DNA of 64,000 nucleotides from Catellatospora sichuanensis (lineage in GTDB: Bacteria; Actinomycetota; Actinomycetes; Mycobacteriales; Micromonosporaceae), in assembly GCF_007483665.1 (NCBI RefSeq), contig NZ_VIQO01000002.1:310001-374000 (forward strand), read 5' to 3'. A model generated the notes under the pieces. It ran no database searches. It saw only the letters and a program-made list of their open reading frames with translations, and had not been told where the DNA came from. Shown one piece after another: positions 1 to 64,000 of this stretch. A program made the position numbers and the translations under genes. Within the stretch, counting starts at the first letter, position 1. Every line of letters begins with the position of its first letter.

Positions 1-697
1 GCCAGCCGACGAGTTTGGCGGTGTCGGCCGGGGTGCCCCAGCGCTTCGTGGGGAAGCGGTCGCGCACCCAGGCGTGGGTCTCCGGGTCGGCCCAGCCGGT
101 GTCGTTGGGGCCGGGGTTGACCGCGTTCACGGTGATGCCGCGCCCTGCCAGCAGCACGGAGAAGTCGCGGGTCAGGTACTCGATCGCGGCCTTGCTCGCG
201 GCGTACGCCAGCTCGCCGGTCATCGGGCCGAGCCGCTGGCCGGAGGTGAACAGCACGATCCGGCCCGGTCGGGCGTCGTCGTGCGCCGCGGCGTACGCCT
301 GCACCAGCAGCATGTTGGCTCGCACGTTGACGGTCAGGTGCCGGTCGATCTCGGCCGCGGCCAGCTCGCCCAGCGGCGTCGACGTCGAGTAGGTATGGCA
401 GGAGACCAGCGTGTCGATCGCGCCGAACCGCTCCACCGCGGCTGCGACCAGCGCCTCCGGCCCGCCGGGCGCGGTCAGGTCGAACGGCTGCCAGTGCACG
501 TCGGGTCCGAGTCCGGCGGCGAGGTCGGCCGGGTCGCCGCCCGACAGTCCCTGCTCGCTGTCGTACGACGGATAACCGGTGATCATGACGCGATACCCGT
601 CGGCCACCAGCCGCCGGGCCACCGCCGCACCGATGTTGACACTGCGCCCCACGCCGGTGACCAGCGCGACGGGTCGATATGCAAGATCGTTTGTCAT
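1..697 (-). CDS. SDR family oxidoreductase (3' end outside window)
   Basis: Short-chain dehydrogenase/reductase, a cytosolic NAD(P)-dependent oxidoreductase of unknown substrate. The first 232 codons are visible on the minus strand from ATG at 697. A glycine-rich nucleotide-binding motif TGVGRSVNIG sits at residues 14-23, the catalytic YAASK (Tyr165, Lys169) and Ser152 are present, and NVRAN (about 124-128) supplies the structural Asn. The second glycine of the usual TGxxxGxG is replaced, but the pattern is within SDR variation. The start has no good Shine-Dalgarno; TAAGGT lies seven bases upstream, which suggests a leaderless mRNA. The gene is truncated only by the window edge. Substrate cannot be inferred. 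Confidence 0.88.
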   Translation of the reverse strand, partial: MTNDLAYRPVALVTGVGRSVNIGAAVARRLVADGYRVMITGYPSYDSEQGLSGGDPADLAAGLGPDVHWQPFDLTAPGGPEALVAAAVERFGAIDTLVSCHTYSTSTPLGELAAAEIDRHLTVNVRANMLLVQAYAAAHDDARPGRIVLFTSGQRLGPMTGELAYAASKAAIEYLTRDFSVLLAGRGITVNAVNPGPNDTGWADPETHAWVRDRFPTKRWGTPADTAKLVGW

Positions 698-704
698 CGA
701 AGGA

Positions 705-710
705 ACCTTA
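705..710 (-). promoter_or_regulatory. Putative -10 box of SDR gene
   Basis: TAAGGT on the minus strand followed by seven bases and the ATG. The spacing would put the transcription start at the start codon. No clear -35 box. Confidence 0.35.
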
Positions 711-979
711 GGGGCATCGAAGGTGCGGGGCAATGCTGTTTGTCGCCGCCGGCGGGAAGCTTGGCGGTAGGACGGCGCTGCCGGGTGCGGCCTCGATCGT
801 GTGAGGCGTTTGTGCAGCCGGCGGCGTGTGCGGCAGAGATCCGGCAGGGTTCGGCAGCGGGTGCGCGGTCGTCCGGCAGCGCGATCCCGCACGATCGTCG
901 TCGTCAGCCGCCCCGAACGGTCGCCACCTGCGCAGACGGGTTTGCCGGGCGGTATCTCCCCAAGGAAAGAGGAACCCCC

Positions 980-1432
980 ATGCGTCGTGCGCTCGCGGCC
1001 GTATTCCTGAGCGGTGCGCTGCTCGCCACCGCCGCCTGTGGCACCGAGGCAGCCCCGGAGGCCGCGGCCCCCGACTACTCGGCCAACACCAAGACCGTCT
1101 GCACCGCGCTGGAGGACGTGCTCTCCGGCCGGACGCTGGAGAAGGACACCACCGACGCGCTGGCCAAGGCGATCAAGGGCAAGAAGACCGAGGCCGAGAT
1201 CGAGAAGGCCTCGATCGCCGTCATGAAGGGCGTCTTCACCGACTGGGCGACGGACATCGAGGCGGAGGCGGCGAAGGCCGAGGACCCGCAGCTCGAGGCC
1301 GACATCAAGGGCTTCGCCGGCGCGCTCAAGGCCGAGGTGAACAAAATCAAGGTCGTGGACGACGCCGACAAGGTCATGGACGGCGCCGCCGTGACCGCCG
1401 CCGGCGAGAAGCTGGACAAGTACTGCGCCTGA
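980..1432 (+). CDS. Small secreted lipoprotein, unknown function
   Basis: A 150-residue lipoprotein. A basic N-terminus (MRRALAAV), a hydrophobic stretch and a lipobox ending at Cys20 (ATAAC) predict signal peptidase II cleavage and membrane anchoring outside the cell. The mature part is Lys/Glu/Ala-rich and probably helical, with two further cysteines (in TVCTAL and KYCA) that could form a disulfide. The start is set by AGGAAAGAGGAACCCCC just upstream of ATG. It stands alone, ends in a strong hairpin and has no recognised domain. Function is not known. Confidence 0.85.
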   Translation: MRRALAAVFLSGALLATAACGTEAAPEAAAPDYSANTKTVCTALEDVLSGRTLEKDTTDALAKAIKGKKTEAEIEKASIAVMKGVFTDWATDIEAEAAKAEDPQLEADIKGFAGALKAEVNKIKVVDDADKVMDGAAVTAAGEKLDKYCA

Positions 1433-1453
1433 CGGCAGGCTCCGCGTTCCGCC

Positions 1454-1495
1454 CGCGAACCGCGCCCGTCCGCACCAGGACGGGCGCGGTTCGCG
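1454..1495 (+). terminator. Hairpin terminator after lipoprotein gene
   Basis: Perfect 18-bp inverted repeat (1454-1471 with 1478-1495) around a 6-base loop, 20 bases after the stop codon. There is no U-tract, as is common in high-GC actinomycetes. Confidence 0.75.
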
Positions 1496-1592
1496 TCTGG
1501 TGATCCGGCCCGGTGCCAGCTGCCGAGTCCGGCACGACCCGCCCGGCCGGCCGCGACCGCGTCAGGGGCGTAAACGGGTCGGGGGTCAGGAG

Positions 1593-1598
1593 TAGGCT
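1593..1598 (+). promoter_or_regulatory. Putative -10 box upstream of mfd
   Basis: TAGGCT, the same hexamer as before eno and cbs, about 90 bases upstream of the mfd start. No convincing -35 box. Confidence 0.3.
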
Positions 1599-1687
1599 CG
1601 ACGACGAAACCCCGTACCTGCCTGGTTGCGGGGCTTTCGCCGTGGTTTGCCATGGCCCGTGCGCACCGGGCGGGAAGGCGCTTACCC

Positions 1688-4600
1688 GTGAACCTCACCG
1701 GACTCCTCCAAGCGGCTTCGGCCGATCCCGCGCTGGCCCGGGCCACCGAACTGGCCCGCACCGAACCCCAGCTCGACCTGACCGCCCCCACGTCGGCCCG
1801 CCCGTTCCTGGTGGCGAGCGCGGCCCGGCAGCGGCCGGTGCTCGTGGTGACCGCGACCAGCCGGGAGGCCGAGGACCTGGCCGAGGCGCTCGCCGAGTTC
1901 CTCGATCCGGCCATCGTGGCGGTGTACCCGGCCTGGGAGACGCTGCCGCATGAGCGCCTGTCGCCGCGCTCGGACACCGTCGGCCGGCGGCTGGCCGTGC
2001 TGCGCCAGCTCGCGCACCCCGAGGGCCGCCCGCTGCGGGTGGTCGTCGCGCCGGTGCGCAGCATGCTGCAACCCCAGCTCAAGGGCCTCGGCGACCTGGA
2101 ACCGATCGACCTGCGGCAGGGCACGGTCGCGCCGCTGGACGAGCTGACGCACACCCTGCACGATCTCGCGTACGCCCGGGTGGATCTCGTCACCAAGCGC
2201 GGCGAGTTCGCGGTGCGCGGCGGCATCCTCGACATCTTCCCGCCGACCGACGAGCACCCGTCGCGGGTCGAGTTCTGGGGCGACGAGGTGGAGGAGATCC
2301 GCACCTTCGCCGTGGCCGACCAGCGCACCATCGCCAAGGTCGACCGGCTGTGGGCGCCGCCCTGCCGGGAGCTGCTGCTCACCCCGGACGTGCGGGAGCG
2401 GGCCGGCCAGCTCGCCGCCGAGCACCCCGGCCTGGAAGAGATGCTGACCAAGCTGGCCGAGGGCATCCCGGTCGAGGGCATGGAGTCGCTGTCCCCGGCG
2501 CTGCACCAGGGCCGGGACTCGATGCAGCTGCTGCTGGACTGCGTGCCGGGCGACTCGCTGGTGCTGCTGGCCGACCCCGAGCGCATTCGCACCCGCGCCC
2601 ACGACCTGTTCCGCACCTCGGAGGAGTTCCTCGAGGCCAGTTGGGCGGCCGCCGCCGAGGTGGCCGGGGTCAAGGCCCCCATCGATCTCGGCGCGGCGAC
2701 CTTCAAGACCCTGGCCGAGGTACGACAGCACGCCGCGCAGTTGAACATGCACTGGTGGACGGTGTCCCCGTTCGGGCTGGTCGCCACCGAGAAACCGGTC
2801 GACGAGCCGTGGCTGGACACCCCCGACGTGCACGTCGCGCCGGACACCGGGGCGGTGCTGACCTGGTCCGCGACCCAGCCGCCGGTGTACCACGGGGACA
2901 CCGCGAAGGTGATCGCCGACGTGAAGGGCTGGCTGGCCGACGGCTGGCGGGTGGCGCTGATCTTCGAGGGCCACGGCCCGGCGCAGCGTTCGGTCGAGGT
3001 GCTGCGCGACGCGGGTGTCGGCGCGGTGCTGGCCGAGCAGATCGCCGAGCTGCCCGAGCCGGGGCAGGTAGTGGTGAGCTGCGGCCGGCTGCGGCTGGGC
3101 CTGGTCGACGAGGCCGCGAAGCTCGCCGTGCTGACCGGGGCGGAGATCTCCGGCGGGCGCGGCACGGGCAACCGCGAGCTGGGGCGGATGCCGTCCCGGC
3201 GGCGCAACACCATCGACCCGCTGGAGTTGCGGGCCGGCGACTTCGTCGTGCACGAGGCGCACGGCATCGGCAAGTACGTCGAGCTGGTCCAGCGCAAGGT
3301 CAACGGCGCGGACCGGGAGTACCTGGTCATCGAGTACGCCGCCAGCAAGCGCGGCCAGCCCGGCGACCGTCTGTTCGTGCCGACCGACGCCCTCGACCAG
3401 CTCTCCCGCTACGTCGGCGGCGAGCAGCCCACGCTGCACAAGATGGGCGGCGCGGACTGGCAGAAGGCCAAGGCGCGCGCCCGCAAGGCGGTCCGCGAGA
3501 TCGCCGCGCAGCTGATCCAGCTCTACGCCGCCCGGCAGGCCGCGCCGGGCCACGCCTTCGGCCCGGACACCCCCTGGCAGCGCGAGCTGGAGGACGCGTT
3601 CCCCTACCAGGAGACGCCCGACCAGCTGTCCGCGATCGAGGAGGTCAAGTACGACATGGAGAAGCCGGTCCCGATGGACCGGCTGATCGCGGGCGACGTC
3701 GGCTATGGCAAGACCGAGATCGCGGTGCGGGCGGCGTTCAAGGCGGTGCAGGACGGCAAGCAGGTCGCCGTGCTGGTGCCGACGACGCTGCTGGCGCAGC
3801 AGCACTTCAACACGTTCTCCGACCGGATGGCGCAGTTCCCGGTGGTGCTGCGGCAGCTGTCGCGTTTCGCCACGCCGAAGGAGGCCGAGGAGACGCTCAA
3901 CATGGCCGCCGAGGGCCGCGCCGACATCATCATCGGCACCCACCGGCTGATCCAGAAGAGCACCCGGTTCAACAAGCTCGGCCTGGTCATCGTCGACGAG
4001 GAGCAGCGCTTCGGCGTCGAGCACAAGGAGCGGCTCAAGGAGATGCGCACCAACGTGGACATGCTGACCATGTCCGCGACGCCGATCCCGCGCACCCTGG
4101 AGATGTCGATCACCGGCATCCGGGAGATGTCCCAGATCACCACGCCGCCGGAGGAGCGCCACCCGGTGCTCACCTACGTCGGGGCGTACGACGACAAGCA
4201 GGTCGCCGCGGCCATCCATCGTGAGCTGCTGCGCGACGGTCAGGTGTTCTACCTGCACAACCGGGTGGAGACCATCGACAAGGCGGTGCGCCGCATCCGG
4301 GAACTGGTGCCCGAGGCGCGGGTCGTCGCCGCGCACGGCCAGATGGGCGAGGACGCGCTGGAGAAGGTGATGGTCGGCTTCTGGGAGAAGGAGTTCGACG
4401 TCCTGGTCGCCACCACCATCATCGAGTCCGGCATCGACATCCCGAACGCGAACACCCTCATCCTGGAGCGGGCCGATCTGCTCGGCCTGGCCCAGCTGCA
4501 CCAGATCCGGGGCCGGGTGGGCCGCGGGCGCGAGCGCGCGTACGCCTACTTCCTCTACCCACCGGAGAAGCCGCTCACCGAGCACGCGCACGAGCGGCTG

Positions 4601-5251
4601 GCCACCATCGCCCAGCACACCGAGCTGGGCGCGGGCATGTACGTGGCGATGAAGGACCTGGAGATCCGCGGCGCGGGCAACCTGCTCGGCGGCGAGCAGT
4701 CCGGCCACATCGAGGGCGTCGGCTTCGACCTGTACGTGCGCATGGTCGGCGAGGCGGTGGCGCAGTTCAAGGGCGGCGGCGTGGCCCAGGAGGAGGCGCC
4801 CGAGGTCAAGATCGACCTGCCGATCGACGCGCACCTGCCGCACGACTACATCGACTCCGAGCGGCTGCGCCTGGAGATCTATCGCAAGCTCGCCTCGGCC
4901 CGTGATGAGGTCGCGCTGCAGGAGGTGGTGGCGGAGCTGACCGACCGCTACGGCGAGCCGCCCGCACCGGTGGCCAACCTGGTCGCGGTCGCCAAACTGC
5001 GGATGACCGCCCGGGCGTACGGCCTGACCGAGATATCGCTGCAGGGCAAGCACGTGCGGTTCGGCCCGCTGGAGCTGGCCGACTCCAAGCAGCTGCGGCT
5101 CAAGCGCTACCACCCCGACTCGGTCTACAAGACGGCGAACTCGCAGGTCAGTGTGCCGACGCCGATGACCCGACGGGTCGGCGGCGAGCCGCTGCGCGAC
5201 CAGGCGCTGCTCGACTGGTGCGCCCAGCTGCTGAAGGACGTGCTGGGCTGA
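1688..5251 (+). CDS. mfd: Transcription-repair coupling factor Mfd
   Basis: Mfd displaces RNA polymerase stalled at DNA lesions and recruits UvrA in nucleotide excision repair. The 1187-residue product has the full family architecture: an N-terminal UvrB-like region, a CarD-like polymerase-interacting domain (LRAGDFVVHEAHGIGKY, about 512-575), a helicase core with Walker A GDVGYGKT (669-676), DEEQ (770-773) and SATPIPRTLEMS, helicase C-terminal motifs with IHQIRGRVGR-type sequence, and the C-terminal TRCF domain. The frame is open to an ATG at 1652, but GTG at 1688 is preferred because GGGAAGG lies ten bases upstream and MNLTGLLQ is a typical start. The stop overlaps the next start (TGATG), so ogt is probably co-translated. 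Confidence 0.97.
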   Translation: MNLTGLLQAASADPALARATELARTEPQLDLTAPTSARPFLVASAARQRPVLVVTATSREAEDLAEALAEFLDPAIVAVYPAWETLPHERLSPRSDTVGRRLAVLRQLAHPEGRPLRVVVAPVRSMLQPQLKGLGDLEPIDLRQGTVAPLDELTHTLHDLAYARVDLVTKRGEFAVRGGILDIFPPTDEHPSRVEFWGDEVEEIRTFAVADQRTIAKVDRLWAPPCRELLLTPDVRERAGQLAAEHPGLEEMLTKLAEGIPVEGMESLSPALHQGRDSMQLLLDCVPGDSLVLLADPERIRTRAHDLFRTSEEFLEASWAAAAEVAGVKAPIDLGAATFKTLAEVRQHAAQLNMHWWTVSPFGLVATEKPVDEPWLDTPDVHVAPDTGAVLTWSATQPPVYHGDTAKVIADVKGWLADGWRVALIFEGHGPAQRSVEVLRDAGVGAVLAEQIAELPEPGQVVVSCGRLRLGLVDEAAKLAVLTGAEISGGRGTGNRELGRMPSRRRNTIDPLELRAGDFVVHEAHGIGKYVELVQRKVNGADREYLVIEYAASKRGQPGDRLFVPTDALDQLSRYVGGEQPTLHKMGGADWQKAKARARKAVREIAAQLIQLYAARQAAPGHAFGPDTPWQRELEDAFPYQETPDQLSAIEEVKYDMEKPVPMDRLIAGDVGYGKTEIAVRAAFKAVQDGKQVAVLVPTTLLAQQHFNTFSDRMAQFPVVLRQLSRFATPKEAEETLNMAAEGRADIIIGTHRLIQKSTRFNKLGLVIVDEEQRFGVEHKERLKEMRTNVDMLTMSATPIPRTLEMSITGIREMSQITTPPEERHPVLTYVGAYDDKQVAAAIHRELLRDGQVFYLHNRVETIDKAVRRIRELVPEARVVAAHGQMGEDALEKVMVGFWEKEFDVLVATTIIESGIDIPNANTLILERADLLGLAQLHQIRGRVGRGRERAYAYFLYPPEKPLTEHAHERLATIAQHTELGAGMYVAMKDLEIRGAGNLLGGEQSGHIEGVGFDLYVRMVGEAVAQFKGGGVAQEEAPEVKIDLPIDAHLPHDYIDSERLRLEIYRKLASARDEVALQEVVAELTDRYGEPPAPVANLVAVAKLRMTARAYGLTEISLQGKHVRFGPLELADSKQLRLKRYHPDSVYKTANSQVSVPTPMTRRVGGEPLRDQALLDWCAQLLKDVLG

Positions 5252-5733
5252 TGGGCCCGCGGTGGACGGTCGTGGACACGCCCATCGGGCCGCTGAGCTG
5301 TGCGATCGACGACATCGGGCTGTGTACGGTGCAGTTCGGCGCGCTCGACGTGGTGCAGGACGTCGACCCGCTGCTCGACGACATCGCTGAGCAGCTGCGC
5401 GCCTATTTCACGGGCGAGCTGGTGGAGTTCACCCTGCCCGTGTCGATCCGCCGCGGCAGCGACTTCGAGCGGGCGGTCTGGGCGGAGCTGTCCCGCATCC
5501 CGTACGGCGAGACCCACACGTACGGCGAGGTGGCCCGCGCGGTCGGCGAGCCGGACGCGGCCCGCGCCGTCGGGATGGCCTGCAACCGCAACCCGGTGGC
5601 CGTGGTGGTCCCGTGCCACCGGGTGGTCGGCGCGGGCGGCAAACTCGTCGGCTTCGGCGGCGGCCTGCCCCGCAAACGCCAACTCCTCGAACTCGAAGCC
5701 CGCGTCCGCATGGAACACGACTGGCTCGCCTGA
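5251..5733 (+). CDS. ogt: Methylated-DNA--protein-cysteine methyltransferase
   Basis: Suicide repair protein that transfers the alkyl group from O6-alkylguanine to its own cysteine. The 160-residue product carries the active-site PCHRV (Cys122) and the DNA-binding RIPYGETHTYGEVA segment with the VGMACNRNP arginine-finger region, all standard for Ogt/MGMT. ATG at 5251 shares one base with the mfd stop codon (TGATG), so translation is coupled and the two genes form a DNA-repair operon. No Ada-like regulatory domain is fused. The gene is followed by a 79-bp palindromic repeat. Confidence 0.95.
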   Translation: MGPRWTVVDTPIGPLSCAIDDIGLCTVQFGALDVVQDVDPLLDDIAEQLRAYFTGELVEFTLPVSIRRGSDFERAVWAELSRIPYGETHTYGEVARAVGEPDAARAVGMACNRNPVAVVVPCHRVVGAGGKLVGFGGGLPRKRQLLELEARVRMEHDWLA

Positions 5734-5767
5734 CCCGCCTGCGGCCTCCGGCCGATCGCCCGTCCTC

Positions 5768-5846
5768 ATGATCGCTCGACTTGCCCGGCACATGGGCGAA
5801 AGCGCGTCCAAGATACGCACAGGTGCCAGGCAAGTCGGATGATCAT
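5768..5846. repeat. Dispersed 75-bp palindromic element, copy A
   Basis: Imperfect inverted repeat whose arms are GATCGCTCGACTTGCC and its near-complement, flanking a conserved centre (TGGGCGAAAG then AAGATACGCACAGG). It lies between the convergent ogt gene and the minus-strand membrane protein gene. Three further copies are at 8863, 31041 and 39924, all with a 75-bp GATC-to-GATC core. Confidence 0.85.
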
Positions 5847-5901
5847 GGGGGCGGGCGGCCGCGGATGCGGCCACCCCTTCGGCGTGCGGGGCTCGGGCGG
5901 G

Positions 5902-7080
5902 TCAGGCCCGCTTGCGGTGGGTGACGGCGGCGATGGCGGCCCAGCCGAGGGCGAGCACGGCGAAGCCGTAGCCGAAGGCCGGGTAATCGATCGGTGGAGC
6001 GCCGATGAAGAAGTCCTGGACCCAGGTCGCGCCGGCGGTGGCTGCGGTGGCGACGGCCGCGCCGAAGACGGCGGCGACCAGGGCGAGGGCGAGTCCGGTC
6101 GGGGCCTTCGCGGCGGTGACGCGCTCCGGGCCGGCCTGCTTCGGGATCAGGCCCTTCCCCCCGCGGGACCCGGCGAAGGCGAGGAAGACCAGGTCGATCG
6201 CGATCGCGCCGGCCAGCAGCAGCAGCGGCGGGATGGACTTCGGGAAGCCGGTGCCGGCCAGCAGCCCCCAGACGACCACGCGGTATGCCAGGTAGGTGGC
6301 GGTGATGGCGGTGGCGGTGAAGCGGGCACCGACGAAGGCGCGGGCGGCGACCAGGGTGAGCAGTGCCGCGCCGGTGATCCAGGCCGGGTAGACCCAGGAG
6401 TCGACGGGCAGCGCGAAGCCGGTCACGGCGAGCTCGTCGACGGGGCGGCCGATCTGGTCGGCGGCGAACTTCAGCAGGATCGGTTCGGCGGTCGGTGCGC
6501 CGGCCTTCCACGACTCCAGTGAGAGCACGCCGTACTCCTGGTGCTGGCTGGGGAACAGGACGTTCTCCAGGAAGAAGCCCCAGATGAAGGCGCTGATCAC
6601 GGTGCGGGTCCGGCTCGGCGGGGTGGAGATCCAGTAGCCGCGGGCGACGCCGAGCAGCATGAACGCGGTGCCGATGTACAGCAGGGCGTGGCTGGCGCTC
6701 CAGGCGGTGATGTCCAGTCCGTTGATCTTGTGGTTCAGGATGTCGATCGGGATGGCCACCAGGAACGTCGCCGTGCCGCCCACCATCAGGCGCTTCGCGA
6801 GCCTGTCCACGCCCACGTCGTGGTAGGCCTGGAACAGCACCAGCGCCACCACGATGACCGTGCCCGCGGTGTTCAGCAGGTGCGGCGGGGCCAGGTCGTC
6901 GCGCAGCCACTTGAAGTGCCACGACATGTCCCAGGTCGAGCCCAGCATCTTCAGCGCGAAGGCGACCAGCCAGAGCCGGTAGACGGCGGCGACCACCGCG
7001 GGGCCCTGAGCTGCGTCGGGCCCGCTGCGGGCCAGGCCCACCCAGCCCGAGGTGGTACGAGGAAGCGTCTGCGTCGTCAC
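5902..7080 (-). CDS. Polytopic membrane protein, unknown function
   Basis: An integral membrane protein of about 392 residues with roughly eight to nine hydrophobic segments (for example VVAAVYRLWLVAFAL near the N-terminus, ALLTLVAARAFVGA, LLLLAGAIAIDLVFLAF, and the last segment FAVLALGWAAIAAV) and a short basic tail. Histidines cluster in the first third (STWDMSWHFK, HLLNTAG, YHDVGVD), which could hint at metal or heme contact, but this is speculation. GTG at 7080 is chosen over the longer frame from 7128; the sequence before it has no strong Shine-Dalgarno, and CAGAAT seven bases upstream could be the -10 of a leaderless transcript. No family name is recognised. Confidence 0.8.
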   Translation of the reverse strand: MTTQTLPRTTSGWVGLARSGPDAAQGPAVVAAVYRLWLVAFALKMLGSTWDMSWHFKWLRDDLAPPHLLNTAGTVIVVALVLFQAYHDVGVDRLAKRLMVGGTATFLVAIPIDILNHKINGLDITAWSASHALLYIGTAFMLLGVARGYWISTPPSRTRTVISAFIWGFFLENVLFPSQHQEYGVLSLESWKAGAPTAEPILLKFAADQIGRPVDELAVTGFALPVDSWVYPAWITGAALLTLVAARAFVGARFTATAITATYLAYRVVVWGLLAGTGFPKSIPPLLLLAGAIAIDLVFLAFAGSRGGKGLIPKQAGPERVTAAKAPTGLALALVAAVFGAAVATAATAGATWVQDFFIGAPPIDYPAFGYGFAVLALGWAAIAAVTHRKRA

Positions 7081-7206
7081 GGGCGGAATTCTGCCGTGTC
7101 GGAGGGGGTCTACGCGCCCTCCGAACACCTGAATCCACCCTGAGATCTCCCCGAGTCGCCGTTCGTGAGAGAGTGGCGGCGTAAGCGCCTGTCACTGGAG
7201 GATTCC

Positions 7207-7890
7207 GTGCGCCGTCTGACCGCCGCGGCCGGCATCGCCGTCGCCATGCTGGCCCTGACCGCCTGCCGGTCGAATCCGAGCGTCGCCGCGTACGTGGGGG
7301 ACACCACGTTCACCGAGGACCGGGTGACGCAGCTGATCGACCAGGTCAAGGCCGTCCCGAACATCGACCCGCAGAATGTGCCGGACCGCTTCCAGGTCGT
7401 GCAGCTGCTCGTGCTCGAGTCGGTCTGCAAGCGCGCGGCCGCCGACCTGAAGGCGACGCTGCCGCCCGTGCAGACCCAGGCGGGTCAGCCCGAGCTGGCC
7501 GGCCTGCAGCAGAGCCTGCAGAACTGCCGCGAGAACCTGCCGGTCAAGGCGGTGCAGCCGACCCCTGAGGAGCTGCGCGAGGTCTACGACAACGGCGTGG
7601 CGGTGGGCGCGATCAACGGCGACGACCCGGCGAACAGCTTCGACAAGGTCGCCCCGCAGCTTGCCCAGAGCGGTGAGCTGGGCAACGCGCTGGCCCAGCG
7701 CAAGCTGCTGGCCGACGCAGCGGCTGCCGGGGACATCTCGGTCAACCCGCGCTACCGTCCGATGAACTTCGCCCTGCTGAGCTTCAACCAGGGCCCTGCG
7801 CTCAGCGTCGGCCTCGGCCAGCCCGCCGACGCCGTCCAGGCGGCTCAGCCTGCGGCGGACACGCCGGCCACGCCCCAGCCCCAGCAGTGA
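7207..7890 (+). CDS. SurA N-terminal-like lipoprotein
   Basis: A 227-residue secreted lipoprotein with signal peptide and lipobox LTAC (Cys20). The segment AAYVGDTTFTEDRVTQLID is typical of the SurA/PrsA N-terminal chaperone domain ('own the substrate' helix start), but no parvulin PPIase domain follows, so any role is holding or targeting rather than isomerase. GTG at 7207 is chosen because GGAGG lies five bases upstream and the signal peptide then starts MRRLTAAAG. The stop overlaps the GTG of mazG (GTGA), so the two are translationally coupled, an arrangement seen elsewhere in actinobacteria from my knowledge of the family. The C-terminus is Pro/Ala/Gln-rich. Confidence 0.8.
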   Translation: MRRLTAAAGIAVAMLALTACRSNPSVAAYVGDTTFTEDRVTQLIDQVKAVPNIDPQNVPDRFQVVQLLVLESVCKRAAADLKATLPPVQTQAGQPELAGLQQSLQNCRENLPVKAVQPTPEELREVYDNGVAVGAINGDDPANSFDKVAPQLAQSGELGNALAQRKLLADAAAAGDISVNPRYRPMNFALLSFNQGPALSVGLGQPADAVQAAQPAADTPATPQPQQ

Positions 7891-8822
7891 CGGAGACCCG
7901 CCGGATCGTTCTTCTCGTCACCTCGCCCCGGATGCCCGCAGGGCTGCTCACGGCAGCCGCGTGGGACGTGGTGCGGGCACATCCCGTGCTGGCCGGAGCC
8001 GAGAACGAGCAGACCACCGCGCTGCGCGCCGCGGGCGCGGCGGTCACCGTCGTCCCGGCGGCGACCGCGACGACCCTGCTCGACGCCGCGCAGCCGGTGG
8101 CCGTGTGGCTGGCCGGGCCGGGCGGGGACGAGTTCCTCGCCCGTGAGCTCGGCCTGCGGCTGGCCCGTGAACCCGGCCTGGCCGAGCTGGAGCTGATGTA
8201 CGGGTCCTGGGATCCGCCCGGCGCGCGCCTGCTCGACGCGGTGGCGGTCACCGACCGGCTGCAGAGCAGCGACCCGTGGCGCCGCGAGCAGACCCACCGC
8301 ACCCTGGCGAAGTATCTGCTGGAGGAGGCGTACGAGGCCTACGACGCGATCGTCGCCGGAGACCACGCGGCGGTGCGCGACGAGATGGGCGACGTGCTGC
8401 TGCAGGTGCTGTTCCACGCCCAGCTGGCCCAGGAGCTGCCCGAGGACGAACGCTGGAACGTGGACGACGTGGCCGGGGACTTCGTGGCGAAGATGGTGCG
8501 CCGCAACCCGCACGTCTTCGCGGACACTCCGGCCGAGGACGTCGACGAGATCATCGCCAACTGGGAGCGCATCAAAACCGAGGAGAAGGGCGGCACACGC
8601 GCGCCGCTCGACGGGGTGACCTGGTCCCTGCCCGCGCTGACGCTCGCGGCCAAGCTGCTCACCCGCGCCCGCCGGCACGGCCTGCCCGAGCCCGCGCCGT
8701 CCGAGTCCCTCGGCGGCCGCCTGCTGGCACTGGTCGTCGGGGCCGGCGAGGACGCCGACGCCGAGGCCGCCCTGCGCGAGGAACTGCACCGCTACGCCGA
8801 CTCCGTCGCCGACGAATCCTGA
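7887..8822 (+). CDS. mazG: Nucleoside triphosphate pyrophosphohydrolase MazG
   Basis: House-cleaning enzyme that hydrolyses (d)NTPs, including oxidised ones, to the monophosphate. The 311-residue protein has an N-terminal region of about 120 residues typical of actinobacterial MazG, then the MazG domain with metal ligands EEAYE (146-150) and EMGDVLLQVLFHAQL (166 onward). It continues with RNPHVFAD and NWERIKTEEKG, diagnostic of the family. GTG at 7887 overlaps the preceding stop. The second MazG domain of enterobacterial proteins is reduced to a degenerate C-terminal helical part. Confidence 0.93.
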   Translation: MTETRRIVLLVTSPRMPAGLLTAAAWDVVRAHPVLAGAENEQTTALRAAGAAVTVVPAATATTLLDAAQPVAVWLAGPGGDEFLARELGLRLAREPGLAELELMYGSWDPPGARLLDAVAVTDRLQSSDPWRREQTHRTLAKYLLEEAYEAYDAIVAGDHAAVRDEMGDVLLQVLFHAQLAQELPEDERWNVDDVAGDFVAKMVRRNPHVFADTPAEDVDEIIANWERIKTEEKGGTRAPLDGVTWSLPALTLAAKLLTRARRHGLPEPAPSESLGGRLLALVVGAGEDADAEAALREELHRYADSVADES

Positions 8823-8862
8823 GCGGCCCCGCCGCGCTCACACGCTGCGCGCCGCGCGCCGC

Positions 8863-8937
8863 GATCGTTCGACTCGCCCGGCGAGTGGGCGAAAGGCCGG
8901 TCAACATACGCACAGGTGCCTGGCAAGTCGAGCGATC
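8863..8937. repeat. Dispersed 75-bp palindromic element, copy B
   Basis: Second copy of the element, between mazG and the DUF885 gene. Arms GATCGTTCGACTCGCC and TGGCAAGTCGAGCGATC flank the centre TGGGCGAAAG, then ACATACGCACAGG. Same orientation as copies A and C. Confidence 0.85.
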
Positions 8938-8951
8938 GAGGGGGCGGCAGG

Positions 8952-8957
8952 TACGTT
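8952..8957 (+). promoter_or_regulatory. Putative -10 box, leaderless DUF885 gene
   Basis: TACGTT followed by six bases and the ATG at 8964. It lies 14 bases beyond the palindromic element. Confidence 0.4.
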
Positions 8958-8963
8958 GAGCCG

Positions 8964-10580
8964 ATGACGCTGGAGTTCGCCCCGCTGGCGGAGCACATCG
9001 CCGACGCACTGCTGGAGTCGTCACCCGAGCTGGCCGCCTCGGCCGGCGATCATCGCTTCGACGACCGCCTGCCGGACCTGTCGCCCGACGGCACCACCGC
9101 CGACGTCGCCATGCTGCGCGACGCGGCCGCCGCGCTGTCCCAGGTGGACGCCGACCTGCTGGACGACGAGGAGCGGGTCGACCACGCCATCCTCAGCTCG
9201 CTGGTCGACCGGCAGCTGTTCGAGCTGACCGAGGTGCGCTCGCACCAGTGGAATCCGCTGCGGCACAACCCGGGCGCGCTGCTGCACGCGCTGATGGCAC
9301 GCCCGTTCGCACCGGTGGAGCAGCGCCTGTACGCGCTCGCGGGCCGGCTCACCCAGGTGCCCGACGCGCTGGCCACGGCACGGACGGTGCTGCGCGACGC
9401 GCCCCGAATCCACCTGGAGACCGCGGCCGGGCAGTTCGCCGGCACCGCCGCACTGGTGCGCGAGGAGCTGCCGCGGCTGCTGCTGCAGGAGCCGGGGCTG
9501 GCCGAACAGATGCAGCTGGTCGCGGCGAACGCGGTGCTGGCGCTCGACGACTTCGCCGCCTGGTGCACCACCCAGGCCGAGCAGGGCGTGGGCCGCGATC
9601 CGCGGCTGGGCCGCCGGCTCTGGGAGGCCAAACTGTGGCACACCCTGGACACCGAGCTGGGCGCCGCGGAGGTGCTGAAGCGGGCACAGGAGAACGTCGA
9701 GCGGGTCACCGCCGAGCTGCGCGAGGTCGCCGTCGAGCTGGTCGGCGGCAAGGCCGACGACGAGACGGTGCGCCGGGCGCTGGACCTGATCGCCGCCGAG
9801 CACCCGGACAACACCTCGATCGTGGGGCTGGCCTACCACGCGGTCGAGGAGACGACCGCGTTCGTACGCGAGCACGACCTGCTCACCCTCATCGACGATC
9901 CGCTGGTCATCGAGGAGATGCCGGAGTTCTCGCGGGGTGTGGCGGTGGCCTACTGCGACCCGCCGGGCGCGCTGGAGACCGCGGTGGTGCCCACCTTCTA
10001 CTGCATCGCGCCGACCCCGGCGGGCTGGCCCGCGCAGCGGGTCGAGTCGTTCTACCGCGAGTACAACGACCACGCCATCCGCAACCTCACCGTGCACGAG
10101 GCCATGCCGGGGCACTTCCTGCAGCTGGCGCACGCCCGCCGGTACCGGGGCAGCACCCGGGTGCGGGCGCTGGGCCGCTCCGGCACGTTCATCGAGGGCT
10201 GGGCCGTCTACGCCGAGCAGGCGATGGTCGAGCGCGGGTACGGCGGCCTGCCGGTGCGCGCCACCCAGCTGAAGATGCAGCTGCGGTCGAGCATCAACGC
10301 CATCCTCGACCAGCTGGTGCACTGCGAGGATCTGAGCGAGGCAGACGGCATGGCGCTCATGCTGGAACGCGGCTTCCAGGAGGAGGGCGAGGCGGCCGGC
10401 AAGTGGCGGCGCGCGCTGCTGTCCTCGGCGCAGCTGTCGACGTACTTCGTGGGCTGGGCCGAGGTGGCCGAGATCGCGCGGTTGCGACCGGCCGGGGTCA
10501 CCCCGCGTGAATGGCACGACCGCATGCTGTCGTACGGCTCGCCCGCACCCCGCCACCTGCGCACACTGCTCGGCCTGTGA
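8964..10580 (+). CDS. DUF885 family protein (putative metallopeptidase)
   Basis: A 538-residue cytosolic protein of the DUF885 family. The diagnostic motif HEAMPGHF at about residues 378-385 resembles a gluzincin-type zinc site (HExxxGH), with GTFIEGWAVYAEQ downstream providing the expected acidic residue. This suggests a peptidase or amidase, but the substrate is unknown for most of the family. ATG at 8964 is chosen because the frame upstream runs into the palindromic repeat and because of a -10 box six bases before it. No signal peptide is seen. The next gene, a lipoprotein, starts 41 bases after the stop. Confidence 0.88.
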   Translation: MTLEFAPLAEHIADALLESSPELAASAGDHRFDDRLPDLSPDGTTADVAMLRDAAAALSQVDADLLDDEERVDHAILSSLVDRQLFELTEVRSHQWNPLRHNPGALLHALMARPFAPVEQRLYALAGRLTQVPDALATARTVLRDAPRIHLETAAGQFAGTAALVREELPRLLLQEPGLAEQMQLVAANAVLALDDFAAWCTTQAEQGVGRDPRLGRRLWEAKLWHTLDTELGAAEVLKRAQENVERVTAELREVAVELVGGKADDETVRRALDLIAAEHPDNTSIVGLAYHAVEETTAFVREHDLLTLIDDPLVIEEMPEFSRGVAVAYCDPPGALETAVVPTFYCIAPTPAGWPAQRVESFYREYNDHAIRNLTVHEAMPGHFLQLAHARRYRGSTRVRALGRSGTFIEGWAVYAEQAMVERGYGGLPVRATQLKMQLRSSINAILDQLVHCEDLSEADGMALMLERGFQEEGEAAGKWRRALLSSAQLSTYFVGWAEVAEIARLRPAGVTPREWHDRMLSYGSPAPRHLRTLLGL

Positions 10581-10621
10581 GGGTTTGCGCGGCACCGGGG
10601 AGATGGGGGAGGCTGTCGCCC

Positions 10622-11365
10622 ATGCGAAATACGGCTCGTCCCGGCACGCCGCGTGCCACGCGACCCTCCGTATTTCGACACGCCGTGCTCGCCCCGCTGC
10701 TCGGCGCGCTGCTCGTGCTCACCGGCTGCCAGGCCATCACCGACGACGGCGTCGCGCCCGACCGCGCCCGGCTGCTCGGTGACATGGCGGCGCAGCTGCA
10801 GCGCGCCTCGCAGCGGCCGTACCACGCGGAGTATCTGCTGGCCGGGGGGACGCGGGGCGAGATCTCGCAGCAGACCGGGCCGGCGCGCGCGGTGTACGCC
10901 TACCCCGGTGGGCGGCTGGTGATCGACCCGGACGGGCAGACCTCCTGCGTCACCGCGGTCCGCCCGGCGCGCTGCCAGATCCGGCCGCTGCCCGGCCCCG
11001 GCCCGGCCGCGCACACCGGCTACAGCGAGGTGACCCGGCACGGCCTGGTCACCGCGCCGATCGTCACCGATCTGCTGCAGGCGGCGCAGCTGCAGTCGCA
11101 GGCCGAGGTGGAGGCGCACGACGTCACCCTGGCCGGCCAGCAGGCGACCTGCCTGGAGGTGTCCGGTCTGTCCGACGCCGAGGCGGGCGGGTTCAGCGTG
11201 TGCGTCACGGCCGCGGGTGTGCTGGCCAGTTTCGCGGGCGTCGTCGGCGGGGTGGTCGTCGACCAGGCACTGACCCGGGTCACGGCGTCGCCCCCGGCGG
11301 AGGTCTTCGAGCTGCCCGAGGGGGCGCGGGTGGTGGACCACCGGCCGAAGAGCCCGGCACCGTGA
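10622..11365 (+). CDS. Lipoprotein, unknown function
   Basis: A 247-residue predicted lipoprotein. A long basic N-region of about 20 residues (MRNTARPGTPRATRPSVFRH) precedes the hydrophobic core and a lipobox VLTGC with Cys36. The mature part contains two pairs of cysteines (TSCVTAV, ARCQIR, ATCLEV, FSVCVTA), suggesting disulfides, and the pattern RLVIDPDGQTSCV is reminiscent of periplasmic beta-sheet lipoproteins. No domain name can be given. It lies between the DUF885 gene and eno and is probably transcribed with the former. Confidence 0.8.
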   Translation: MRNTARPGTPRATRPSVFRHAVLAPLLGALLVLTGCQAITDDGVAPDRARLLGDMAAQLQRASQRPYHAEYLLAGGTRGEISQQTGPARAVYAYPGGRLVIDPDGQTSCVTAVRPARCQIRPLPGPGPAAHTGYSEVTRHGLVTAPIVTDLLQAAQLQSQAEVEAHDVTLAGQQATCLEVSGLSDAEAGGFSVCVTAAGVLASFAGVVGGVVVDQALTRVTASPPAEVFELPEGARVVDHRPKSPAP

Positions 11366-11373
11366 CGGGTCGA

Positions 11374-11379
11374 TAGGCT
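11374..11379 (+). promoter_or_regulatory. Putative -10 box of eno
   Basis: TAGGCT directly after the lipoprotein stop, about 85 bases before the eno start. The -35 region would fall inside the preceding gene end. Confidence 0.35.
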
Positions 11380-11440
11380 GCCTTTGTACGCACCGGCCGC
11401 TCCGGCCAGGGGATGTCATTGCCGACGACCATGCCAGTGA

Positions 11441-12751
<1,311 letters not shown>

Positions 12752-12809
12752 GCAACAGCCGGATTTCAAGCGACTGCGCGGGTTCGTGACGGTGTCACGT
12801 CGCAGGGCC

Positions 12810-12867
12810 TAGCATGTGATCGAAGCTCCTTTCATGCGACACGTACGGCGTGGAAGGGGCTTCGATC
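12810..12867 (+). promoter_or_regulatory. ftsB promoter and 5' leader hairpin
   Basis: TAGCAT at 12810-12815 is a plausible -10 box. Immediately after it lies a 14-bp inverted repeat with one G-U pair (12818-12831 with 12854-12867; arms GATCGAAGCTCCTT and its complement) around a 22-base loop. The hairpin would occupy almost the whole leader and ends about 15 bases before the GGGGGAGGGG ribosome-binding site. It could instead be the eno terminator. Confidence 0.5.
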
Positions 12868-12888
12868 ATCGCGCAGGGGGGAGGGGTG

Positions 12889-13449
12889 ATGCAGCGGCGA
12901 CAGCCTGGAGGGCAGGGGCCGGTGCGTCGCCCCCGGGACGGGTCGGGACGCGCACGCGGCACCGCCGCCGTCCGCACCCGTGAGGGCGAGCGTTCGCTGA
13001 GCCGCCCCGCCGCCGCCCGCCGCGCCGCCGCCGCGGGCGCCGCCAAACGCACCAGCGCCCCGAACCCGCACGGCCTCACCGGCCGGGCCACCGCGCTGCT
13101 GGTGATCCTCGCGGCGCTGGCGCTGGGCTACGCCTACCCGGTGCGCGTCTACCTCACCCAGCTCGGCGAGATCGACGCGATGCGGCAGTCGCAGCTGGAG
13201 CAGCAGGAGCGCATCGCGGGGCTGGAGCGGCAGGCCGAGAAGTGGAAGGACGACGAGTACATCAAGGCTCAGGTCCGCCGCCGCTTCTTCTGGGTCTACC
13301 CGGGGCAGACCCCGCTGATGCCGATCTGGGACCCGGACGGCAAGACCGACCAGGACCAGACCCCGAAACCGCCGCCGCCCGCCGAGCCCGACAGCTGGTA
13401 CGGCAAGCTCTGGACCCGTTTGGACCCGGAGCCGGAACAGAAGAACTAG
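12889..13449 (+). CDS. FtsB/DivIC family septum formation initiator
   Basis: Bitopic membrane protein of the divisome FtsB/DivIC family, which bridges FtsL and FtsQ during septation. The 186-residue product has a long basic, Ala/Arg-rich cytoplasmic N-terminus (about 60 residues, longer than in E. coli FtsB), one transmembrane helix (ATALLVILAALALGYAY), then an extracellular coiled coil (EIDAMRQSQLEQQERIAGLERQAEKW), YIKAQVRRRFFWVYPGQ, and a Pro-rich tail. ATG at 12889 follows a very strong GGGGGAGGGG; the frame stays open to GTG 12850. The position after eno and before DUF501 matches the actinobacterial arrangement. Confidence 0.88.
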   Translation: MQRRQPGGQGPVRRPRDGSGRARGTAAVRTREGERSLSRPAAARRAAAAGAAKRTSAPNPHGLTGRATALLVILAALALGYAYPVRVYLTQLGEIDAMRQSQLEQQERIAGLERQAEKWKDDEYIKAQVRRRFFWVYPGQTPLMPIWDPDGKTDQDQTPKPPPPAEPDSWYGKLWTRLDPEPEQKN

Positions 13450-13457
13450 GAGCCCCG

Positions 13458-13976
13458 ATGGATCGCGACCTCGTGCCCGCGCCGACGCGGCAGGAGGCGA
13501 CCGAGTCCGATCTCGCCGCGGTCCGGGCACAGCTCGGCCGGCCCACGCGCGGCACCCGGGCGGTGGCGCACCGCTGCCCGTGCGGCAAGCCCGACGTGGT
13601 GGAGACGGTGCCCCGGCTGCCCGACGGCACTCCCTTCCCGACGCTGTTCTACCTCACCTGCCCGCGGGCGACCGCGGAGTGCAGCCGGCTGGAGTCGGCC
13701 GGGCTGATGAAGGAGATGAACGAGCAGCTGCGCGAGGACCCGGAGCTGCGCGCGGCGTACCTGAAGGCGCACGAGGACTACCTGACCCGCCGCGAGGCGA
13801 TCGGGCACGTGGCGGAGATCGAGAACGTCTCCGCGGGCGGCATGCCGGACCGGGTGAAGTGCCTGCACGTGCACCTCGGCCACGCGCTGGCCGCGGGCCC
13901 CGGCGTCAACCCGTTCGGCGACGAGGTCATCGCGCTGATCGAGCCCTGGTGGACGGCGGGTCCCTGCGTTGAGTGA
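13458..13976 (+). CDS. DUF501 family protein
   Basis: A 172-residue DUF501 protein. The family is conserved in actinobacteria next to eno/ftsB and ppx, but has no assigned function. Features are CPCGKPDVVETVPRLPDGTPFPTLFYLTCPR with four cysteines in a possible metal or Fe-S arrangement, a charged helix (LMKEMNEQLREDPELRAAYLKAHEDY), and VKCLHVHLGHALAAGPGVNPFGDEV near the C-terminus. ATG at 13458 is preceded by AGGAG. It follows ftsB by eight bases and overlaps the next start, so it is in the same operon. Confidence 0.92.
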   Translation: MDRDLVPAPTRQEATESDLAAVRAQLGRPTRGTRAVAHRCPCGKPDVVETVPRLPDGTPFPTLFYLTCPRATAECSRLESAGLMKEMNEQLREDPELRAAYLKAHEDYLTRREAIGHVAEIENVSAGGMPDRVKCLHVHLGHALAAGPGVNPFGDEVIALIEPWWTAGPCVE

Positions 13977-14472
13977 GCTGACCGTACGCAAGGCGCGCAC
14001 CGCCGACGTGCGGGGTATCCGCCGCCTGATCGACACCTACAGCGGCGAGCGCCGCCTGCTCAGCAAGGCCACCGTCGCGATATACGAGGACGTCCCCGAG
14101 TTCCGGGTGGCCGTCGACGACGACGGCTTGGTGGTCGGCTGCGGCGCGCTGCACGTGCTGTGGGAGGACCTCGCCGAGATCCGCACCGTCGCCGTGGACG
14201 CGACCTGGCGCGGCCGCCGCGTCGGCCACCAGATCGTCGAAGCCCTCCTCGACGACGCCCGCGAGCTGGGCGTACGCCGCGTCTTCGTGCTCACCTTCGA
14301 GACCCGCTTCTTCGCCTCCTTCGGCTTCACCGAGATCGACGGCGCCCCCGTCCCGCCTCCCGTCTACGAGCAGCTCCTGCGCTCCTACGACGAGGGCGTG
14401 GCCGAATTCCTCGGCCTGGAACGCGTCAAACCCAACACCCTCGGCAACACCCGCATGCTCCTGCATTTGTAG
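13969..14472 (+). CDS. argA: N-acetylglutamate synthase, short GNAT type (ArgA)
   Basis: First enzyme of arginine biosynthesis (acetyl-CoA + glutamate). The 167-residue single-domain GNAT protein closely matches what I recall of the mycobacterial ArgA: GCGALHVLWEDLAEIRTVAVD, RVFVLTFETRFFASFGFTEIDG and VKPNTLGNTRMLL are all characteristic. The start is a TTG at 13969, overlapping the DUF501 stop; no other start in frame is closer, so the TTG is inferred from coupling and from homologous length. The gene end abuts an AGGAAGGGCACCT repeat. Confidence 0.85.
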   Translation: MSELTVRKARTADVRGIRRLIDTYSGERRLLSKATVAIYEDVPEFRVAVDDDGLVVGCGALHVLWEDLAEIRTVAVDATWRGRRVGHQIVEALLDDARELGVRRVFVLTFETRFFASFGFTEIDGAPVPPPVYEQLLRSYDEGVAEFLGLERVKPNTLGNTRMLLHL

Positions 14473-14526
14473 AAGGAAGGGCACCTGCACATCGCTATGC
14501 GTAGAGGAAGGGCACCTTCTTAACGC
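14472..14526. repeat. AGGAAGGGCACCT repeat, copy 1
   Basis: Two direct half-units (GAAGGAAGGGCACCT at 14472 and AGGAAGGGCACCTTCTTAACG ending at 14524) separated by about 20 bases, starting at the argA stop codon. The related copy at 29632 has the two half-units inverted. Confidence 0.6.
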
Positions 14527-14529
14527 CTG

Positions 14530-14535
14530 TAGGGT
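14530..14535 (+). promoter_or_regulatory. Putative -10 box, leaderless ppx
   Basis: TAGGGT followed by six bases and GTG at 14542, overlapping the end of the repeat. Confidence 0.4.
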
Positions 14536-14541
14536 GGTGAC

Positions 14542-15441
14542 GTGGGAGATGCCGTCGCCGCGATCGACTGTGGCACCAACTCGATCCGCCTGCTGATCAC
14601 CGCCGATGGCCGGGATGTCGAGCGCCTGATGCGCATCGTGCGCCTTGGCGCGGGGGTGGACCGCACCGGCCGCCTCGACCCGGCGGCGATCGAGCGCACC
14701 CGGGTCGCGCTGGTGGAATACCGCGCGCTGATCGAGTCGCACGGCGTGAGCCACATCCGTATGGTCGCCACCAGCGCCACCCGCGACGCGGCCAACGCGG
14801 CTGACTTCCACGACATGGTGCGGGTCACGCTGGGGCAGCCCGCCGAGGTCATCACCGGCACCGAGGAGGCAGCGCTCTCCTTCGGCGGCGCCGTGACCGG
14901 GCTGGACGGCAGCGGTCCCTACCTGGTGGTGGACATCGGCGGCGGCTCGACCGAGTTCGTCCGGGGGCGCCGGACGGTGGACAGCTCGATCAGCATGGAC
15001 ATCGGCTGCGTACGCATGACCGAACGCCACCTGCCCGCCGACCCGCCGACGGCCGCGCAGCTCGACGCCGCGGTCGCCGACATCGACGCTGCCGTGTCGC
15101 ACGCCCTGGGGCACGTCGGCACCGCGCCGGCCACCCTGGTCGGGGTGGCGGGCACGGTCACCACGCTGGCCGGCATCGCGCTGGGCCTGGACCACTACGA
15201 CCCCGCTCGGATCCACCACTCGGTGCTGCCAGCCGCGGCGGTCGAGCAGCTCGCCGCGGAGCTGTCCGCGATGGACCACGCCACGCGGGCGGCGATCCCG
15301 GTGATGCACCCGGGCCGGGTGGACGTGATCATCGCGGGCGCGCTGATCCTGCGCGAGATCATGCGGCAGACCGGCTTCAGTGAGATCGTCGTCTCGGAAC
15401 ACGACATCCTCGACGGCATCGCCGCCTCCATCCACCACTGA
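14542..15441 (+). CDS. ppx: Ppx/GppA phosphatase (exopolyphosphatase)
   Basis: Member of the actin-fold Ppx/GppA family, releasing phosphate from polyphosphate or pppGpp. The 299-residue product has the phosphate-binding [14 protein letters not shown] at the N-terminus, [15 protein letters not shown], the second phosphate motif [12 protein letters not shown] and the [12 protein letters not shown] motif. It is a short two-domain form lacking the C-terminal HD domain of E. coli GppA, as in actinobacterial Ppx2-like proteins. GTG at 14542 has no Shine-Dalgarno but follows TAGGGT by six bases. Confidence 0.93.
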
Positions 15442-15474
15442 GCAGTACTTTCCTTGTCGAAGGTAGTGCGCTGC

Positions 15475-15503
15475 TTGTGGTACTGCGCATCGCACACTAC
15501 TGT
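15475..15503 (+). promoter_or_regulatory. padR promoter with overlapping operator-like repeats
   Basis: TTGTGG (15475-15480), 17 bases, TACTGT (15498-15503); GTG starts seven bases later. GTAGTGCG (15463), GTACTGCG (15480) and the inverse CGCACACTAC (15491) surround and fill the promoter, suggesting autoregulation by the PadR product. Confidence 0.55.
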
Positions 15504-15510
15504 GCTCAGC

Positions 15511-15834
15511 GTGGATACCACCCAACTGCTCAAGGGGGTGCTCGACCTGGCCGTGCTCGCCGTGCTGCGCGACGACGACGGCTACGGGTACGACATCCTC
15601 CGCCGGCTGCGCACCGCCGGGCTGACCGAGATCGGTGACGCCTCGGTCTACGGCACCCTGCGCCGGCTGTTCGCGGCCGGCTATCTCACCACCTACGTGG
15701 TGCCCTCCGAGGAGGGCCCGCACCGCAAGTACTACGCGCTCAACCCGGCCGGCCGCACCCAGCTCAAGCAGGGCGGCGATGTCTGGCGCGGGTTCGCCTC
15801 CACCATGAACACCCTGTTGAGGGAGTCGGCATGA
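15511..15834 (+). CDS. PadR family transcriptional regulator
   Basis: A 107-residue winged-helix repressor of the PadR family. Signatures are LLKGVLDLAVLAVL, the recognition region DGYGYDILRRLR, SVYGTLRRLFAAGYL and the wing EEGPHRKYYALNPAGR. GTG at 15511 is chosen because it removes an atypical Cys/Trp-rich extension and follows a -10 box by seven bases. PadR genes are often paired with a HAAS-domain membrane protein, and that is the case here. The stop overlaps the start of a mini-ORF cassette (ATGA at 15831), so it is coupled to the HAAS gene through two cassettes. The inducer is unknown. Confidence 0.9.
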   Translation: MDTTQLLKGVLDLAVLAVLRDDDGYGYDILRRLRTAGLTEIGDASVYGTLRRLFAAGYLTTYVVPSEEGPHRKYYALNPAGRTQLKQGGDVWRGFASTMNTLLRESA

Positions 15835-15902
15835 ACGAGCACCGCGAGCGAATCATGAACGTCGGCGATGCCGCCGGCGAGCGCCGCGAGGAGAGGGCAT
15901 GA
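15831..15902 (+). CDS. Mini-ORF 1 of coupling cassette (23 codons)
   Basis: Begins with ATG overlapping the padR stop (ATGA) and ends with TGA overlapping the next cassette ATG (ATGA). The peptide starts MNEHRERIMNVGDAAGE and ends RREERA. It is charged and has no domain. Its job, if translated, is more likely ribosome relay than the peptide itself; this is inference. Confidence 0.4.
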   Translation: MNEHRERIMNVGDAAGERREERA

Positions 15903-15966
15903 GCGAGCACCGCGAGCGAATCATGAGCTCTGGACATGTCGTCGACGAGCGCAGCGAGGAGAGGGC
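15831..15966 (+). repeat. Tandem 68-bp coupling cassettes between padR and HAAS gene
   Basis: Two units of exactly 68 bp (15831-15898 and 15899-15966). Both begin ATGA(A/G)CGAGCACCGCGAGCGAATCATGA and end CGAGGAGAGGGC before the next ATGA. Each unit carries a strong Shine-Dalgarno (GAGGAGAGGG) at its 3' end. A 62-bp relative lies at 20589. All three sit precisely between a stop and a start codon within operons. Confidence 0.85.
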
Positions 15967-15970
15967 ATGA
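15899..15970 (+). CDS. Mini-ORF 2 of coupling cassette (23 codons)
   Basis: Begins in the stop of mini-ORF 1 and ends in the start of the HAAS gene, both as ATGA. The peptide starts MSEHRERIMSSGHVVDE and ends RSEERA, resembling mini-ORF 1 in its first nine and last four residues and the third cassette (20589) in its middle (SSGHVVDERS against SCGHVLDERS). Confidence 0.4.
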   Translation: MSEHRERIMSSGHVVDERSEERA

Positions 15971-16992
15971 ACGTCGAGATCGCACAGTATGCGGCGCAGG
16001 TCGGCGCGGCCCTGTCCGACCTGCCGGAGCAGGCCCGTAACGACCTGCTGGAGGACCTGCCGGCGCATCTGGCCGAGGTGGCGGCGGAGATCGAGGCCGA
16101 GGGCGGCGGTGCGACGCTGACGGAGCGGCTCGGGCCGCCCAGCGCGTACGCCGCCGAGCTGCGCGCCACGCTGGGCCACACGGGGGGTCCCAGCCGGCCG
16201 GCCGCCTGGGCGGGGCGGGCGGTGTCGCGGGTGCGGGCACGCTGGGGAAGGCTGGACCGCCGGCTCGGTCCGGTCATCGGATACGAGCGTCTCGGCGAGT
16301 TCCTGGCGCTGCTGCGCCCGGCCTGGTGGGTGGTGCGCGGCTGGCTGGTCGCGATGCTGGTGGCGCAGCTGTGGCGCGACGGCGACGGGCTGGGCCTGCT
16401 GCCGCGCTTCGAGGGCAGCACCGTGCTCGGCCTGCTGGTGCTCATCGCCTTCGTGGTCGGCTCGATCTGGCTCGGTCGGCGCACCACGGCGGCCCCGCCG
16501 GCCCGCCGCCGGACTCGGGTGGCGCTGGGCGCGGCGACGGCCGTCGTCGTGGTGTTCGGACTGGGGCTGTGGGTGGCGGCGGATGACCGGCTGATGGGGT
16601 CGTTCTGGCAGGAGTCGACGCCGACGTCCTGGGTGTCCGACCCGTACAACCAGGTCAACGACATCTTCGTGCTGGGTCCGGACGGGCAGATCATCCAGGG
16701 CGCGCGGCTGGTCGACCAGGACGGCAGCCCGGTCGTGCTCGGCTACTGTGCACAGCGTTTCGGCTGGGAGGGCCCCGGCGGGGGCGGCCGGGGCTGGGAG
16801 TGGCGGGTCGTGTACCCGTCCTGTCCCGACCTCAGCGCACCGCAGCTGCCGTGGGTGGCCGTGTCGCCGGCACCCCTGCCCTGGGAAACGCCGTCGCCGT
16901 CCGTCGCGCCGGCACCGTCGCCTTCGCCTTCGGGCGCGGTGTTGCCGTCACCGTCCCCGAGTGCGTCCGCGGGACCGGCTCCCACCCGTTGA
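15967..16992 (+). CDS. HAAS-domain membrane protein, PadR partner
   Basis: A 341-residue membrane protein. The N-terminal 60 residues (IAQYAAQVGAALSDLPEQARNDLLEDLPAHLAEVAAE) match the HAAS signalling helix domain that accompanies PadR regulators. Three transmembrane helices follow (about 122-138, 152-171 and 188-207), then an extracellular region with DDRLMGSFWQES and two cysteines, and a Pro/Ser-rich tail. ATG at 15967 is preferred over the longer frame from 15868, which only reads through the cassette in a third frame. It probably acts in membrane sensing or modulation together with the PadR protein, which is inferred from the pairing. Confidence 0.82.
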   Translation: MNVEIAQYAAQVGAALSDLPEQARNDLLEDLPAHLAEVAAEIEAEGGGATLTERLGPPSAYAAELRATLGHTGGPSRPAAWAGRAVSRVRARWGRLDRRLGPVIGYERLGEFLALLRPAWWVVRGWLVAMLVAQLWRDGDGLGLLPRFEGSTVLGLLVLIAFVVGSIWLGRRTTAAPPARRRTRVALGAATAVVVVFGLGLWVAADDRLMGSFWQESTPTSWVSDPYNQVNDIFVLGPDGQIIQGARLVDQDGSPVVLGYCAQRFGWEGPGGGGRGWEWRVVYPSCPDLSAPQLPWVAVSPAPLPWETPSPSVAPAPSPSPSGAVLPSPSPSASAGPAPTR

Positions 16993-17007
16993 GTCGGTGA
17001 GGGTCAG

Positions 17008-17053
17008 CGAGGGGTGAGCGGCTACGGCACAATGGCCGCACCGCCACCCCTCG
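17008..17053 (+). terminator. Inverted repeat after HAAS gene
   Basis: CGAGGGGTG (17008-17016) and CACCCCTCG (17045-17053), a perfect 9-bp pair around a 28-base loop. It may be a terminator of the padR operon or an operator of the next gene; CACAAT in the loop could be a -10 box. Confidence 0.4.
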
Positions 17054-17070
17054 ATCGTGAAGGCCCATTC

Positions 17071-17523
17071 ATGTATGAGCAGCCAGGTCCGCAGGTGCCC
17101 CCCGCTCCCTACGCGGTTCCGGGGCCGCCGCCGCGCAAGACCGGCCGGATCGTCGCTATCGTCGTGGCGGCGGTGCTCCTGCTGTGCTGCTGCGGTGGCG
17201 GTCTTTTCGTGGCACTCAGGCCGGACGCCCTGGGCGGCTTCGCCAAGGACATCGTGGACGCCGTGAACAGCGATGTGGCCAACGCGGAGGTCGGCGACTG
17301 CGTCAACGACTTCGCGAAGGTGGAGGACGCCCGGATCGTCGATTGCGCGTCGACGGACGCGGCCAACAAGGTCGTCGGTGTCGTCGACGACGTGACGGAG
17401 TCGGAGTTCACCGCCAAGGAGCAGGCGCTGTGCAACGCGTTCCCGACGTGGGAGCAGGTCGTCTGGATCGGCAAGAGGGGCGGTAACGGCGACGTGTGGT
17501 GCCTGGCGCCGCACAAGAGCTGA
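17071..17523 (+). CDS. Small single-span membrane protein, paralog 1
   Basis: A 150-residue protein with a Pro-rich cytoplasmic N-terminus (MYEQPGPQVPPAPYAVPGPPP), one transmembrane helix (IVAIVVAAVLLLCCCGGGLFVAL) and an exported domain of about 90 residues with VGDCVNDF, IVDCAS, DAANKVVGV, TWEQVVWIGKRGG and WCL. Four cysteines suggest disulfides. The exported domain is close to 75 percent identical to that of the next gene by eye. It may belong to the LppU/SCO3897-like group, but this is a weak recollection. ATG at 17071 is preferred; a GTG at 17014 is also open. Confidence 0.8.
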   Translation: MYEQPGPQVPPAPYAVPGPPPRKTGRIVAIVVAAVLLLCCCGGGLFVALRPDALGGFAKDIVDAVNSDVANAEVGDCVNDFAKVEDARIVDCASTDAANKVVGVVDDVTESEFTAKEQALCNAFPTWEQVVWIGKRGGNGDVWCLAPHKS

Positions 17524-17744
17524 GCCCGCCGTGGCGCGCCGTTCGCTGAACGGCTGAGGTCGCGGTGCTGACTCGGCGGTCCTTCTTGTCCGTCCGGATG
17601 GCATGCGAAGAGCGCTCACCTGCGGGGTCGCGAAGATTCTCAGCTGACGCTAAGGTGACGCGGTCTCCGTGACCGTACGTGAGACGTAACGCCCCCGCCG
17701 CGACTCGTTCCGGACGAGGGCACCCCTCGGAAGGAAAGAACCAC

Positions 17745-18149
17745 ATGAGCGAGCAGGTAACCCCGGCGGTCCAGGAGACTGCGGAGCCGTCGAAGGCGAA
17801 GTCCGCCGCGGCCAGCGCCGGCAAGAAGATCCTCGGCTACGTCGTCGGCCTCGTGGTCCTCGGCGGTGGCTATCTGGGCTGGCAGTACCTGTCCGGCGAC
17901 CTGGCCATCGCCAAGGTCGGCGACTGCGTCAACGACTTCAAGGTCGTCGACGACGCCAAGGTCGTGGACTGCACCTCCGCCGACGCCGCCAACAAGGTCG
18001 TCGGTGTCATCGACGGCGTTTCGGAGTCGGACTTCACCGCCAAGCAGCAGACGCTGTGCGCGGCGTACCCCACGTGGGAGCAGATCGTGTGGATCGGCAA
18101 GAAGGGCGGCAGCGGCGACAGCTGGTGCCTGGAGCCCATCAAGAAGTGA
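17745..18149 (+). CDS. Small single-span membrane protein, paralog 2
   Basis: A 134-residue tandem paralog of the preceding gene. The N-terminal cytoplasmic part differs completely (Glu/Lys/Ala-rich, no Pro), one helix follows (ILGYVVGLVVLGGGYLGW), and the exported domain repeats VGDCVNDF, VVDCTS, DAANKVVGV, TWEQIVWIGKKGG and WCL with conservative changes. ATG at 17745 has AAGGAAAG upstream. It is followed by a strong terminator. Function is unknown. Confidence 0.82.
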   Translation: MSEQVTPAVQETAEPSKAKSAAASAGKKILGYVVGLVVLGGGYLGWQYLSGDLAIAKVGDCVNDFKVVDDAKVVDCTSADAANKVVGVIDGVSESDFTAKQQTLCAAYPTWEQIVWIGKKGGSGDSWCLEPIKK

Positions 18150-18200
18150 GCCGGTTCACCGTGACGTGAGCTGAGCTCGCGCCCGGTATACCACCTTCGC

Positions 18201-18249
18201 GGCGGCGTGGTGAGTTACGACCATAAGTCGTAACTTTCGCCACGCCGCC
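18201..18249 (+). terminator. Strong hairpin terminator
   Basis: GGCGGCGTGG/CCACGCCGCC (10 bp) and AGTTACGAC/GTCGTAACT (9 bp) stacked with a small internal loop and a 5-base apical loop. It separates the paralog pair from the dienelactone hydrolase gene. Confidence 0.8.
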
Positions 18250-18344
18250 GTCGTCTTCCCCGGTACCGTCCGGTGTGGTTGGCTACCCGGAACGCCACGA
18301 CTGTGCGACCAGCCAATGACGACTGACCGTCAGGAGGACGACCG

Positions 18345-19025
18345 ATGGGTGAAATGGTGGATTACCCCAGCAACGGGGGTACCAGTGAGGGCTACCTCGC
18401 GCTGCCCAAGAGCGGCAGCGGACCTGCGGTCATCGTGATCCAGGAGTGGTGGGGGCTGGTCCCGCACATCATCTCGCTGGCCGACCGATTCGCCGAGGCC
18501 GGATTCGTGGCACTCGCGCCCGACCTGTATCACGGCGCGCACACCACCGAGCCCGACGAGGCCGGCAAGCTGATGATGGGCCTGGCCATGGACCAGGCCG
18601 CGAAGGACATCGCGGGCGCCGCGTCGTACCTGGCCGGGCGGCCGGAGACCACCGGCGGCGTGGGCGCGGTGGGCTTCTGCATGGGCGGCAGCCTGGCGCT
18701 GTGGTCCGCCACGGTCAGTGACGAGATCACGGCCGCGGTCGGCTTCTACCCGGCGCTGCCGTGGGAGCGCATGGCCCCGCAGTGGTCGAACTACCAGGGC
18801 AAGACCGCGATGATCCACTGCAGCGAGGAGGACGGCACCTCCGCCGCTCCCGGCATCAAGACCGCCCGCGTCGCCATCGAGGAGGCCGGCGGCACCTGCA
18901 TCGTGCACGACTACCCGGGCACCCACCACGCGTTCGTCAACGACGACCGGCCCGAGGTGTACAACGCCTCGGCGGCGGCCAGCGCCTGGGCGCGCACGGT
19001 GGAGCTGCTGCGCACCAAGCTGTGA
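18345..19025 (+). CDS. Dienelactone hydrolase family protein
   Basis: An alpha/beta hydrolase of 226 residues in the dienelactone hydrolase family. The nucleophile elbow is GFCMGGS (Cys112), with [12 protein letters not shown] near the oxyanion hole, a candidate acid in [11 protein letters not shown] and the catalytic His in PGTHHAF. Such enzymes open lactones in aromatic catabolism, but many homologs act on other esters. ATG at 18345 follows AGGAGGACGACCG, a strong ribosome-binding site. The stop overlaps the GTG of udgB (GTGA). There are no aromatic-degradation neighbours, so substrate is open. Confidence 0.9.
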
Positions 19026-19798
19026 CCTCGGCCGACGGCTCGCCCCGGCGGCCCGCCGGGGCGGCCCGCAGGCTGTCCGCGACCGCCGCCGAGCTGGCCG
19101 CGCTCGACGAGGAGATCTCCTGCTGCCGCAGGTGCCCCCGGTTGGTGGCGTGGCGGGAGGAGGTCGCCGCGACCAAGCGGGCCGCGTTCCGCGACGAGGA
19201 GTACTGGGGACGGCCGGTCCCCGGCTTCGGCGCGGCCGACGCCCGCATCCTCATTCTCGGGCTCGCCCCGGCGGCGCACGGCGGCAACCGCACCGGGCGC
19301 ATCTTCACCGGCGACCGCAGCGGCGACGTGCTGTTCGCGGCGCTGCACCGGGCGGGCCTGGCCAACCAGCCCACCAGCGTGTCCCGTGACGACGGGCTGC
19401 ACCTGACCGACGTGCGCATCGCGGCGGCGGTGCGCTGCGCGCCGCCCGACAACAAGCCGACTCCGGTCGAGCGCGACACCTGCGCCCCCTGGCTGCATCG
19501 CGAGGTCACGCTGCTGCGACCCACTCTGCGGGTGGTGATCGCGCTCGGCGCGTTCGCGTGGGCGGCGTGGTGGCCTACGCTGTCCACGGTGTACGGCGTC
19601 AAGCCGCCGGTGCCGCGTCCCAAATTCGGGCACGGGGCCGTCTTCCTCCCGGAGGGCGGCGCCGGCAGCTCGGAGCGGGGGCCGGCGCTGCTCGGCTCGT
19701 ACCACGTCAGCCAGCAGAACACCTTTACCGGGCGGCTCACACCCGCCATGCTGGACGACGTGCTGAGCCAGGCCCGGCACCTCGCCGGCCTCGACTGA
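19022..19798 (+). CDS. udgB: Type 5 uracil-DNA glycosylase (UdgB)
   Basis: Family 5 uracil-DNA glycosylase removing uracil and deaminated bases. The 258-residue product has the Fe-S cysteines in [11 protein letters not shown] (Cys34/35/38) and in [18 protein letters not shown], motif [20 protein letters not shown] (the polar catalytic residue replaced by Ala, as in this family) and motif [20 protein letters not shown] at 19022 overlaps the hydrolase stop, so it is co-translated. It complements the repair genes mfd and ogt at the left of the window. Confidence 0.92.
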
Positions 19799-19881
19799 GT
19801 CGATCTCACTGAGTCGACTCGACGTGTCGGGGCCGCCGACCTGGCGCCGGTGATGGAAAGCGATATTCGGAGCGGGGAACA

Positions 19882-20592
19882 ATGGGAGCGTTGCGTCGCT
19901 GGTGGCCGCTGCTGGCCGTGGCCGCGCTGCTGATGCTCGCGGCCGCGACGGCCTCGGTCTCGGTGCTGCCGATCGGCCGGGCCGCGCCGGAGCAGTCCGC
20001 GTCGCCGAACCCCACCCCGACCGCCTCGCCGTCGCCGTCCCCGCGGTCGCCGTCCCCGTCGCCGTCGGCGCCGCCCGAGGACACCGCCGACTCCGGCTGG
20101 CTGGGCGTGGTCGGGCTGGGCATGCTGGCGCTCATCGGGGCGGCCGTGCTGATCGTGCTGCTCAAGGCGGCCGCCAAGTCGACCACGAAGTTCCGCCGCC
20201 GGGCCATCCGGGAGAAGCCGCCGGTACGCCTCGCGCAGCTCACCGACGAGGAGCAGGTCGTCGCGGCGCTGGACGCGGGCCTGTTGGACCTCGACGACGA
20301 CGCCGCCGATCCGCGTACCGCCGTCATCGCCTGCTGGGTGCGCCTGGAGCAGGCCGCCGCGGCGGCGGGCGTGCCGCGCCTGCCCGACGACACCGCCACC
20401 GACCTGGTCGTACGCATGCTCCACCGCCGCCACCTGGACGCCGGGGTGCTCAACGGCTTCGCCGACGTGTACCGCCGCGCCCGCTACGCCACCCACCGCG
20501 TCGACGACGACATGCGCCTGCAGGCCAGGGCCTCCCTGCACCGCCTGCGCGACGAGCTGACCGCCGGCACCCGCAGCGAGGCGACGGCATGA
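19882..20592 (+). CDS. DUF4129 domain membrane protein
   Basis: A 236-residue protein with an N-terminal signal-anchor (WWPLLAVAALLMLAAATASV), an extracellular Ser/Pro-rich linker, a second transmembrane helix (LGVVGLGMLALIGAAVLIVLL) and a cytoplasmic DUF4129 domain (PRTAVIACWVRLEQAAAAAGVPRLPDDTATDLVVRML, then LDAGVLNGFADVYRRARY). DUF4129 proteins sit in moxR-DUF58 clusters, as here. GGAGCGGGGAACA precedes the ATG. The stop overlaps the start of a coupling cassette (ATGA at 20589). Confidence 0.87.
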   Translation: MGALRRWWPLLAVAALLMLAAATASVSVLPIGRAAPEQSASPNPTPTASPSPSPRSPSPSPSAPPEDTADSGWLGVVGLGMLALIGAAVLIVLLKAAAKSTTKFRRRAIREKPPVRLAQLTDEEQVVAALDAGLLDLDDDAADPRTAVIACWVRLEQAAAAAGVPRLPDDTATDLVVRMLHRRHLDAGVLNGFADVYRRARYATHRVDDDMRLQARASLHRLRDELTAGTRSEATA

Positions 20593-20654
20593 GCGGCGTA
20601 CGGATCATGAGCTGCGGACATGTCCTCGACGAGCGCAGCGCGGAGGCGACATGA
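20589..20654 (+). CDS. Mini-ORF coupling cassette 3 (21 codons)
   Basis: A 62-bp relative of the 68-bp cassettes at 15831. ATG overlaps the stop of the DUF4129 gene and TGA overlaps the ATG of the next gene, both as ATGA. The peptide starts MSGVRIMSCGHVLDE and ends RSAEAT. GGAGG sits six bases before the downstream ATG. The downstream gene itself begins MSQHREH, echoing the MSEHRER of the other cassettes. Confidence 0.45.
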   Translation: MSGVRIMSCGHVLDERSAEAT

Positions 20655-21268
20655 GCCAGCATCGGGAGCACGACGACTTCGTGGACGGCGACGTCGACGA
20701 GGGCGCGACCCTGCACGACCTGCTCGGCGGGTTCAGCCGTCCGGAGCAGCCGGTCGCGGCCCGCCCGCCCCGCCCGAAGGCGACGCGCTGGTTGAGCCTC
20801 GCCGGGTTCACCATCGCCTGGACCGCCGCGGGCTGGCTCACACTCCAGGTGTTCAGCCTGAGCATGCCGTTGCCGCTGGTCTTCGCGGTGGCGCTGACCG
20901 TGGTCGGGGTGTGGCGGATGGCCCGCTCGCTCAAGGCGCCGCTGCCGCCGCGCCGCGCGGGCCGGACCGCCGCGGACGATCAGTCCGAGGTCACCGACGG
21001 GCTGCGGCTGGCCGTGGCCCGCTGGGAGACCATCCTGGAGTGGAGCCACACCGACGCCGCCCGCTTCCAGCGCCGCGTGCAGCCGCGCCTGGCCGAGGTG
21101 GTCGACGAACGGCTGCGCCAGCGCCACGGGGTCAACCGCGCGACCGAGCCCGAACGCGCGCGTAGGCTGCTCGGTGATCCGCTCTGGACGCTCCTCACGG
21201 TGCCGGCCAAGCGTCCGCCCAGCCCCCGCGAACTCGATGTGATCGTCAATGCCTTGGAGAAATTGTGA
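20651..21268 (+). CDS. Membrane protein of moxR cluster, unknown
   Basis: A 205-residue protein with an acidic N-terminus (EHDDFVDGDVDEGATL), two adjacent transmembrane helices (WLSLAGFTIAWTAAGWLTLQVF and LPLVFAVALTVVGVW) and a cytoplasmic C-terminal domain of about 100 residues (RLAVARWETILEWSHTDAARFQRRVQPRLAEVVDERLRQRHG, DPLWTLLTVPAKRPPSP). It is found between DUF4129 and moxR genes and is likely part of the same membrane complex, inferred from coupling on both sides (ATGA in, GTGA out). No family name is known to me. Confidence 0.82.
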   Translation: MSQHREHDDFVDGDVDEGATLHDLLGGFSRPEQPVAARPPRPKATRWLSLAGFTIAWTAAGWLTLQVFSLSMPLPLVFAVALTVVGVWRMARSLKAPLPPRRAGRTAADDQSEVTDGLRLAVARWETILEWSHTDAARFQRRVQPRLAEVVDERLRQRHGVNRATEPERARRLLGDPLWTLLTVPAKRPPSPRELDVIVNALEKL

Positions 21269-22347
21269 GCATGCAACCGATCCCCGCCGCTGAGGTGGGC
21301 AAACTCGCCCAGCAGGTGCTCGACCGGGTCGGCACCGTGATGGTGGGCAAGCGCGATTCGCTGGAGCTGGTGCTGGCGGGCATCCTCGCCGGCGGCCACG
21401 TGCTGCTGGAGGATCTGCCCGGACTGGGCAAGACGCTGACCGCGCGCACCTTCGCCCAGGCGCTGGGCCTGGACTTCCGCCGCCTGCAGTTCACCCCGGA
21501 CCTGCTGCCCGCGGACGTGACCGGCTCGTTCCTGTACGACCAGCGCACCCACGACTTCACCTTCCGGGCCGGGCCGGTCTTCACGAACCTGCTGCTCGCC
21601 GACGAGATCAACCGCACGCCGCCGAAGACGCAGGCGGCGCTGCTGGAGGCGATGCAGGAGAAGCAGGTCTCCGTCGAGGGCGTGACCTACCGCCTGGAGG
21701 CCCCGTTCCACGTGCTCGCCACCGCCAACCCGATCGAGTACGAGGGCACCTACCCGCTGCCCGAGGCGCAGCTGGACCGCTTCATGCTGCGTGTCTCGTT
21801 CGGTTACCCGGAGGCCGACGAGGAACTGAACGTGCTGCGGCGGCGCATGGTCCGCCGCCAGGAGGAGTCCGAGGTCGAGCCGGTCGTCGACGCGCCCACG
21901 CTGCTGCGCATGCAGGCGGGCCTGGAGCAGATCGAGGTCGAGGACTCCATCTGCCGCTACCTGGTCTCGCTGGCCGCGGCCACCCGCGAGCACCCGGCGG
22001 TGCTGGTCGGCTCGTCGCCGCGCGGCTCGCTGGCCCTGCTGCTGCTGTCGCGGGCCCGCGCCGCGCTCGCCGGGCGCGACTACGTCATCCCCGAGGACGT
22101 GAAGGGGGTCGCGCTGCCCGCGCTGGCGCACCGGATCACGCTGCGGCCGGAGATGTGGCTCAAGCGCATCGACCCGGTCTCGGTGGTGGCCGAGGTGCTC
22201 GCCGCGACACCGGCCCCGGTCAGCGGTGCGCTGCCGAGCCATGCCGCGGCCCCGGGTCAGCGGCCGACCCCCGGTCGTGGCCGCCTGAGCGAGTTAGAGG
22301 ACGAGCTGCTGGACCCGCCGTACCGGTCGACCGGGCTGCGGGGCTGA
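21265..22347 (+). CDS. MoxR family AAA+ ATPase
   Basis: MoxR-type AAA+ chaperone ATPase, thought to activate VWA-domain or DUF58 partner proteins. The 360-residue product has Walker A LPGLGKT (about 51-57), Walker B LLLADEIN with the following RTPPKTQAALLEAMQE, the sensor ATANPIEYEGTYPLPEAQLDRF and the C-terminal lid. GTG at 21265 overlaps the previous stop (GTGA). Codon 344, in the C-terminal tail (RLSELEDE), is TTA, the only in-frame TTA I found in the window's genes; in streptomycetes TTA makes translation depend on bldA tRNA. Confidence 0.94.
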   Translation: MSMQPIPAAEVGKLAQQVLDRVGTVMVGKRDSLELVLAGILAGGHVLLEDLPGLGKTLTARTFAQALGLDFRRLQFTPDLLPADVTGSFLYDQRTHDFTFRAGPVFTNLLLADEINRTPPKTQAALLEAMQEKQVSVEGVTYRLEAPFHVLATANPIEYEGTYPLPEAQLDRFMLRVSFGYPEADEELNVLRRRMVRRQEESEVEPVVDAPTLLRMQAGLEQIEVEDSICRYLVSLAAATREHPAVLVGSSPRGSLALLLLSRARAALAGRDYVIPEDVKGVALPALAHRITLRPEMWLKRIDPVSVVAEVLAATPAPVSGALPSHAAAPGQRPTPGRGRLSELEDELLDPPYRSTGLRG

Positions 22348-22348
22348 C

Positions 22349-23740
22349 GTGTCCCAGGGAGCCTCCCCCGAGGGCGACCTGGAGCCCGTCGCGTCCACCG
22401 ACACCGGCGACAACTGGGCGCCCACCCGGGCGCTAAGCCGGGCGGTGCTGGTGGCGGGGCTGCTGCTGGTCGCCGCCGTGCTGCTGGGCCGCACCGATCT
22501 GGTGATCCTCGCCGCGCCGCTGGCGCTGAGCGTGGCGTTCGCGCTGGCCAAACGGCCGCGCACACTACCGGGCCTGCGGCTGTCCACGGTCGAGTCGTTC
22601 CCGGTCGAGGGCGGTGACCTCGGCGCGACCGTCGAGGTGGAGAACCGCGACGTCACCGGGTACGACCTGACGGTGGTGCACCTGCAGCACTCGCCCTGGC
22701 TGCGGCTGGAGGGCGGAGCCGTGGATCCGGGCGCGGGCCGCCGCGGGCGTGGCGGCAACCGGCCCTACGTGACCCTGGTGCCGCGCGGCGTGGCCACGGC
22801 GGTCGAGCTGGCCGGACCGGCGGTGCGCTGGGGGCGGCACTGGCTCGGTCCGGCGTCGGCGCACGCGGTCGCCGCGGACGGGCTGCTGGTCAGCCGGGCC
22901 GTGGTCACCGGCGCGCTGGGCGTGAAGGTGTACCCGCTGACCGACCCGTTCAAGGCCGACGAGGCGATGCCCCGGGCGGCCGGCCTGGTCGGCCAGCACC
23001 GCTCGCGGCGGCCCGGCGAGGGCGGTGAGCTGGCCGGGGTACGCCAGTTCGGGCCCGGTGACCGGCTGCGCCGCGTCGACTGGCGGGTGTCGCTGCGCAC
23101 CGAGCGGCTGCACGTGGCGGCGACGCTGTCCGACCGGGACGCCGAGGTGGTGGTCCTGCTGGACCTGCTGGCCGACGCGGGCCGCTCCGGCGGCATCGGC
23201 GGTGCCTCCTCGGTGCTGGACCGCTCCGTGCGCGCGGCGGCCGCGATCGCCGAGCACTACCTGCACCGCGGCGACCGCGTCTCGGTGCTGGAGTACGGCG
23301 CGCAGGCCCGCCGGCTGCGCCCGGCCAGTGGCCGGCGGCAGTACCTGACGGTGCTGGAGTGGCTGCTGGACGCCCACCCGAGCCCGACCGCGCAGGAGCG
23401 CGGCGGCGCGCAGCTCGCCGCGGGCATCTCCGCGGCGGCGCTGGTCGTCGTGCTCACCCCGCTGCTGGACGCCCGGTCGGCGTCGATGCTGGCCGGCCTG
23501 GCCCGCTCGGGCCGCTTCGTGGTGGCCGTGGACACGCTGCCCTCCGATCTGACCTCGCCGCCCGTGAACACCTGGAGCGACGTGTCCTACCGGCTGTGGA
23601 AGGCCGAACGGGAGAACACCATGGGTCAGCTGGGCGAGCACGGGGTGCCGGTGGTCGCCTGGGCGGGCGCGGGCAGCCTGGACGCCGTGCTCCGGGACGT
23701 GTCGCGGCTGGCCGCCGCGCCGAAGGCGGTGCTGCGGTGA
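22349..23740 (+). CDS. DUF58 domain membrane protein
   Basis: A 463-residue protein of the DUF58 (VWA-like) family, the usual partner of MoxR. Two N-terminal transmembrane helices (AVLVAGLLLVAAVLL and LVILAAPLALSVAFAL) are followed by a beta-rich region and the DUF58 signature GVRQFGPGDRLRRVDWRVSLRTERLHV, then VVVLLDLLADAG as a degenerate MIDAS-type segment. GTG at 22349 follows the moxR stop by one base. Substrate and role are unknown for this cluster; a stress or cell-wall function is inferred from relatives. Confidence 0.9.
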   Translation: MSQGASPEGDLEPVASTDTGDNWAPTRALSRAVLVAGLLLVAAVLLGRTDLVILAAPLALSVAFALAKRPRTLPGLRLSTVESFPVEGGDLGATVEVENRDVTGYDLTVVHLQHSPWLRLEGGAVDPGAGRRGRGGNRPYVTLVPRGVATAVELAGPAVRWGRHWLGPASAHAVAADGLLVSRAVVTGALGVKVYPLTDPFKADEAMPRAAGLVGQHRSRRPGEGGELAGVRQFGPGDRLRRVDWRVSLRTERLHVAATLSDRDAEVVVLLDLLADAGRSGGIGGASSVLDRSVRAAAAIAEHYLHRGDRVSVLEYGAQARRLRPASGRRQYLTVLEWLLDAHPSPTAQERGGAQLAAGISAAALVVVLTPLLDARSASMLAGLARSGRFVVAVDTLPSDLTSPPVNTWSDVSYRLWKAERENTMGQLGEHGVPVVAWAGAGSLDAVLRDVSRLAAAPKAVLR

Positions 23741-24282
23741 AACAGCTGCTGACGCAGGTCCGCGACCTGGGGCGGATCACCGGCGGCCCGCTGCTGGTGC
23801 GCGGGATCGTCTTCGTGGCGGCCTTCACCGGCCTGCTGCTGGCCGCGCCGGGCGGGCTGCCCGCGCGGATGATGCTCGGCTTCCTCGCCCTGGCCGCCGT
23901 GCCCGCGATCGCACCGGGCGGGGTGGCGGTGACCCTGGTGATGCTGGCAACGGTCGCGATGTGGCTGGCCGACACGATGCTGTTCCTGGCCGAGCCGTCG
24001 ATGGGGCGGCTACTGGGCACCGCGGCGGCGCTCTACCTGCTGCACAACGCGGCGGCGCTGGCGGCCGTGCTGCCGTACGACGCGATCGTGGACAACCAGG
24101 TGCTGCTGCGCTGGGCGGTGCGCTCGGCGCTGGTGCTCGGGGCGGCCGGGGGGCTCACCATCGTGCTGGTGACGGTGCTGCCGGGCATGTACATCACCAC
24201 GCCGACGGTGGCGCTGGTGGTCGGCCTGGCCGTGGTGGCGGCCGCCGTGGCGCTGCTCACTCGGTTGGGCAAGCGGCCCTGA
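23737..24282 (+). CDS. Polytopic membrane protein, last gene of moxR operon
   Basis: A 181-residue hydrophobic protein with about five transmembrane helices (LLVRGIVFVAAFTGLLLAA, MMLGFLALAAVPAIAPGGVAV, TLVMLATVAMWLADTMLFL, SALVLGAAGGLTIVLVTVL, VALVVGLAVVAAAVALL). GTG at 23737 overlaps the DUF58 stop (GTGA). No enzymatic motif is seen; it probably completes the membrane complex of this five-gene operon. Confidence 0.8.
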   Translation: MKQLLTQVRDLGRITGGPLLVRGIVFVAAFTGLLLAAPGGLPARMMLGFLALAAVPAIAPGGVAVTLVMLATVAMWLADTMLFLAEPSMGRLLGTAAALYLLHNAAALAAVLPYDAIVDNQVLLRWAVRSALVLGAAGGLTIVLVTVLPGMYITTPTVALVVGLAVVAAAVALLTRLGKRP

Positions 24283-24354
24283 TCAGGGCGGCGTGACGGC
24301 CGTCGCTGTCCGGGATCACAGGCATCGGCGCTGATCAGGGCGATGCCACAGCGG

Positions 24355-24360
24355 TAGCGT
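24355..24360 (+). promoter_or_regulatory. Putative -10 box, leaderless ndh
   Basis: TAGCGT followed by six bases and GTG at 24367. Upstream, GCTGATCAGGGCG is present near 24330 with a related CTGATCAGGGCGG at 24280, a possible operator pair. Confidence 0.4.
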
Positions 24361-24366
24361 GAATGC

Positions 24367-25692
24367 GTGAAGCCTGTACGGATCCTGGTGGTGGGTGCCG
24401 GCCACGTCGGCCTCTATGCCGCCCTACGCCTGTCCAGCAAGTTGCGCTCGACCGAGGCTGAGGTCACGGTCGTCGACCCGCAGCCGCACATGACCTACCA
24501 GCCGTTCCTTCCTGAGGCAGCGGCAGGCAACATCTCCCCCCGGCACACTGTGGTGCCGCTGCGGCGGGAGCTGCGCGACTGCAAGATCGTGCACGGGGCG
24601 GTGACGAAGGTCGAGCACTCCCGCAAGGTCGCCACGGTGCAGCCGGTGGTCGGTCCGTCCCGGGAGATCCCCTACGACCACATCATCGTCGCGCCCGGCA
24701 GCGTCTCCCGCACGCTGCCCATCCCGGGTCTGCGTGAGCACGCGGTCGGCTTCAAGACCATCGGTGAGGCCATCTGGCTGCGCAACCACGTGCTGGAGTG
24801 CCTGGACATCGCGGCCGCCACCACCGACCCGCAGACGCGGCAGCGGGCGCTGACCTTCGTGGTCGTCGGTGCCGGCTTCGCCGGGGTCGAGGCGCTGGGC
24901 GAGATGGAGGACATGGCTCGCGACGCGCTGCGCTACTACCCGGAGCTGAAGGCCGACGACATGCACTGGGTGCTGGTCGAGGCGACGCAGCGGGTGCTGC
25001 CCGAGGTCGGGCCGCAGATGGGCGCGTACACGGTCGAGGCGCTGCTCAAGCGCAACATGGACCTGCGCCTGGGCACCCGGCTGGAGTCCTGCGTCGACGG
25101 CGTGGTGAAGCTGTCGGACGGCGGCGAGTTCGCCGCGGACACCATCGTGTGGACCGCCGGCGTCAAGGCACACCCGATGATCGCCGCGACCGACCTGCCC
25201 CGCAACGCGCAGGGCAAGCTCACCTGTGACCCGACGCTGCGGGTCGTCGACGGCGACCAGGTCGTCGAGGGGGCATGGAGCTCCGGAGACTGCGCGGCGG
25301 TGCCCGACCTGACCGCCGCCGCGGGCGAGATGTGCTCGCCGAGCGCGCAGCACGCGGTGCGCCAGGCGCGCCTGCTGGCCGACAACCTGGTCGCCACCGT
25401 GCGCGGCAAGGGCATCCGGGAGTACCGGCACAAGCACGTCGGCTCGGTCGCCAGCCTCGGCCTGCACAAGGGCGTGGCCCATGTGTACGGCTTCAAGGCC
25501 AAGGGCTGGCCCGCCTGGTTCATGCACCGCACGTACCACATGAGCCGCATCCCGTCGCTGAACCGCAAGGTCCGCGTGATCGCCGACTGGACCCTGGCCC
25601 TCTTCCTCAAGCGCGAAGTCGTCTCCCTGGGCGCCCTCCACCAGCCCATGGACCCCTTTGCCCAGGTCACGCAGCCCACCCAGCAACCCTGA
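24367..25692 (+). CDS. ndh: Type II NADH dehydrogenase (NDH-2)
   Basis: Single-subunit, membrane-associated flavoprotein passing electrons from NADH to menaquinone without proton pumping. The 441-residue product has the FAD-binding RILVVGAGHVGLYAALRL, the NADH-binding TFVVVGAGFAGVEALGEMEDM, the quinone-site region SSGDCAAVPDLTA and SPSAQHAVRQARLLADN, and a C-terminal amphipathic region that attaches it to the membrane. GTG at 24367 lacks a Shine-Dalgarno and has a -10 box six bases upstream. It ends in a perfect 27-bp palindrome shared with the convergent gene. Confidence 0.93.
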   Translation: MKPVRILVVGAGHVGLYAALRLSSKLRSTEAEVTVVDPQPHMTYQPFLPEAAAGNISPRHTVVPLRRELRDCKIVHGAVTKVEHSRKVATVQPVVGPSREIPYDHIIVAPGSVSRTLPIPGLREHAVGFKTIGEAIWLRNHVLECLDIAAATTDPQTRQRALTFVVVGAGFAGVEALGEMEDMARDALRYYPELKADDMHWVLVEATQRVLPEVGPQMGAYTVEALLKRNMDLRLGTRLESCVDGVVKLSDGGEFAADTIVWTAGVKAHPMIAATDLPRNAQGKLTCDPTLRVVDGDQVVEGAWSSGDCAAVPDLTAAAGEMCSPSAQHAVRQARLLADNLVATVRGKGIREYRHKHVGSVASLGLHKGVAHVYGFKAKGWPAWFMHRTYHMSRIPSLNRKVRVIADWTLALFLKREVVSLGALHQPMDPFAQVTQPTQQP

Positions 25693-25743
25693 CCCACCCG
25701 GGCGGACCCAAGATCCGCCCGGGGCCAGGCCAGGCCCCCTCCG

Positions 25744-25802
25744 CAACTCTTAAAGACTCGCGGCCTCCAGGACATCTGGAGGCCGCGAGTCTTTAAGAGT
25801 TG
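25744..25802. terminator. Perfect 27-bp bidirectional terminator
   Basis: Arms 25744-25770 and 25776-25802 are exact complements around a 5-base loop. The stem carries AACTCTTAAAGACTCG and a GC-rich GGCCTCCAG tip, so A/T runs lie at both feet and can serve as U-tracts in both directions. It separates convergent ndh and the minus-strand membrane protein gene. Confidence 0.9.
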
Positions 25803-25843
25803 TGCCCGGTGGCCGGCGCCCGGTGCCCGGTGGCGGGGGCGGG

Positions 25844-27667
25844 TTACCAGGTGCGGGGCCAGTAGAGGACGTCGGCGGAGGGGGTGCCGGGGCCGAGGAG
25901 GGCTTCCAGGGTGCGCTGGAGTTCGGCGTGGCGGGGGTGTCCGGGGGTGAGGACGACGCACGCGGCGTTCCACTTGGTGAGGTCCTTGCGGGCGTCCAGG
26001 CGGTGGTCGTCGTTGATCGCGGGGACCACCCCGGTGCGTGCCACCTCGGACAGCACCCAGGACGTCGTCCGCTTCTCGATGCCCATGGTCGCCTTGCCGT
26101 GCGGCCCGTGCGGGCCGATGAAGAAGCCCTCGGGCAGGGCGAACGCGGTCAGCGCCGAGGTCGCGTAGCGCATCGGCAGGGGCTGTTCCGGGGTCGGCAG
26201 CGGCACCGGCACGATGACGTCGCCGTCGCCGGCGCACTGTCGCCACAGGCCGTCGGCGAAGAACGCGGGCACCGCGGGCCGTTCGGTGGTCGGCAGCGGG
26301 GTTGGGAACAGCGGCAGCAGTGCCGCGGCGACCAGCGCCGGGACGCCCACCCGTACGCCGCGCAGGTCCGAGTGCGCGGCCTGCCGAAGCGCCACCACCA
26401 GCAGCACGGCCAGCAGCGGGATCGCGGCCAGGGCGAAGCGCATCGGCAGCGCGCCGTCCACCACGGGCAGATGCATGAGCAGCCGGTACGGGCCCGGCAG
26501 CGGGGTGCGCTCGTTGTGCAGCATGACCTGCGGGCCGAGCGCCAGCGCGCTCATCGCCAGTGCACCCGCGCCGCAGGCTGCCGCGAGCGCGTTGCGGCGC
26601 AGCCACACCAGCAGCCCGAGCGACAGCAGCACCAGCGGCCAGCCCAGGAACGTGTTGTATTCGGCCGGGCCGGTGGTCAGCTTCGCGGCCGTGTCGTCGC
26701 CGGCCAGCGTCAGCGGCGAGAACGCGGTGAACCCGGCCAGGTCGGCGGAGAAGTAGTAGGGGCTGAACACCCCGTCGGAGACCGACTGCGGGCCCTTGAA
26801 CTGGACCCAGAGCGGATACGCCAGCAGCGCCATCGCGACCGCGACGGCGATGGACAGCCCGGCGGCGAAGCGGGCCAGCACCGCCCGTGGCGGCCGGGTG
26901 ATCGCCACGTAGGTCACGGTCACGATGACCAGCGCGAGCGCGGTGAGGAACAGGGTCTCCTCGCCGATGAACACCTGCAGGCTGACCAGCACACCGAACA
27001 GGACGCCGCACCCGATGAAGCGACGCGGCCGGGCGGTGCCGGAGCGGGCCGCCCGGGCCAGCTCCACGACGCACCACAGCATGGGCGGGATCAGCCACTG
27101 CGCGGTCATGTGCAGGTGGCTGTTGGACTGCGACACCATGCCCGGGGCGAAGCCGCAGAACGCCGCGCCTACGGCGGCCGCGGTCCGGCTCGCGCCGAGC
27201 GTGCGGTGCAGCAGCAGGTACCAGGCGATCGCGGTGCCGGCCAGGTTGAGCGCGACCAGCAGGGCGAACGTGGTGGCTGCACCGAACGCGGCGGTGACCG
27301 GGGCGAGCAGGCCGCCGAGCAGGATGACCGTGGTGTTGGCGAGCAGGTTGACGCCGTACGGCGCGTTCAGGCGGTCGGTGACGAGGGAGAAGTCACCGCT
27401 CCACAGCATGGTGTCGTGCGCCAGGAACCACTCGTAGAGGATCTGGTCGGGCGGGTTCAAGGCGAGTGTCCGGATGTCCGGGTCGGGCCAGAGCCCGAGG
27501 GTGAGCCAGCCGGCGAGGGCCAGGAAGGCCAGGCAGACGCCGACGTCGCGGGTCCACTCGTGCCGCCGGGCGGGCCGCCCCACCGCGGACACGTCCTTAC
27601 CACCCCGTTGGCCAGGCAGTACGGCGTCTTCCGGGGTGGTGGTGAGGGCGGGCGCGGTGCTCGTCAC
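25844..27667 (-). CDS. Large polytopic membrane protein (GT-C-like)
   Basis: A 607-residue membrane protein with about 11-12 transmembrane helices and a soluble C-terminal domain of about 130 residues. The layout (short cytoplasmic N-terminus, first helix, loop with YEWFLAHDTMLWSGDF, many helices, extracytoplasmic tail) resembles GT-C glycosyltransferases or YfhO-like proteins using polyprenyl-linked sugars, but the expected catalytic acidic motif is not clear. GTG at 27667 follows TAGGGT by seven bases on the minus strand, so the mRNA may be leaderless. It stands alone, and the exact role is unknown. Confidence 0.82.
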   Translation of the reverse strand: MTSTAPALTTTPEDAVLPGQRGGKDVSAVGRPARRHEWTRDVGVCLAFLALAGWLTLGLWPDPDIRTLALNPPDQILYEWFLAHDTMLWSGDFSLVTDRLNAPYGVNLLANTTVILLGGLLAPVTAAFGAATTFALLVALNLAGTAIAWYLLLHRTLGASRTAAAVGAAFCGFAPGMVSQSNSHLHMTAQWLIPPMLWCVVELARAARSGTARPRRFIGCGVLFGVLVSLQVFIGEETLFLTALALVIVTVTYVAITRPPRAVLARFAAGLSIAVAVAMALLAYPLWVQFKGPQSVSDGVFSPYYFSADLAGFTAFSPLTLAGDDTAAKLTTGPAEYNTFLGWPLVLLSLGLLVWLRRNALAAACGAGALAMSALALGPQVMLHNERTPLPGPYRLLMHLPVVDGALPMRFALAAIPLLAVLLVVALRQAAHSDLRGVRVGVPALVAAALLPLFPTPLPTTERPAVPAFFADGLWRQCAGDGDVIVPVPLPTPEQPLPMRYATSALTAFALPEGFFIGPHGPHGKATMGIEKRTTSWVLSEVARTGVVPAINDDHRLDARKDLTKWNAACVVLTPGHPRHAELQRTLEALLGPGTPSADVLYWPRTW

Positions 27668-27803
27668 GCGCTTGACCCTAGCGCTTCGGTTGCGCCCGTG
27701 GCCTGTCGGCCGCTGTGCTCACGTTCTCCGGATAGCGACAACGGGCGTGCTTCGGGCCGGGGGGAACCGCTACCGTGGCAGGGCACAGCTACGTGCGGTA
27801 CGC

Positions 27804-27887
27804 GCCCGGGTGGTGGAACGGCAGACACGGTTGCCTTAAAAGCGACTGCCGAAAGGCGTGCGGGTTCGACCCCCGCCCCGGGCACCA
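27804..27887 (+). tRNA. tRNA-Leu(UAA), bldA type, with encoded CCA
   Basis: An 84-nt tRNA. The acceptor stem pairs GCCCGGG (27804-27810) with CCCGGGC (27877-27883), followed by A and a genomically encoded CCA. The D-arm contains TGGTGGAACGGCAGACAC. The anticodon arm GTTGC-CTTAAAA-GCGAC places TAA in the anticodon. A class II variable arm TGCC-GAAA-GGCG and a T-arm GCGGG-TTCGACC-CCCGC follow. It reads UUA, the rarest leucine codon in such genomes; the streptomycete equivalent is bldA. TACCGT at 27771 may be its -10 box. Confidence 0.93.
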
Positions 27888-28441
27888 GCAGGGTCTGCCG
27901 TGCTGGGCGCCGGTGTGCCGAATGGCATTGCCACGGACCCGTCGCCGAACGCGCGAATGGCGTGGCGAAAAGCTTCAGAAATAGTGACGCGCTCCGATCG
28001 CCTGCCACGGGGGAAGCGGGCGATTGGAGCGCGTTGTGGACGAGCATAGCGAGCGCCCGACGGTCTGTCACCCCTTGGTCGCCTGCTTTTCGCGCCGAGT
28101 TCTCCGAGACGTGGTAACGGTCGATGGCCGCGCTGTTGCGACGTGAATTCGCAGGCTTTTCATAAGGTTTCATTAAGGATCGGGCGCGGTGATTGTCCCG
28201 GGCCCGGTGTCATCCACGGCCGCAACCGCATCGACGTGGTGCCGGGAGCGATCGGCGTGCCGTCGGCGGGGGAGCAGTCGCGCCGATCGTGGACGTGGGC
28301 GGCCGTGTCGTCGCCCGACGTGACCTCCGACACCAGGGCAGGGCCCGTCGCCTGCGAAGCGTCCCGAAAACTGTGATCTCCGGGCGTGCGCCGATCCGCT
28401 ACTCTGTCGGCACATTCCCTGTAGAGGAGGCGAGACCCGCT
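27888..28441. other. Intergenic region after tRNA-Leu
   Basis: About 550 bp with no convincing gene. A 15-bp inverted repeat with one G-T pair (27988-28002 with 28019-28033) may end the tRNA transcript. A low-GC patch (TTTTCATAAGGTTTCATTAAGGATC, in part) lies near 28157-28182. The last 60 bp hold a probable promoter (TACTCT at 28400-28405) and an AGGAGG for the Bax1-I gene. No riboswitch is recognised. Confidence 0.6.
27988..28033 (+). terminator. Hairpin downstream of tRNA-Leu
   Basis: CGCGCTCCGATCGCC and GGCGATTGGAGCGCG pair over 15 bp with one G-T wobble around a 16-base loop, 100 bases after the tRNA. Confidence 0.6.
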
Positions 28442-29242
28442 GTGAAGAGTTCCAACCCGGTGCTCAGCCGCATCAGTGCGGCGGCGCAGCAGCCCCGGTA
28501 CACCGTGCCGGGCCAGGGCGCCCCGGCGGGCTACCCGGCGGGCGGCGGATACCCGGAGGTGGTCCAGTCCGGACACGTCGACCGGATGACCATCGACGAC
28601 GTCGTCGTCAAGACCGTGACCCTGCTCGCCACCACCGCGGTGGTCGCGGCGATCACCTGGACCGTGGTGCCGTTCGAGGTCATGCGGCCGGTGCTGTACG
28701 CGTCGATGTTCCTCGGCGTGATCGTCGGTCTGATCATCTCGTTCGCCCAGATCACCAACGCTGCGGTGATCGTCGGATACGCGGTGATCGAGGGCATCTT
28801 CCTCGGCCTGATCAGCAAGGCCTACGAGTACCTCTTCGACGGCATCGTGCTGCAGGCGGTCATCGCCACGCTCTCGGTGTTCCTCGCCATGGCTGCGCTC
28901 TACAAGATGAAGATCATTCGGGCCACCCCGAAGTTCATGAAGATCGTCATCGGTGCGGCGGCCGGCCTCGGCGTCGTCATGCTGGTCAACTTCGTGCTCT
29001 ACCTGTTCACCGACTCGGTCGGCCCGCTGCGTGACGGCAGCCCGATCGCCATCGGGTTCAGCCTGATCTGCATCGTGGTCGCGGCGCTGATGTTCGTGGT
29101 CAACTTCAAGCAGATCGAGGACGGCATCGCCGCCGGTCTGCCGCGCAAGTACGGCTGGCTGGGCGCGTTCGGCATCCTCGTCGAACTGGTCTGGCTCTAC
29201 CTGGAGATCCTGCGCCTGATCTCCTACTTCTCGGAAGACTGA
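28442..29242 (+). CDS. Bax inhibitor-1/YccA family membrane protein
   Basis: A 266-residue integral membrane protein of the bacterial Bax1-I/YccA-like family. A Pro/Gly/Tyr-rich cytoplasmic N-terminus of about 45 residues precedes seven hydrophobic segments, including VMRPVLYASMFLGVIVGLIISFAQI, AVIVGYAVIEGIFLGLISKAYE, the conserved GAAAGLGVVMLVNFVLYLF and the C-terminal VNFKQIEDGIAAGLPRKYGWLGAFGILVELVWLYLEILRL. The role in actinobacteria is unknown; relatives are calcium-leak channels or protease modulators. GTG at 28442 has AGGAGG 13 bases upstream. It ends in a U-tract terminator. Confidence 0.92.
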   Translation: MKSSNPVLSRISAAAQQPRYTVPGQGAPAGYPAGGGYPEVVQSGHVDRMTIDDVVVKTVTLLATTAVVAAITWTVVPFEVMRPVLYASMFLGVIVGLIISFAQITNAAVIVGYAVIEGIFLGLISKAYEYLFDGIVLQAVIATLSVFLAMAALYKMKIIRATPKFMKIVIGAAAGLGVVMLVNFVLYLFTDSVGPLRDGSPIAIGFSLICIVVAALMFVVNFKQIEDGIAAGLPRKYGWLGAFGILVELVWLYLEILRLISYFSED

Positions 29243-29269
29243 CCGGAGCGCCCGACCGGGCGCACCGAC

Positions 29270-29313
29270 GACCGCCGCCTTGGGGACTGCCCCGGGGCGG
29301 CGGTCCGTTTTCC
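29270..29313 (+). terminator. Intrinsic terminator after Bax1-I gene
   Basis: GACCGCCGCC and GGCGGCGGTC (10 bp, extended by an inner GGGG/CCCC pair) followed by CCGTTTTCC, a partial U-tract. It lies 28 bases after the stop. Confidence 0.8.
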
Positions 29314-29333
29314 GGGCCGGGACAATCGGGGGC

Positions 29334-29630
29334 GTGAGCATCGAGCAGCTGACGCGCGCCGTCGACCTCCTGGCCAACCAGGTCGGACACTGGACCCCCG
29401 CGCGCTGGCGCGACCAGGGTGAACAGCTGCACAAGCTGGTGCAGCGCCTCGCCGACCAGGCCGCGGACCTCACCGGCGCGCCGCGCCGCGATGTGCCCCG
29501 GCTGTCCGATCTGGCCCTGCCGGACCAACTCAAGGTCGTCGTCGCCGACCTCGTCGCGGCCGCACCCCCGCCGGACGTCACCAGCACCGCCGCCGAAGAG
29601 ATCGCCGCCCTCCGCCACACCCTCACCTGA
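29334..29630 (+). CDS. Small helical protein, unknown
   Basis: A 98-residue, mainly helical cytosolic protein (SIEQLTRAVDLLANQVGHWTPARWRDQGEQLHKLVQRLADQAADL, then DLALPDQLKVVVADLVAA). GTG at 29334 is chosen because upstream codons fall in the terminator of the previous gene and GACAAT lies seven bases upstream. Codon use is fully typical of the genome. No domain is recognised. It ends two bases before an inverted repeat element. Confidence 0.7.
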   Translation: MSIEQLTRAVDLLANQVGHWTPARWRDQGEQLHKLVQRLADQAADLTGAPRRDVPRLSDLALPDQLKVVVADLVAAAPPPDVTSTAAEEIAALRHTLT

Positions 29631-29631
29631 C

Positions 29632-29686
29632 AAAGGAAGGGCACCTTCTTAACGGAATACGTAGAAGAAGGTGCCCTTCTTAACGG
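29632..29686. repeat. AGGAAGGGCACCT repeat, copy 2 (inverted half-units)
   Basis: AGGAAGGGCACCTTCTTAACG followed by 10 bases and AAGAAGGTGCCCTTCTTAACG. GAAGGGCACCTTC and GAAGGTGCCCTTC are reverse complements, so the element folds into a hairpin. It lies between two genes that converge here. Confidence 0.7.
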
Positions 29687-29722
29687 CTCACCCGCAGTGA
29701 GCTGCGGGTTGGGATGGGCGGG

Positions 29723-30970
29723 TCAGCTGAGGCGCTCGATGACCATCGCCATGCCCTGGCCGCCGCCGACGCACATGGTCTCCAGGCCGATGCTCTTGTC
29801 GTGCCACTGCAGGTTGTTGATCAGCGTGCCGGTGATGCGGGCGCCGGTCATGCCGAACGGGTGGCCGACGGCGATCGCGCCGCCCATCACGTTCACCTTC
29901 TCCAGCGGCAGGCCCAGCTCCCGGTACGACGGGATGACCTGGGCCGCGAACGCCTCGTTGATCTCGGCGAGATCGATGTCGTCGATGGTCATGCCGGCCC
30001 GCTTGAGCGCCTGCCGGGTCGCCTCGACCGGGCCGATGCCCATGATCTCGGGGCTCATCGCGGTGACGCCCGTGGAGATGATCCGCGCCAGCGGGTTGAG
30101 CCCGAGTTCACGAGCCCGGCTGCCGCTCATGATCACGACCGCGGCCGCGCCGTCGTTGAGCGGGCAGCAGTTGCCCGCGGTGATCCGCCCGTCGGGGCGG
30201 AAGACCGGCTTGAGCCCGGCGGTGCCCTCCAGCGTCACTCCCGCGCGGGGGCCGTCGTCCTGGCTGACCACGGTGCCGTCGGGCAGGGTCACCGGCGTGA
30301 TCTCGCGGGCCCAGAAGCCGTTCTGGATCGCCTGCTCGGCGAGGTTCTGCGACCGTACGCCGAACGAGTCCATGTCCTCGCGGGTGACCCCGTGCAGCTG
30401 GGCCAGGTTCTCGGCGGTCTGACCCATGGTCAGGTAGATGTCGGGCAGTTCGCCGGCCTCGCGCGGGTCGGTCCAGTCCGGGGTGCCGGCTCCGGCGCGC
30501 TGCGCGGAGCGGGCCTGGGCCGCGTCGAAGCGCGGATTGTTCCAGCTCCCGCCGACGGCCGCGGCGGCGTCCGGGGGCAGCCAGTCCGAGTTGCCCCGGG
30601 CATACCGGGACACCATCTCGACGCCCGCCGAGATGAAGACGTCGCCCTCGCCCGCCTTGATCGCGTGGAACGCCATCCGGCTGGTCTGCAGCGAGGACGC
30701 GCAGTAGCGGGTGACCGTGGCGGCGGGCAGCGAGTCCAGGCCGAGCAGGGTGGAGACCACCTTGCCCATGTTGAAGCCCTGCTCGCCGCCGGGCAGGCCG
30801 CAGCCCAGGTAGAGGTCGTCGATCTCGGCCGGGTCCAGGGCTGGGATCTTGTCCAGGGCGGCCTGGATGATGGTGGCGGTGAGGTCGTCCGCGCGCAGGT
30901 CTTTCAAGGAGCCCTTGCCGGCCCGGCCGATGGGGGACCGGGCGGTGGCGACGATGACAGCATCTGACAT
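29723..30970 (-). CDS. Acetyl-CoA C-acyltransferase (thiolase)
   Basis: Thiolase of the beta-oxidation/acetoacetyl-CoA type, cleaving 3-ketoacyl-CoA with CoA. The 415-residue product has the nucleophile Cys90 in TRYCASSLQ, the catalytic His in AVGHPFGMTGAR (about 370) and the second Cys in CVGGGQG (about 400), plus NEAFAAQV. No paired 3-hydroxyacyl-CoA dehydrogenase gene is adjacent, so the physiological pathway is open. ATG at 30970 has no clear Shine-Dalgarno; TAACGT lies six bases upstream on the minus strand. Confidence 0.94.
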   Translation of the reverse strand: MSDAVIVATARSPIGRAGKGSLKDLRADDLTATIIQAALDKIPALDPAEIDDLYLGCGLPGGEQGFNMGKVVSTLLGLDSLPAATVTRYCASSLQTSRMAFHAIKAGEGDVFISAGVEMVSRYARGNSDWLPPDAAAAVGGSWNNPRFDAAQARSAQRAGAGTPDWTDPREAGELPDIYLTMGQTAENLAQLHGVTREDMDSFGVRSQNLAEQAIQNGFWAREITPVTLPDGTVVSQDDGPRAGVTLEGTAGLKPVFRPDGRITAGNCCPLNDGAAAVVIMSGSRARELGLNPLARIISTGVTAMSPEIMGIGPVEATRQALKRAGMTIDDIDLAEINEAFAAQVIPSYRELGLPLEKVNVMGGAIAVGHPFGMTGARITGTLINNLQWHDKSIGLETMCVGGGQGMAMVIERLS

Positions 30971-30976
30971 GAACGA

Positions 30977-30982
30977 ACGTTA
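30977..30982 (-). promoter_or_regulatory. Putative -10 box, leaderless thiolase gene
   Basis: TAACGT on the minus strand, six bases before the ATG. The surrounding bases are unusually A/T-rich for the region. Confidence 0.4.
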
Positions 30983-31040
30983 ACTCGCCGGTAACTTGCC
31001 CCACCAGACCGGGTGAGAAAGTCATCATCCGCGCTGGCCT

Positions 31041-31115
31041 GATCGCTCGACTTGCCGGGCAGGTGGGCGAACGAGGGCACAAGATACGCCCATCTGCCAG
31101 GCAAGTCGGACGATC
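31041..31115. repeat. Dispersed 75-bp palindromic element, copy C
   Basis: Third copy, between the thiolase promoter and the SGNH hydrolase stop. Arms GATCGCTCGACTTGCC and GGCAAGTCGGACGATC. The centre is the most diverged (GGTGGGCGAACG, AAGATACGCCCATC). Confidence 0.85.
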
Positions 31116-31139
31116 TTGGGCGGCTCGCGCGGCGGGCGG

Positions 31140-31943
31140 TCAGGGGAGGCGGGGGGTGACTCCGGCGGCGTGGGCGACGGCCGGGAGCAGCGCGTACGCC
31201 CAGACCCGGTACCCGTCCGCGGAGGGGTGGTAGCGGTCGACGGACAGCGTGTTCGGGTCGGCGCGGAACACCGGGCCGGTTTCGGCGGCCAGGTCCACCA
31301 CGGCACCTCCGGCGGCGTGCACCGCGCGCACCTGGGCCCGCGCCACCCGGCGGCCCAGGAAGCCGACGACCTGGCGCAGCGGCGGCGCGATGGCGCGGGC
31401 CGCCCCCAGATCAGGGCAGGTGCCGACGACGACCTCGACCCCGGCCTCGCGCAGCCGCCGCACCGCCGCGCCCAGGTAGGCCGCCGCGTCCGCCGGGCGG
31501 CGCAGCGTGATCGCGTCATTGCCGCCGACCAGGATCACCGCGACGTCCGGCCGGTCGCCCAGCAGGCAACGGGCCACCTGGGTGGCCAGGTCCGACGAGC
31601 GGGACCCGGCGACGCCGACGCTCGACAGCGCGACGGCCTGCACCGGCCCGCCCCTGCCGGATTCGCCGCCGGACAGCAGCGCGGCCAGCTGGCCGCCGAC
31701 GGTGTCGGCAACCCGGTCCACGCCCACGCCCAGGGCGGCGGAGTCGCCGAGCATGACCAGCCGCAGCGGGGTGGCGTTGTCCGCGCCCACAGTGGTGCGC
31801 AGCGCGAGGCCCAGCCCCGGCTTGGCGTACCGGCGGCTGCGCGCCACCACCGCCTCGGCCGCCAGCAGCGCCGCGCCGCCCACCGTGCCCGCGATGAGCG
31901 TGATCGCGGCGGCCTTCCCGATCCTCCGTGCCACGGAACTCAT
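31140..31943 (-). CDS. SGNH/GDSL hydrolase 1, membrane-anchored or secreted
   Basis: A 267-residue esterase/lipase-type SGNH hydrolase. The N-terminal hydrophobic segment (AAAITLIAGTVGGAALLAAEAVVA) is a signal peptide or anchor, so the enzyme is extracytoplasmic. Block I VMLGDSAALGVG (Ser68), block III VGGNDAI and the catalytic Asp/His block VDRYHPSADGY are all present. ATG overlaps the stop of the upstream paralog (ATGA), so the two are translated together. Substrate, perhaps an acylated cell-envelope polymer, is not known. Confidence 0.88.
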   Translation of the reverse strand: MSSVARRIGKAAAITLIAGTVGGAALLAAEAVVARSRRYAKPGLGLALRTTVGADNATPLRLVMLGDSAALGVGVDRVADTVGGQLAALLSGGESGRGGPVQAVALSSVGVAGSRSSDLATQVARCLLGDRPDVAVILVGGNDAITLRRPADAAAYLGAAVRRLREAGVEVVVGTCPDLGAARAIAPPLRQVVGFLGRRVARAQVRAVHAAGGAVVDLAAETGPVFRADPNTLSVDRYHPSADGYRVWAYALLPAVAHAAGVTPRLP

Positions 31944-33001
31944 GCCTGCTCCACTACGTTCGCCTGGTCAGCCAGGCCGGCGGGGGCCTCGCCCTGGCGG
32001 ACGACCTCCCACATGCGGCGGCGCAGCTGCGCCCACCGGCCGGCCGGGCCGCGATCACGGCCGTCGACGCGTACGCCGCTCACCTCGGTGCCGGCGTGGC
32101 GCGCCGCCTCGACCGCGGCCTGTGGCAGCGACCGTACCCCGTCCACGGCGGTTCGTGCGCCCGCTTCCACCCGCTGTGGCCCGGCCGGGCTGCGCAGGGC
32201 GGCCACCACCGTCGGCAGCAGCACCGACGCGGCCAGCGCGTAGCCCTCCGCGGACGGGTGAAAGCGGTCCCGGGCGAACAGCCGGTGCGGCTGGGCGGAG
32301 AACGTCGGCCCGAGCAGTTCACCCAGGGACACGGTGCGGCCCCCGGCCTCCACCACGGCGACGGTCTGCGCCGCGGCGAGCTGGCGGCTCCAGGTGCGGG
32401 CCAGCCAGCGCAGCGGTGGCCGGATCGGCTGCACCGCGCCGAGGTCGGGGCAGGTGCCCACGACGACGGTGGCGCCGGACTCGCGCAGGCGCCGCACCGA
32501 GTCGGCGAGGTGGCGCACGGAGGCGGCCTGGCCTGCCCGGTGGGTGATGTCGTTGGCTCCGATCAGGATGACCGCCAGGTCGGGGCGCAGTTCGAGGGCT
32601 TCTTCCACCTGGTGCACCAGCATTCCCGAGGTCGCGCCGACCACGGCCAGGCTGTGCAGCCGCACCGGCCTTTCCAGACGCCGGGACAGCCCGGTGGCGA
32701 TCAGCGCGGCCGGGGTCTGCCGGGCTCGCAGTGCACCGAAGCCGGCGGCCGAGGAGTCGCCGAGCATGGCCATGTGCACCGGCTCGCCGCCGAACCGGCC
32801 GCCGTAGAGGCCGTCGGAGCGCGGTGGCGGGGCCTGCGCGATGGGGATGGTGCGCCGGGCCGCCTCCACCTGGCCGAGCAGCACGCCGACCGTGGCCAGG
32901 CCGACCGCGGTCAGCGCGCCTCCGCCGTAGACGGCCAGCCGGGCCAGATCCCTGCCGCGACGGTGTGCCGCCGTGGCGCCCAGCGCAGTACGCTCGCTCA
33001 T
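31940..33001 (-). CDS. SGNH/GDSL hydrolase 2
   Basis: A 353-residue paralog of the following gene, first in the operon. The N-terminal helix (LAVYGGGALTAVGLATVGVLLG) probably anchors it outside the membrane. Blocks are AMLGDSSAAGFG, LIGANDITHRAG and ARDRFHPSAEGYALAA. It has a C-terminal extension of about 80 basic residues absent from its partner. ATG at 33001 is preceded by GAGGCGGG. Two adjacent, coupled SGNH enzymes suggest action on the same or sequential acyl substituents; that is inference. Confidence 0.88.
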   Translation of the reverse strand: MSERTALGATAAHRRGRDLARLAVYGGGALTAVGLATVGVLLGQVEAARRTIPIAQAPPPRSDGLYGGRFGGEPVHMAMLGDSSAAGFGALRARQTPAALIATGLSRRLERPVRLHSLAVVGATSGMLVHQVEEALELRPDLAVILIGANDITHRAGQAASVRHLADSVRRLRESGATVVVGTCPDLGAVQPIRPPLRWLARTWSRQLAAAQTVAVVEAGGRTVSLGELLGPTFSAQPHRLFARDRFHPSAEGYALAASVLLPTVVAALRSPAGPQRVEAGARTAVDGVRSLPQAAVEAARHAGTEVSGVRVDGRDRGPAGRWAQLRRRMWEVVRQGEAPAGLADQANVVEQA

Positions 33002-33137
33002 AGTGAACCCGCCTCACTCGGGAGACCCGTCGGGGAATCCTCTCTGAGGCTCCTACGTACCCAGCGGATCGTCAGCTGGTAACGCTCGCTCATGCGAGAA
33101 AGGTAGCGCTCTTCGGTTGCGCGCGGATGGAGGCGAG

Positions 33138-33506
33138 ATGGGACGCACATTGCGTCGTACCGCAGCGTTCACGGCGTTGTGGAAGGCACTCATCACGGGG
33201 AACGGCAGCAACGCCAGCCTGGCGGACCGGTTGGGCGCGATGCCGCGCATGGTTCTGGCCACGGTTCGCGGACGGTACGACGGCCTCGCCCGGCTCATGG
33301 CGATCAGCGCGGCCACGCTGTACGTGGTCTCCCCGGTCGACATGGTCCCCGAGGCGTTCCTCCTGGTGCTCGGCCTGGCCGATGACGTGATCATCGTCAG
33401 CTGGATCGCCGGGGCCCTGATCAGCGAAACCGACCGCTTCCTGATGTGGGAGAACGGCGTCAAAGCGCCCGTCGGCGGTCCGATCATCGACGGCGACGTC
33501 GCTTAA
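33138..33506 (+). CDS. DUF1232 (YkvA-like) membrane protein
   Basis: A 122-residue protein of the YkvA/DUF1232 family. The signature is in LMAISAATLYVVSPVDMVPEAFLLVLGLADDVIIVSWIAGAL, with the conserved SPVDMVPE and DD in a short hydrophobic hairpin. The family role is unknown. ATG at 33138 follows GGAGGCG; a GTG-open extension exists upstream but has no ribosome-binding site. It is transcribed divergently from the SGNH operon. Confidence 0.88.
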   Translation: MGRTLRRTAAFTALWKALITGNGSNASLADRLGAMPRMVLATVRGRYDGLARLMAISAATLYVVSPVDMVPEAFLLVLGLADDVIIVSWIAGALISETDRFLMWENGVKAPVGGPIIDGDVA

Positions 33507-33525
33507 CGGTGATTCAACACCGGTC

Positions 33526-33531
33526 TAGGCT
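33526..33531 (+). promoter_or_regulatory. Putative -10 box, leaderless cbs
   Basis: TAGGCT, six bases before GTG at 33538. No ribosome-binding site lies in between. Confidence 0.45.
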
Positions 33532-33537
33532 TGACGC

Positions 33538-34911
33538 GTGCGCTACTACGAGAACGTCGTCGAGCTGATCGGTAACACCCCGCTGGTCAAGCTCCGGAAT
33601 GTCACCGATCCAGGCGGCCCCACCGTGCTCGCCAAGGTCGAATATATGAACCCGGGCGGCTCGGTCAAGGACCGGATCGCGCTGCGGATGGTCGAGGCGG
33701 CGGAGCGGGACGGCCTGCTCAAGCCCGGCGGCACCATCGTCGAGCCGACGAGCGGCAACACCGGGGTCGGGCTGGCGCTGGTCGCCCAGCTCAAGGGATA
33801 CAAGTGCGTCTTCGTCTGCCCCGACAAGGTCAGCGAGGACAAGCAGAACGTCATGCGGGCGTACGGCGCGGAGGTCGTGGTCTGCCCGACCGCGGTCGCG
33901 CCCGAGGACCCGCGGTCCTACTACAACGTCTCGGACCGGCTGGCCCGCGAGATCCCGGGCGCGTGGAAGCCGAACCAGTACTCGAACCCGAACAACCCCC
34001 TCTCGCACTACGAGCAGACCGGTCCGGAGCTGTGGGAGCAGACCGACGGCCGGATCACGCACTTCGTGGCGGGTGTCGGCACCGGCGGCACCATCAGCGG
34101 CATCGGGCGCTACCTCAAGGAGGTCTCCCAGGGCCGCGTGAAGATCATCGGCGCGGACCCGGAGGGTTCGGTCTACTCCGGCGGCACCGGCCGGCCGTAC
34201 CTGGTCGAGGGCGTCGGCGAGGACTTCTGGCCGGAGACCTACGACCGGACCGTCTGCGACGAGATCGTCGAGGTCACCGACAAGGAGTCGTTCGCGATGA
34301 CCCGGCGGCTGGCCCGCGAGGAGGGTCTGCTGGTCGGCGGCTCCTGCGGCATGGCCGCGGTGGCGGCGCTGAAGGTCGCCGAGCGGGCCGGGCCGGACGA
34401 CGTGGTCGTGGTGCTGCTGCCCGACGGCGGCCGGGGCTACCTGTCGAAGCTGTTCAACGACGACTGGATGGCGCGCTACGGCTTCCTGCGCACGGACGAG
34501 CACGGCGCGACCGTCGCCGACATCCTGACCGCCAAGTCGCATACCAAGGGCGCGCTGCCGGAGCTGATCCACGTGCACCCGACCGAGACCGTGCGTGACG
34601 CCATCGACATCATGCGCGAGTACGGCGTCTCCCAGCTGCCCGTGCTGAAGGCCGAGCCGCCGGTCGTCACCGGCGAGGTGGCCGGCGCGGTGGCCGAGAA
34701 GGACCTGCTGGACGCGCTGTTCACCGGCGCGGCGGCGCTGCACGACCCGCTGGACCGGCACGTCGGCCCGGCGCTGCCGATGATCGGCGGCGGCCAGCCG
34801 GTGGCCGAGATCGTGGCGCTGCTGGAGAAGGCCGACGCGGCGATGGTCCTGATCGACGGCAAGCCCCGCGGCGTGCTCACCCGCCAGGACCTGCTGGCCC
34901 AGCTGGGCTGA
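33538..34911 (+). CDS. cbs: Cystathionine beta-synthase
   Basis: PLP enzyme condensing serine (or acetylserine) and homocysteine to cystathionine, the first step of reverse trans-sulfuration. The 457-residue protein has ELIGNTPLVKLRNV, the PLP lysine in GGSVKDRIALR (Lys44), TSGNTGVGLALVAQLKGY, the phosphate loop GVGTGGTISGIGRYLKE and SCGMAAVAALKVAE. The C-terminal 130 residues contain a pair of CBS domains (LIHVHPTETVRDAIDIMREYGVSQLPVLKAE). It lacks the heme-binding N-terminus of animal enzymes. metB at 45337 supplies the complementary enzyme. A wobble-rich hairpin follows the stop. Confidence 0.95.
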   Translation: MRYYENVVELIGNTPLVKLRNVTDPGGPTVLAKVEYMNPGGSVKDRIALRMVEAAERDGLLKPGGTIVEPTSGNTGVGLALVAQLKGYKCVFVCPDKVSEDKQNVMRAYGAEVVVCPTAVAPEDPRSYYNVSDRLAREIPGAWKPNQYSNPNNPLSHYEQTGPELWEQTDGRITHFVAGVGTGGTISGIGRYLKEVSQGRVKIIGADPEGSVYSGGTGRPYLVEGVGEDFWPETYDRTVCDEIVEVTDKESFAMTRRLAREEGLLVGGSCGMAAVAALKVAERAGPDDVVVVLLPDGGRGYLSKLFNDDWMARYGFLRTDEHGATVADILTAKSHTKGALPELIHVHPTETVRDAIDIMREYGVSQLPVLKAEPPVVTGEVAGAVAEKDLLDALFTGAAALHDPLDRHVGPALPMIGGGQPVAEIVALLEKADAAMVLIDGKPRGVLTRQDLLAQLG

Positions 34912-34916
34912 TTCCG

Positions 34917-34957
34917 ACCGTGGTGCGGAGTTCCTGTGGGGAGCTCTGCACCACGGT
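34917..34957 (+). terminator. Hairpin terminator after cbs
   Basis: ACCGTGGTGCGGAGTTCC pairs over 18 bp with GGAGCTCTGCACCACGGT (two G-U pairs) around a short loop, five bases after the stop. Confidence 0.75.
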
Positions 34958-35136
34958 GCCCGGCCGTGGCTTTCGAGGGCGGCCGGTTCTCCGGCCCGCT
35001 CGGCGACGCGAAGCGGCCGCGGGTGAACCCGGCCGCCCCCTGGGCATGGCCGGAACCCGCAGGCGCAGCCCCGGGTCGAACCGTCATGCCGGTGTGTCGG
35101 AAGTGCCACTTTCACGATCGACGTGCGGCGGCGGGC

Positions 35137-35142
35137 TACCCT
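35137..35142 (+). promoter_or_regulatory. Putative -10 box, leaderless gene at 35149
   Basis: TACCCT, six bases before the ATG; it decides the start against upstream in-frame codons. Confidence 0.4.
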
Positions 35143-35148
35143 CCGGAC

Positions 35149-36168
35149 ATGCGGAGGCCGAACGTGCTGAGCCGCTGGGTGCGCCGGATGAGCGGCGTGC
35201 CGGGACGAGCCGTGCGCGGGGTGCTGCTGACGCTGCCGCTGGCCCTGGTGCTCGCTGTCGCGCCCGCCCGCGCGGGCGCGCCGGCCCCCGACCCGCTGGA
35301 CCTCGAACGGTCGACCGCACTGGCCGCCTGTGCGCCCAACGTCGACCTGCGCGACCCCGATGGCCTGCCGCTGCCCCGCCCGCTGGCGCGCGGCGCCCGG
35401 GTGCTGCTGTACCTGCGCCAGGACCAGACGAACGTGCTCACCATCCGCTCGGGCGAGCTCAACCGGATCGCCGAGCTCATTCTCACCACGCCGCCCACCG
35501 AGTCCGCGCCGCTGCTGGTGAACGTGGACACCCGGCTGGTCGACGATCGGCTGGCCTGGGCCGTGCCCCGGGTCACCGACATCGGCGGCGGCCCGGTCGA
35601 CAGTGTCGTGTGGCACTTCCCCAGCGCGATACGCATCCTCCTGACCGGCCCGCCGGCACCCGGCGTGATCTTCGCTCCGCGGGCGGAAATGCTCGTCGCA
35701 CCGAGCCCGCCGCCCTCGCCGAGCCCCACGCCCAGCCCGTCGGCCGGGCCCAGCCTGTCGCCCGCCGCCACGCCGTCACCGACCGGACCCCGGGCCTCCG
35801 CCGGTCCGGCCGGAGCGCCATTGGTCGCGCCGGGGCCGCTGCCGGTCGCAGCCCGGCCCGTCGGGGTGCCGGCGGTGTATGCGGTCCGCGAGGCGCCCGT
35901 CCTGCCGGACGGCCTGGACTGCGCCCCGCCGCCGTCGGCCTCGCCCAGCCCGTCCGCCCCCGCGGAGCCCAGTCTCGCGCCCGGGGCGGGCGTTCCGGAG
36001 CCGGGCGCAACCGGCTCCGCGGCGGCGTCGGCCAAGCCGGTGGCCGAGCGCCTGATGGCGCTGGCGTCACGCCCTGTTACCTGGTTCGGGGTCGCCGGGA
36101 TGCTGGTGGGGCTGGCCCTGCTTATCGCAGTAATCGCTGGTAGCCGGGCGCGTCGCCGCTTCCGTTAG
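35149..36168 (+). CDS. Secreted membrane-anchored Pro/Ser-rich protein
   Basis: A 339-residue protein: signal peptide (VLLTLPLALVLAVAPARAGA), an exported folded domain of about 150 residues (TALAACAPNVDLRDP, RGARVLLYLRQDQTNVLTIRSGELNRIAELIL, DSVVWHFPSAIRILLTG), a long Pro/Ser/Ala-rich stalk with PSPTPSPS-like runs, and one C-terminal transmembrane helix (WFGVAGMLVGLALLIAVIAG) followed by RARRRFR. This is the layout of a cell-surface display protein. There is no LPxTG. Function is unknown. Confidence 0.82.
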   Translation: MRRPNVLSRWVRRMSGVPGRAVRGVLLTLPLALVLAVAPARAGAPAPDPLDLERSTALAACAPNVDLRDPDGLPLPRPLARGARVLLYLRQDQTNVLTIRSGELNRIAELILTTPPTESAPLLVNVDTRLVDDRLAWAVPRVTDIGGGPVDSVVWHFPSAIRILLTGPPAPGVIFAPRAEMLVAPSPPPSPSPTPSPSAGPSLSPAATPSPTGPRASAGPAGAPLVAPGPLPVAARPVGVPAVYAVREAPVLPDGLDCAPPPSASPSPSAPAEPSLAPGAGVPEPGATGSAAASAKPVAERLMALASRPVTWFGVAGMLVGLALLIAVIAGSRARRRFR

Positions 36169-36180
36169 CCCGTTTCGGCG

Positions 36181-36205
36181 GCAGTCGCACAGCCTGTGCG
36201 ACTGC
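36181..36205 (+). terminator. Perfect 11-bp hairpin
   Basis: GCAGTCGCACA and TGTGCGACTGC around a 3-base loop, 12 bases after the preceding stop. Confidence 0.75.
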
Positions 36206-36270
36206 TCTGCTTGTGCCGAGTGTTGACTAAGCGTACGGAAGCGGCAGTGCTACCGAGGGGAGAGTGGATC

Positions 36271-36609
36271 GTGGTCACCGTCGACCATGCACCACCCACC
36301 GAGACCAGCCACATCGAACCCTCCGACATAACCGACCACCTGCTGTGGCGCGACGCGCAGCAGATGCTGGAGCGGCACAACAGACCTGACGACGACCATC
36401 TCTGCAACTGGTGCGGTCAGCATTGGCCGTGCCCGCCACGAAAGCTGGCCGAGCGCGCGGAAGCCGCGGCCAGCCGGAACTGGCGGGAGGCCTGGACCGT
36501 GCGGCACGACATCAACGGGATGCGCTCATTGCCCGCCTGGCGCGCCGACCTTGGCGAGCGTGGCGGCTCCATCATGCGAAACGGCACCCGCAGGAGCCTC
36601 TTCGACTAG
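36271..36609 (+). CDS. Small cysteine-containing protein, unknown
   Basis: A 112-residue cytosolic protein. The centre contains HLCNWCGQHWPCPPRKLAERAEA, a CxxC...C arrangement with flanking His and Trp that could bind zinc. The N-terminus is acidic (DHAPPTETSHIEPSDITDHLLWRDAQQML), the C-terminus basic. GTG at 36271 has GAGGGGAGAG seven bases upstream, better than the longer in-frame ATG at 36196, which lies in the hairpin. No DNA-binding fold is identified; it is not WhiB, as the four-cysteine set is incomplete. Confidence 0.72.
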   Translation: MVTVDHAPPTETSHIEPSDITDHLLWRDAQQMLERHNRPDDDHLCNWCGQHWPCPPRKLAERAEAAASRNWREAWTVRHDINGMRSLPAWRADLGERGGSIMRNGTRRSLFD

Positions 36610-37136
36610 CCAACCACAGGGTGTTCCGATGCCCCGCCGTCCCCCGGCACGTGGTCATCGGGCCCCGTCCCAGCGGCGACGCCGTTGCGCTCCGCCAGCG
36701 TAGGCGTGCCGCGTGCATCTGTACGGCTGATCGGGAGTCGACATGCCTCCGTCGACTCCAAGCGCCTCCGGCCAGGCGTTTCTCCCCAGTCGTGCGGGTG
36801 CGTCAGTGGGCGAGGGTACGTGATCTCCGGTTCCCCGCAGTCCGGTCACGTACCCTCGCCCCGACTCGGCTAAGGCGAGAACTTCCAGACCAGCAGCAGA
36901 TAACCGCCGCAGTACGCGGAGACGAGCGCTTGAGGTGGACGTCGGCCGCGGCGGGATGGCCCTCAGCCGCGATGTGGACATGGTGCCCGGCGGCGGCACG
37001 GTTGCCCAGCAGGCCGAAGGCGTCCTTCCCGGTCAGGTGGGCCCAGCTGAACAGGACGACGAGGCCGCTGGTGCGGGCGGCATGCCACGAGCGCGGGCCA
37101 GGCGGCGGCCGCCGCGACGAGCTTAGGCCGTCGCGG
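36610..37136. other. Gene-poor region with hairpin and possible gene remnant
   Basis: 527 bp without a supportable gene. A minus-strand stretch near 36940-37090 has strongly GC-biased third positions and reads sensibly (SGLVVLFSWAHLTGKDAF then GLLGNRAAAGHHVHIAAEG), but lacks a clear start and decays into atypical codons, so it may be a gene fragment. A perfect 15-bp inverted repeat (36809-36823 with 36846-36860) lies beside it. Confidence 0.45.
36809..36860. terminator. Perfect 15-bp inverted repeat
   Basis: GGCGAGGGTACGTGA and TCACGTACCCTCGCC around a 22-base loop, between the converging small-protein gene and rnz; probably a terminator. Confidence 0.55.
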
Positions 37137-38048
37137 TCACCGGCGAGGTGGTACGGCGATCCGGGCCAATTCCTCGGCCACCACGATCTCCCCGTCGAAG
37201 TACGCCGCGGCCTCATGGCCGAAAACGGCGGCATCCGGGTGGCGCTGGGAGAAGTGGGTGAGCACGAGCCGCCGTACGCCCGCCTCGGTGGCGATCCGGG
37301 CCGCCTGCGCGGCCGTGAGATGCCCTGCCTCCGCCGCCAGCGCGGCCTCCGACTCCAGGAACGTCGACTCGATGACGAGCAGGTCGGCGCCCTCGGCCAG
37401 CTGGATCGCGGCGTCGCACCAGCCGGTGTCCATCACGAAGGCGACCACCTGCCCCGGGCGCGGCTCGCTGACCTCGTCGAGGGTCACCAGCCGACCGCCG
37501 GCCACCACCGTGCCCACGCGCTGCAGCACGCCGACGTCCGGGCCGTGCACACCGAGCGCGGCCAGCCGCTCCGGCAGCATGCGGCGGCCGTCGGGCTCGG
37601 CCAGGCGGTAGCCGTACGACTCGACCGGGTGTCGCAACCGGCGTGCGCTGAGCGTGCCGAACGGTCCGGTGGCCAGCACGCCGTCCCCCTCGACCGGGCA
37701 CTCGGCGAGGCGGGCCTGGTCGTGGAAGTGGCTGGCGTGGCGCAGCCGCTGCAGGAACTCCGCGCCGGAGCCGGGGAAGTGGACCGGCACCTCGTGCGGC
37801 ACCCGGTCCAGCGACAGCCGCTGCACGATGCCCGGCAGACCGAGGCAGTGGTCGCCGTGGAAGTGCGTGATGCAGATCCGGGTGATGTCGCTCGCCGCGG
37901 CCCCGGCCAGCAGCAGCTGCCGCTGGGCGCCCTCACCCGGGTCGAACAGCAGACCCTGGTCGTCCCAGCGCAGCAGATAGCCGTTGTGCGCGCGCTGGCG
38001 GGTGGGCACCTGGCTCGCCGTGCCGAGCACGATCAACTCCCGGCTCAC
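37137..38048 (-). CDS. rnz: Ribonuclease Z
   Basis: Metallo-beta-lactamase-fold endonuclease that matures tRNA 3' ends. The 303-residue product has [23 protein letters not shown], the zinc motif HFHGDH (62-67), a later VMDTG, and [10 protein letters not shown] near the C-terminus. The residue set fits RNase Z/BN. It is relevant that the tRNA-Leu in this window encodes its own CCA. GTG at 38048 overlaps the TGA of a 10-codon upstream ORF (GTGA). The frame is open far upstream but runs through tandem repeats, so the short start is preferred. Confidence 0.9.
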
Positions 38049-38077
38049 GGACGCCCCCACGTGGAGATCGTCTTCAC
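38045..38077 (-). CDS. Leaderless 10-codon uORF overlapping rnz start
   Basis: GTG at 38077 lies six bases after TACCCT and reads [10 protein letters not shown] then TGA; that TGA overlaps the rnz GTG as GTGA. rnz has no good Shine-Dalgarno of its own, so entry through this uORF is plausible. Not proven. Confidence 0.35.
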
Positions 38078-38083
38078 CGGGGG

Positions 38084-38089
38084 AGGGTA
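38084..38089 (-). promoter_or_regulatory. Putative -10 box of rnz uORF
   Basis: TACCCT on the minus strand, six bases before the uORF GTG. Confidence 0.4.
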
Positions 38090-38159
38090 CCGCGTGCGCC
38101 GGACACGCCCAGCGTTCTTCCAGCAAGGGCCGAGGCAACGCCGACGTCACGTGCCTAAC

Positions 38160-38291
38160 GTCGCCCGCACAGGGCCGCCCAGGGGTAACGCCCGCACAGG
38201 GCCACCAGGGGTAACGCCCGCACAGGGCCACCAGGGGTAACGCCCGCACAGGGCCACCAGGGGTATCGCCCGCCACAAGGGGCATCAGGGG
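38160..38291. repeat. 26-bp tandem direct repeats
   Basis: Three exact units (38186-38211, 38212-38237, 38238-38263), each beginning TAACGCCCGCACAGG and ending CCACCAGGGG, with a degenerate unit before (38160-38185) and one or two after (38264-38291). They fill the divergent rnz/dioxygenase intergenic region. No spacers are present, so this is not a CRISPR. Confidence 0.9.
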
Positions 38292-38306
38292 TAGGGGGAC
38301 GAGGCG

Positions 38307-39221
38307 ATGGGACACGATCACGAGGGCCAGCGGGTGAGCCGCCGGTCGATCTTCGCGGGGATCAGCTCGATCGGGCTGGGCAGCCTGCTCGCCGCCTGTG
38401 GTGACGGCACGCCCGCCACGACGACCAGCGGGGAGGCGGTGTCGCCGGATGCGACCACGTCGGCGGACCTGACCGGCCTGTTCGCCGACGCCAACACGTG
38501 CCGGCTGGCGCCGTCCACCACGCAGGGGCCGTACTACTTCGACGCGGACAAGATCCGCAGTGACATCCGGGAGGACCGTGCCGGCACCCGGCTGCGGGTG
38601 GTGCTGAAGGTCCAGGACAGCGAGCAGTGCAAGCCGCTCACCAACGCGGTCGTGGAGATCTGGCACTGCGACGCGGCGGGCCTGTACTCCGGCGCTGAGT
38701 CGCTGTCCTCGGGCGGCGGCGGGCAGCCCGGCGGCGCCCCGCCCAGCGGGGCACCCGGCGGTGGCCCCGGCGGGACGCCACCCAGTGGGGCACCCGGCGG
38801 GACTCCGCCCGGCGGGAACGCGCCCGGTGGCGCGAACGGCGGCGGCGCGAACGACGGCATGGCCGACCTGCAGCCGGTCGACGACCAGCGTTACCTGCGC
38901 GGGGCCCAGGTCACCAACGCCGACGGGATCGTCGAGTTCACCACGATCTGGCCCGGCTGGTATCGCGGCCGCACCGTGCACATCCACGCGATGGTGCACG
39001 TCGGCAGTACCCGGGTGCTTACCACCCAGCTGATGTTCGACGAGGCGCTCAACACGAAGGTGTTCGCGGCGGCCCCGTACGCGTCGCACACAGGGCGGGA
39101 CACGTTCAACGACGGCGACGGCATCTTCCAGAACACCATGCTGCTGAAGGTCACCGAGGACGGTGACGGCTACCTCGGGGTGCTGGTGCTGGCCGCCGAC
39201 TCGGACTCCGACGGCAGCTGA
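38307..39221 (+). CDS. TAT-exported lipoprotein, intradiol dioxygenase fold
   Basis: A 304-residue protein related to intradiol ring-cleavage (catechol/protocatechuate) dioxygenases, which use non-heme Fe(III) bound by two Tyr and two His. A TAT signal ([21 protein letters not shown], twin Arg 12-13) ends in a lipobox with Cys31, so the protein is external. Candidate ligands are in TTQGPYYFD and [14 protein letters not shown]. Between the two halves lies a collagen-like Gly/Pro insert of about 45 residues (repeats of [11 protein letters not shown] type). No aromatic-catabolism genes are near. ATG at 38307 lies 16 bases past the tandem repeats. Confidence 0.87.
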
Positions 39222-39236
39222 GCCGTTCGCGGGCGG

Positions 39237-39761
39237 TCAGGGGATCGGCCGGGCGTATCGCACGACCGGCACGACCGCGGGGCCGATCGGGGTGGTGCGG
39301 GTGACGCCGTCGGCGGCCCAGCCACCCCGCTCGTAGAAGCGCCGGGCCCGGGTGTTGTCGCTGACGACGTACAGCAGCGCCTGGTGGTGGCCGAGGGCGG
39401 CGAACCCGGCCAGGCAGGTGTTCATCAGCGCCAGCCCCACGCCCGAACCGATCGCATCCGGGTGGACGTGGATGGCGTTGAGCATGCCGGTGCCGACCGG
39501 GGCCTGTTCCTCGGCCCCGGCGGGACCCAGGTAGCAGAAGCCGACCACGGCACCGCCGCGTTCGGCGAGGTGCAGGCGGTGCGTGCCCGCCTCGGCGGCG
39601 TACCGCCGCGCCCACTTGTCCTGCTGCACCGCGACGGTGATCTCCGCCAGCTCCTGCGGCGTGAGCAGTTCCCGGTACGCCGACCGGCGGCTCAGGGCGT
39701 GCAGCTCGCCGATCGCGGCCACGTCCTCGGGCGTGCCGCCCCGGCGGATCGTCAGCGTCAT
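39237..39761 (-). CDS. GNAT family N-acetyltransferase
   Basis: A 174-residue GNAT acetyltransferase. Motif A is AIHVHPDAIGSGVGLALMNTCL (acetyl-CoA pyrophosphate loop) and motif B is ALLYVVSDNTRARRFYERGGW. The N-terminus MTLTIRRGGTPEDVAAI is typical. Substrate is unknown. ATG at 39761 has TAGCGT seven bases upstream on the minus strand. It converges with the dioxygenase gene, 15 bases apart. Confidence 0.88.
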   Translation of the reverse strand: MTLTIRRGGTPEDVAAIGELHALSRRSAYRELLTPQELAEITVAVQQDKWARRYAAEAGTHRLHLAERGGAVVGFCYLGPAGAEEQAPVGTGMLNAIHVHPDAIGSGVGLALMNTCLAGFAALGHHQALLYVVSDNTRARRFYERGGWAADGVTRTTPIGPAVVPVVRYARPIP

Positions 39762-39768
39762 GCCGGGA

Positions 39769-39774
39769 ACGCTA
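39769..39774 (-). promoter_or_regulatory. Putative -10 box, leaderless GNAT gene
   Basis: TAGCGT on the minus strand, seven bases before the ATG. Confidence 0.4.
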
Positions 39775-39921
39775 CTGCCTGGTGAAAGCCATGTCCGGCC
39801 CGGCCGACGTCATCTGGATCACCAAACGTCAGAGGGTGCGGACCTCGAATGCGGCATCGACCGACATCGACCCGAAGGTGCGGGCACATCTCTCACCCGC
39901 CCGGCCCGGCCGACCGTCCAC

Positions 39922-40000
39922 ATGATCGTCCGACTTGCCCGGCAGCTGTGCGTATCTTGACCCGTCTTTCGCCCACCTGCCCGGCAAGTCGGACGATCAT
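39922..40000. repeat. Dispersed palindromic element, copy D (inverted)
   Basis: Fourth copy. The core 39924-39998 has arms GATCGTCCGACTTGCC and GGCAAGTCGGACGATC that match almost perfectly. The centre reads as the reverse complement of the other copies (TGTGCGTATCTTGACC, TCTTTCGCCCACC), so this copy is flipped. It lies between the divergent GNAT and GH3 genes. Confidence 0.87.
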
Positions 40001-40060
40001 GCGAGCGCGCTTCCTGGGCGGGAAGAGGGGTCGGGGTCCGGAAGCGCGGGCGTGGTTCTA

Positions 40061-40071
40061 CGAAAGTTTCG
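40061..40071. promoter_or_regulatory. Putative operator CGAAAGTTTCG before GH3 gene
   Basis: Palindrome CGAAA-G-TTTCG nested within GGTTC...GAACC, 58 bases upstream of the -35 box. It resembles operators I recall for xylan/xyloside regulators of actinomycetes (CGAA...TTCG type). No regulator gene is adjacent. Confidence 0.4.
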
Positions 40072-40128
40072 GAACCAGGATGCGGGCTCCGAATTCGACG
40101 GTGTGGGCGACAAAGTGGCTCACAACCC

Positions 40129-40159
40129 TTGTCTCCGAGCGGGATCAGGGTGCTAGGGT
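40129..40159 (+). promoter_or_regulatory. GH3 promoter
   Basis: TTGTCT (40129-40134), 19 bases, TAGGGT (40154-40159). The leader to the ATG would be about 80 nt and contains CCGGAA repeats. Confidence 0.45.
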
Positions 40160-40244
40160 GCGATGGCTGATGCCTCAGTGGCGAGGTGTGAATACCGGAA
40201 ACTACCGGAAGTTCAGTCATTCCGGGTGGAAGACAGGCAGGGCG

Positions 40245-42608
40245 ATGTCGACCCACAAGGACGCCGCCATCGCGGCCGTGACCGACCTCGGACCCGACGA
40301 CCAGCCCTGGCGGGACCCGACCGTGCCGGTCGAGCGGCGGGTCGACGACCTGATCCGGCGGATGACCCCGGCCGAGAAGATCGCCCAGCTCTACAGCGTG
40401 TGGCCCGGCGCGGGCTCGGACGGCGACGACGTCGCGCCGTACCAGCAGGACATGGTCGAGGACGGGTTCGACTGGCAGACCCTGATCGCCGACGGGCTCG
40501 GGCAGCTGACCCGCCCGTTCGGCACCGCCCCGGTCACCCCCGCCGAGGGCATGGCCCGGCTGGCCGGACTGCAGGAGGCGATCGTCGCGTCCGGACGCTT
40601 CGGCATCCCGGCGCTGGTGCACGAGGAGTGCCTGACCGGGTTCACCACCCACGGCGCGACCATCTTCCCGACCGCGCTGGCCTGGGGCGCGACGTTCGAC
40701 CCCGACCTGGTCGAGCGCATGGCCGCCGCGATCGGCCAGGGCATGCGCGCGGTAGGCGTGCACCAGGGCCTCGCCCCGGTGCTCGACGTGTCCCGCGACG
40801 CCCGCTGGGGGCGCACCGAGGAGACCATCGGCGAGGACCCGTACCTGGTCGCCACGGTCGGCACCGCGTACGTGCGGGGCCTGGAGTCGGCCGGGATCGT
40901 GGCCACGCTCAAGCACTTCGCGGGCTACTCCGCCTCGCGGGCCGGGCGCAACTTCGGCCCCGTCGCGATGGGACCCCGCGAGCTGTCCGACGTGATGCTG
41001 CCGCCGTTCGAGATGGCGGTGCGCGACGGGGGCGCGCGCTCGGTCATGCACTCGTACGCCGAGATCGACGGCGTGCCCGCCGCCGCGGACCGCAGGCTGC
41101 TCACCGACCTGCTGCGCGGCGCCTGGGGCTTCGACGGCACCGTCGTCGCCGACTACTTCGGCATCACCTTCCTGCACTCGTTGCACGGCGTCGCGGGCGA
41201 CCTCACCGCCGCCGCCGGGCTCGCGCTGGCCGCCGGCGTCGATGTCGAGTTGCCGATCGTGCGCTGCTACGGGCGGCCGCTGGCCGACGCCGTGCAGGAC
41301 GGCGCCATCTCGATGACGCTGGTGGACCGGGCGGTGCGCCGGGTGCTGCGGCAGAAGTGCGCGCTCGGCCTGCTCGACCCGGGCTGGACGCCACCGCGCC
41401 CGGACACCGTCGACCTCGACCCGCCCACCACCCGTGACCTGGCCCGGCAGCTCGCCGAGCAGTCGGTGACGCTGCTGGCCGACGGCGGGGTGCTGCCGCT
41501 GCCGCCGACCGCCTCGATCGCCGTGGTCGGGCCGCTGGCCGACGACGCCGACGGCATGCTCGGCTGCTACACCTTCCCGCGCCACGTCGGGCTGCACCAC
41601 CCGGACCTGCCGCTCGGCGTGTCCATTCCCACGGTGCTCGAGTCACTGCGCGCCGAACTGCCCAAGGCGACGCTCACCCACGCCGCGGGCTGCGCGGTCG
41701 ACGGCACGGACACCGCGGACATGGCGGCCGCCGTAGCGCTCGCCGAGCAGGCCGACATCTGCGTCGTGGTGCTCGGCGACCGGGCGGGCCTGTTCGGCAA
41801 GGGCACCTCCGGCGAGGGCTGCGACGTCACCGAGCTGCGGCTGCCCGGCGTGCAGGAGCGGCTGCTGGAGGCGCTGCTCGACACCGGACGGCCGGTCGTC
41901 GCCGTGCTGCTGTCGGGCCGCCCGTACGCCCTGGGGGAGTGGATCGACCGGTTGGCCGCCGTCGTGCAGGCGTTCTTCCCCGGTCAGGAGGGCGGGCCCG
42001 CGGTGGCCGGCGTGCTGGCCGGCCGGGTCAACCCGTCGGGGCGGTTGCCGGTCGGCGTGCCGCGGCACCCGGGCGGGCAGCCCGCGAGCTACCTCATGCC
42101 GCCGCTCGGCCACGCCACCGAGGTGAGCACCGTCGACCCGACGCCGCTGTTCCCGTTCGGCCACGGGCTGTCGTACACCAGCTTCGCCTGGGCGCCCGAG
42201 CCGCTCGCCGACCAGGAGTCGACCTGCCCGACCGACGGCGCGGTGCGGGTGGCGCTGACGGTCCGCAACACCGGCGAGCGGGCCGGCACCGAGGTCGTGC
42301 AGCTCTACCTGCACGATCCGGTCGCCCAGGTCACCCGGCCGGTGCAGCGGCTGATCGGGTACGCCCGGGTGGCGCTGGAGCCGGGCGCGGCTCGCCGGGT
42401 GGAGTTCACCGTGCCCGCCGACCTGGCCGCGTTCACCGGCCGCGACGGGCGTCGCATCGTCGAGCCCGGCGACCTGGAGCTGCGGCTCGGCGCGTCCAGC
42501 GCCGACATCAGGCACACCGTGCGGGTACGCCTGCACGGCCCGGAGCGGGTCGTCGGCCACCTGCGGAAGATGACCTCCGCGGTCACCCTCACCGATGTGG
42601 AGGGGTGA
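40245..42608 (+). CDS. Glycoside hydrolase family 3 (beta-glucosidase/xylosidase)
   Basis: A 787-residue GH3 enzyme. The N-terminal TIM barrel has RVDDLIRRMTPAEKIAQLYS, GLAPVLDVSRDARWGRTEETIGEDPYLV, LKHFAGYSASRAGRNFGPV and the nucleophile Asp in GTVVADYFGI. The alpha/beta sandwich follows (SIAVVGPLADDADGMLGCYTFP, VVLGDRAGLFGKGTSGEG) and then a fibronectin III-like domain (FPFGHGLSYTSFAW, VRNTGERAGTEVVQLYL). There is no signal peptide, so it is cytosolic and probably acts on imported oligosaccharides. ATG at 40245 follows AGGCAGGGCG. No ABC sugar transporter is adjacent. Confidence 0.95.
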   Translation: MSTHKDAAIAAVTDLGPDDQPWRDPTVPVERRVDDLIRRMTPAEKIAQLYSVWPGAGSDGDDVAPYQQDMVEDGFDWQTLIADGLGQLTRPFGTAPVTPAEGMARLAGLQEAIVASGRFGIPALVHEECLTGFTTHGATIFPTALAWGATFDPDLVERMAAAIGQGMRAVGVHQGLAPVLDVSRDARWGRTEETIGEDPYLVATVGTAYVRGLESAGIVATLKHFAGYSASRAGRNFGPVAMGPRELSDVMLPPFEMAVRDGGARSVMHSYAEIDGVPAAADRRLLTDLLRGAWGFDGTVVADYFGITFLHSLHGVAGDLTAAAGLALAAGVDVELPIVRCYGRPLADAVQDGAISMTLVDRAVRRVLRQKCALGLLDPGWTPPRPDTVDLDPPTTRDLARQLAEQSVTLLADGGVLPLPPTASIAVVGPLADDADGMLGCYTFPRHVGLHHPDLPLGVSIPTVLESLRAELPKATLTHAAGCAVDGTDTADMAAAVALAEQADICVVVLGDRAGLFGKGTSGEGCDVTELRLPGVQERLLEALLDTGRPVVAVLLSGRPYALGEWIDRLAAVVQAFFPGQEGGPAVAGVLAGRVNPSGRLPVGVPRHPGGQPASYLMPPLGHATEVSTVDPTPLFPFGHGLSYTSFAWAPEPLADQESTCPTDGAVRVALTVRNTGERAGTEVVQLYLHDPVAQVTRPVQRLIGYARVALEPGAARRVEFTVPADLAAFTGRDGRRIVEPGDLELRLGASSADIRHTVRVRLHGPERVVGHLRKMTSAVTLTDVEG

Positions 42609-42775
42609 GCGGCCGCGCCTCCACCATCCACACACCACCGCGTCACGAGACGTCCCCCGATCCGGACTGCTGATCCGTGCCGTCACCTCGAAAGTCGGGT
42701 GCAACCGGCGGCCACCGGAGAACGTGTTCTGGGCAGTCCAGGACAGACGTCCTGCACCGACACGGGGAGGAAATC

Positions 42776-43393
42776 ATGTCGATGTACCTTTCGCGTCCCG
42801 CCGCCGCCCTCGCCGCCGCAGTCCTCGCGGCCGTCCTGCTAGGCGCCTGCGGCAGCGGAACGGGAACCGGCCCCTCGGCGAACCCGGCCGGCACGCCCGC
42901 AGCGACGACGCCCGCCGCGCCTTCGACGTCCGCGTCACCGGTGCCCCCGCCGCCCGCCGACGCGCTCCTGCTCGGGCCCACCGGATACGGCAGGTTGCGG
43001 CTCGGCATGACACAGGCCCAGGCTGCGGCCACCAAGCTGATCACACCGCTCGCCGGCAAGCAGAGCGGCTGCTATCGGTACGCCCACCTCGTCGGTTCGC
43101 CCGCCACGGGGGAGCATGACATCGCGGGCCGGCTGTTCTTCTCCGAGACGCTCGGCCTGGCCGCCATATATGCGTACTCGGGCGTCAAGACGCCCGAGGG
43201 GATCACCGTGGGCAGCACATTCGACGAACTGCGCCGGGCATACCCGTCCTGGGAGTCTGTCAGCGGGGACAAGGATGGCCGCGGCTACGTGAGGGTGCCG
43301 GGCAACGCTGAGGCGATCTACCGGATCGAGGTCGGGGCCGGGAAGGTCATCCAACTGTCCGTCCAGCTGCTCAACCAGGACTGCTACGAGTGA
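42776..43393 (+). CDS. Lipoprotein, unknown function
   Basis: A 205-residue lipoprotein with signal (SRPAAALAAAVLAAVLLGAC), a lipobox LLGAC, a Thr/Ala/Pro linker and a C-terminal domain (GRLRLGMTQAQAAATKLITPL, SGCYRYAHL, GITVGSTFDELRRAYPSWESV, DCYE). The GMTxxQA and STFDELRRAYP pattern recalls small secreted domains seen in actinomycete lipoproteins, but I cannot name it. ATG at 42776 has GGGGAGGAAATC immediately upstream. Confidence 0.83.
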   Translation: MSMYLSRPAAALAAAVLAAVLLGACGSGTGTGPSANPAGTPAATTPAAPSTSASPVPPPPADALLLGPTGYGRLRLGMTQAQAAATKLITPLAGKQSGCYRYAHLVGSPATGEHDIAGRLFFSETLGLAAIYAYSGVKTPEGITVGSTFDELRRAYPSWESVSGDKDGRGYVRVPGNAEAIYRIEVGAGKVIQLSVQLLNQDCYE

Positions 43394-43482
43394 TCCGTCG
43401 CGGTGGTCGTCGCCGGGCGCGGCGGCCACGCACGTCCGGCCCCAGAGTCTCTCACCAGACCCGCCTGGGTGTCCTGCTCAGA

Positions 43483-44126
43483 TCATCGGTTCCTCAGTGT
43501 GCGCGCCCAGTCTGCGAAGTCCGTGCGTAGCGCAGCCAGGTGTTCCGGGCTGACCTGGTACTCCGCGAAGTCGGTGTCGGTGATCCGTTCGAGCGAGCGC
43601 AGGGCGGTGGCGAAGACGCCCACGTCGAACCCGGGTCTGCCTGGCGCGCTAGCTCGATCAGGGTCTCCCGCGAATATCGGCCGCTGCTGATCGCCGCCTC
43701 GACGTCCAGGAAGTCGCGGGACTCGGCACGGCTGAACAACGCGCACATCTTGTTGGCGACCGCGTCATCGGGATGCAGGACCGGGCCGACCAGAGAATCC
43801 ACCGGGGCATGGGCTCGCCAGTCGACTGCCATCTCGAGCTTGTCGGGTTCCGTGCTGCCGCGTTTGGTCAACAACAGCCGGGCGAAGACGTCATTGCGGA
43901 TGGCGCTGGCCACGTCGTAGTCGCTCGCCTCGAAGGCGGCGATCACCTCGTCGACGGCGCGCGTGAAGTCCGTCCGCTCCCGAGAGTCGGTGAAGAGGTC
44001 CACGTCGCTGCTGAGACGGTTTCCCATGCCGTGAGCTTGGACCGCGTAGCCACCGGCCAGGGCGAATCCGTACCTGCCGGCTGAGGCCAGAGCTATCTCG
44101 GTGATCTCGCGATGGCGGGCTTCCAC
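43483..44126 (-). pseudogene. Nucleotidyltransferase, AbiEii/AbiGii toxin type, frameshifted
   Basis: Nucleotidyltransferase toxin of the AbiEii/AbiGii (type IV-like) family. The core is intact: LAGGYAVQAHGMGNRLSSDVDLF with GG and SxDVD metal-binding residues, and the KLEMAVDWRAHAP and DAVANKMCAL helices. Near 43631-43635 the frame breaks: ELARQADPG is followed by unrelated residues, whereas the other frame continues FDVGVFATALRSLERITDTDFAEYQVSPEH to a stop at 43483. One extra G in the GGG run would restore a 214-residue protein. Either the gene is inactivated by a one-base deletion or this is a sequencing error. It is coupled (9 bp) to the gene at 44136. Confidence 0.75.
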
Positions 44127-44135
44127 GACCGGAGT

Positions 44136-44483
44136 TTATGCGATGTCGACTGATGTCCTGGTCGTGGCGAGGTCCGGAAATTGGCGCTCCCACGCGGAAC
44201 GGACCGGTGCGGGCAGCCAGATCGTCTCCCACAGTGACCTCAGCGCCGCCTCGTTGAGGTATCGGTGCAGGTCGTCAGGTGCTGCCGCTTCATTGATCAC
44301 GGTTCGGTAGAGATCCATGATCCGTCCCGGCTCATCGAGGTCGTATCGCACACTGCCCGACCACTTCAGGTGGCGGGGAAGCGACACGATCCCAGACGTC
44401 GGCCCCATGAGCAGGTCAAGTCCATCGGGCAGCACGACAGGCTTGGCGTATCGCCCTCGTGCACGAGATGACGTTGCGGCCAC
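44136..44483 (-). CDS. Probable antitoxin/partner of AbiEii-type protein
   Basis: A 115-residue protein of unknown fold immediately upstream of the nucleotidyltransferase, nine bases apart, so very likely its cognate partner. Content is GRYAKPVVLPDGLDLLMGPTSG, LPRHLKWSGSVRYDL, GRIMDLYRTVINEAAAPDDLHRYLNEAALRSLWETIWLP and a C-terminal WERQFPDL. GTG at 44483 lies nine bases after GGGAGG. CGTATCGCCCTCG occurs both in the promoter (44506-44518) and in the first codons (44447-44459), suggesting autoregulation. The antitoxin role is inferred from position only. Confidence 0.65.
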   Translation of the reverse strand: MAATSSRARGRYAKPVVLPDGLDLLMGPTSGIVSLPRHLKWSGSVRYDLDEPGRIMDLYRTVINEAAAPDDLHRYLNEAALRSLWETIWLPAPVRSAWERQFPDLATTRTSVDIA

Positions 44484-44518
44484 GGACTCCACCTCCCGAC
44501 GGAATCGTATCGCCCTCG
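44447..44518 (-). promoter_or_regulatory. Paired 13-bp repeats at toxin-module promoter
   Basis: CGAGGGCGATACG on the minus strand at 44506-44518 overlaps a -10-like TACGAT, and the same 13 bases recur at 44447-44459 inside the coding start. The spacing is 59 bp, roughly five to six helical turns. Confidence 0.5.
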
Positions 44519-44588
44519 CATGGCATCCGAACTCACCGCGAGGGCTCGAACTCGCGGGTGATGGTGCCGGTCGGCGCGTTGCCTTGGG

Positions 44589-44637
44589 CGAGGCAGGCCG
44601 AGCCGGACAGGACACAGGTCTGTCTCGGCCCGCCTCG
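44589..44637 (-). terminator. Hairpin after msrA
   Basis: CGAGGC and GGCCGAG arms pair with CTCGGCC and GCCTCG, with a 4-base bulge, 13 bases past the msrA stop. Confidence 0.6.
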
Positions 44638-44649
44638 GACACGCGCGGG

Positions 44650-45306
44650 TCAGGCGTCGGTCTTCGCGACGCCGATCGGGCAGCTCATGCCGTTCGGCCC
44701 GATGCCGCAGTACCCATCGGGGTTCTTGGCCAGGTACTGCTGGTGGTAGTCCTCGGCGAAGTAGTACTCGCCGAGCAGCGCGATCTCGGTGGTGATCTGG
44801 CCGTAGCCCTCGGCGGTCACCACCGGCTGGAACGCGTCCCGCGAGGCTTCGGCCTCCTTGAGCTGTTCCGGCGTGGTGGCGTAGATCGCCGATCGGTACT
44901 GGGTGCCGATGTCGTTGCCCTGGCGCATGCCCTGGGTCGGGTCGTGGTTCTCCCAGAACACCCGCAGGATCTCGGCGTACGAGATGACCTCGGGGTTGAA
45001 GACGATCTCCACGGCCTCGGTGTGCCCGGTGTAGCCGGAGCAGACCTCCTGGTAGGTGGGGTTCGGCGTGATGCCGCCGGCGTAGCCGACCGAGGTCGAG
45101 TACACGCCGTCCAGCTTCCAGAAGAGGCGCTCGGCGCCCCAGAAGCAGCCCATGGCCACGACGGCCACCTGCATGCCGTCCGGCCAAGGTCCGGTCAGCG
45201 GGGTGCCCAGCACGTAGTGCCCGGCCGGCGCCTCGATCGGGGTGTCCCGGCCGGGCAGGGCCTCGGTGGCGTTGACGACATCGAGCTTCTTGTGGCGAAG
45301 GAACAT
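44650..45306 (-). CDS. msrA: Peptide-methionine (S)-S-oxide reductase MsrA
   Basis: Repairs oxidised methionine in proteins. The 218-residue product has the catalytic GCFWGAE (Cys54), [57 protein letters not shown] and C-terminal resolving cysteines ([15 protein letters not shown]). ATG at 45306 and divergent metB at 45337 are only 30 bases apart, so their promoters overlap. The pairing with a methionine-biosynthesis gene is suggestive, but co-regulation is not demonstrated. Confidence 0.96.
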
Positions 45307-45324
45307 GTCTCCAGTCTGCTCCTC

Positions 45325-45330
45325 TACGCT
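45325..45330 (+). promoter_or_regulatory. Putative -10 box, leaderless metB
   Basis: TACGCT, six bases before ATG at 45337; GGGGGA between them could also act as a Shine-Dalgarno but is too close. Confidence 0.4.
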
Positions 45331-45336
45331 GGGGGA

Positions 45337-46473
45337 ATGTCTTACGGGTTTGAAACGCTCGCCATCCATGCGGGCCAGGAGCCGGACGAGCGCACCGGCG
45401 CGGTGATCCCGCCGATCTTCCAGACGTCGACCTACAAGCAGGACGCGGTCGGCTCGCCGCGGCTGGGCTACGAGTACTCCCGGTCCGGCAACCCGACCCG
45501 GGACTCCCTCCAGGAGTGCCTGGCGGCGCTGGAGGGCGGCTCGCGCGGACTCGCGTTCGCCAGCGGCCTGGCCGCCGAGGACACGCTCATCCGCACGGTG
45601 TGCAAGCCCGGCGACCACGTGATCATTCCCGATGACGCGTACGGCGGCACGTTCCGCCTGTTCGCGAAGGTGGCCGAGCGGTGGGGCCTGTCCTGGACCG
45701 CGGCCCGGATCTCCGACGTCGACGACGTGCGGGCGAAGGTGACCCCGCACACGAAGATGATCTGGGTGGAGACGCCGACGAACCCGCTGCTCGGCATCGC
45801 CGACATCGCCGGGTTGGCCGCGGTGTCCCGTGACGCGCACGCGCTGCTGGTGGTCGACAACACCTTCGCGAGCCCGTACCTGCAGCAGCCGCTGGCGCTG
45901 GGTGCGGACGTGGTGGTCCACTCGACCACGAAGTACGTGGGCGGGCACTCGGACGTGGTCGGCGGCGCGCTGGTGCTCAACGACCTGGCGCTGGCCGATG
46001 CGCTGAAGTTCCACCAGAACGCGATGGGCGCGGTCAACGGCCCGTTCGACGCCTGGCTGACGCTGCGCGGGGTGAAGACCCTGGCGGTGCGCATGGAGCG
46101 GCACTGCGACAACGCCGAGAAGGTGGCCGAGTTCCTGACCCGGCACCCGAAGGTCAAGCAGGTGCTCTACCCGGGCCTGCCCGAGCACCCCGGCCACGAG
46201 CTGGCCACCAAGCAGATGCGCCGGTACGGCGGCATGATCAGCTTCCGGATGGGCGACCCCGCGGCAGCCGAGCGGGTGTGCAACACGACCAAGGTGTTCA
46301 CGCTGGCCGAGTCGCTGGGCGGCATCGAATCGCTGATCGAGCACCCGGGCAAGATGACGCACGCCAGCGTCGCGGGTTCCGAGCTGGAGGTCCCCGCCGA
46401 CCTCATCCGCCTCTCCGTCGGCATCGAGACCATCGACGACCTGCTCGCCGACCTCTCCACCGCCCTCGGCTGA
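45337..46473 (+). CDS. metB: Cystathionine gamma-synthase
   Basis: PLP enzyme of the Cys/Met metabolism family. The 378-residue product has [53 protein letters not shown], the PLP lysine in [12 protein letters not shown] (Lys199) and [12 protein letters not shown]. As in mycobacteria, it probably makes cystathionine from activated homoserine and cysteine; gamma-lyase activity cannot be excluded, and with cbs at 33538 either direction of trans-sulfuration is possible. It ends in a 25-bp palindromic terminator. Confidence 0.93.
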
Positions 46474-46502
46474 CGCCCCGCGCCGGCCCGCCGGCCACTT
46501 CA

Positions 46503-46565
46503 AGATCGCTGTTTCGTGTCGGGAACTCGGGTAGAACCGCAGTTCCCGACACGAAACAGCGATCT
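46503..46565. terminator. Perfect 25-bp bidirectional terminator
   Basis: Arms 46503-46527 and 46541-46565 are exact complements (AGATCGCTGTTTCGTG, then TCGGGAACT) around a 13-base loop that holds a small CGG/CCG stem. It lies between convergent metB and the minus-strand membrane protein. Confidence 0.85.
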
Positions 46566-46587
46566 CTGCTTTCGCGGGCGAGCCCGT

Positions 46588-47214
46588 TCAGACCGGCCGC
46601 CCGGGCGGGAGGATGCGGTCCGCCTCGATGGAGTAGTTGTCGCCGTAGAGGCGGAGTTTGTCGCCTTTGCAGGTGTACTGGTCGGGGGTGATGGTGGTGC
46701 TCAGGTTCTCGCGGTCGCGGACGCTGCCGTTGACCTTCCACGTAGTGGTGCCCTTGGCTGAGGCGTTGCTGTAGTTGATGGTCTCTTCGTCGGCCTCGTA
46801 GTTCAGGCGTGTCGTGCCGTTGTGGATCACTTCGTAGCGGTCGCCGTTGCGGGTGCCCTTGCGGGTCACCCTGTCCACGGTGAGCAGCGTGCCGTCCGCG
46901 CGGTAGTCCAGCAATGTGCCCGCGCCGGTCAGCTGCACGGTGATGCCGAACAGGTCGGCGCTGGCGGTGTAGGAGGTCTCCCGCCACTGTCCTATCAGGC
47001 ATCGCGCGGGCGACATCGGTGCCGGCGACGGCACCACCGCGACCGGACTCGGCGACGGCGAGGTCGACGGGGATGGCGGCGCGACGGGAACGGGACGGGT
47101 CAGCAGGTAGGCGGCAGCGGCCCCGCCCAGGCACACCACGAGCACGACGACCAGCAGGACCGCTCCGACGGCGATAGCTGCAGTCCAATCACGATCCTGC
47201 TGTTGTGGCTGCAT
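46588..47214 (-). CDS. Membrane-anchored exported protein, unknown
   Basis: About 208 residues: short Gln-rich N-terminus (MQPQQQDRDW), one transmembrane helix (AAIAVGAVLLVVVLVVCLGGAAAAYLL), a Pro/Ser linker and an exported beta-rich domain (CLIGQWRETSYTASADLFGITVQLTGAGTLLDYRADGTLLTVDR, YSNASAKGTTTWKVNGSVRDRENL). This resembles a lipocalin-like 'GxW' domain with GQWRE at its start. ATG at 47214 is chosen; GTG at 47265 (adding 17 residues) is possible. It diverges from the amidase gene. Confidence 0.77.
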   Translation of the reverse strand: MQPQQQDRDWTAAIAVGAVLLVVVLVVCLGGAAAAYLLTRPVPVAPPSPSTSPSPSPVAVVPSPAPMSPARCLIGQWRETSYTASADLFGITVQLTGAGTLLDYRADGTLLTVDRVTRKGTRNGDRYEVIHNGTTRLNYEADEETINYSNASAKGTTTWKVNGSVRDRENLSTTITPDQYTCKGDKLRLYGDNYSIEADRILPPGRPV

Positions 47215-47328
47215 CTGCCCAGCATCGCCAATGAATTCCGTTGCGGCAAGGCTCCTGTTGCTCACGTCGCGTCACCGCACTCCATACTGGAGCACCGGTT
47301 GTGGGTCACGATGTGGTGGAGGAATGAG

Positions 47329-48702
47329 ATGGCGGACACCTGGGTCGGCGCCACCGCCAAGCAGATCGCGCGAGCCGTGCGACGCGGTGACACGTCGGCG
47401 ACGCAGGTCGTGGCCGATCACCTCGACTACCTGACCCGCACCGACCCGGTGGTGGCCGCGTTCCGTACGGTGCGGGCCGCGGAGGCGGCCGCCGAGGCGG
47501 AGAAGGTCGACGACCAGAGCGAGATGGCCAACCTGCCGCTGGCCGGGGTGCCGATCGCGGTCAAGGAGAACACCCCGGTCGCGGGGCTGCCGACGTGGCA
47601 CGGATCCGCGGGCGCGCGCCAGGCCGTGGCCGAGGAGGACCACGAGTTGGTACGCAGGCTGCGCGGCGCCGGTGCGGTGGTCCTCGGCACCACCCGGATG
47701 CCCGAGCTGGGGCTGTGGGGCGTGACCGACGACGACAGCGCGGTGACCCGTAACCCGTGGGCGCTGGACCGTACCCCCGGCGGCTCCTCCGGCGGCTCGG
47801 CCGCCGCGGTCTCCGCGGGCCTGGTGCCGATCGCCCACGCCAACGACGGGCTGGGCTCGATCCGCATTCCGGCGGCCTGCTGCGGTCTGATCGGGCTCAA
47901 GCCGGGCCGGGGCGTGCTGCCGGTGAACCTGGGCGCCGACGACTGGTTCGGCCTGGTCGAACACGGCATGCTGGCCACCACGGTCGCCGACGCGGCGCTG
48001 GGCTTCGCGGTGCTGGCCGGGCGCACGCCGCAGCCGCTGAGCCAGCCGGGCCGGCTGCGCATCGCGGTGTCGCTGCGCTCCCCGGTGGCCGGGGCGAGCG
48101 CCGACGAGGCGAACCGGGCGGCGATGGGCACCGCCACCCGGCTGCTGGCCGAGTGCGGCCACGACACGCTGACCGCCGACCCGGCGTACTCGACCTCGAT
48201 CGGGCTGCGCGGTCTGGCGACCTGGTTCGCCGCGGCGTACCGCGACGTCGAGGCGGCCGGGATCGACCGGTGGAAGCTGCAGAAGCGCACCCGGCGGCAC
48301 GTCTCGATGGGCGGCTGGGCTTGGCGGCGCGGGTACGTGCGTGACCAGGACCGCGAGCAGTTCCGCCAGCAGTGCCTGGACTTCTTCGTCGACAACGGGG
48401 TGGACCTGCTGCTCACGCCCGTGCTGGCCGGGCCGCCGCTGAAGGCCGCCGACTGGCACCGCCGCGGCTGGCTGGCCAACGTGGTGGCCAACGTGCGCAA
48501 CGCGCCGTTCGCCGCGCCGTGGAACATCACCGGCTTCCCGGCGATGACCCTGCCCGTCGGGGTGCGCCCGGACGGCCTGCCCGCCGCGGTGCAGCTGGTC
48601 GGCCCGCCGGGCACGGAGCTGCTGCTGCTCGCGGTGGCGGGCCAGATCGAGCTGGCCGCGCCCTGGCGGCGGCACGCTCCGGGCTTCCCGCGCCCGAACT
48701 GA
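47329..48702 (+). CDS. Amidase signature family enzyme
   Basis: A 457-residue amidase. The catalytic Lys is in GVPIAVKENTPVAG and the Ser-cisSer pair in RTPGGSSGGSAAAVSAG (about 149-162); the family's acidic and glycine-rich surround is intact, and the C-terminal NITGFPAMTLPVGV is characteristic. Not GatA: there are no gatB/C neighbours and the substrate loop differs. ATG at 47329 has TGGAGGAATGAG just upstream. It probably hydrolyses a small amide; the substrate is unknown. Confidence 0.93.
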   Translation: MADTWVGATAKQIARAVRRGDTSATQVVADHLDYLTRTDPVVAAFRTVRAAEAAAEAEKVDDQSEMANLPLAGVPIAVKENTPVAGLPTWHGSAGARQAVAEEDHELVRRLRGAGAVVLGTTRMPELGLWGVTDDDSAVTRNPWALDRTPGGSSGGSAAAVSAGLVPIAHANDGLGSIRIPAACCGLIGLKPGRGVLPVNLGADDWFGLVEHGMLATTVADAALGFAVLAGRTPQPLSQPGRLRIAVSLRSPVAGASADEANRAAMGTATRLLAECGHDTLTADPAYSTSIGLRGLATWFAAAYRDVEAAGIDRWKLQKRTRRHVSMGGWAWRRGYVRDQDREQFRQQCLDFFVDNGVDLLLTPVLAGPPLKAADWHRRGWLANVVANVRNAPFAAPWNITGFPAMTLPVGVRPDGLPAAVQLVGPPGTELLLLAVAGQIELAAPWRRHAPGFPRPN

Positions 48703-48841
48703 ACCGGCCGCGGGCGGATGCCCGGTGTGATCACGGATCGTGACGGACGTCACCACGGTTAACCCACCCTGACCAGGCCTGACTGCCGAAGGTGCGCGGC
48801 GTTCGGTTACCCTCCGTGGGCCCTCGACCCTGGAGAACGCC

Positions 48842-49624
48842 GTGCCCTGCCCCCATTGCTCCGCCGACAACCCGGCGACCGGCAGCTACTGCCGTAGCTG
48901 CGGCCTGGACCGCAACGCGCCGCTGATCTGGCCGCAGGCGAAGGTGTACGCAGTGCGCGGCATCGGCCTGGCCGCGGCCGTCGCGGTCGGGGTCTCCGCC
49001 GTGCTCACCGTGCTGGGCGCGGTGCTCGCACTGGTGCCCGGGGCGATGGCGGAGCAGGCCCGCGCCGACCGGGACACCGACCTGCTGCAGAACGCGTACC
49101 TGGTCGAGCTGGCGATCACCGGGGTCGACGTGCTCGGCTGGCTGGTCGCGGCCGTGCTGGTGATCATCTGGCTGTACCGCGCGCGGGTGAACATCGACGC
49201 GTTCCCCGAGGCCGTGCCCAGGCTGGCCCCGGGCTGGGCGATCGGCGGGTGGTTCGTCCCGTTGGCGAACTTCGTCATCCCGTGCCAGGTGATGCACCAG
49301 GTCGCCGCCGCCAGCCTCCGGCACCGCCGGATCGGCCTGTTCACCGGAGTGTGGTGGGCCGGGTACGTGGTGAGCGTCGGCACCGCGCAGATCGCCGGCC
49401 GGATGGAGCCCGACGGCTACTCGATCGACGCACACGTCGCCTACTTCGAGGACATGTTCACCTTCGGCATGGTCGAGGCCGTGGGCACCGTGGTCGCGGG
49501 CTTCTTCCTGGTCAAGCTGATCCTGTCGATCAGCAGGGCGCAGGCTGCGCGGATCGGGCGCGGCCGGGCCGCGAACGTCCCCGTTTCCGTGGCACCCGTG
49601 CCGAGTGGCACGATCGTCCTGTGA
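48842..49624 (+). CDS. Zinc-ribbon DUF4328 membrane protein
   Basis: A 260-residue protein: an N-terminal zinc ribbon (CPHCSADNPATGSYCRSCGL), then four transmembrane helices typical of DUF4328 (AAVAVGVSAVLTVLGAVLALVP, ITGVDVLGWLVAAVLVIIWLYRARVN, FTGVWWAGYVVSVG, MVEAVGTVVAGFFLVKLIL) with the signature LAPGWAIGGWFVPLANFVIPCQVM. GTG at 48842 has CTGGAGAACGCC upstream; TTACCCT about 30 bases earlier may be a -10 box. The stop overlaps the ilvA start (GTGA), though a functional link is not evident. Confidence 0.88.
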   Translation: MPCPHCSADNPATGSYCRSCGLDRNAPLIWPQAKVYAVRGIGLAAAVAVGVSAVLTVLGAVLALVPGAMAEQARADRDTDLLQNAYLVELAITGVDVLGWLVAAVLVIIWLYRARVNIDAFPEAVPRLAPGWAIGGWFVPLANFVIPCQVMHQVAAASLRHRRIGLFTGVWWAGYVVSVGTAQIAGRMEPDGYSIDAHVAYFEDMFTFGMVEAVGTVVAGFFLVKLILSISRAQAARIGRGRAANVPVSVAPVPSGTIVL

Positions 49625-50847
49625 CACCTGAGCTGGTCAGCCTGGCCGACATCGAGGCGGCGCGCGAGCGCCTGCGGTCCGTCGTACGCACCACGCCGAT
49701 CGAGCCGTGCCGGCCGCTGTCGGCGAAACTGGGCGGGCCGACCTGGCTGAAGTGCGAGAACCTGCAGCGCGCGGGCTCCTACAAGGTGCGCGGCGCCTAC
49801 GTGCGGATCTCGCGGCTCAGCGAGGAGGAGCGGGCGCGGGGTGTGGTCGCGGCGAGCGCGGGCAACCATGCGCAGGGCGTCGCCCTCGCGGCCGGGCTGT
49901 GCCGGACCAAGGCCACCGTGTTCATGCCGATGGGTGCGCCGCTGCCGAAGGTCGCGGCGACCAAGGGGTACGGCGCGCGCGTCGAGTTCGCCGGCAACAC
50001 CGTCGACGAGGCGCTGGTCGCGGCACAGGAGTTCGCCGAGCGTACCGGCGCGGTCTTCATCCACCCGTTCGACCACCCGGACGTGATCGCCGGACAGGGC
50101 ACGGTCGCGCTGGAGATCCTGGAGCAGCGCCCGGACGTGCAGACGATCATCACGGGCATCGGCGGGGGCGGCCTGATCTCCGGGCTCGCCGTCGCCGCGA
50201 AGGCGCTGCGCCCGGACATCACGATCATCGGTGTGCAGGCGGCCGGCGCGGCCGCGGTGCCGCCCGCGCTGCGGGCCGGGCGGCCGGTGCGCCTGCCCAG
50301 CATCGCCACGATCGCCGACGGCATCGCCGTCGGCCGCTGCGGCGACCTGACCTTCGCGCACATCAGCAAGCTCGTCGACGAGGTCGTCACGGTCACCGAC
50401 GAGGAGATCTCCCGGGCCCTGCTGATGCTGCTGGAGCGCGGCAAGATGGTCGCCGAGCCGGCCGGCTCGGTCGGCGTCGCCGCGCTGCTCGCGGGCCGTG
50501 TGCAGGTGCGCACCCCGGTCGTCGCGGTGGTGTCGGGCGGCAACATCGACCCGCTGCTGATGCTCCGGGTGATCGAGCACGGCCTCAGCGCCGCCGGACG
50601 CTACCTGCACGTCAACGTCCGCTGCGCGGACCGCCCCGGCCAGCTGGCCGCACTCCTCACACTGATCGCCGAGCAGCGCGCCAACGTGCTCGACGTGGCC
50701 CACCAGCGCCACGACCCCCGCCTACACCTGGGCGAGGTCGAAGTCGAACTCTCCGTCGAAACCCGCGGCGCCGAACACTCCGACCAACTGGTCAGCGCCC
50801 TACGCGCCGCCGGCTACGCGGTAGACGTCGACAACGCCTTCGGCTGA
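49621..50847 (+). CDS. ilvA: Threonine dehydratase (threonine ammonia-lyase)
   Basis: PLP enzyme converting threonine to 2-oxobutanoate. The 408-residue product has the PLP lysine in RAGSYKVRGAY (Lys55), ASAGNHAQGVALAAG, the GIGGGGLISGLA loop and a single C-terminal ACT-like domain (LHVNVRCADRPGQLAALLTLIAEQRANVLDV). One ACT domain and about 400 residues fit the short form (TdcB/IlvA1 type) found in actinobacteria. GTG at 49621 overlaps the DUF4328 stop. It ends in a long hairpin. Confidence 0.92.
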   Translation: MTPELVSLADIEAARERLRSVVRTTPIEPCRPLSAKLGGPTWLKCENLQRAGSYKVRGAYVRISRLSEEERARGVVAASAGNHAQGVALAAGLCRTKATVFMPMGAPLPKVAATKGYGARVEFAGNTVDEALVAAQEFAERTGAVFIHPFDHPDVIAGQGTVALEILEQRPDVQTIITGIGGGGLISGLAVAAKALRPDITIIGVQAAGAAAVPPALRAGRPVRLPSIATIADGIAVGRCGDLTFAHISKLVDEVVTVTDEEISRALLMLLERGKMVAEPAGSVGVAALLAGRVQVRTPVVAVVSGGNIDPLLMLRVIEHGLSAAGRYLHVNVRCADRPGQLAALLTLIAEQRANVLDVAHQRHDPRLHLGEVEVELSVETRGAEHSDQLVSALRAAGYAVDVDNAFG

Positions 50848-50850
50848 CCT

Positions 50851-50943
50851 CCGAGATCGCGACGGTCTTGCGCGAACTGTTGGGGATACGCCCGATTCGG
50901 GTGTGTCATCCTCACCGCCCACGCAAGATCGTCGCGATCTCGG
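50851..50943. terminator. Long inverted repeat between ilvA and greA
   Basis: CCGAGATCGCGACGGTCTTG and its complement pair over 22 bp with one G-T wobble (50851-50872 with 50922-50943). The 49-base loop includes CGATTCGGG. It lies between convergent genes and probably stops both. Confidence 0.7.
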
Positions 50944-51013
50944 GGTGGGCGGAAAGGTCAGGACCGGCACCGCGTGGGCGGGTGCCGGTCCTGGGTGGGT
51001 TTCGGGGGCGGGG

Positions 51014-51502
51014 TCAGCCGCCGAAGGCTTCGAAGGAGACGACGGTCACCTTGATGTCCACGCCGCTGGGGGCGGTGTAGGTGACGGTCTGGCCCTTGCG
51101 GGCGCCGAGGATGGCCTGGCCGAGGGCCGACTCCGGGGAGTACACGGTCAGGTCCGTGGTCGCCGCGATCTCGCGCGAGCCCAGCAGGAAGGTCTCGGTG
51201 TCCTCGGTGTCGTCGTCGAAGTAGATGACGACGACGTTGCCGACGGAGACACTGTCGCCGCGGGGGGCCTCACCGACGTGGGCGAGCCGCAGCAGCTCCT
51301 GGAGCTGGCGGATGCGACCCTCTGCCTTGCCCTGCTCCTCGCGGGCGGCGTGGTAACCGCCGTTCTCCTTGAGATCGCCCTCCTCGCGGCGGGCGTTGAT
51401 CTCGGCGGCCATCGCGGGCCGGGCGGCGATGAGTTCGTTCAGCTCGGACTGGAGCCTGTCGTACGCGTCCTGGGACAGCCAGGTGGCATCAGTCGTGGAC
51501 AC
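51014..51502 (-). CDS. greA: Transcription elongation factor GreA
   Basis: GreA rescues backtracked RNA polymerase by stimulating transcript cleavage. The 162-residue product has an N-terminal coiled coil (LQSELNELIAARPAMAAEINARREEGDLKENGGYHAAREEQGKAEGRIRQL, acidic tip residues in the EEGDLKENGGY loop) and the C-terminal FKBP-like domain (SPESALGQAILGARKGQTVTYTAPSG). GTG at 51502 is preceded by a GAGGAG-type site. DUF4307 and mca genes follow upstream, the usual actinobacterial greA-DUF4307-mca order. Confidence 0.96.
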   Translation of the reverse strand: MSTTDATWLSQDAYDRLQSELNELIAARPAMAAEINARREEGDLKENGGYHAAREEQGKAEGRIRQLQELLRLAHVGEAPRGDSVSVGNVVVIYFDDDTEDTETFLLGSREIAATTDLTVYSPESALGQAILGARKGQTVTYTAPSGVDIKVTVVSFEAFGG

Positions 51503-51624
51503 GGGCGTTCTCCTCAGGTCTTGCGGGTTCTGGGAATCGTTCCGGCGGTGCCTCGCCGATCCCGCGTGGCAGTGTTACCTACCTCATTGAGCGCGATGGG
51601 CGAAGTTACCAACCTACCAGCGAC

Positions 51625-52068
51625 TCACGCCGGGTGGCAGCCCTTAACCTCGCCGGTCACCGGGCGTCCCGTCGTCACCAGGCGATGCGTCACCATGGTG
51701 CGCTCCGGGTCGGGACCCGGCCGTACGGTGATCTCTTCCAGGCCGACCTCGGTGCCGGTCTTGTCCCGGGCGCGAATCAGGCAGACCGCGGTCCCGTCGG
51801 CCGGCAGCCGGATCAGGAACGTCACCGCGACCTGCGCGTCGGTCACCTCGTCGAACGCTGTCACCGACGCTGTGTAGTCTCCGTCACCGTACGCCCGGTA
51901 GAGGCGGGCCCCGATGAACGTCATGGCCAGGAAGGTCAGCACGGCGAGCACGGCCACGGTCGAACGGGAGGCGCGGCGCTGCTCACGGCGGCGGCCGTAA
52001 CGCCCGGCCGGCCACGGCGCGTGCTCGGCCACCGGGCCGGCGGCGGTGTCGGTGGAGGTCTCGGTCAC
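51625..52068 (-). CDS. DUF4307 membrane protein
   Basis: A 147-residue protein with a cytoplasmic N-terminus (basic YGRRREQRRASRS before the membrane), one transmembrane helix (TVAVLAVLTFLAMTFIGARLY) and an exported beta-sandwich-like domain (ASVTAFDEVTDAQVAVTFLIRLPADGTAVCLIRARDKTGTEVGLEEITV). This matches DUF4307, found between greA and mca in actinobacteria. GTG at 52068 is chosen since homologs start near VTETSTD; the longer frame enters the mca gene. It is divergent from mca. Confidence 0.88.
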   Translation of the reverse strand: MTETSTDTAAGPVAEHAPWPAGRYGRRREQRRASRSTVAVLAVLTFLAMTFIGARLYRAYGDGDYTASVTAFDEVTDAQVAVTFLIRLPADGTAVCLIRARDKTGTEVGLEEITVRPGPDPERTMVTHRLVTTGRPVTGEVKGCHPA

Positions 52069-52147
52069 CGGTGGGGGTCCTTCGTGTGGCGCGTCAGACG
52101 CGTGAGGAACACTGTCAGGGTCGATTCTCGCACGTGGGGAGAGCACG

Positions 52148-53038
52148 GTGACGCAGCGGCTGCGACTGATGGCGGTGCACGCGCATCCGGACGACGAGTC
52201 GTCCAAGGGTGCCGCGACGATGGCGCGGTATGTCCGCGAGGGTGCGGAGGTGCTGGTCGTCACGTGTACCGGTGGCGAGCGTGGGGACGTGCTCAACCCG
52301 AAACTGGACCGCCCGGACGTCTGGGAGAACATCGCCGAGATCCGCCGCGCGGAGATGGCCGCGGCCCGCGACATCCTCGGCGTGGACCAGGCCTGGCTCG
52401 GCTTCGTCGATTCGGGCTGGGTCGAGGGCTACACCCACGACGACCCGTCCGGCCTGCCCGAGGGCTGCTTCGCCCGGGTGCCGGTCGAGGAGGCGGCGGC
52501 GCCGCTGGTCAAGCTGATCCGCGAGTTCCGGCCGCAGGTCCTGCTGACCTACGACGAAGAGGGCGGCTACCCGCACCCCGACCACATCCAGACGCACCTG
52601 GTCAGCATGGCCGCCGTCGAGGCGGCCGCCGACCCGGAGCGTTACCCGGACTTCGGCCCGGCGTTCGACGTGCCGAAGGTCTACTACCACATCAGCTTCA
52701 CCAAGCTGAAGTTCTCGGCGCTGCACGAGGCGATGGAGGCGGCGGGGCTGGAATCGCCATACGGCGAGCGGCTCAACGACGACTGGGTGGGCGACAAGTC
52801 GCCGCGGATCACCACCCGGGTGCCCTGCGGCGAGTTCTTCGAGCTGCGTGACGACGCGCTGCGCGCGCACGCGACCCAGATCGACCCGGACGGGCCCTGG
52901 TTCCGCGCGCCGCTGACCGTGCAGCGCGCGGCCTGGCCGACCGAGGACTATCAGCTGGTCAGGTCGACCGTGGCGACCGCGATTCCCGAGGACGACCTGT
53001 TCGCCGGCGTACGCACGCCGGCGGGAGCGGATAGGTGA
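52148..53038 (+). CDS. mca: Mycothiol S-conjugate amidase
   Basis: Zinc amidase that cleaves mycothiol conjugates of toxins, releasing mercapturic acids for export. The 296-residue product has the metal motifs HAHPDDESSKG (His13, Asp16) and YPHPDHIQTH (about 142-145), TCTGGERGDVLNPKLDRPDVW and VYYHISFTK, all typical of Mca rather than the related MshB. It is diagnostic of mycothiol-producing actinobacteria. GTG at 52148 has GGGGAGAGCACG upstream. A small membrane protein is coupled at the 3' end (GTGA). Confidence 0.95.
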   Translation: MTQRLRLMAVHAHPDDESSKGAATMARYVREGAEVLVVTCTGGERGDVLNPKLDRPDVWENIAEIRRAEMAAARDILGVDQAWLGFVDSGWVEGYTHDDPSGLPEGCFARVPVEEAAAPLVKLIREFRPQVLLTYDEEGGYPHPDHIQTHLVSMAAVEAAADPERYPDFGPAFDVPKVYYHISFTKLKFSALHEAMEAAGLESPYGERLNDDWVGDKSPRITTRVPCGEFFELRDDALRAHATQIDPDGPWFRAPLTVQRAAWPTEDYQLVRSTVATAIPEDDLFAGVRTPAGADR

Positions 53039-53265
53039 GGCACATGCTGGAGTTCCTGGCCGACAACAACTTCGGCGACACCCGGTCCGGCGACGGTCTC
53101 GCCGGACCGATGGCGCTGCTGTTGATCCTGCTCCTGGCCGCTGCAACGGTTTTCCTGATTCGCAACATGAATCAGCGGCTGAAGCGGTTGCCCGAGACGT
53201 TCGATTCGGCGAGCATGAGTGACGGTGCGCGGACGGACTCGCCCGTCACGCCGGACCCTCGCTGA
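53035..53265 (+). CDS. Small single-span membrane protein downstream of mca
   Basis: A 76-residue protein with a short acidic N-terminus (MLEFLADNNFGDT), one transmembrane helix (GPMALLLILLLAAATVFLI) and a basic cytoplasmic tail (RNMNQRLKRLPETF). GTG at 53035 overlaps the mca stop; ATG at 53044 is an equally plausible start. Similar small proteins follow mca in other actinobacteria as far as I recall. Function is unknown. Confidence 0.75.
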   Translation: MRHMLEFLADNNFGDTRSGDGLAGPMALLLILLLAAATVFLIRNMNQRLKRLPETFDSASMSDGARTDSPVTPDPR

Positions 53266-53374
53266 GGCGGACCGAGGGAGTCGGACACGGCCTGTCGCGT
53301 CAGGCGGAGAGCACGTCGTCTTCAGACGGAGACGGTGGGCCTCCGCTTCAGGTGCGCTCGGACAGGGGGCACGG

Positions 53375-55912
53375 ATGGGCAGGTGGCTCACGCGGGCGGC
53401 GGACGGACTCTACCGCTGGTCCGGTGCCTCCTCGCTGACGTCGCGTGTCCGTATTGTCATAACGTGTCTCGTCGTCACCGCGGTCCTGGTCGCGGGCATC
53501 GGCGCGATCCTCGGCGTGCGCGATGGTGACCTCGGCCAGTTCGGGCTGCTCATCGGACTGATCACGCTGGCCCACCTGTTCGGCCTGCGGATGCGGGTCG
53601 GTTCCACCACCATCGACGTCGACTGGGGCGAGGCCGCGCTGATCGTCGGCTTCATCCTGGTGCCGGTCTCCTGGATTCCCGCCGCGGCCGGCATCGGCGT
53701 GCTGCTGGCCAAGCCGGTGGTGTCGCTGGTCTCCGGCAATCGCACCAGTCCGATCGAGACGGTCCGCGCCGCCGCGTCGTTGACCCTGTCCGCGGCCGTC
53801 GCCGCCCTGGTGGTCTGGGCCGGCGGCGTGCCGGTGGTGCCGATGTCGGCGCAGGCCGCCGCCGTGGTCGTGCTCGCCGCCCTGATCTACCTGCTCAGCA
53901 GCGCCGTCCTGCTCGCCGTGCACCTGGCGGTGCGCGACGGGCAGAACATGATCGGGGTGGTCTGGCAGGCGCTGCGCGGCACCCCCGTGATGATCGTCGG
54001 CAACGTCGCGCTCGGCCTGGTCGCGGTCCGGCTGTGGGGCAGCAGCTGGTTGTGGGTGCTGCCGCCGCTGCTGTGGCTGCTGCACCAGCTCTACGTGCAC
54101 CGGGTGCACGAGGACGAGGAACGCCGCACCTGGCGGGCGTTCGCGCTGGCGAGCCGTTCCCTGCACCGCTTGGACGAGCTGGCTGTGGCGCAGGAGGGCC
54201 TGCAGGCGGCCCGTTCGCTGTTCCCGGTGCGGGCGGTGGAGCTCACCGTGCTCGGCTCGCAGACCAGATACCGCAGCAGCCTGCGTACCGGCGACGAGGT
54301 CCAGGTCGAGCCGGTGTCGGACGTGCCGCCGGCCGACGCCGGCTGGGCACCCGCGGTGACCCGGGTGCTGGAGGTGGCCGGCGGTCGGGTGGGCGTGCTC
54401 ACCCTGCGGCTGCTGCGCCAGCGCGCCTGGGGGCCCAACGACCAGCACCGGCTGGCCGTGTTCGGAGACGCCCTGGCCGCCGCCCTGCACGACGCCGCGA
54501 CCCACAACGCCCTGCGCGAGCTGCGTGAACGCGCCATGTACGAGTCCCATCACGACCCGCTGACCCGGCTGCTCAACCGCGACGCGCTGATGGACCGCGG
54601 CGACGCGGTGCTGCGCGGCCTCGACGCCCGCATCCCGGTCGCCCTGCTGTTGCTCGACATGGACCACTTCAAAGAGGTCAACGACACCCTGGGCCACCTC
54701 GCCGGGGACGAGCTGCTGCAGACCGCCGCCTCGCGGCTGTCCGCCGACGTCGACCACGGCGAGCTGCTGGCCCGCCTCGGCGGCGACGAGTTCGCACTGC
54801 TGGTGACCGACCTGCCCGGATTGTCCGCCGAGCACGACGAGGTCGACCGGCTCAGCGCCGCGAACCTGGTCGCCCAGCGCCGCGCACGCATGCTGACCGC
54901 GGCGCTGGCCAGCCCGACCGAGGTCGCCGGGGTGACCCTGTCGGCCGAGGTCTCGGTCGGCGTGGCCGTGGCGACCGCGGGCGAGTTCGACCTCACCGAG
55001 CTGCTGCGCCGCGCCGACGTCGCGCTCTACCAGGCGAAGGAGTCGGGTTCGCGGGTCGCCGCGTACGACCCGCACCGCGACCGGACCAGCACCGACCGGC
55101 TCGCGCTGGTCGCCGAGCTCCGCGCCGCGCTCGCCACCGACGACCAGCTCCACCTGGTCATGCAGCCCGCGGTCGACCTGGACACGGGTGCGCCGTCCGG
55201 GGTGGAGGCGCTCATCCGCTGGCACCACCCGCGCCGCGGTCTGCTGCTGCCCAAGCACTTCGTCCGCGCCGTCGAGGCCAGCGACCTGCTCGGGAGGTTC
55301 ACCCGGCACGTGCTCGACCAGGCTCTGACGCTGGCAGCCGAGTGGACCCGCCAGGGCCTCGACGTGCCCGTCGCCGTGAACCTGTCCCCACGCAGCCTGC
55401 TGGACCCGCAGCTGCCCGCGGACGTGGACGAACTGCTGCGCCGGCACGGCATGCCGGCCTCCCGGCTGGTCCTGGAGATCACCGAGACGGTGGTGCTCAG
55501 CCCACTGCCCATCACCGACCAGGTGCTGCGGGAGCTGCGCGCGCTCGGGGTGCGTTTCGCCGTGGACGACTTCGGCACCGGCTTCTCGTCGCTGACCTTC
55601 CTCACCCGGATCGCGGTCGACGAGCTGAAGGTGGACCGCACCTTCGTCGCCCGGATGGCGGACTCGCGACAGGCCGCCGCCATCGTGCAGGCGGTCGTCG
55701 ACCTGGGTCGCCAGCTCGGCCTGCGGGTGGTCGCCGAGGGCGTGGAGACGGCCGACCAGCGGATCGCGCTGCGCCGCCTCGGCTGCGACGCCGGCCAGGG
55801 CTTCCACTTCTCCCACCCATTGCCCGCCGACGAGATCACCGAAGCCCTGCACACCCTCACCCAGGCCGCCCGCCCCATCCGTCCGCTCCGCGCCCGCCCG
55901 CACACCGCCTGA
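53375..55912 (+). CDS. GGDEF-EAL bifunctional c-di-GMP protein with membrane sensor
   Basis: An 845-residue regulator. The N-terminal 250 residues form about eight transmembrane helices of MASE-like layout (IVITCLVVTAVLVAGIGAIL, FGLLIGLITLAHLFGLRM, AALIVGFILVPVSW and others), then a GAF-like linker (LFPVRAVELTVLGSQTRY) and a GGDEF domain with intact RLGGDEFALL (about 467-476). It ends with an EAL domain with intact GVEALIRWHH (about 610), LEITETVVL, VDDFGTGFSSL and ELKVDRTFV. Both active sites look complete, so it could make or degrade c-di-GMP. ATG at 53375 follows a GGGGGC stretch. The signal sensed is unknown. Confidence 0.93.
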   Translation: MGRWLTRAADGLYRWSGASSLTSRVRIVITCLVVTAVLVAGIGAILGVRDGDLGQFGLLIGLITLAHLFGLRMRVGSTTIDVDWGEAALIVGFILVPVSWIPAAAGIGVLLAKPVVSLVSGNRTSPIETVRAAASLTLSAAVAALVVWAGGVPVVPMSAQAAAVVVLAALIYLLSSAVLLAVHLAVRDGQNMIGVVWQALRGTPVMIVGNVALGLVAVRLWGSSWLWVLPPLLWLLHQLYVHRVHEDEERRTWRAFALASRSLHRLDELAVAQEGLQAARSLFPVRAVELTVLGSQTRYRSSLRTGDEVQVEPVSDVPPADAGWAPAVTRVLEVAGGRVGVLTLRLLRQRAWGPNDQHRLAVFGDALAAALHDAATHNALRELRERAMYESHHDPLTRLLNRDALMDRGDAVLRGLDARIPVALLLLDMDHFKEVNDTLGHLAGDELLQTAASRLSADVDHGELLARLGGDEFALLVTDLPGLSAEHDEVDRLSAANLVAQRRARMLTAALASPTEVAGVTLSAEVSVGVAVATAGEFDLTELLRRADVALYQAKESGSRVAAYDPHRDRTSTDRLALVAELRAALATDDQLHLVMQPAVDLDTGAPSGVEALIRWHHPRRGLLLPKHFVRAVEASDLLGRFTRHVLDQALTLAAEWTRQGLDVPVAVNLSPRSLLDPQLPADVDELLRRHGMPASRLVLEITETVVLSPLPITDQVLRELRALGVRFAVDDFGTGFSSLTFLTRIAVDELKVDRTFVARMADSRQAAAIVQAVVDLGRQLGLRVVAEGVETADQRIALRRLGCDAGQGFHFSHPLPADEITEALHTLTQAARPIRPLRARPHTA

Positions 55913-55963
55913 CCGGAGGATCGAGGGCGGGCTATTCGTCGGGTTCGGGGGGATTGCGGGCGA

Positions 55964-55969
55964 TATCGT
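55964..55969 (+). promoter_or_regulatory. Putative -10 box, leaderless gene at 55976
   Basis: TATCGT followed by six bases and GTG. Confidence 0.4.
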
Positions 55970-55975
55970 GATCAC

Positions 55976-57586
55976 GTGCCGGTGCAGACCACTGAGGTCG
56001 ATCTCTTCTCGGTCCTGTGCTGCCTCGCGATCATCGTGCTGGGCGTGGTTCTGGCGCTGACGATGATCGGGCGGCGGAGGAAGCGTGACCAGGGGACGGC
56101 GAAGGCCGCCCCGCACCAGGCGGGCCCGGTCGATCCGTTCGCCGCGTACAGCACCACCCAGCTGTCCACGTACGCCAACGGACAGCTGGTGGCCGTGGAC
56201 AACGCGGTGCGCACCAGTGAGCAGGAACTCGGCTTCGCCACCGCCCAGTACGGTGCCGCGGCCGTGACGACGTTCGCCACCGCGGTCGCCTCCGCAAAGG
56301 AGGATCTGTCTGCGGCGTTCCGCATCCGGCACCAGCTCGACGACGAGATCCCGGAGGACGACACGACCCGGCGGCAACTGCTGCGAGAGATCGTCGACCG
56401 CTGCGGCGCGGTGGACCGGCGGCTGGACGCCGAGGCGGACGCGTTCGAGAAGCTGCGCGCGATGGGTGCCAACGCCGAGGAGCTCGGCCAGTCGCTGCTG
56501 GCCCGCGCCGGCGAACTGCGCGACCGGCTCCCCGGGGCGCAGGCCACGCTCACCCGGCTCACCGACCGCTACACCGACGGCGCGCTCATCCCGGTGGCCG
56601 GCAACGTTAGCGAGGCCGTCGCCCGGCTCGACTTTGCTGACGAGCAACTGCGACAGTCCGCCACCGGGCTCGCCGCGGGCGACCGGGGCAAGGCGGCGCT
56701 CGCGCTGCGCGGCGCCGAGCAGGCGGTCGGCCAGGCGGGCAGCCTGCTGGACGCGCTCGGCAAGTCCGCTGCCGACCTGGACACGGCCGGGCAGAACGTG
56801 ACCCGGCTGCTGGACGAGATGCAGGGCGAGGTCGCCGCGGGCAAGGCCGCCATGCAGGCCGCGGGCGGGGCGGGCGGCGCGGACCAGATGAACCTGGCGG
56901 CCGCGGTGGCCCGCGCGGACCAGGTCGCCGGGGACGTCCGCACGCAACTGGCCAACCCGCGGACCGACCCGCTGGGCATGATGCGCCGGCTGGAGGGCGC
57001 CGCGTCCGGACTGGCCGAGGCCATGGGCGGCGTACGCGACGCGGCCAACCGCACCGAGCAGGCCCGCCGCCAGCTCGACCAGGCGCTGCACGCGGCCCGC
57101 GCGGCGGTGGACTCCGCGACCGGTTACCTCACCACGCGCCGCGGCGCGGTCGGCACGACCGCCCGCGCCCGGCTGTCCGAAGCACACGCGTTGCTGGACC
57201 GCGCCGAGAGCGGCGGCGACCCGGTCGCCGCGCTGGCCGCCGCGGAGCGCGCGCACGACCTCGCCGCGCAGGCCATGGACTCGGCCCGCGACGACATCGA
57301 ACGCTGGTCGTTCCCGTCCGGCTACGGCGGTCAGCCCGCCGGCGGCCGCGTGATCATCGGCGGTCCGGGCGGCTTCGGCACGGCGGCGGCGGGAGGGATG
57401 GGCGGGGCCGTCCTCGGCGGCATCCTGCTCGACAGCGTGCTCGGCGGGGGCGGCATGGGCGGCTTCCGCATCGGCCTCACCAGCGAGGGCGGCCAGTCCG
57501 ACGGCGGCGCGACGACCCCCGGGGCGCCGCCGGTCCAGGGCCGGTTCGGCGGCCCCAGCACGTGGATGAGACCAGAGAAGCAATGA
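55976..57586 (+). CDS. Coiled-coil membrane protein next to pspA (TPM-protein-like, without TPM domain)
   Basis: A 536-residue protein: N-terminal transmembrane helix (LFSVLCCLAIIVLGVVLALTMI), a basic stop-transfer (GRRRKRD), a long predicted coiled-coil region (about 60-440) and a Gly-rich tail (GGRVIIGGPGGFGTAAAGGMGGAVLGG). In other actinobacteria a larger protein with an N-terminal TPM (Rossmann-like) domain, one helix and a coiled coil precedes pspA; this one looks like the same protein lacking TPM, from recollection of those. Its stop is 14 bases before pspA ATG, so the two form an envelope-stress operon. GTG at 55976 has no Shine-Dalgarno. Confidence 0.78.
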   Translation: MPVQTTEVDLFSVLCCLAIIVLGVVLALTMIGRRRKRDQGTAKAAPHQAGPVDPFAAYSTTQLSTYANGQLVAVDNAVRTSEQELGFATAQYGAAAVTTFATAVASAKEDLSAAFRIRHQLDDEIPEDDTTRRQLLREIVDRCGAVDRRLDAEADAFEKLRAMGANAEELGQSLLARAGELRDRLPGAQATLTRLTDRYTDGALIPVAGNVSEAVARLDFADEQLRQSATGLAAGDRGKAALALRGAEQAVGQAGSLLDALGKSAADLDTAGQNVTRLLDEMQGEVAAGKAAMQAAGGAGGADQMNLAAAVARADQVAGDVRTQLANPRTDPLGMMRRLEGAASGLAEAMGGVRDAANRTEQARRQLDQALHAARAAVDSATGYLTTRRGAVGTTARARLSEAHALLDRAESGGDPVAALAAAERAHDLAAQAMDSARDDIERWSFPSGYGGQPAGGRVIIGGPGGFGTAAAGGMGGAVLGGILLDSVLGGGGMGGFRIGLTSEGGQSDGGATTPGAPPVQGRFGGPSTWMRPEKQ

Positions 57587-57602
57587 CAGGGGGAAATTGA
57601 CC

Positions 57603-58313
57603 ATGGCGGCACAGTCGATCCTCGGGCGCATCACCCAGATGGCCCGCGCCAACATCCACGCCATCCTCGACGACGTGGAGGATCCGCAGCAGATGCTCGA
57701 CCAGATGGTGCGCGACTACACGGCGAACATCAGCGAGGCGGAGAACGCCGTGGCGCAGACCATCGCCAACCTGCGCCTGCTGGAGGCCGATTCGGCGGAG
57801 GCGACGAAGAACGCCGCCGAGTGGCAGACCAAGGCGCAGGCGGCCAGTGCGAAGGCAGACAAGGTGCGCGCGGCCAATCCCGCCGACGCGGACAAGTTCG
57901 ACAACCTGGCCCGGATCGCGATCGGCAAGCAGATCGCGTACGAGAACGACGTGAAGAGCTTCGGCCCGATGATCGCCGAGCAGACGCAGGTCACCGACCA
58001 GCTCAAGCAGGGTGTCACGCAGATGCGGGGCAAGCTCGACGAGCTGCGCCGCAAGCGCGACGAGCTGGTCGGCCGGGCCAAGGTCACCGAGGCGCGGGGC
58101 CGGGTGCAGGCCTCGGTCAACAGCATCAACACGCTCGATCCGACCACCGAGATCAGCCGCTTCGAGGAGATGGTGCGCCGCGAGGAGGCCCGGCTCAAGG
58201 GGCACGAGGAGTTGCAGGCCTCCAGCCTGGACGCCCAGTTCGAGGAGCTGTCCGCCTCGTCGCGTGACCAGGAGATCGAGTCCCGCCTGGCCGCCATGAA
58301 GTCCGGCCGCTGA
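57603..58313 (+). CDS. pspA: PspA/IM30 (ESCRT-III-like) family protein
   Basis: Phage-shock/IM30 family protein that coats and stabilises stressed membranes. The 236-residue product is almost entirely helical: ILGRITQMARANIHAILDDVEDPQQMLDQMVRDYTANISEAENAVAQTIANLRLLE, a long coiled coil, a conserved SRFEEMVRREEARLKGHEEL and the C-terminal LDAQFEELSASSRDQEIESRLAAMK. ATG at 57603 follows GGGGGAAATTGACC; an in-frame TTG at 57597 is less likely. It is cotranscribed with the upstream coiled-coil membrane protein. Confidence 0.94.
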   Translation: MAAQSILGRITQMARANIHAILDDVEDPQQMLDQMVRDYTANISEAENAVAQTIANLRLLEADSAEATKNAAEWQTKAQAASAKADKVRAANPADADKFDNLARIAIGKQIAYENDVKSFGPMIAEQTQVTDQLKQGVTQMRGKLDELRRKRDELVGRAKVTEARGRVQASVNSINTLDPTTEISRFEEMVRREEARLKGHEELQASSLDAQFEELSASSRDQEIESRLAAMKSGR

Positions 58314-58327
58314 CGTCACGTCGCCGC

Positions 58328-58370
58328 CCTCCGGTGGTCGCGATCTCGGGAGGATCGCGGCCACCGGAGG
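58328..58370. terminator. 18-bp hairpin terminator
   Basis: CCTCCGGTGGTCGCGATC pairs with GATCGCGGCCACCGGAGG (one G-T wobble) around 7 bases, between convergent pspA and the DUF3626 gene. Confidence 0.75.
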
Positions 58371-58411
58371 TCCGTGTCCGAACGCTCCCCACCGCTGTCA
58401 GCGGTGCGGTG

Positions 58412-59500
58412 TCAGCGACCAGTGAACGGGCGGCCGGCGTGGACGAGGGTGTGCCAGAGCTGCTTGACGTACTGCAGAAGCTCGTCGGGCGTGCCCCAGG
58501 TGGACCAGGACTCCGGGCGGCAGAGCATGTCGGCGGCGGCGCGGCCGACGAGCTCGGCGTCGAACGTGCCGCGCGGGCCCGCGTACCGCGCGCAGACCTC
58601 CGCGGCCAGCGGCGGGATCGCCGGGCCGCGGAAGTCCGGTCCCACCTCGGCGGCCGTCAGCTCGAACCCGGCGTGCCACTCCAGGTCGATGCCGAGCCGG
58701 GCGGCGAGACCGGTGAGCAGATCGCCGGACGGCGTGCCGCGGAAGCTGGGGTCGAGCACGAGCGCTTCGGCGTCCACGGCGAGGTCCACCGGGCCGTGGA
58801 CCTGCACTTCGAGATAGTCGTCCAGGGCGCGGCCATGGTCATCCGCTGCGGCCGCTTCGGTGAGTCCGCGCAGCACGGTGAGCGGGTCGACATCGGGGCG
58901 GCCGAGTGTAACGCCGGTCTCGCAGGCCTGCTCGACGAGCCCGGCCAGCACGGGTTCGAAGGCGGCGAGCGTGCCGACGTCGGCGGGGCCGAGGTGGCTG
59001 TCGCCCACGGTGACCGTGCAGCGCGCGTTCACCGACGGGCGCAGCCGCACGTGGCAGGAGCCGAAGCGGGGGCATGCGCCGTCCGGGTGGCCGAGCAGGT
59101 TCAGGCCGCCGTAGAGCGGGCGCTCCGCGGGCGGCACGCTGGGGCCCTGGTACGCCCCGCCGAACAGCGACTCCTCCCAGCGGTCGCGGTCGCCGGTCAG
59201 GAAGGCGGTACGGCTGCCGTTGGAGACGCCGGTCTCGAACTGGCTCCGGTAGCGGCCGTCGGCGGCCATCGACGCGGCGACCGTGCGCCCGTCGGCCAGC
59301 AGCCGGTCGGGATGGAAGTTCAGGGTGACCCGTCCGTGCGCGGCCACGGCCGCCAGGAGTTCGGCCAGGTCCGGCACCTCGCCGAGTCGTTCCAGGGCGC
59401 GGTGCCGATGCCGTGCCGCGACATCGGTCAGGTACGCGAGCGCAGCCAGCTGCGCGGCGGTCAGTGCTGTCTGCGTGTCCTGGAAGGTCGCCCCAGTCAT
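58412..59500 (-). CDS. DUF3626 domain-containing protein
   Basis: A 362-residue cytosolic protein of DUF3626. The recognisable signature is RVTLNFHPDRLLADGRTVAASMAADGRYRSQFETGVSNG (about 57-95), followed by LFGGAYQ, GACPRFGSCHVRLRPSVNARCTVTVGDSHLGP and a C-terminal helical part. The role is unknown; the NFHPDR and conserved Arg/Cys residues suggest an enzyme acting on nucleotides or peptides. ATG at 59500 is preceded by GAGGTCGCAGGC. It lies convergent to pspA and divergent from the DUF255 gene. Confidence 0.86.
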   Translation of the reverse strand: MTGATFQDTQTALTAAQLAALAYLTDVAARHRHRALERLGEVPDLAELLAAVAAHGRVTLNFHPDRLLADGRTVAASMAADGRYRSQFETGVSNGSRTAFLTGDRDRWEESLFGGAYQGPSVPPAERPLYGGLNLLGHPDGACPRFGSCHVRLRPSVNARCTVTVGDSHLGPADVGTLAAFEPVLAGLVEQACETGVTLGRPDVDPLTVLRGLTEAAAADDHGRALDDYLEVQVHGPVDLAVDAEALVLDPSFRGTPSGDLLTGLAARLGIDLEWHAGFELTAAEVGPDFRGPAIPPLAAEVCARYAGPRGTFDAELVGRAAADMLCRPESWSTWGTPDELLQYVKQLWHTLVHAGRPFTGR

Positions 59501-59620
59501 GCCTGCGACCTCATCACACGGTCGCCACCGGCGGTAACGCGGTATACGAGCGCGCCGCCCGCCTCACCGAGACCCCCCGTCGACCGGGACTTCGGGGTGC
59601 GGACCAAGGTCGGTGAGGTG

Positions 59621-59679
59621 CAGTTTCGGGGAATCTGTGCCTATCGCGGGCGGCGATCGTGCACTTTCCCTGAAACTGG
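59621..59679. repeat. Inverted repeat in the DUF255 gene upstream region
   Basis: CAGTTTCGGGGAA (59621-59633) and TTCCCTGAAACTG (59667-59679) pair over 13 bp with one G-T wobble, around a 33-base loop, about 85 bases before the GTG. It may be an operator or a small palindromic repeat. Confidence 0.5.
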
Positions 59680-59763
59680 CGCACGGGATTCGCGACGCGG
59701 TGGTCAGTGGCGACAAAAGGGGCACCGGGGCACGGTGCAGGGCGTTGTGAGAGGGTGGGACGT

Positions 59764-61836
59764 GTGAACCGACTCGGGGACGCGACCTCGCCATACCTGC
59801 TGCAGCACGCCGACAACCCGGTGCACTGGTGGCCGTGGTGTGACGAGGCGTTCGAGGAGGCCAAGCGCCGGGACGTGCCGGTGCTGATCTCCGTCGGATA
59901 CGCCGCGTGCCACTGGTGCCACGTGATGGCGCACGAATCGTTCGAGGACGCGGTCGTCGGCGACGTCATCAACGAGAACTTCGTGGCGATCAAGGTGGAC
60001 CGCGAGGAGCGCCCCGACGTGGACGCGGTCTACATGTCGGCGACGCAGGCGATGACCGGGCAGGGCGGCTGGCCGATGACGGTGTTCGCCGCACCCGACG
60101 GCAAGCCCTTCCTGTGCGGCACCTACTACCCGAAGGTGCAGTTCACGCGGCTGCTCGAGGCGGTCACCGAGGCCTGGCGCGACCAGCGCACGCAGGTGCT
60201 GGAGCAGGGCGAGGCGGTGGTCGAGGCGATCGCGCGCAACCCGATCGAGGGCGGCGGCGAGATCACCAAGGAGCTGCTGGACCACGCGGTGGAGCGGCTG
60301 CGCGCCGACTACGACAGCGTGCGGGGCGGCTTCGGTGGGGCGCCGAAGTTCCCGCCGCACATGCTGATGCTGTTCCTGCTGCGCCACCACCAGCGGGCCA
60401 AGGACGCCGACGCGCTGGAGCTGGTGCGGCACACCGGCGAGGCGATGGCCCGCGGCGGCATCTACGACCAGCTCGGCGGCGGTTTCCACCGGTACGCGGT
60501 GGACGCGACGTGGACCGTGCCGCACTTCGAGAAGATGCTGTACGACAACGCGCTGCTGCTGCGCGTCTACAACGAGATCTGGCGGCTGACCGCCGACCCG
60601 CTGGCCCAGCGCATCGCGACCGAGACGGCGATGTTCCTGGTCAACGACCTGCAGACGGCCGAGGGCGGGTTCGCCTCGGCGCTGGACGCCGACACCGACG
60701 GCGTGGAGGGCACCACGTATTCGTGGACCCCGGCGCAGCTGACCGAGGTGCTGGGCGCCGACGACGCCGCGTTCGCGGCGGACCTGTTCGGGGTGACCGG
60801 GGCCGGCACGTTCGAGCACGGCACGTCGGTGCTGGTGCTCAAGCGCGACATCGACGACGTCGCGCCGGACGTGCAGCAGCGCTGGGAGCGGGTGCGCGGG
60901 CTGATGATGGCGGCGCGCCGGGAGCGGCCGCAGCCGATGCGCGACGACAAGGTGGTCGCAGCCTGGAACGGACTGGCGGTCACCGCGCTGTGCGAGTTCT
61001 GGCGCAACTACACCGAGGTCGGCGACCTGGCCGACGTGGAGAACGTGGACTTCCGCGCGATCGCGCTGGAGGCGGGCGAGCTGCTGCTGTCCACGCACGT
61101 CGTGGACGCTGGTGGGGAGTCCTCGGCGGTCCGCCGTCCAGGCGGGCCGCAGGGACGGGCCACCAGCGGAGGGCGGCTGCGGCGGGTGTCGCGGGATGGG
61201 GCGGTCGGGCAGCCGGCGGGCGTGCTGGAGGACTACGGCTGCGTGGCCGAGGCGTTCTGCGCGCTGCACCAGGTCACCGGCGACGGCCGCTGGCTGGAGG
61301 CGGCCGGTGCGCTGCTCGACACGGCGGCCGAGCGCTTCCGGGACGGGCAGGGCGGCTTCCACGACACCGCCGACGACGCGGAGCAGCTGGTGATCCGGCC
61401 CGCGGACCCGACCGACAACGCCACCCCGTCGGGGCTGTCGTCGCTGGTCAACGCGCTGCTGAGCTACGCGGCGCTGAGCGGCGAGCCGCGCTGGCGGGAG
61501 ATGGCCGAGCGGGCGCTGTCCACGGTCGTGCCGCTGCTGGCCCGGCACCCCCGGTTCGCCGGGTACGCCGCCGCGGGGGCGGAGGCGCTGCTGTCGGGGC
61601 CGTACGAGATCGCGATCGCGACCACCGACCCGGAGACCGACCCGCTGCTGCTGACCGCGATCGAACACGCACCACCCGGAGCGGTGATCGTGGCGGGTCA
61701 CCCGGACGCGCCGGGAGTGCCGCTGCTGGCGGGCCGGACGATGGTCGGTGACCAGCCCACGGCGTACGTCTGCCGGGGGTTCGTCTGCGACCGTCCGGTG
61801 ACGACAACTGTCGAACTGGCGACAATTCTCGGCTGA
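59764..61836 (+). CDS. DUF255 thioredoxin-domain protein (YyaL/SPATA20 family)
   Basis: A 690-residue cytosolic protein. The N-terminal 160 residues are a thioredoxin-like domain ([32 protein letters not shown] with Cys49 and Cys52, [26 protein letters not shown]), and the rest is an (alpha/alpha)6 glycosidase-like barrel ([62 protein letters not shown]). This is the conserved YyaL/spermatogenesis-20 architecture; function unproven, perhaps thiol-dependent. A low-complexity Gly/Arg insert lies near 450-480. GTG at 59764 is preceded by GAGAGGGTGGG. Confidence 0.92.
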
Positions 61837-61963
61837 TAGCACGATATGAGCGGCCAAACGGACAATCCTGGCTAGGCTGAGGCTTCCCCCGACGACCGTG
61901 GCGTGCCCGCTGCTCCGCAGTGCGACGCCACCGTCGCTCAGCCTTCCCTGAGGAGATGGTCGC

Positions 61964-64000
61964 GTGGCCGGTCTCGCCGCTCTGCTGAGCTTCGGCTCCG
62001 ATCGCAAATCCACCGACACGCTCACCGCACTGTCCCGCGCGCTCGCACCGCGCGGCTCCGAGGAGGCCCGCGGCGTCTGCGGCTCCGCGAAACTCCTGGT
62101 CCGCGCCGCGATGCCGATCGTGCACCGGCTGGACGTCACCACTCTGATCGTCGACGGCATCGTCGAGCTGAGCACCCTGGCCCACCGGTACGCCGAGCGG
62201 GGGCCGCTGGGCCTGGTCGGCGGGGCCGACCCGTACACGCTGATCATGGCCGATCCGGATGGTCTCGTGCTGGCCCGCAACGGCGACGGCCCGCCGCTCT
62301 ACTACGCCCGCTGCCGCGGCGCGGTGCTGGTCGCCAGCGAGCCCGCCGCACTGCTGGCCGCGGGGGTGCCCGCCCGGCCCGACCCGGAGACCGTCGCCCG
62401 GTTCCTGGCCGTCGGCAGCTGCGACGAGGGCGCGGCCACCTTCTTCGACGGCATCCGCCGGGTGCTGCCGCACCAGGTCGTCGAGATCTCCGCCGGGCAC
62501 ACCGACGGCTGGGTGGTCCGCGCGCACCCGCCGGTCCGGCACCGGGGCCACCCGATCACCGGTCGGATGGCGCTGCTCGGCGCGGTCGGCGAAGGGCGGC
62601 TCGGCGTGCTGCTCGGCCCCGGCCTGCCCGGCGCGGCGGTGCTCGGCGCGGCGCTGTCCGAGCGCGCCGAGCCCCGCGGGCTGCCCGTGTACTCGGTGAA
62701 CTTCCCGGGGCTGCCGGCGGACTCGTCCGCGTACGCCTCGGCGCTGCTCGGCCCGCTGCCCGACGCCAGCGTGCGGCACCGGGCGCTGCCGTTCTTCGCC
62801 GACGAGATCGACGTCGACGGGTTCCTCGCCGACGTCGGCGAGCCCATGCCCGACCTGTCCTCGTACCTCGCCTGGGCGGTGGCGCGGGCGACCGGGGGCG
62901 AGATCGACGCGCTGCTGGGCGCGGGCGGCTGGAGCGGACCGGTCGGCCACCTGCCGCGCCTGGCCGACCGGGTCGCCAGCCGCTACGGCGTCGCGCTGCG
63001 GTTCCCGTACCGGGACCTGGAGACCACCGACGAGGCGCTGCGGGCCGAGCTGCGCGGGCTCGCCGAGCGCACCCTGCCGCCGGTGTCGTTGCGGGCCGCC
63101 GGGGCCGCCCCCGCCGCCGCGTCGCTGGAGCCGCCGCTGCGGGAGATCCTGCTGAGGCTGCGCGCCGAGATGATCAGCGCGCTGCTGTATCCGCGCCACG
63201 GCGCGACCGACCACGACGGGCTCGCCGTCATGCAGCACCTGCCGACCGCGCACGAGGCCGACGTGGCCCGGTTGTGGCGTCGTTACCTGCTCGAGCGCTG
63301 GCTGACCACGGTCCTCGCGCCGTACGAACGCACCCCCGACGTGCCCGTGGCCCGCCCCGCGCCCGGACCGGTCGTGATCGCCGCGGCGGGGCAGGACTGG
63401 ACCACCCACGCCGTGGTCACCGAGCCCATCACGGCCGGTGACCGCATCGCCGACAAGTTCGCCTGGTACGTCGCCGAGTTCGCGCACGGCGCCGACAAGT
63501 CCGCCCGACAGGCGCTGCGCCGCCCCTGGCACCTGCTCGTCGCCGCGAAGCCGGTCGCCGTGGCCCAGGGCCTGTCCCGGGCAATCTGGGAGATCGAGCC
63601 CGGCTCGTACGCCCGCGCGCTGGTCCGGCTCGCCGGGCCCGCCGTCGGGCTGGCCGACCCGTGGAGCATGCAGGTGGCGCTCGACCACGGCGGCCCGGTC
63701 CGGCTCGGGCTGGCGGTGCTGAGCGCCCGGCTGGGCCGCCGCGCCTGGGCCGAGCGTTTCGCCGGGCCGCTGGTCCGCTCCGTCTGCCCGCCCCGCGAGC
63801 AGGCCTGCCCGCCCGCGCACCTGGCCGTGGTGCCGCCGCCCCGCGACGCCGACCGGGTCGCCGAGCAGATCGTCGCGGCGCTGCGCAAGACGCTGCCCGA
63901 CGACGTGTACGCCATGCTGGCCGGCTGCGCCGTCGTCGGCGCGGGAGACGGCGGCATGCGTCTGCTGGGCTGGTCACAGCCCGGTGAGCCGCCCGCCGGG
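61964..64000 (+). CDS. Degenerate asparagine-synthetase-like protein fused to CofE-like domain (partial)
   Basis: 679 codons are visible without a stop, running off the right edge. Residues 1-210 match a class II glutamine amidotransferase (GADPYTLIMADPDGLVLARNGDGPPLYYAR, FFDGIRRVLPHQVVEIS), but the N-terminal nucleophile Cys is absent. Residues 215-430 match an asparagine-synthetase ATP-binding region where the usual SGGxDSS loop reads LGPGLPGAA, so catalysis is unlikely. From about 470 the sequence (ITAGDRIADKFAWYVAEF, AAKPVAVAQGLSRAIWEIEPGSYARALVRL, WSMQVALDHGG, GCAVVGAGDGGMRLLG) resembles the F420-0:gamma-glutamyl ligase (CofE/COG1478) family. GTG at 61964 has GAGGAGA upstream. TAGGCT at 61873 may be the -10. 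Confidence 0.72.
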   Translation, partial: MAGLAALLSFGSDRKSTDTLTALSRALAPRGSEEARGVCGSAKLLVRAAMPIVHRLDVTTLIVDGIVELSTLAHRYAERGPLGLVGGADPYTLIMADPDGLVLARNGDGPPLYYARCRGAVLVASEPAALLAAGVPARPDPETVARFLAVGSCDEGAATFFDGIRRVLPHQVVEISAGHTDGWVVRAHPPVRHRGHPITGRMALLGAVGEGRLGVLLGPGLPGAAVLGAALSERAEPRGLPVYSVNFPGLPADSSAYASALLGPLPDASVRHRALPFFADEIDVDGFLADVGEPMPDLSSYLAWAVARATGGEIDALLGAGGWSGPVGHLPRLADRVASRYGVALRFPYRDLETTDEALRAELRGLAERTLPPVSLRAAGAAPAAASLEPPLREILLRLRAEMISALLYPRHGATDHDGLAVMQHLPTAHEADVARLWRRYLLERWLTTVLAPYERTPDVPVARPAPGPVVIAAAGQDWTTHAVVTEPITAGDRIADKFAWYVAEFAHGADKSARQALRRPWHLLVAAKPVAVAQGLSRAIWEIEPGSYARALVRLAGPAVGLADPWSMQVALDHGGPVRLGLAVLSARLGRRAWAERFAGPLVRSVCPPREQACPPAHLAVVPPPRDADRVAEQIVAALRKTLPDDVYAMLAGCAVVGAGDGGMRLLGWSQPGEPPAG

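Follow-up and report, generated by a model that had tools for sequence, protein, structure and literature searches.

The closest described systems to the repeats reported here are the mycobacterial interspersed repetitive units (MIRUs), a designation that reportedly goes back to Supply et al. (1997). MIRUs are used for typing tuberculosis strains, and we know of no account of how they move or why start codons are chosen. PMC12548453 describes them as apparently mobile, inserting at start codons and carrying an internal open reading frame (ORF) coupled at -4 spacing; according to PMC2734929 the repeats measure 40-100 bp and occupy 41 places in the genome of M. tuberculosis H37Rv. A preliminary description of our locus knew of no named family of this kind, a statement overturned by the start-codon, -4-spaced mobile repeats described in PMC12548453. 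We propose, at a probability of about 0.78, that the units found in Catellatospora sichuanensis are a MIRU-like dispersed element whose insertion at start codons is tolerated through a translational relay.

The window, that is, the whole stretch of DNA analysed, is 64,000 nucleotides long. Between a padR gene and a HAAS gene it holds two tandem 68-bp units (15831-15898 and 15899-15966) that are identical at 57 of 68 positions in this register and 81% identical in an alternative register (TRF score 220). The features are as follows.

15502..15834, + strand: PadR-like regulator gene (Pfam PadR, E 1.9e-18); start uncertain (GTG 15502 or 15511)
15831..15898, + strand: element unit 1, 68 bp, mini-ORF MNEHRERIMNVGDAAGERREERA, stop 15900-15902
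15831..15853, + strand: predicted left quasi-palindrome of unit 1, beginning in the mini-ORF ATGA, imperfect here; register from family covariation
15867..15901, + strand: predicted right quasi-palindrome of unit 1, centre 15884, unit 2 ATG within the outer arm
15888..15898, + strand: right end of unit 1, GAGGAGAGGGC, with the Shine-Dalgarno sequence; AGGAG ends 5 bases before the ATG
15899..15966, + strand: element unit 2, 68 bp, mini-ORF MSEHRERIMSSGHVVDERSEERA, stop 15968-15970
15899..15921, + strand: predicted left quasi-palindrome of unit 2; register from family covariation
15935..15969, + strand: predicted right quasi-palindrome of unit 2, centre 15952 (GCGCAGC), HAAS start codon within the outer arm
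15956..15966, + strand: Shine-Dalgarno-bearing right end of unit 2, GAGGAGAGGGC
15967..16992, + strand: HAAS-domain gene (Pfam HAAS, E 2e-07), start codon in the right-hand ATGA
20589..20650, + strand: 62-bp third unit, lying between two ORFs and with ATGA at each end; mini-ORF MSGVRIMSCGHVLDERSAEAT

The padR stop TGA overlaps the ATG of unit 1. The preliminary description had placed two 68-bp units with ATGA at 15831, 15899 and 15967, which is correct letter for letter; translation bears out its statement that both are complete 23-codon ORFs, and the shared sequence it reported before the next ATG is GAGGAGAGGG, at 15888-15897 and 15956-15965. Its account of the copies in the window holds for the pair but is incomplete, the 62-bp third unit at 20589-20650 having been missed. 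The ORF upstream of that third copy has the C-terminus ...TRSEATA, and its last bases (20571-20592) resemble the right end of the element (weakly, E 7); an older unit may perhaps have become fused here to the C-terminus of the upstream protein. Rfam gave no match at E<=1 in window positions 15400-16400, so a known terminator or attenuator, which the preliminary description had named as a result that would speak against it, was not found there. Elsewhere the window holds a 26-bp tandem repeat in five copies with 93% matches (38162-38293, TRF score 209) and two adjacent ORFs sharing a long similar stretch, VGDCVNDF...ADAANKVVGV...WIGK+GG (17014-18149), apparently a tandem gene duplication judging by their translations.

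The window alone would not prove a family, because a 16-mer has two exact matches in it and 20 of 100 shuffles gave as many matches at the 3-mismatch setting. Across this genome, blastn with the unit pair returned 48 places, and the 15-mer GCGAGCGAATCATGA occurs 39 times with at most one mismatch, against 0 for the backward control. A sequence-only covariance model built from 21 copies (R1) gave 160 matches at E<=1. Contigs C1 and C2, scanned whole (1.12 Mb) to avoid choosing only good copies, yielded 36 units in 25 arrays at E<1e-3 with a broad model; their reversed sequence yielded five hits at E<10, the best at E 0.97. Chance or local duplication as the source of the pair is ruled out by these backward and reversed-sequence controls.

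Beyond this genome, the search of Micromonosporaceae that the preliminary description had suggested did uncover a family. Among 61 genomes, evenly sampled and searched under stricter filters than those behind the 160 matches, 46 held at least one match at E<=0.01, the top counts being 86 (this genome), 79, 70 and 61. A strict two-part pattern found 17 stretches in a named genome collection, all in Catellatospora records of four species. With a model of the right end (R2), 13 chosen genomes were searched, and 9, 9 and 5 places were found in G226, G370 and G189, members of three other families; a lenient ORF search at these 23 places outside Micromonosporaceae found an in-frame NTGA-to-NTGA ORF at 18 (9/9, 7/9 and 2/5), many starting MSERSER. 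A class-wide pattern scan matched 33 of 296 genomes, mostly at 1-3 places, with G370 (11 places) and G045 (six, Micromonosporaceae) standing out besides this genome; single matches in it mean little, since the backward control matches in three genomes. The strict pattern found no element match in viral contigs, nor did one 91-base query in plasmids and phages, and phage or plasmid carriage was set aside for want of a match in these collections with the queries used. Literature searches of open PMC papers turned up nothing relevant on a non-mycobacterial family of such start-codon repeats.

Placement follows start codons. For 19 of the 25 arrays in C1 and C2 the end coincides exactly with a called start on the array's own strand; no array is antisense. 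These contigs offer 2580 intergenic RTGA sites on both strands against 352 RTGA start codons, so array placement is not random among NTGA sites. Of the six remaining arrays, one lies at a GTG whose call is 9 bases off, one is at a start that reads ATGG, one has a unit joined in frame to an ORF of 428 codons, one stands before an uncalled 167-codon ORF, and two run on into another short ORF (12 or 24 codons). The gene caller was a simple one based on codon usage, which rewards Shine-Dalgarno cores and is biased toward starts directly behind the element; orthologous empty sites, described below, support start placement independently of this bias. The preliminary description had spoken of stop-start junctions, and the start half of that claim stands. 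The other half does not, as a 4-base overlap with an upstream stop is present in 11 of the 25 arrays; others begin at starts that lack it, which identifies the start codon as the target. Insertion at start codons with -4 (NTGA) coupling, in the style of MIRUs, is what we find. Two side observations belong here. One search gave two hits at E 0.1-0.2 antisense to called genes, probably by chance; and at C1:416125 of this genome (L118) a unit without a right NTGA lies in frame with a long ORF, 428 codons from the element ATG, whose fusion product begins MSERSERIRRTGHAADGRGEEKA.

The reading frame of the units is kept with similar regularity. From 301 hits we retained 174 distinct units with NTGA within 4 bases of both model ends, after setting aside 42 partial hits, 10 that lacked NTGA, those at the ends of loci, and duplicates. 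In 167 of these 174 the right NTGA supplies the exact stop of the ORF that the left NTGA opens; 165 measure 68, 71, 74, 77 or 80 bp and two measure 104 bp, all 2 mod 3, so unit length changes by threes. The other seven (69, 70, 75, 76 or 79 bp) are out of frame, and coupling is therefore not absolute. A Shine-Dalgarno core precedes the next start in 153 of 163 in-frame units, compared with 488 of 949 gene calls. The earlier picture of an element that sits at start junctions, leaves its neighbours intact and brings its own ribosome-binding core is upheld by these figures, the frame being kept in 167 of 174. Mean column entropy at codon positions 1/2/3 is 0.44/0.59/0.66 on the left and 0.76/1.04/0.83 on the right, with a highly variable middle and no third-position excess in the mini-ORF columns. 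The frame is conserved and the peptide is without visible selection.

Orthologous loci with and without a unit both exist, at the padR-HAAS junction and at three other sites, as the comparison proposed in the preliminary description required. Of 121 family genomes, 81 yielded HAAS orthologs, and the comparison covers 30 of the loci. Within the genus, the padR-HAAS junction holds two units in this genome (G000) and G087, one in G100 and G118, and none in G109, G051, G071 and G016. In G109 the flanks of the empty site are joined and the HAAS ortholog starts at the same ATGAACGTCGAG; in G087 the first unit has shrunk to 26 bp, still 2 mod 3 and with ATGA at both ends. G037, from another genus, carries an array of a different subtype at this junction, and G010, G048 and G068 carry a short unit. 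A 12-kb stretch compared across 11 congeneric genomes adds three presence/absence sites. At C1:289306 only this genome among the 11 has the full 71-bp unit; it is reduced to a remnant of 41 bp in G087, altered in G795 and missing from G109, where the empty site is exact. Complete or damaged units lie at C1:290402 in five genomes and none in six, and at C1:299106 the ten other congeneric genomes have no full unit, their flanks being more diverged; G794, G795 and G016 may retain remnants there. Insertion polymorphism between species of one genus is thus seen at four sites. A different dispersed repeat of about 100-130 bp with inverted ends GATCTTGCGCG / CGCGCAAGATC lies at C1:296912-297040, inside L112, and is the source of most short matches in all the congeneric genomes listed in the 12-kb comparison.

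Start placement, NTGA at both ends, the length rule and a Shine-Dalgarno core of its own fit an element tolerated through relayed translation. We suggest that ribosomes formerly initiating on the gene would now initiate on the mini-ORF, terminate at its TGA and reach the gene either through coupling or through the element's own Shine-Dalgarno sequence; insertion would then cost little and copies would persist, and the palindromic ends could be the structures that place the element at NTGA start codons. Most likely, then, this is a mobile element that persists because insertion at start codons preserves translation. The preliminary description had offered a portable expression module; a selected role of that sort is unsupported, and a tolerated, probably selfish element explains the data at least as well.

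Both ends of the element are imperfect palindromes, the right one by covariation and the left one with a weaker signal. The left end reads NTGA GCGAGCG N AGCGAGC GAA[T/C] and pairs outward from N if G-A pairs are allowed; the right end comprises about 17 pairs centred on GCGNAGC, with the start codon of the gene in its outer arm. These quasi-palindromes are visible only because G-A pairs are allowed around the GCGNAGC centre, whose N is variable (entropy 1.65 left, 1.72 right). The d(GCGNAGC) mini-hairpin, to which d(GCGAAGC) hairpins are related, is a stable DNA motif. Our element has the same GCGNAGC centre and variable N at both ends; that motif is, however, not known from start-codon elements, and the hairpin in our element is predicted from its letters. 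At the left end the first start-codon base covaries with the T/C, 152 of 170 units pairing (Watson-Crick or G-T) against 142.7 expected and with 0 of 2000 shuffles as high, and pairing stops at the start codon (position 12 pairs in 8 of 170, expected 7.1). An alternative left stem, CATGA/TCATG, was rejected, as it fails in other genera and the start base covaries with the T/C in GAA[T/C]C.

At right-end positions 1-17, 859 of 918 cells pair in the 54 units of this genome (shuffled mean 821, 0/500) and 1687 of 1972 in 116 other units (shuffled mean 1504, 0/500). Slid registers score far lower, yet register -3 in units of other genomes also beats all 500 shuffles (1252 vs 1687 of 1972). In a MAFFT alignment of 44 right ends (38 random and six from this genome), covariation counting standard pairs only is 0.135, against 0.067 in shuffles (0/500) and 0.012-0.048 in slid registers; RNAalifold on the first 21 copies gave weak structure only (11 pairs, covariation term -0.32). 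Pairing extends to the fifth base of the gene in 88 of 126 terminal units (59.7 expected, 0/2000). We note that shuffle tests are inflated by the relatedness of the copies, and that nearest-neighbour contrasts are the safer evidence. Among similar units differing in the start base, both pair by way of a changed internal base in 6 of 11 pairs at the right end and 7 of 12 at the left. The corresponding fifth-base signal is weak: in 11 of 30 contrasts the internal bases differ and both units pair, in 15 of the 30 one or both otherwise fail (the flank differing or the internal base being the same), and in six neither pairs.

Covariation with target bases may reflect template-switch correction, guided insertion or selection on an mRNA hairpin. 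Quasipalindrome correction is template switching during replication that copies one arm onto the other, and a purely mutational origin of the arm covariation along these lines, itself compatible with the tolerated-element reading, strikes us as plausible at a little under even odds. If it is correct, arm covariation is uninformative on guiding or RNA function. Consistent with it, covariation extends beyond the element to base five of the gene that received it, and the G795 unit (L354, orthologous to C1:289306) ends in a perfect inverted repeat of 16 bp, looped by GAA, which extends into the target. In that unit the target ATG is now ACG, and the mini-ORF runs on, in frame, into the short ORF behind it; this one case favours template-switch correction. 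It is also the only clear example, and the halt of left-end pairing at the start codon noted above points the other way.

We tentatively raise a further reading, more probably wrong than right, in which start codons are found by base pairing. Guide arms in the two GCGNAGC hairpins would pair with the target NTGA (at the right end also with the gene base that follows it), and guide and target would covary for that reason. Were this so, the element would represent hairpin-guided, probably single-strand insertion without a Pfam-recognisable Y1 transposase, and it would explain the orientation and the start-codon specificity that it has in common with MIRUs.

Unlikely, in our judgement, is that the right hairpin is a selected device that hides the start codon and Shine-Dalgarno sequence in mRNA until the mini-ORF is translated, enforcing obligatory coupling or attenuation. 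The arms do covary with the start codon, which in predicted RNA folds is paired at 2.39 of 3 bases in the 54 units of this genome versus 1.17 in 400 sampled gene starts; the median predicted RNA fold is -13.5 kcal/mol in units of this genome versus -10.4 at other gene starts, and the mean is -14.4 kcal/mol for native units versus -12.5 with arms swapped between them. The right end of window unit 2 folds as RNA at -14.6 kcal/mol (z -3.24), and with DNA parameters at -3.4 (z 0.74). On the other hand, the right end of L264, one of three that were folded, does not beat shuffles, and the stability of the median unit of this genome is equalled or exceeded at 26% of 925 other gene starts. Left ends, that of unit 1 (15831..15853) included, are no better than shuffles under standard energy rules with RNA and DNA parameters. 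Presence of the element varies among congeneric species at the compared sites. The seven out-of-frame units, in which weak hairpins were expected, keep hairpins of -10.4 to -23.9 kcal/mol, which speaks against a hairpin that enforces obligatory coupling.

Mobilisation by a Y1 transposase, as for an element like REP/BIME or IS200/IS605, is very improbable. The likeness to REP/BIME with RAYT and to IS200/IS605 lies in a short non-autonomous repeat with imperfect palindromes at both ends, strand-specific placement in fixed orientation to a tetranucleotide, and guide-like covariation that would suit guide-target pairing. Unlike those systems, our element sits exactly in start codons with a frame-keeping ORF and is not extragenic, and it shows no Y1 link: PF01797 is present in 14 of 61 family genomes, in 3 of 9 with at least 30 element matches versus 11 of 52 others, and no copy of the element lies close to L185, the one Y1 locus that this genome has (best E 2.2). 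REP/RAYT was rejected on these grounds, and comparison of PF01797 with copy number across the 61 family genomes found no mobilising enzyme. Least credible of all is that the mini-ORFs encode a family of small functional proteins, since the recurrent peptide pattern (MSERSERI...DERSEExA) and conserved frame are offset by third codon positions that are not the freest, a highly variable middle and no Pfam match for two window peptides.

Like MIRUs as described in PMC12548453 and PMC2734929, our units are short repeats, dispersed singly and in tandem, that lie at start codons with an internal ORF at -4 spacing and are apparently mobile with little effect of insertion on the gene. Unlike them, the units are 62-80 bp long, mostly with two quasi-palindromes, give 160 model matches in one genome and are far more widespread with distinctive, predicted hairpin-shaped ends; the hosts are non-mycobacterial, and the strict pattern is confined to Catellatospora (Micromonosporaceae). 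In G557, presumed to be a Mycobacterium, one locus (L247), located with what we take to be the MIRU26 primer sequence, holds one 53-bp unit with GTGA ends, a length of 2 mod 3 and an open ORF that is absent from L244-L246; it carries GAGGAG and GAGCGCAGC, the latter a core common to our element. R2 did not pick this unit even at E<=10, only short motifs being common, and at E<=0.1 found nothing in 10 genomes of a genus that is presumably Mycobacterium (g45; M. tuberculosis not among them). By analogy, the element appears to work like a MIRU, the likeness seen here being one of design. Apparently new are its breadth and its two quasi-palindromic, GCGNAGC-centred ends with start codons in covarying outer arms.

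Our data suggest that short "MSERSER..." ORFs annotated in actinomycetes are in many cases remnants of this element and not proteins, and that the same holds for some of the terminal extensions of real proteins. More broadly, finding this design in soil actinomycetes, in many copies, with covarying ends and with sites left empty in sister species, makes the movement of such elements and their choice of start codons testable in harmless species.
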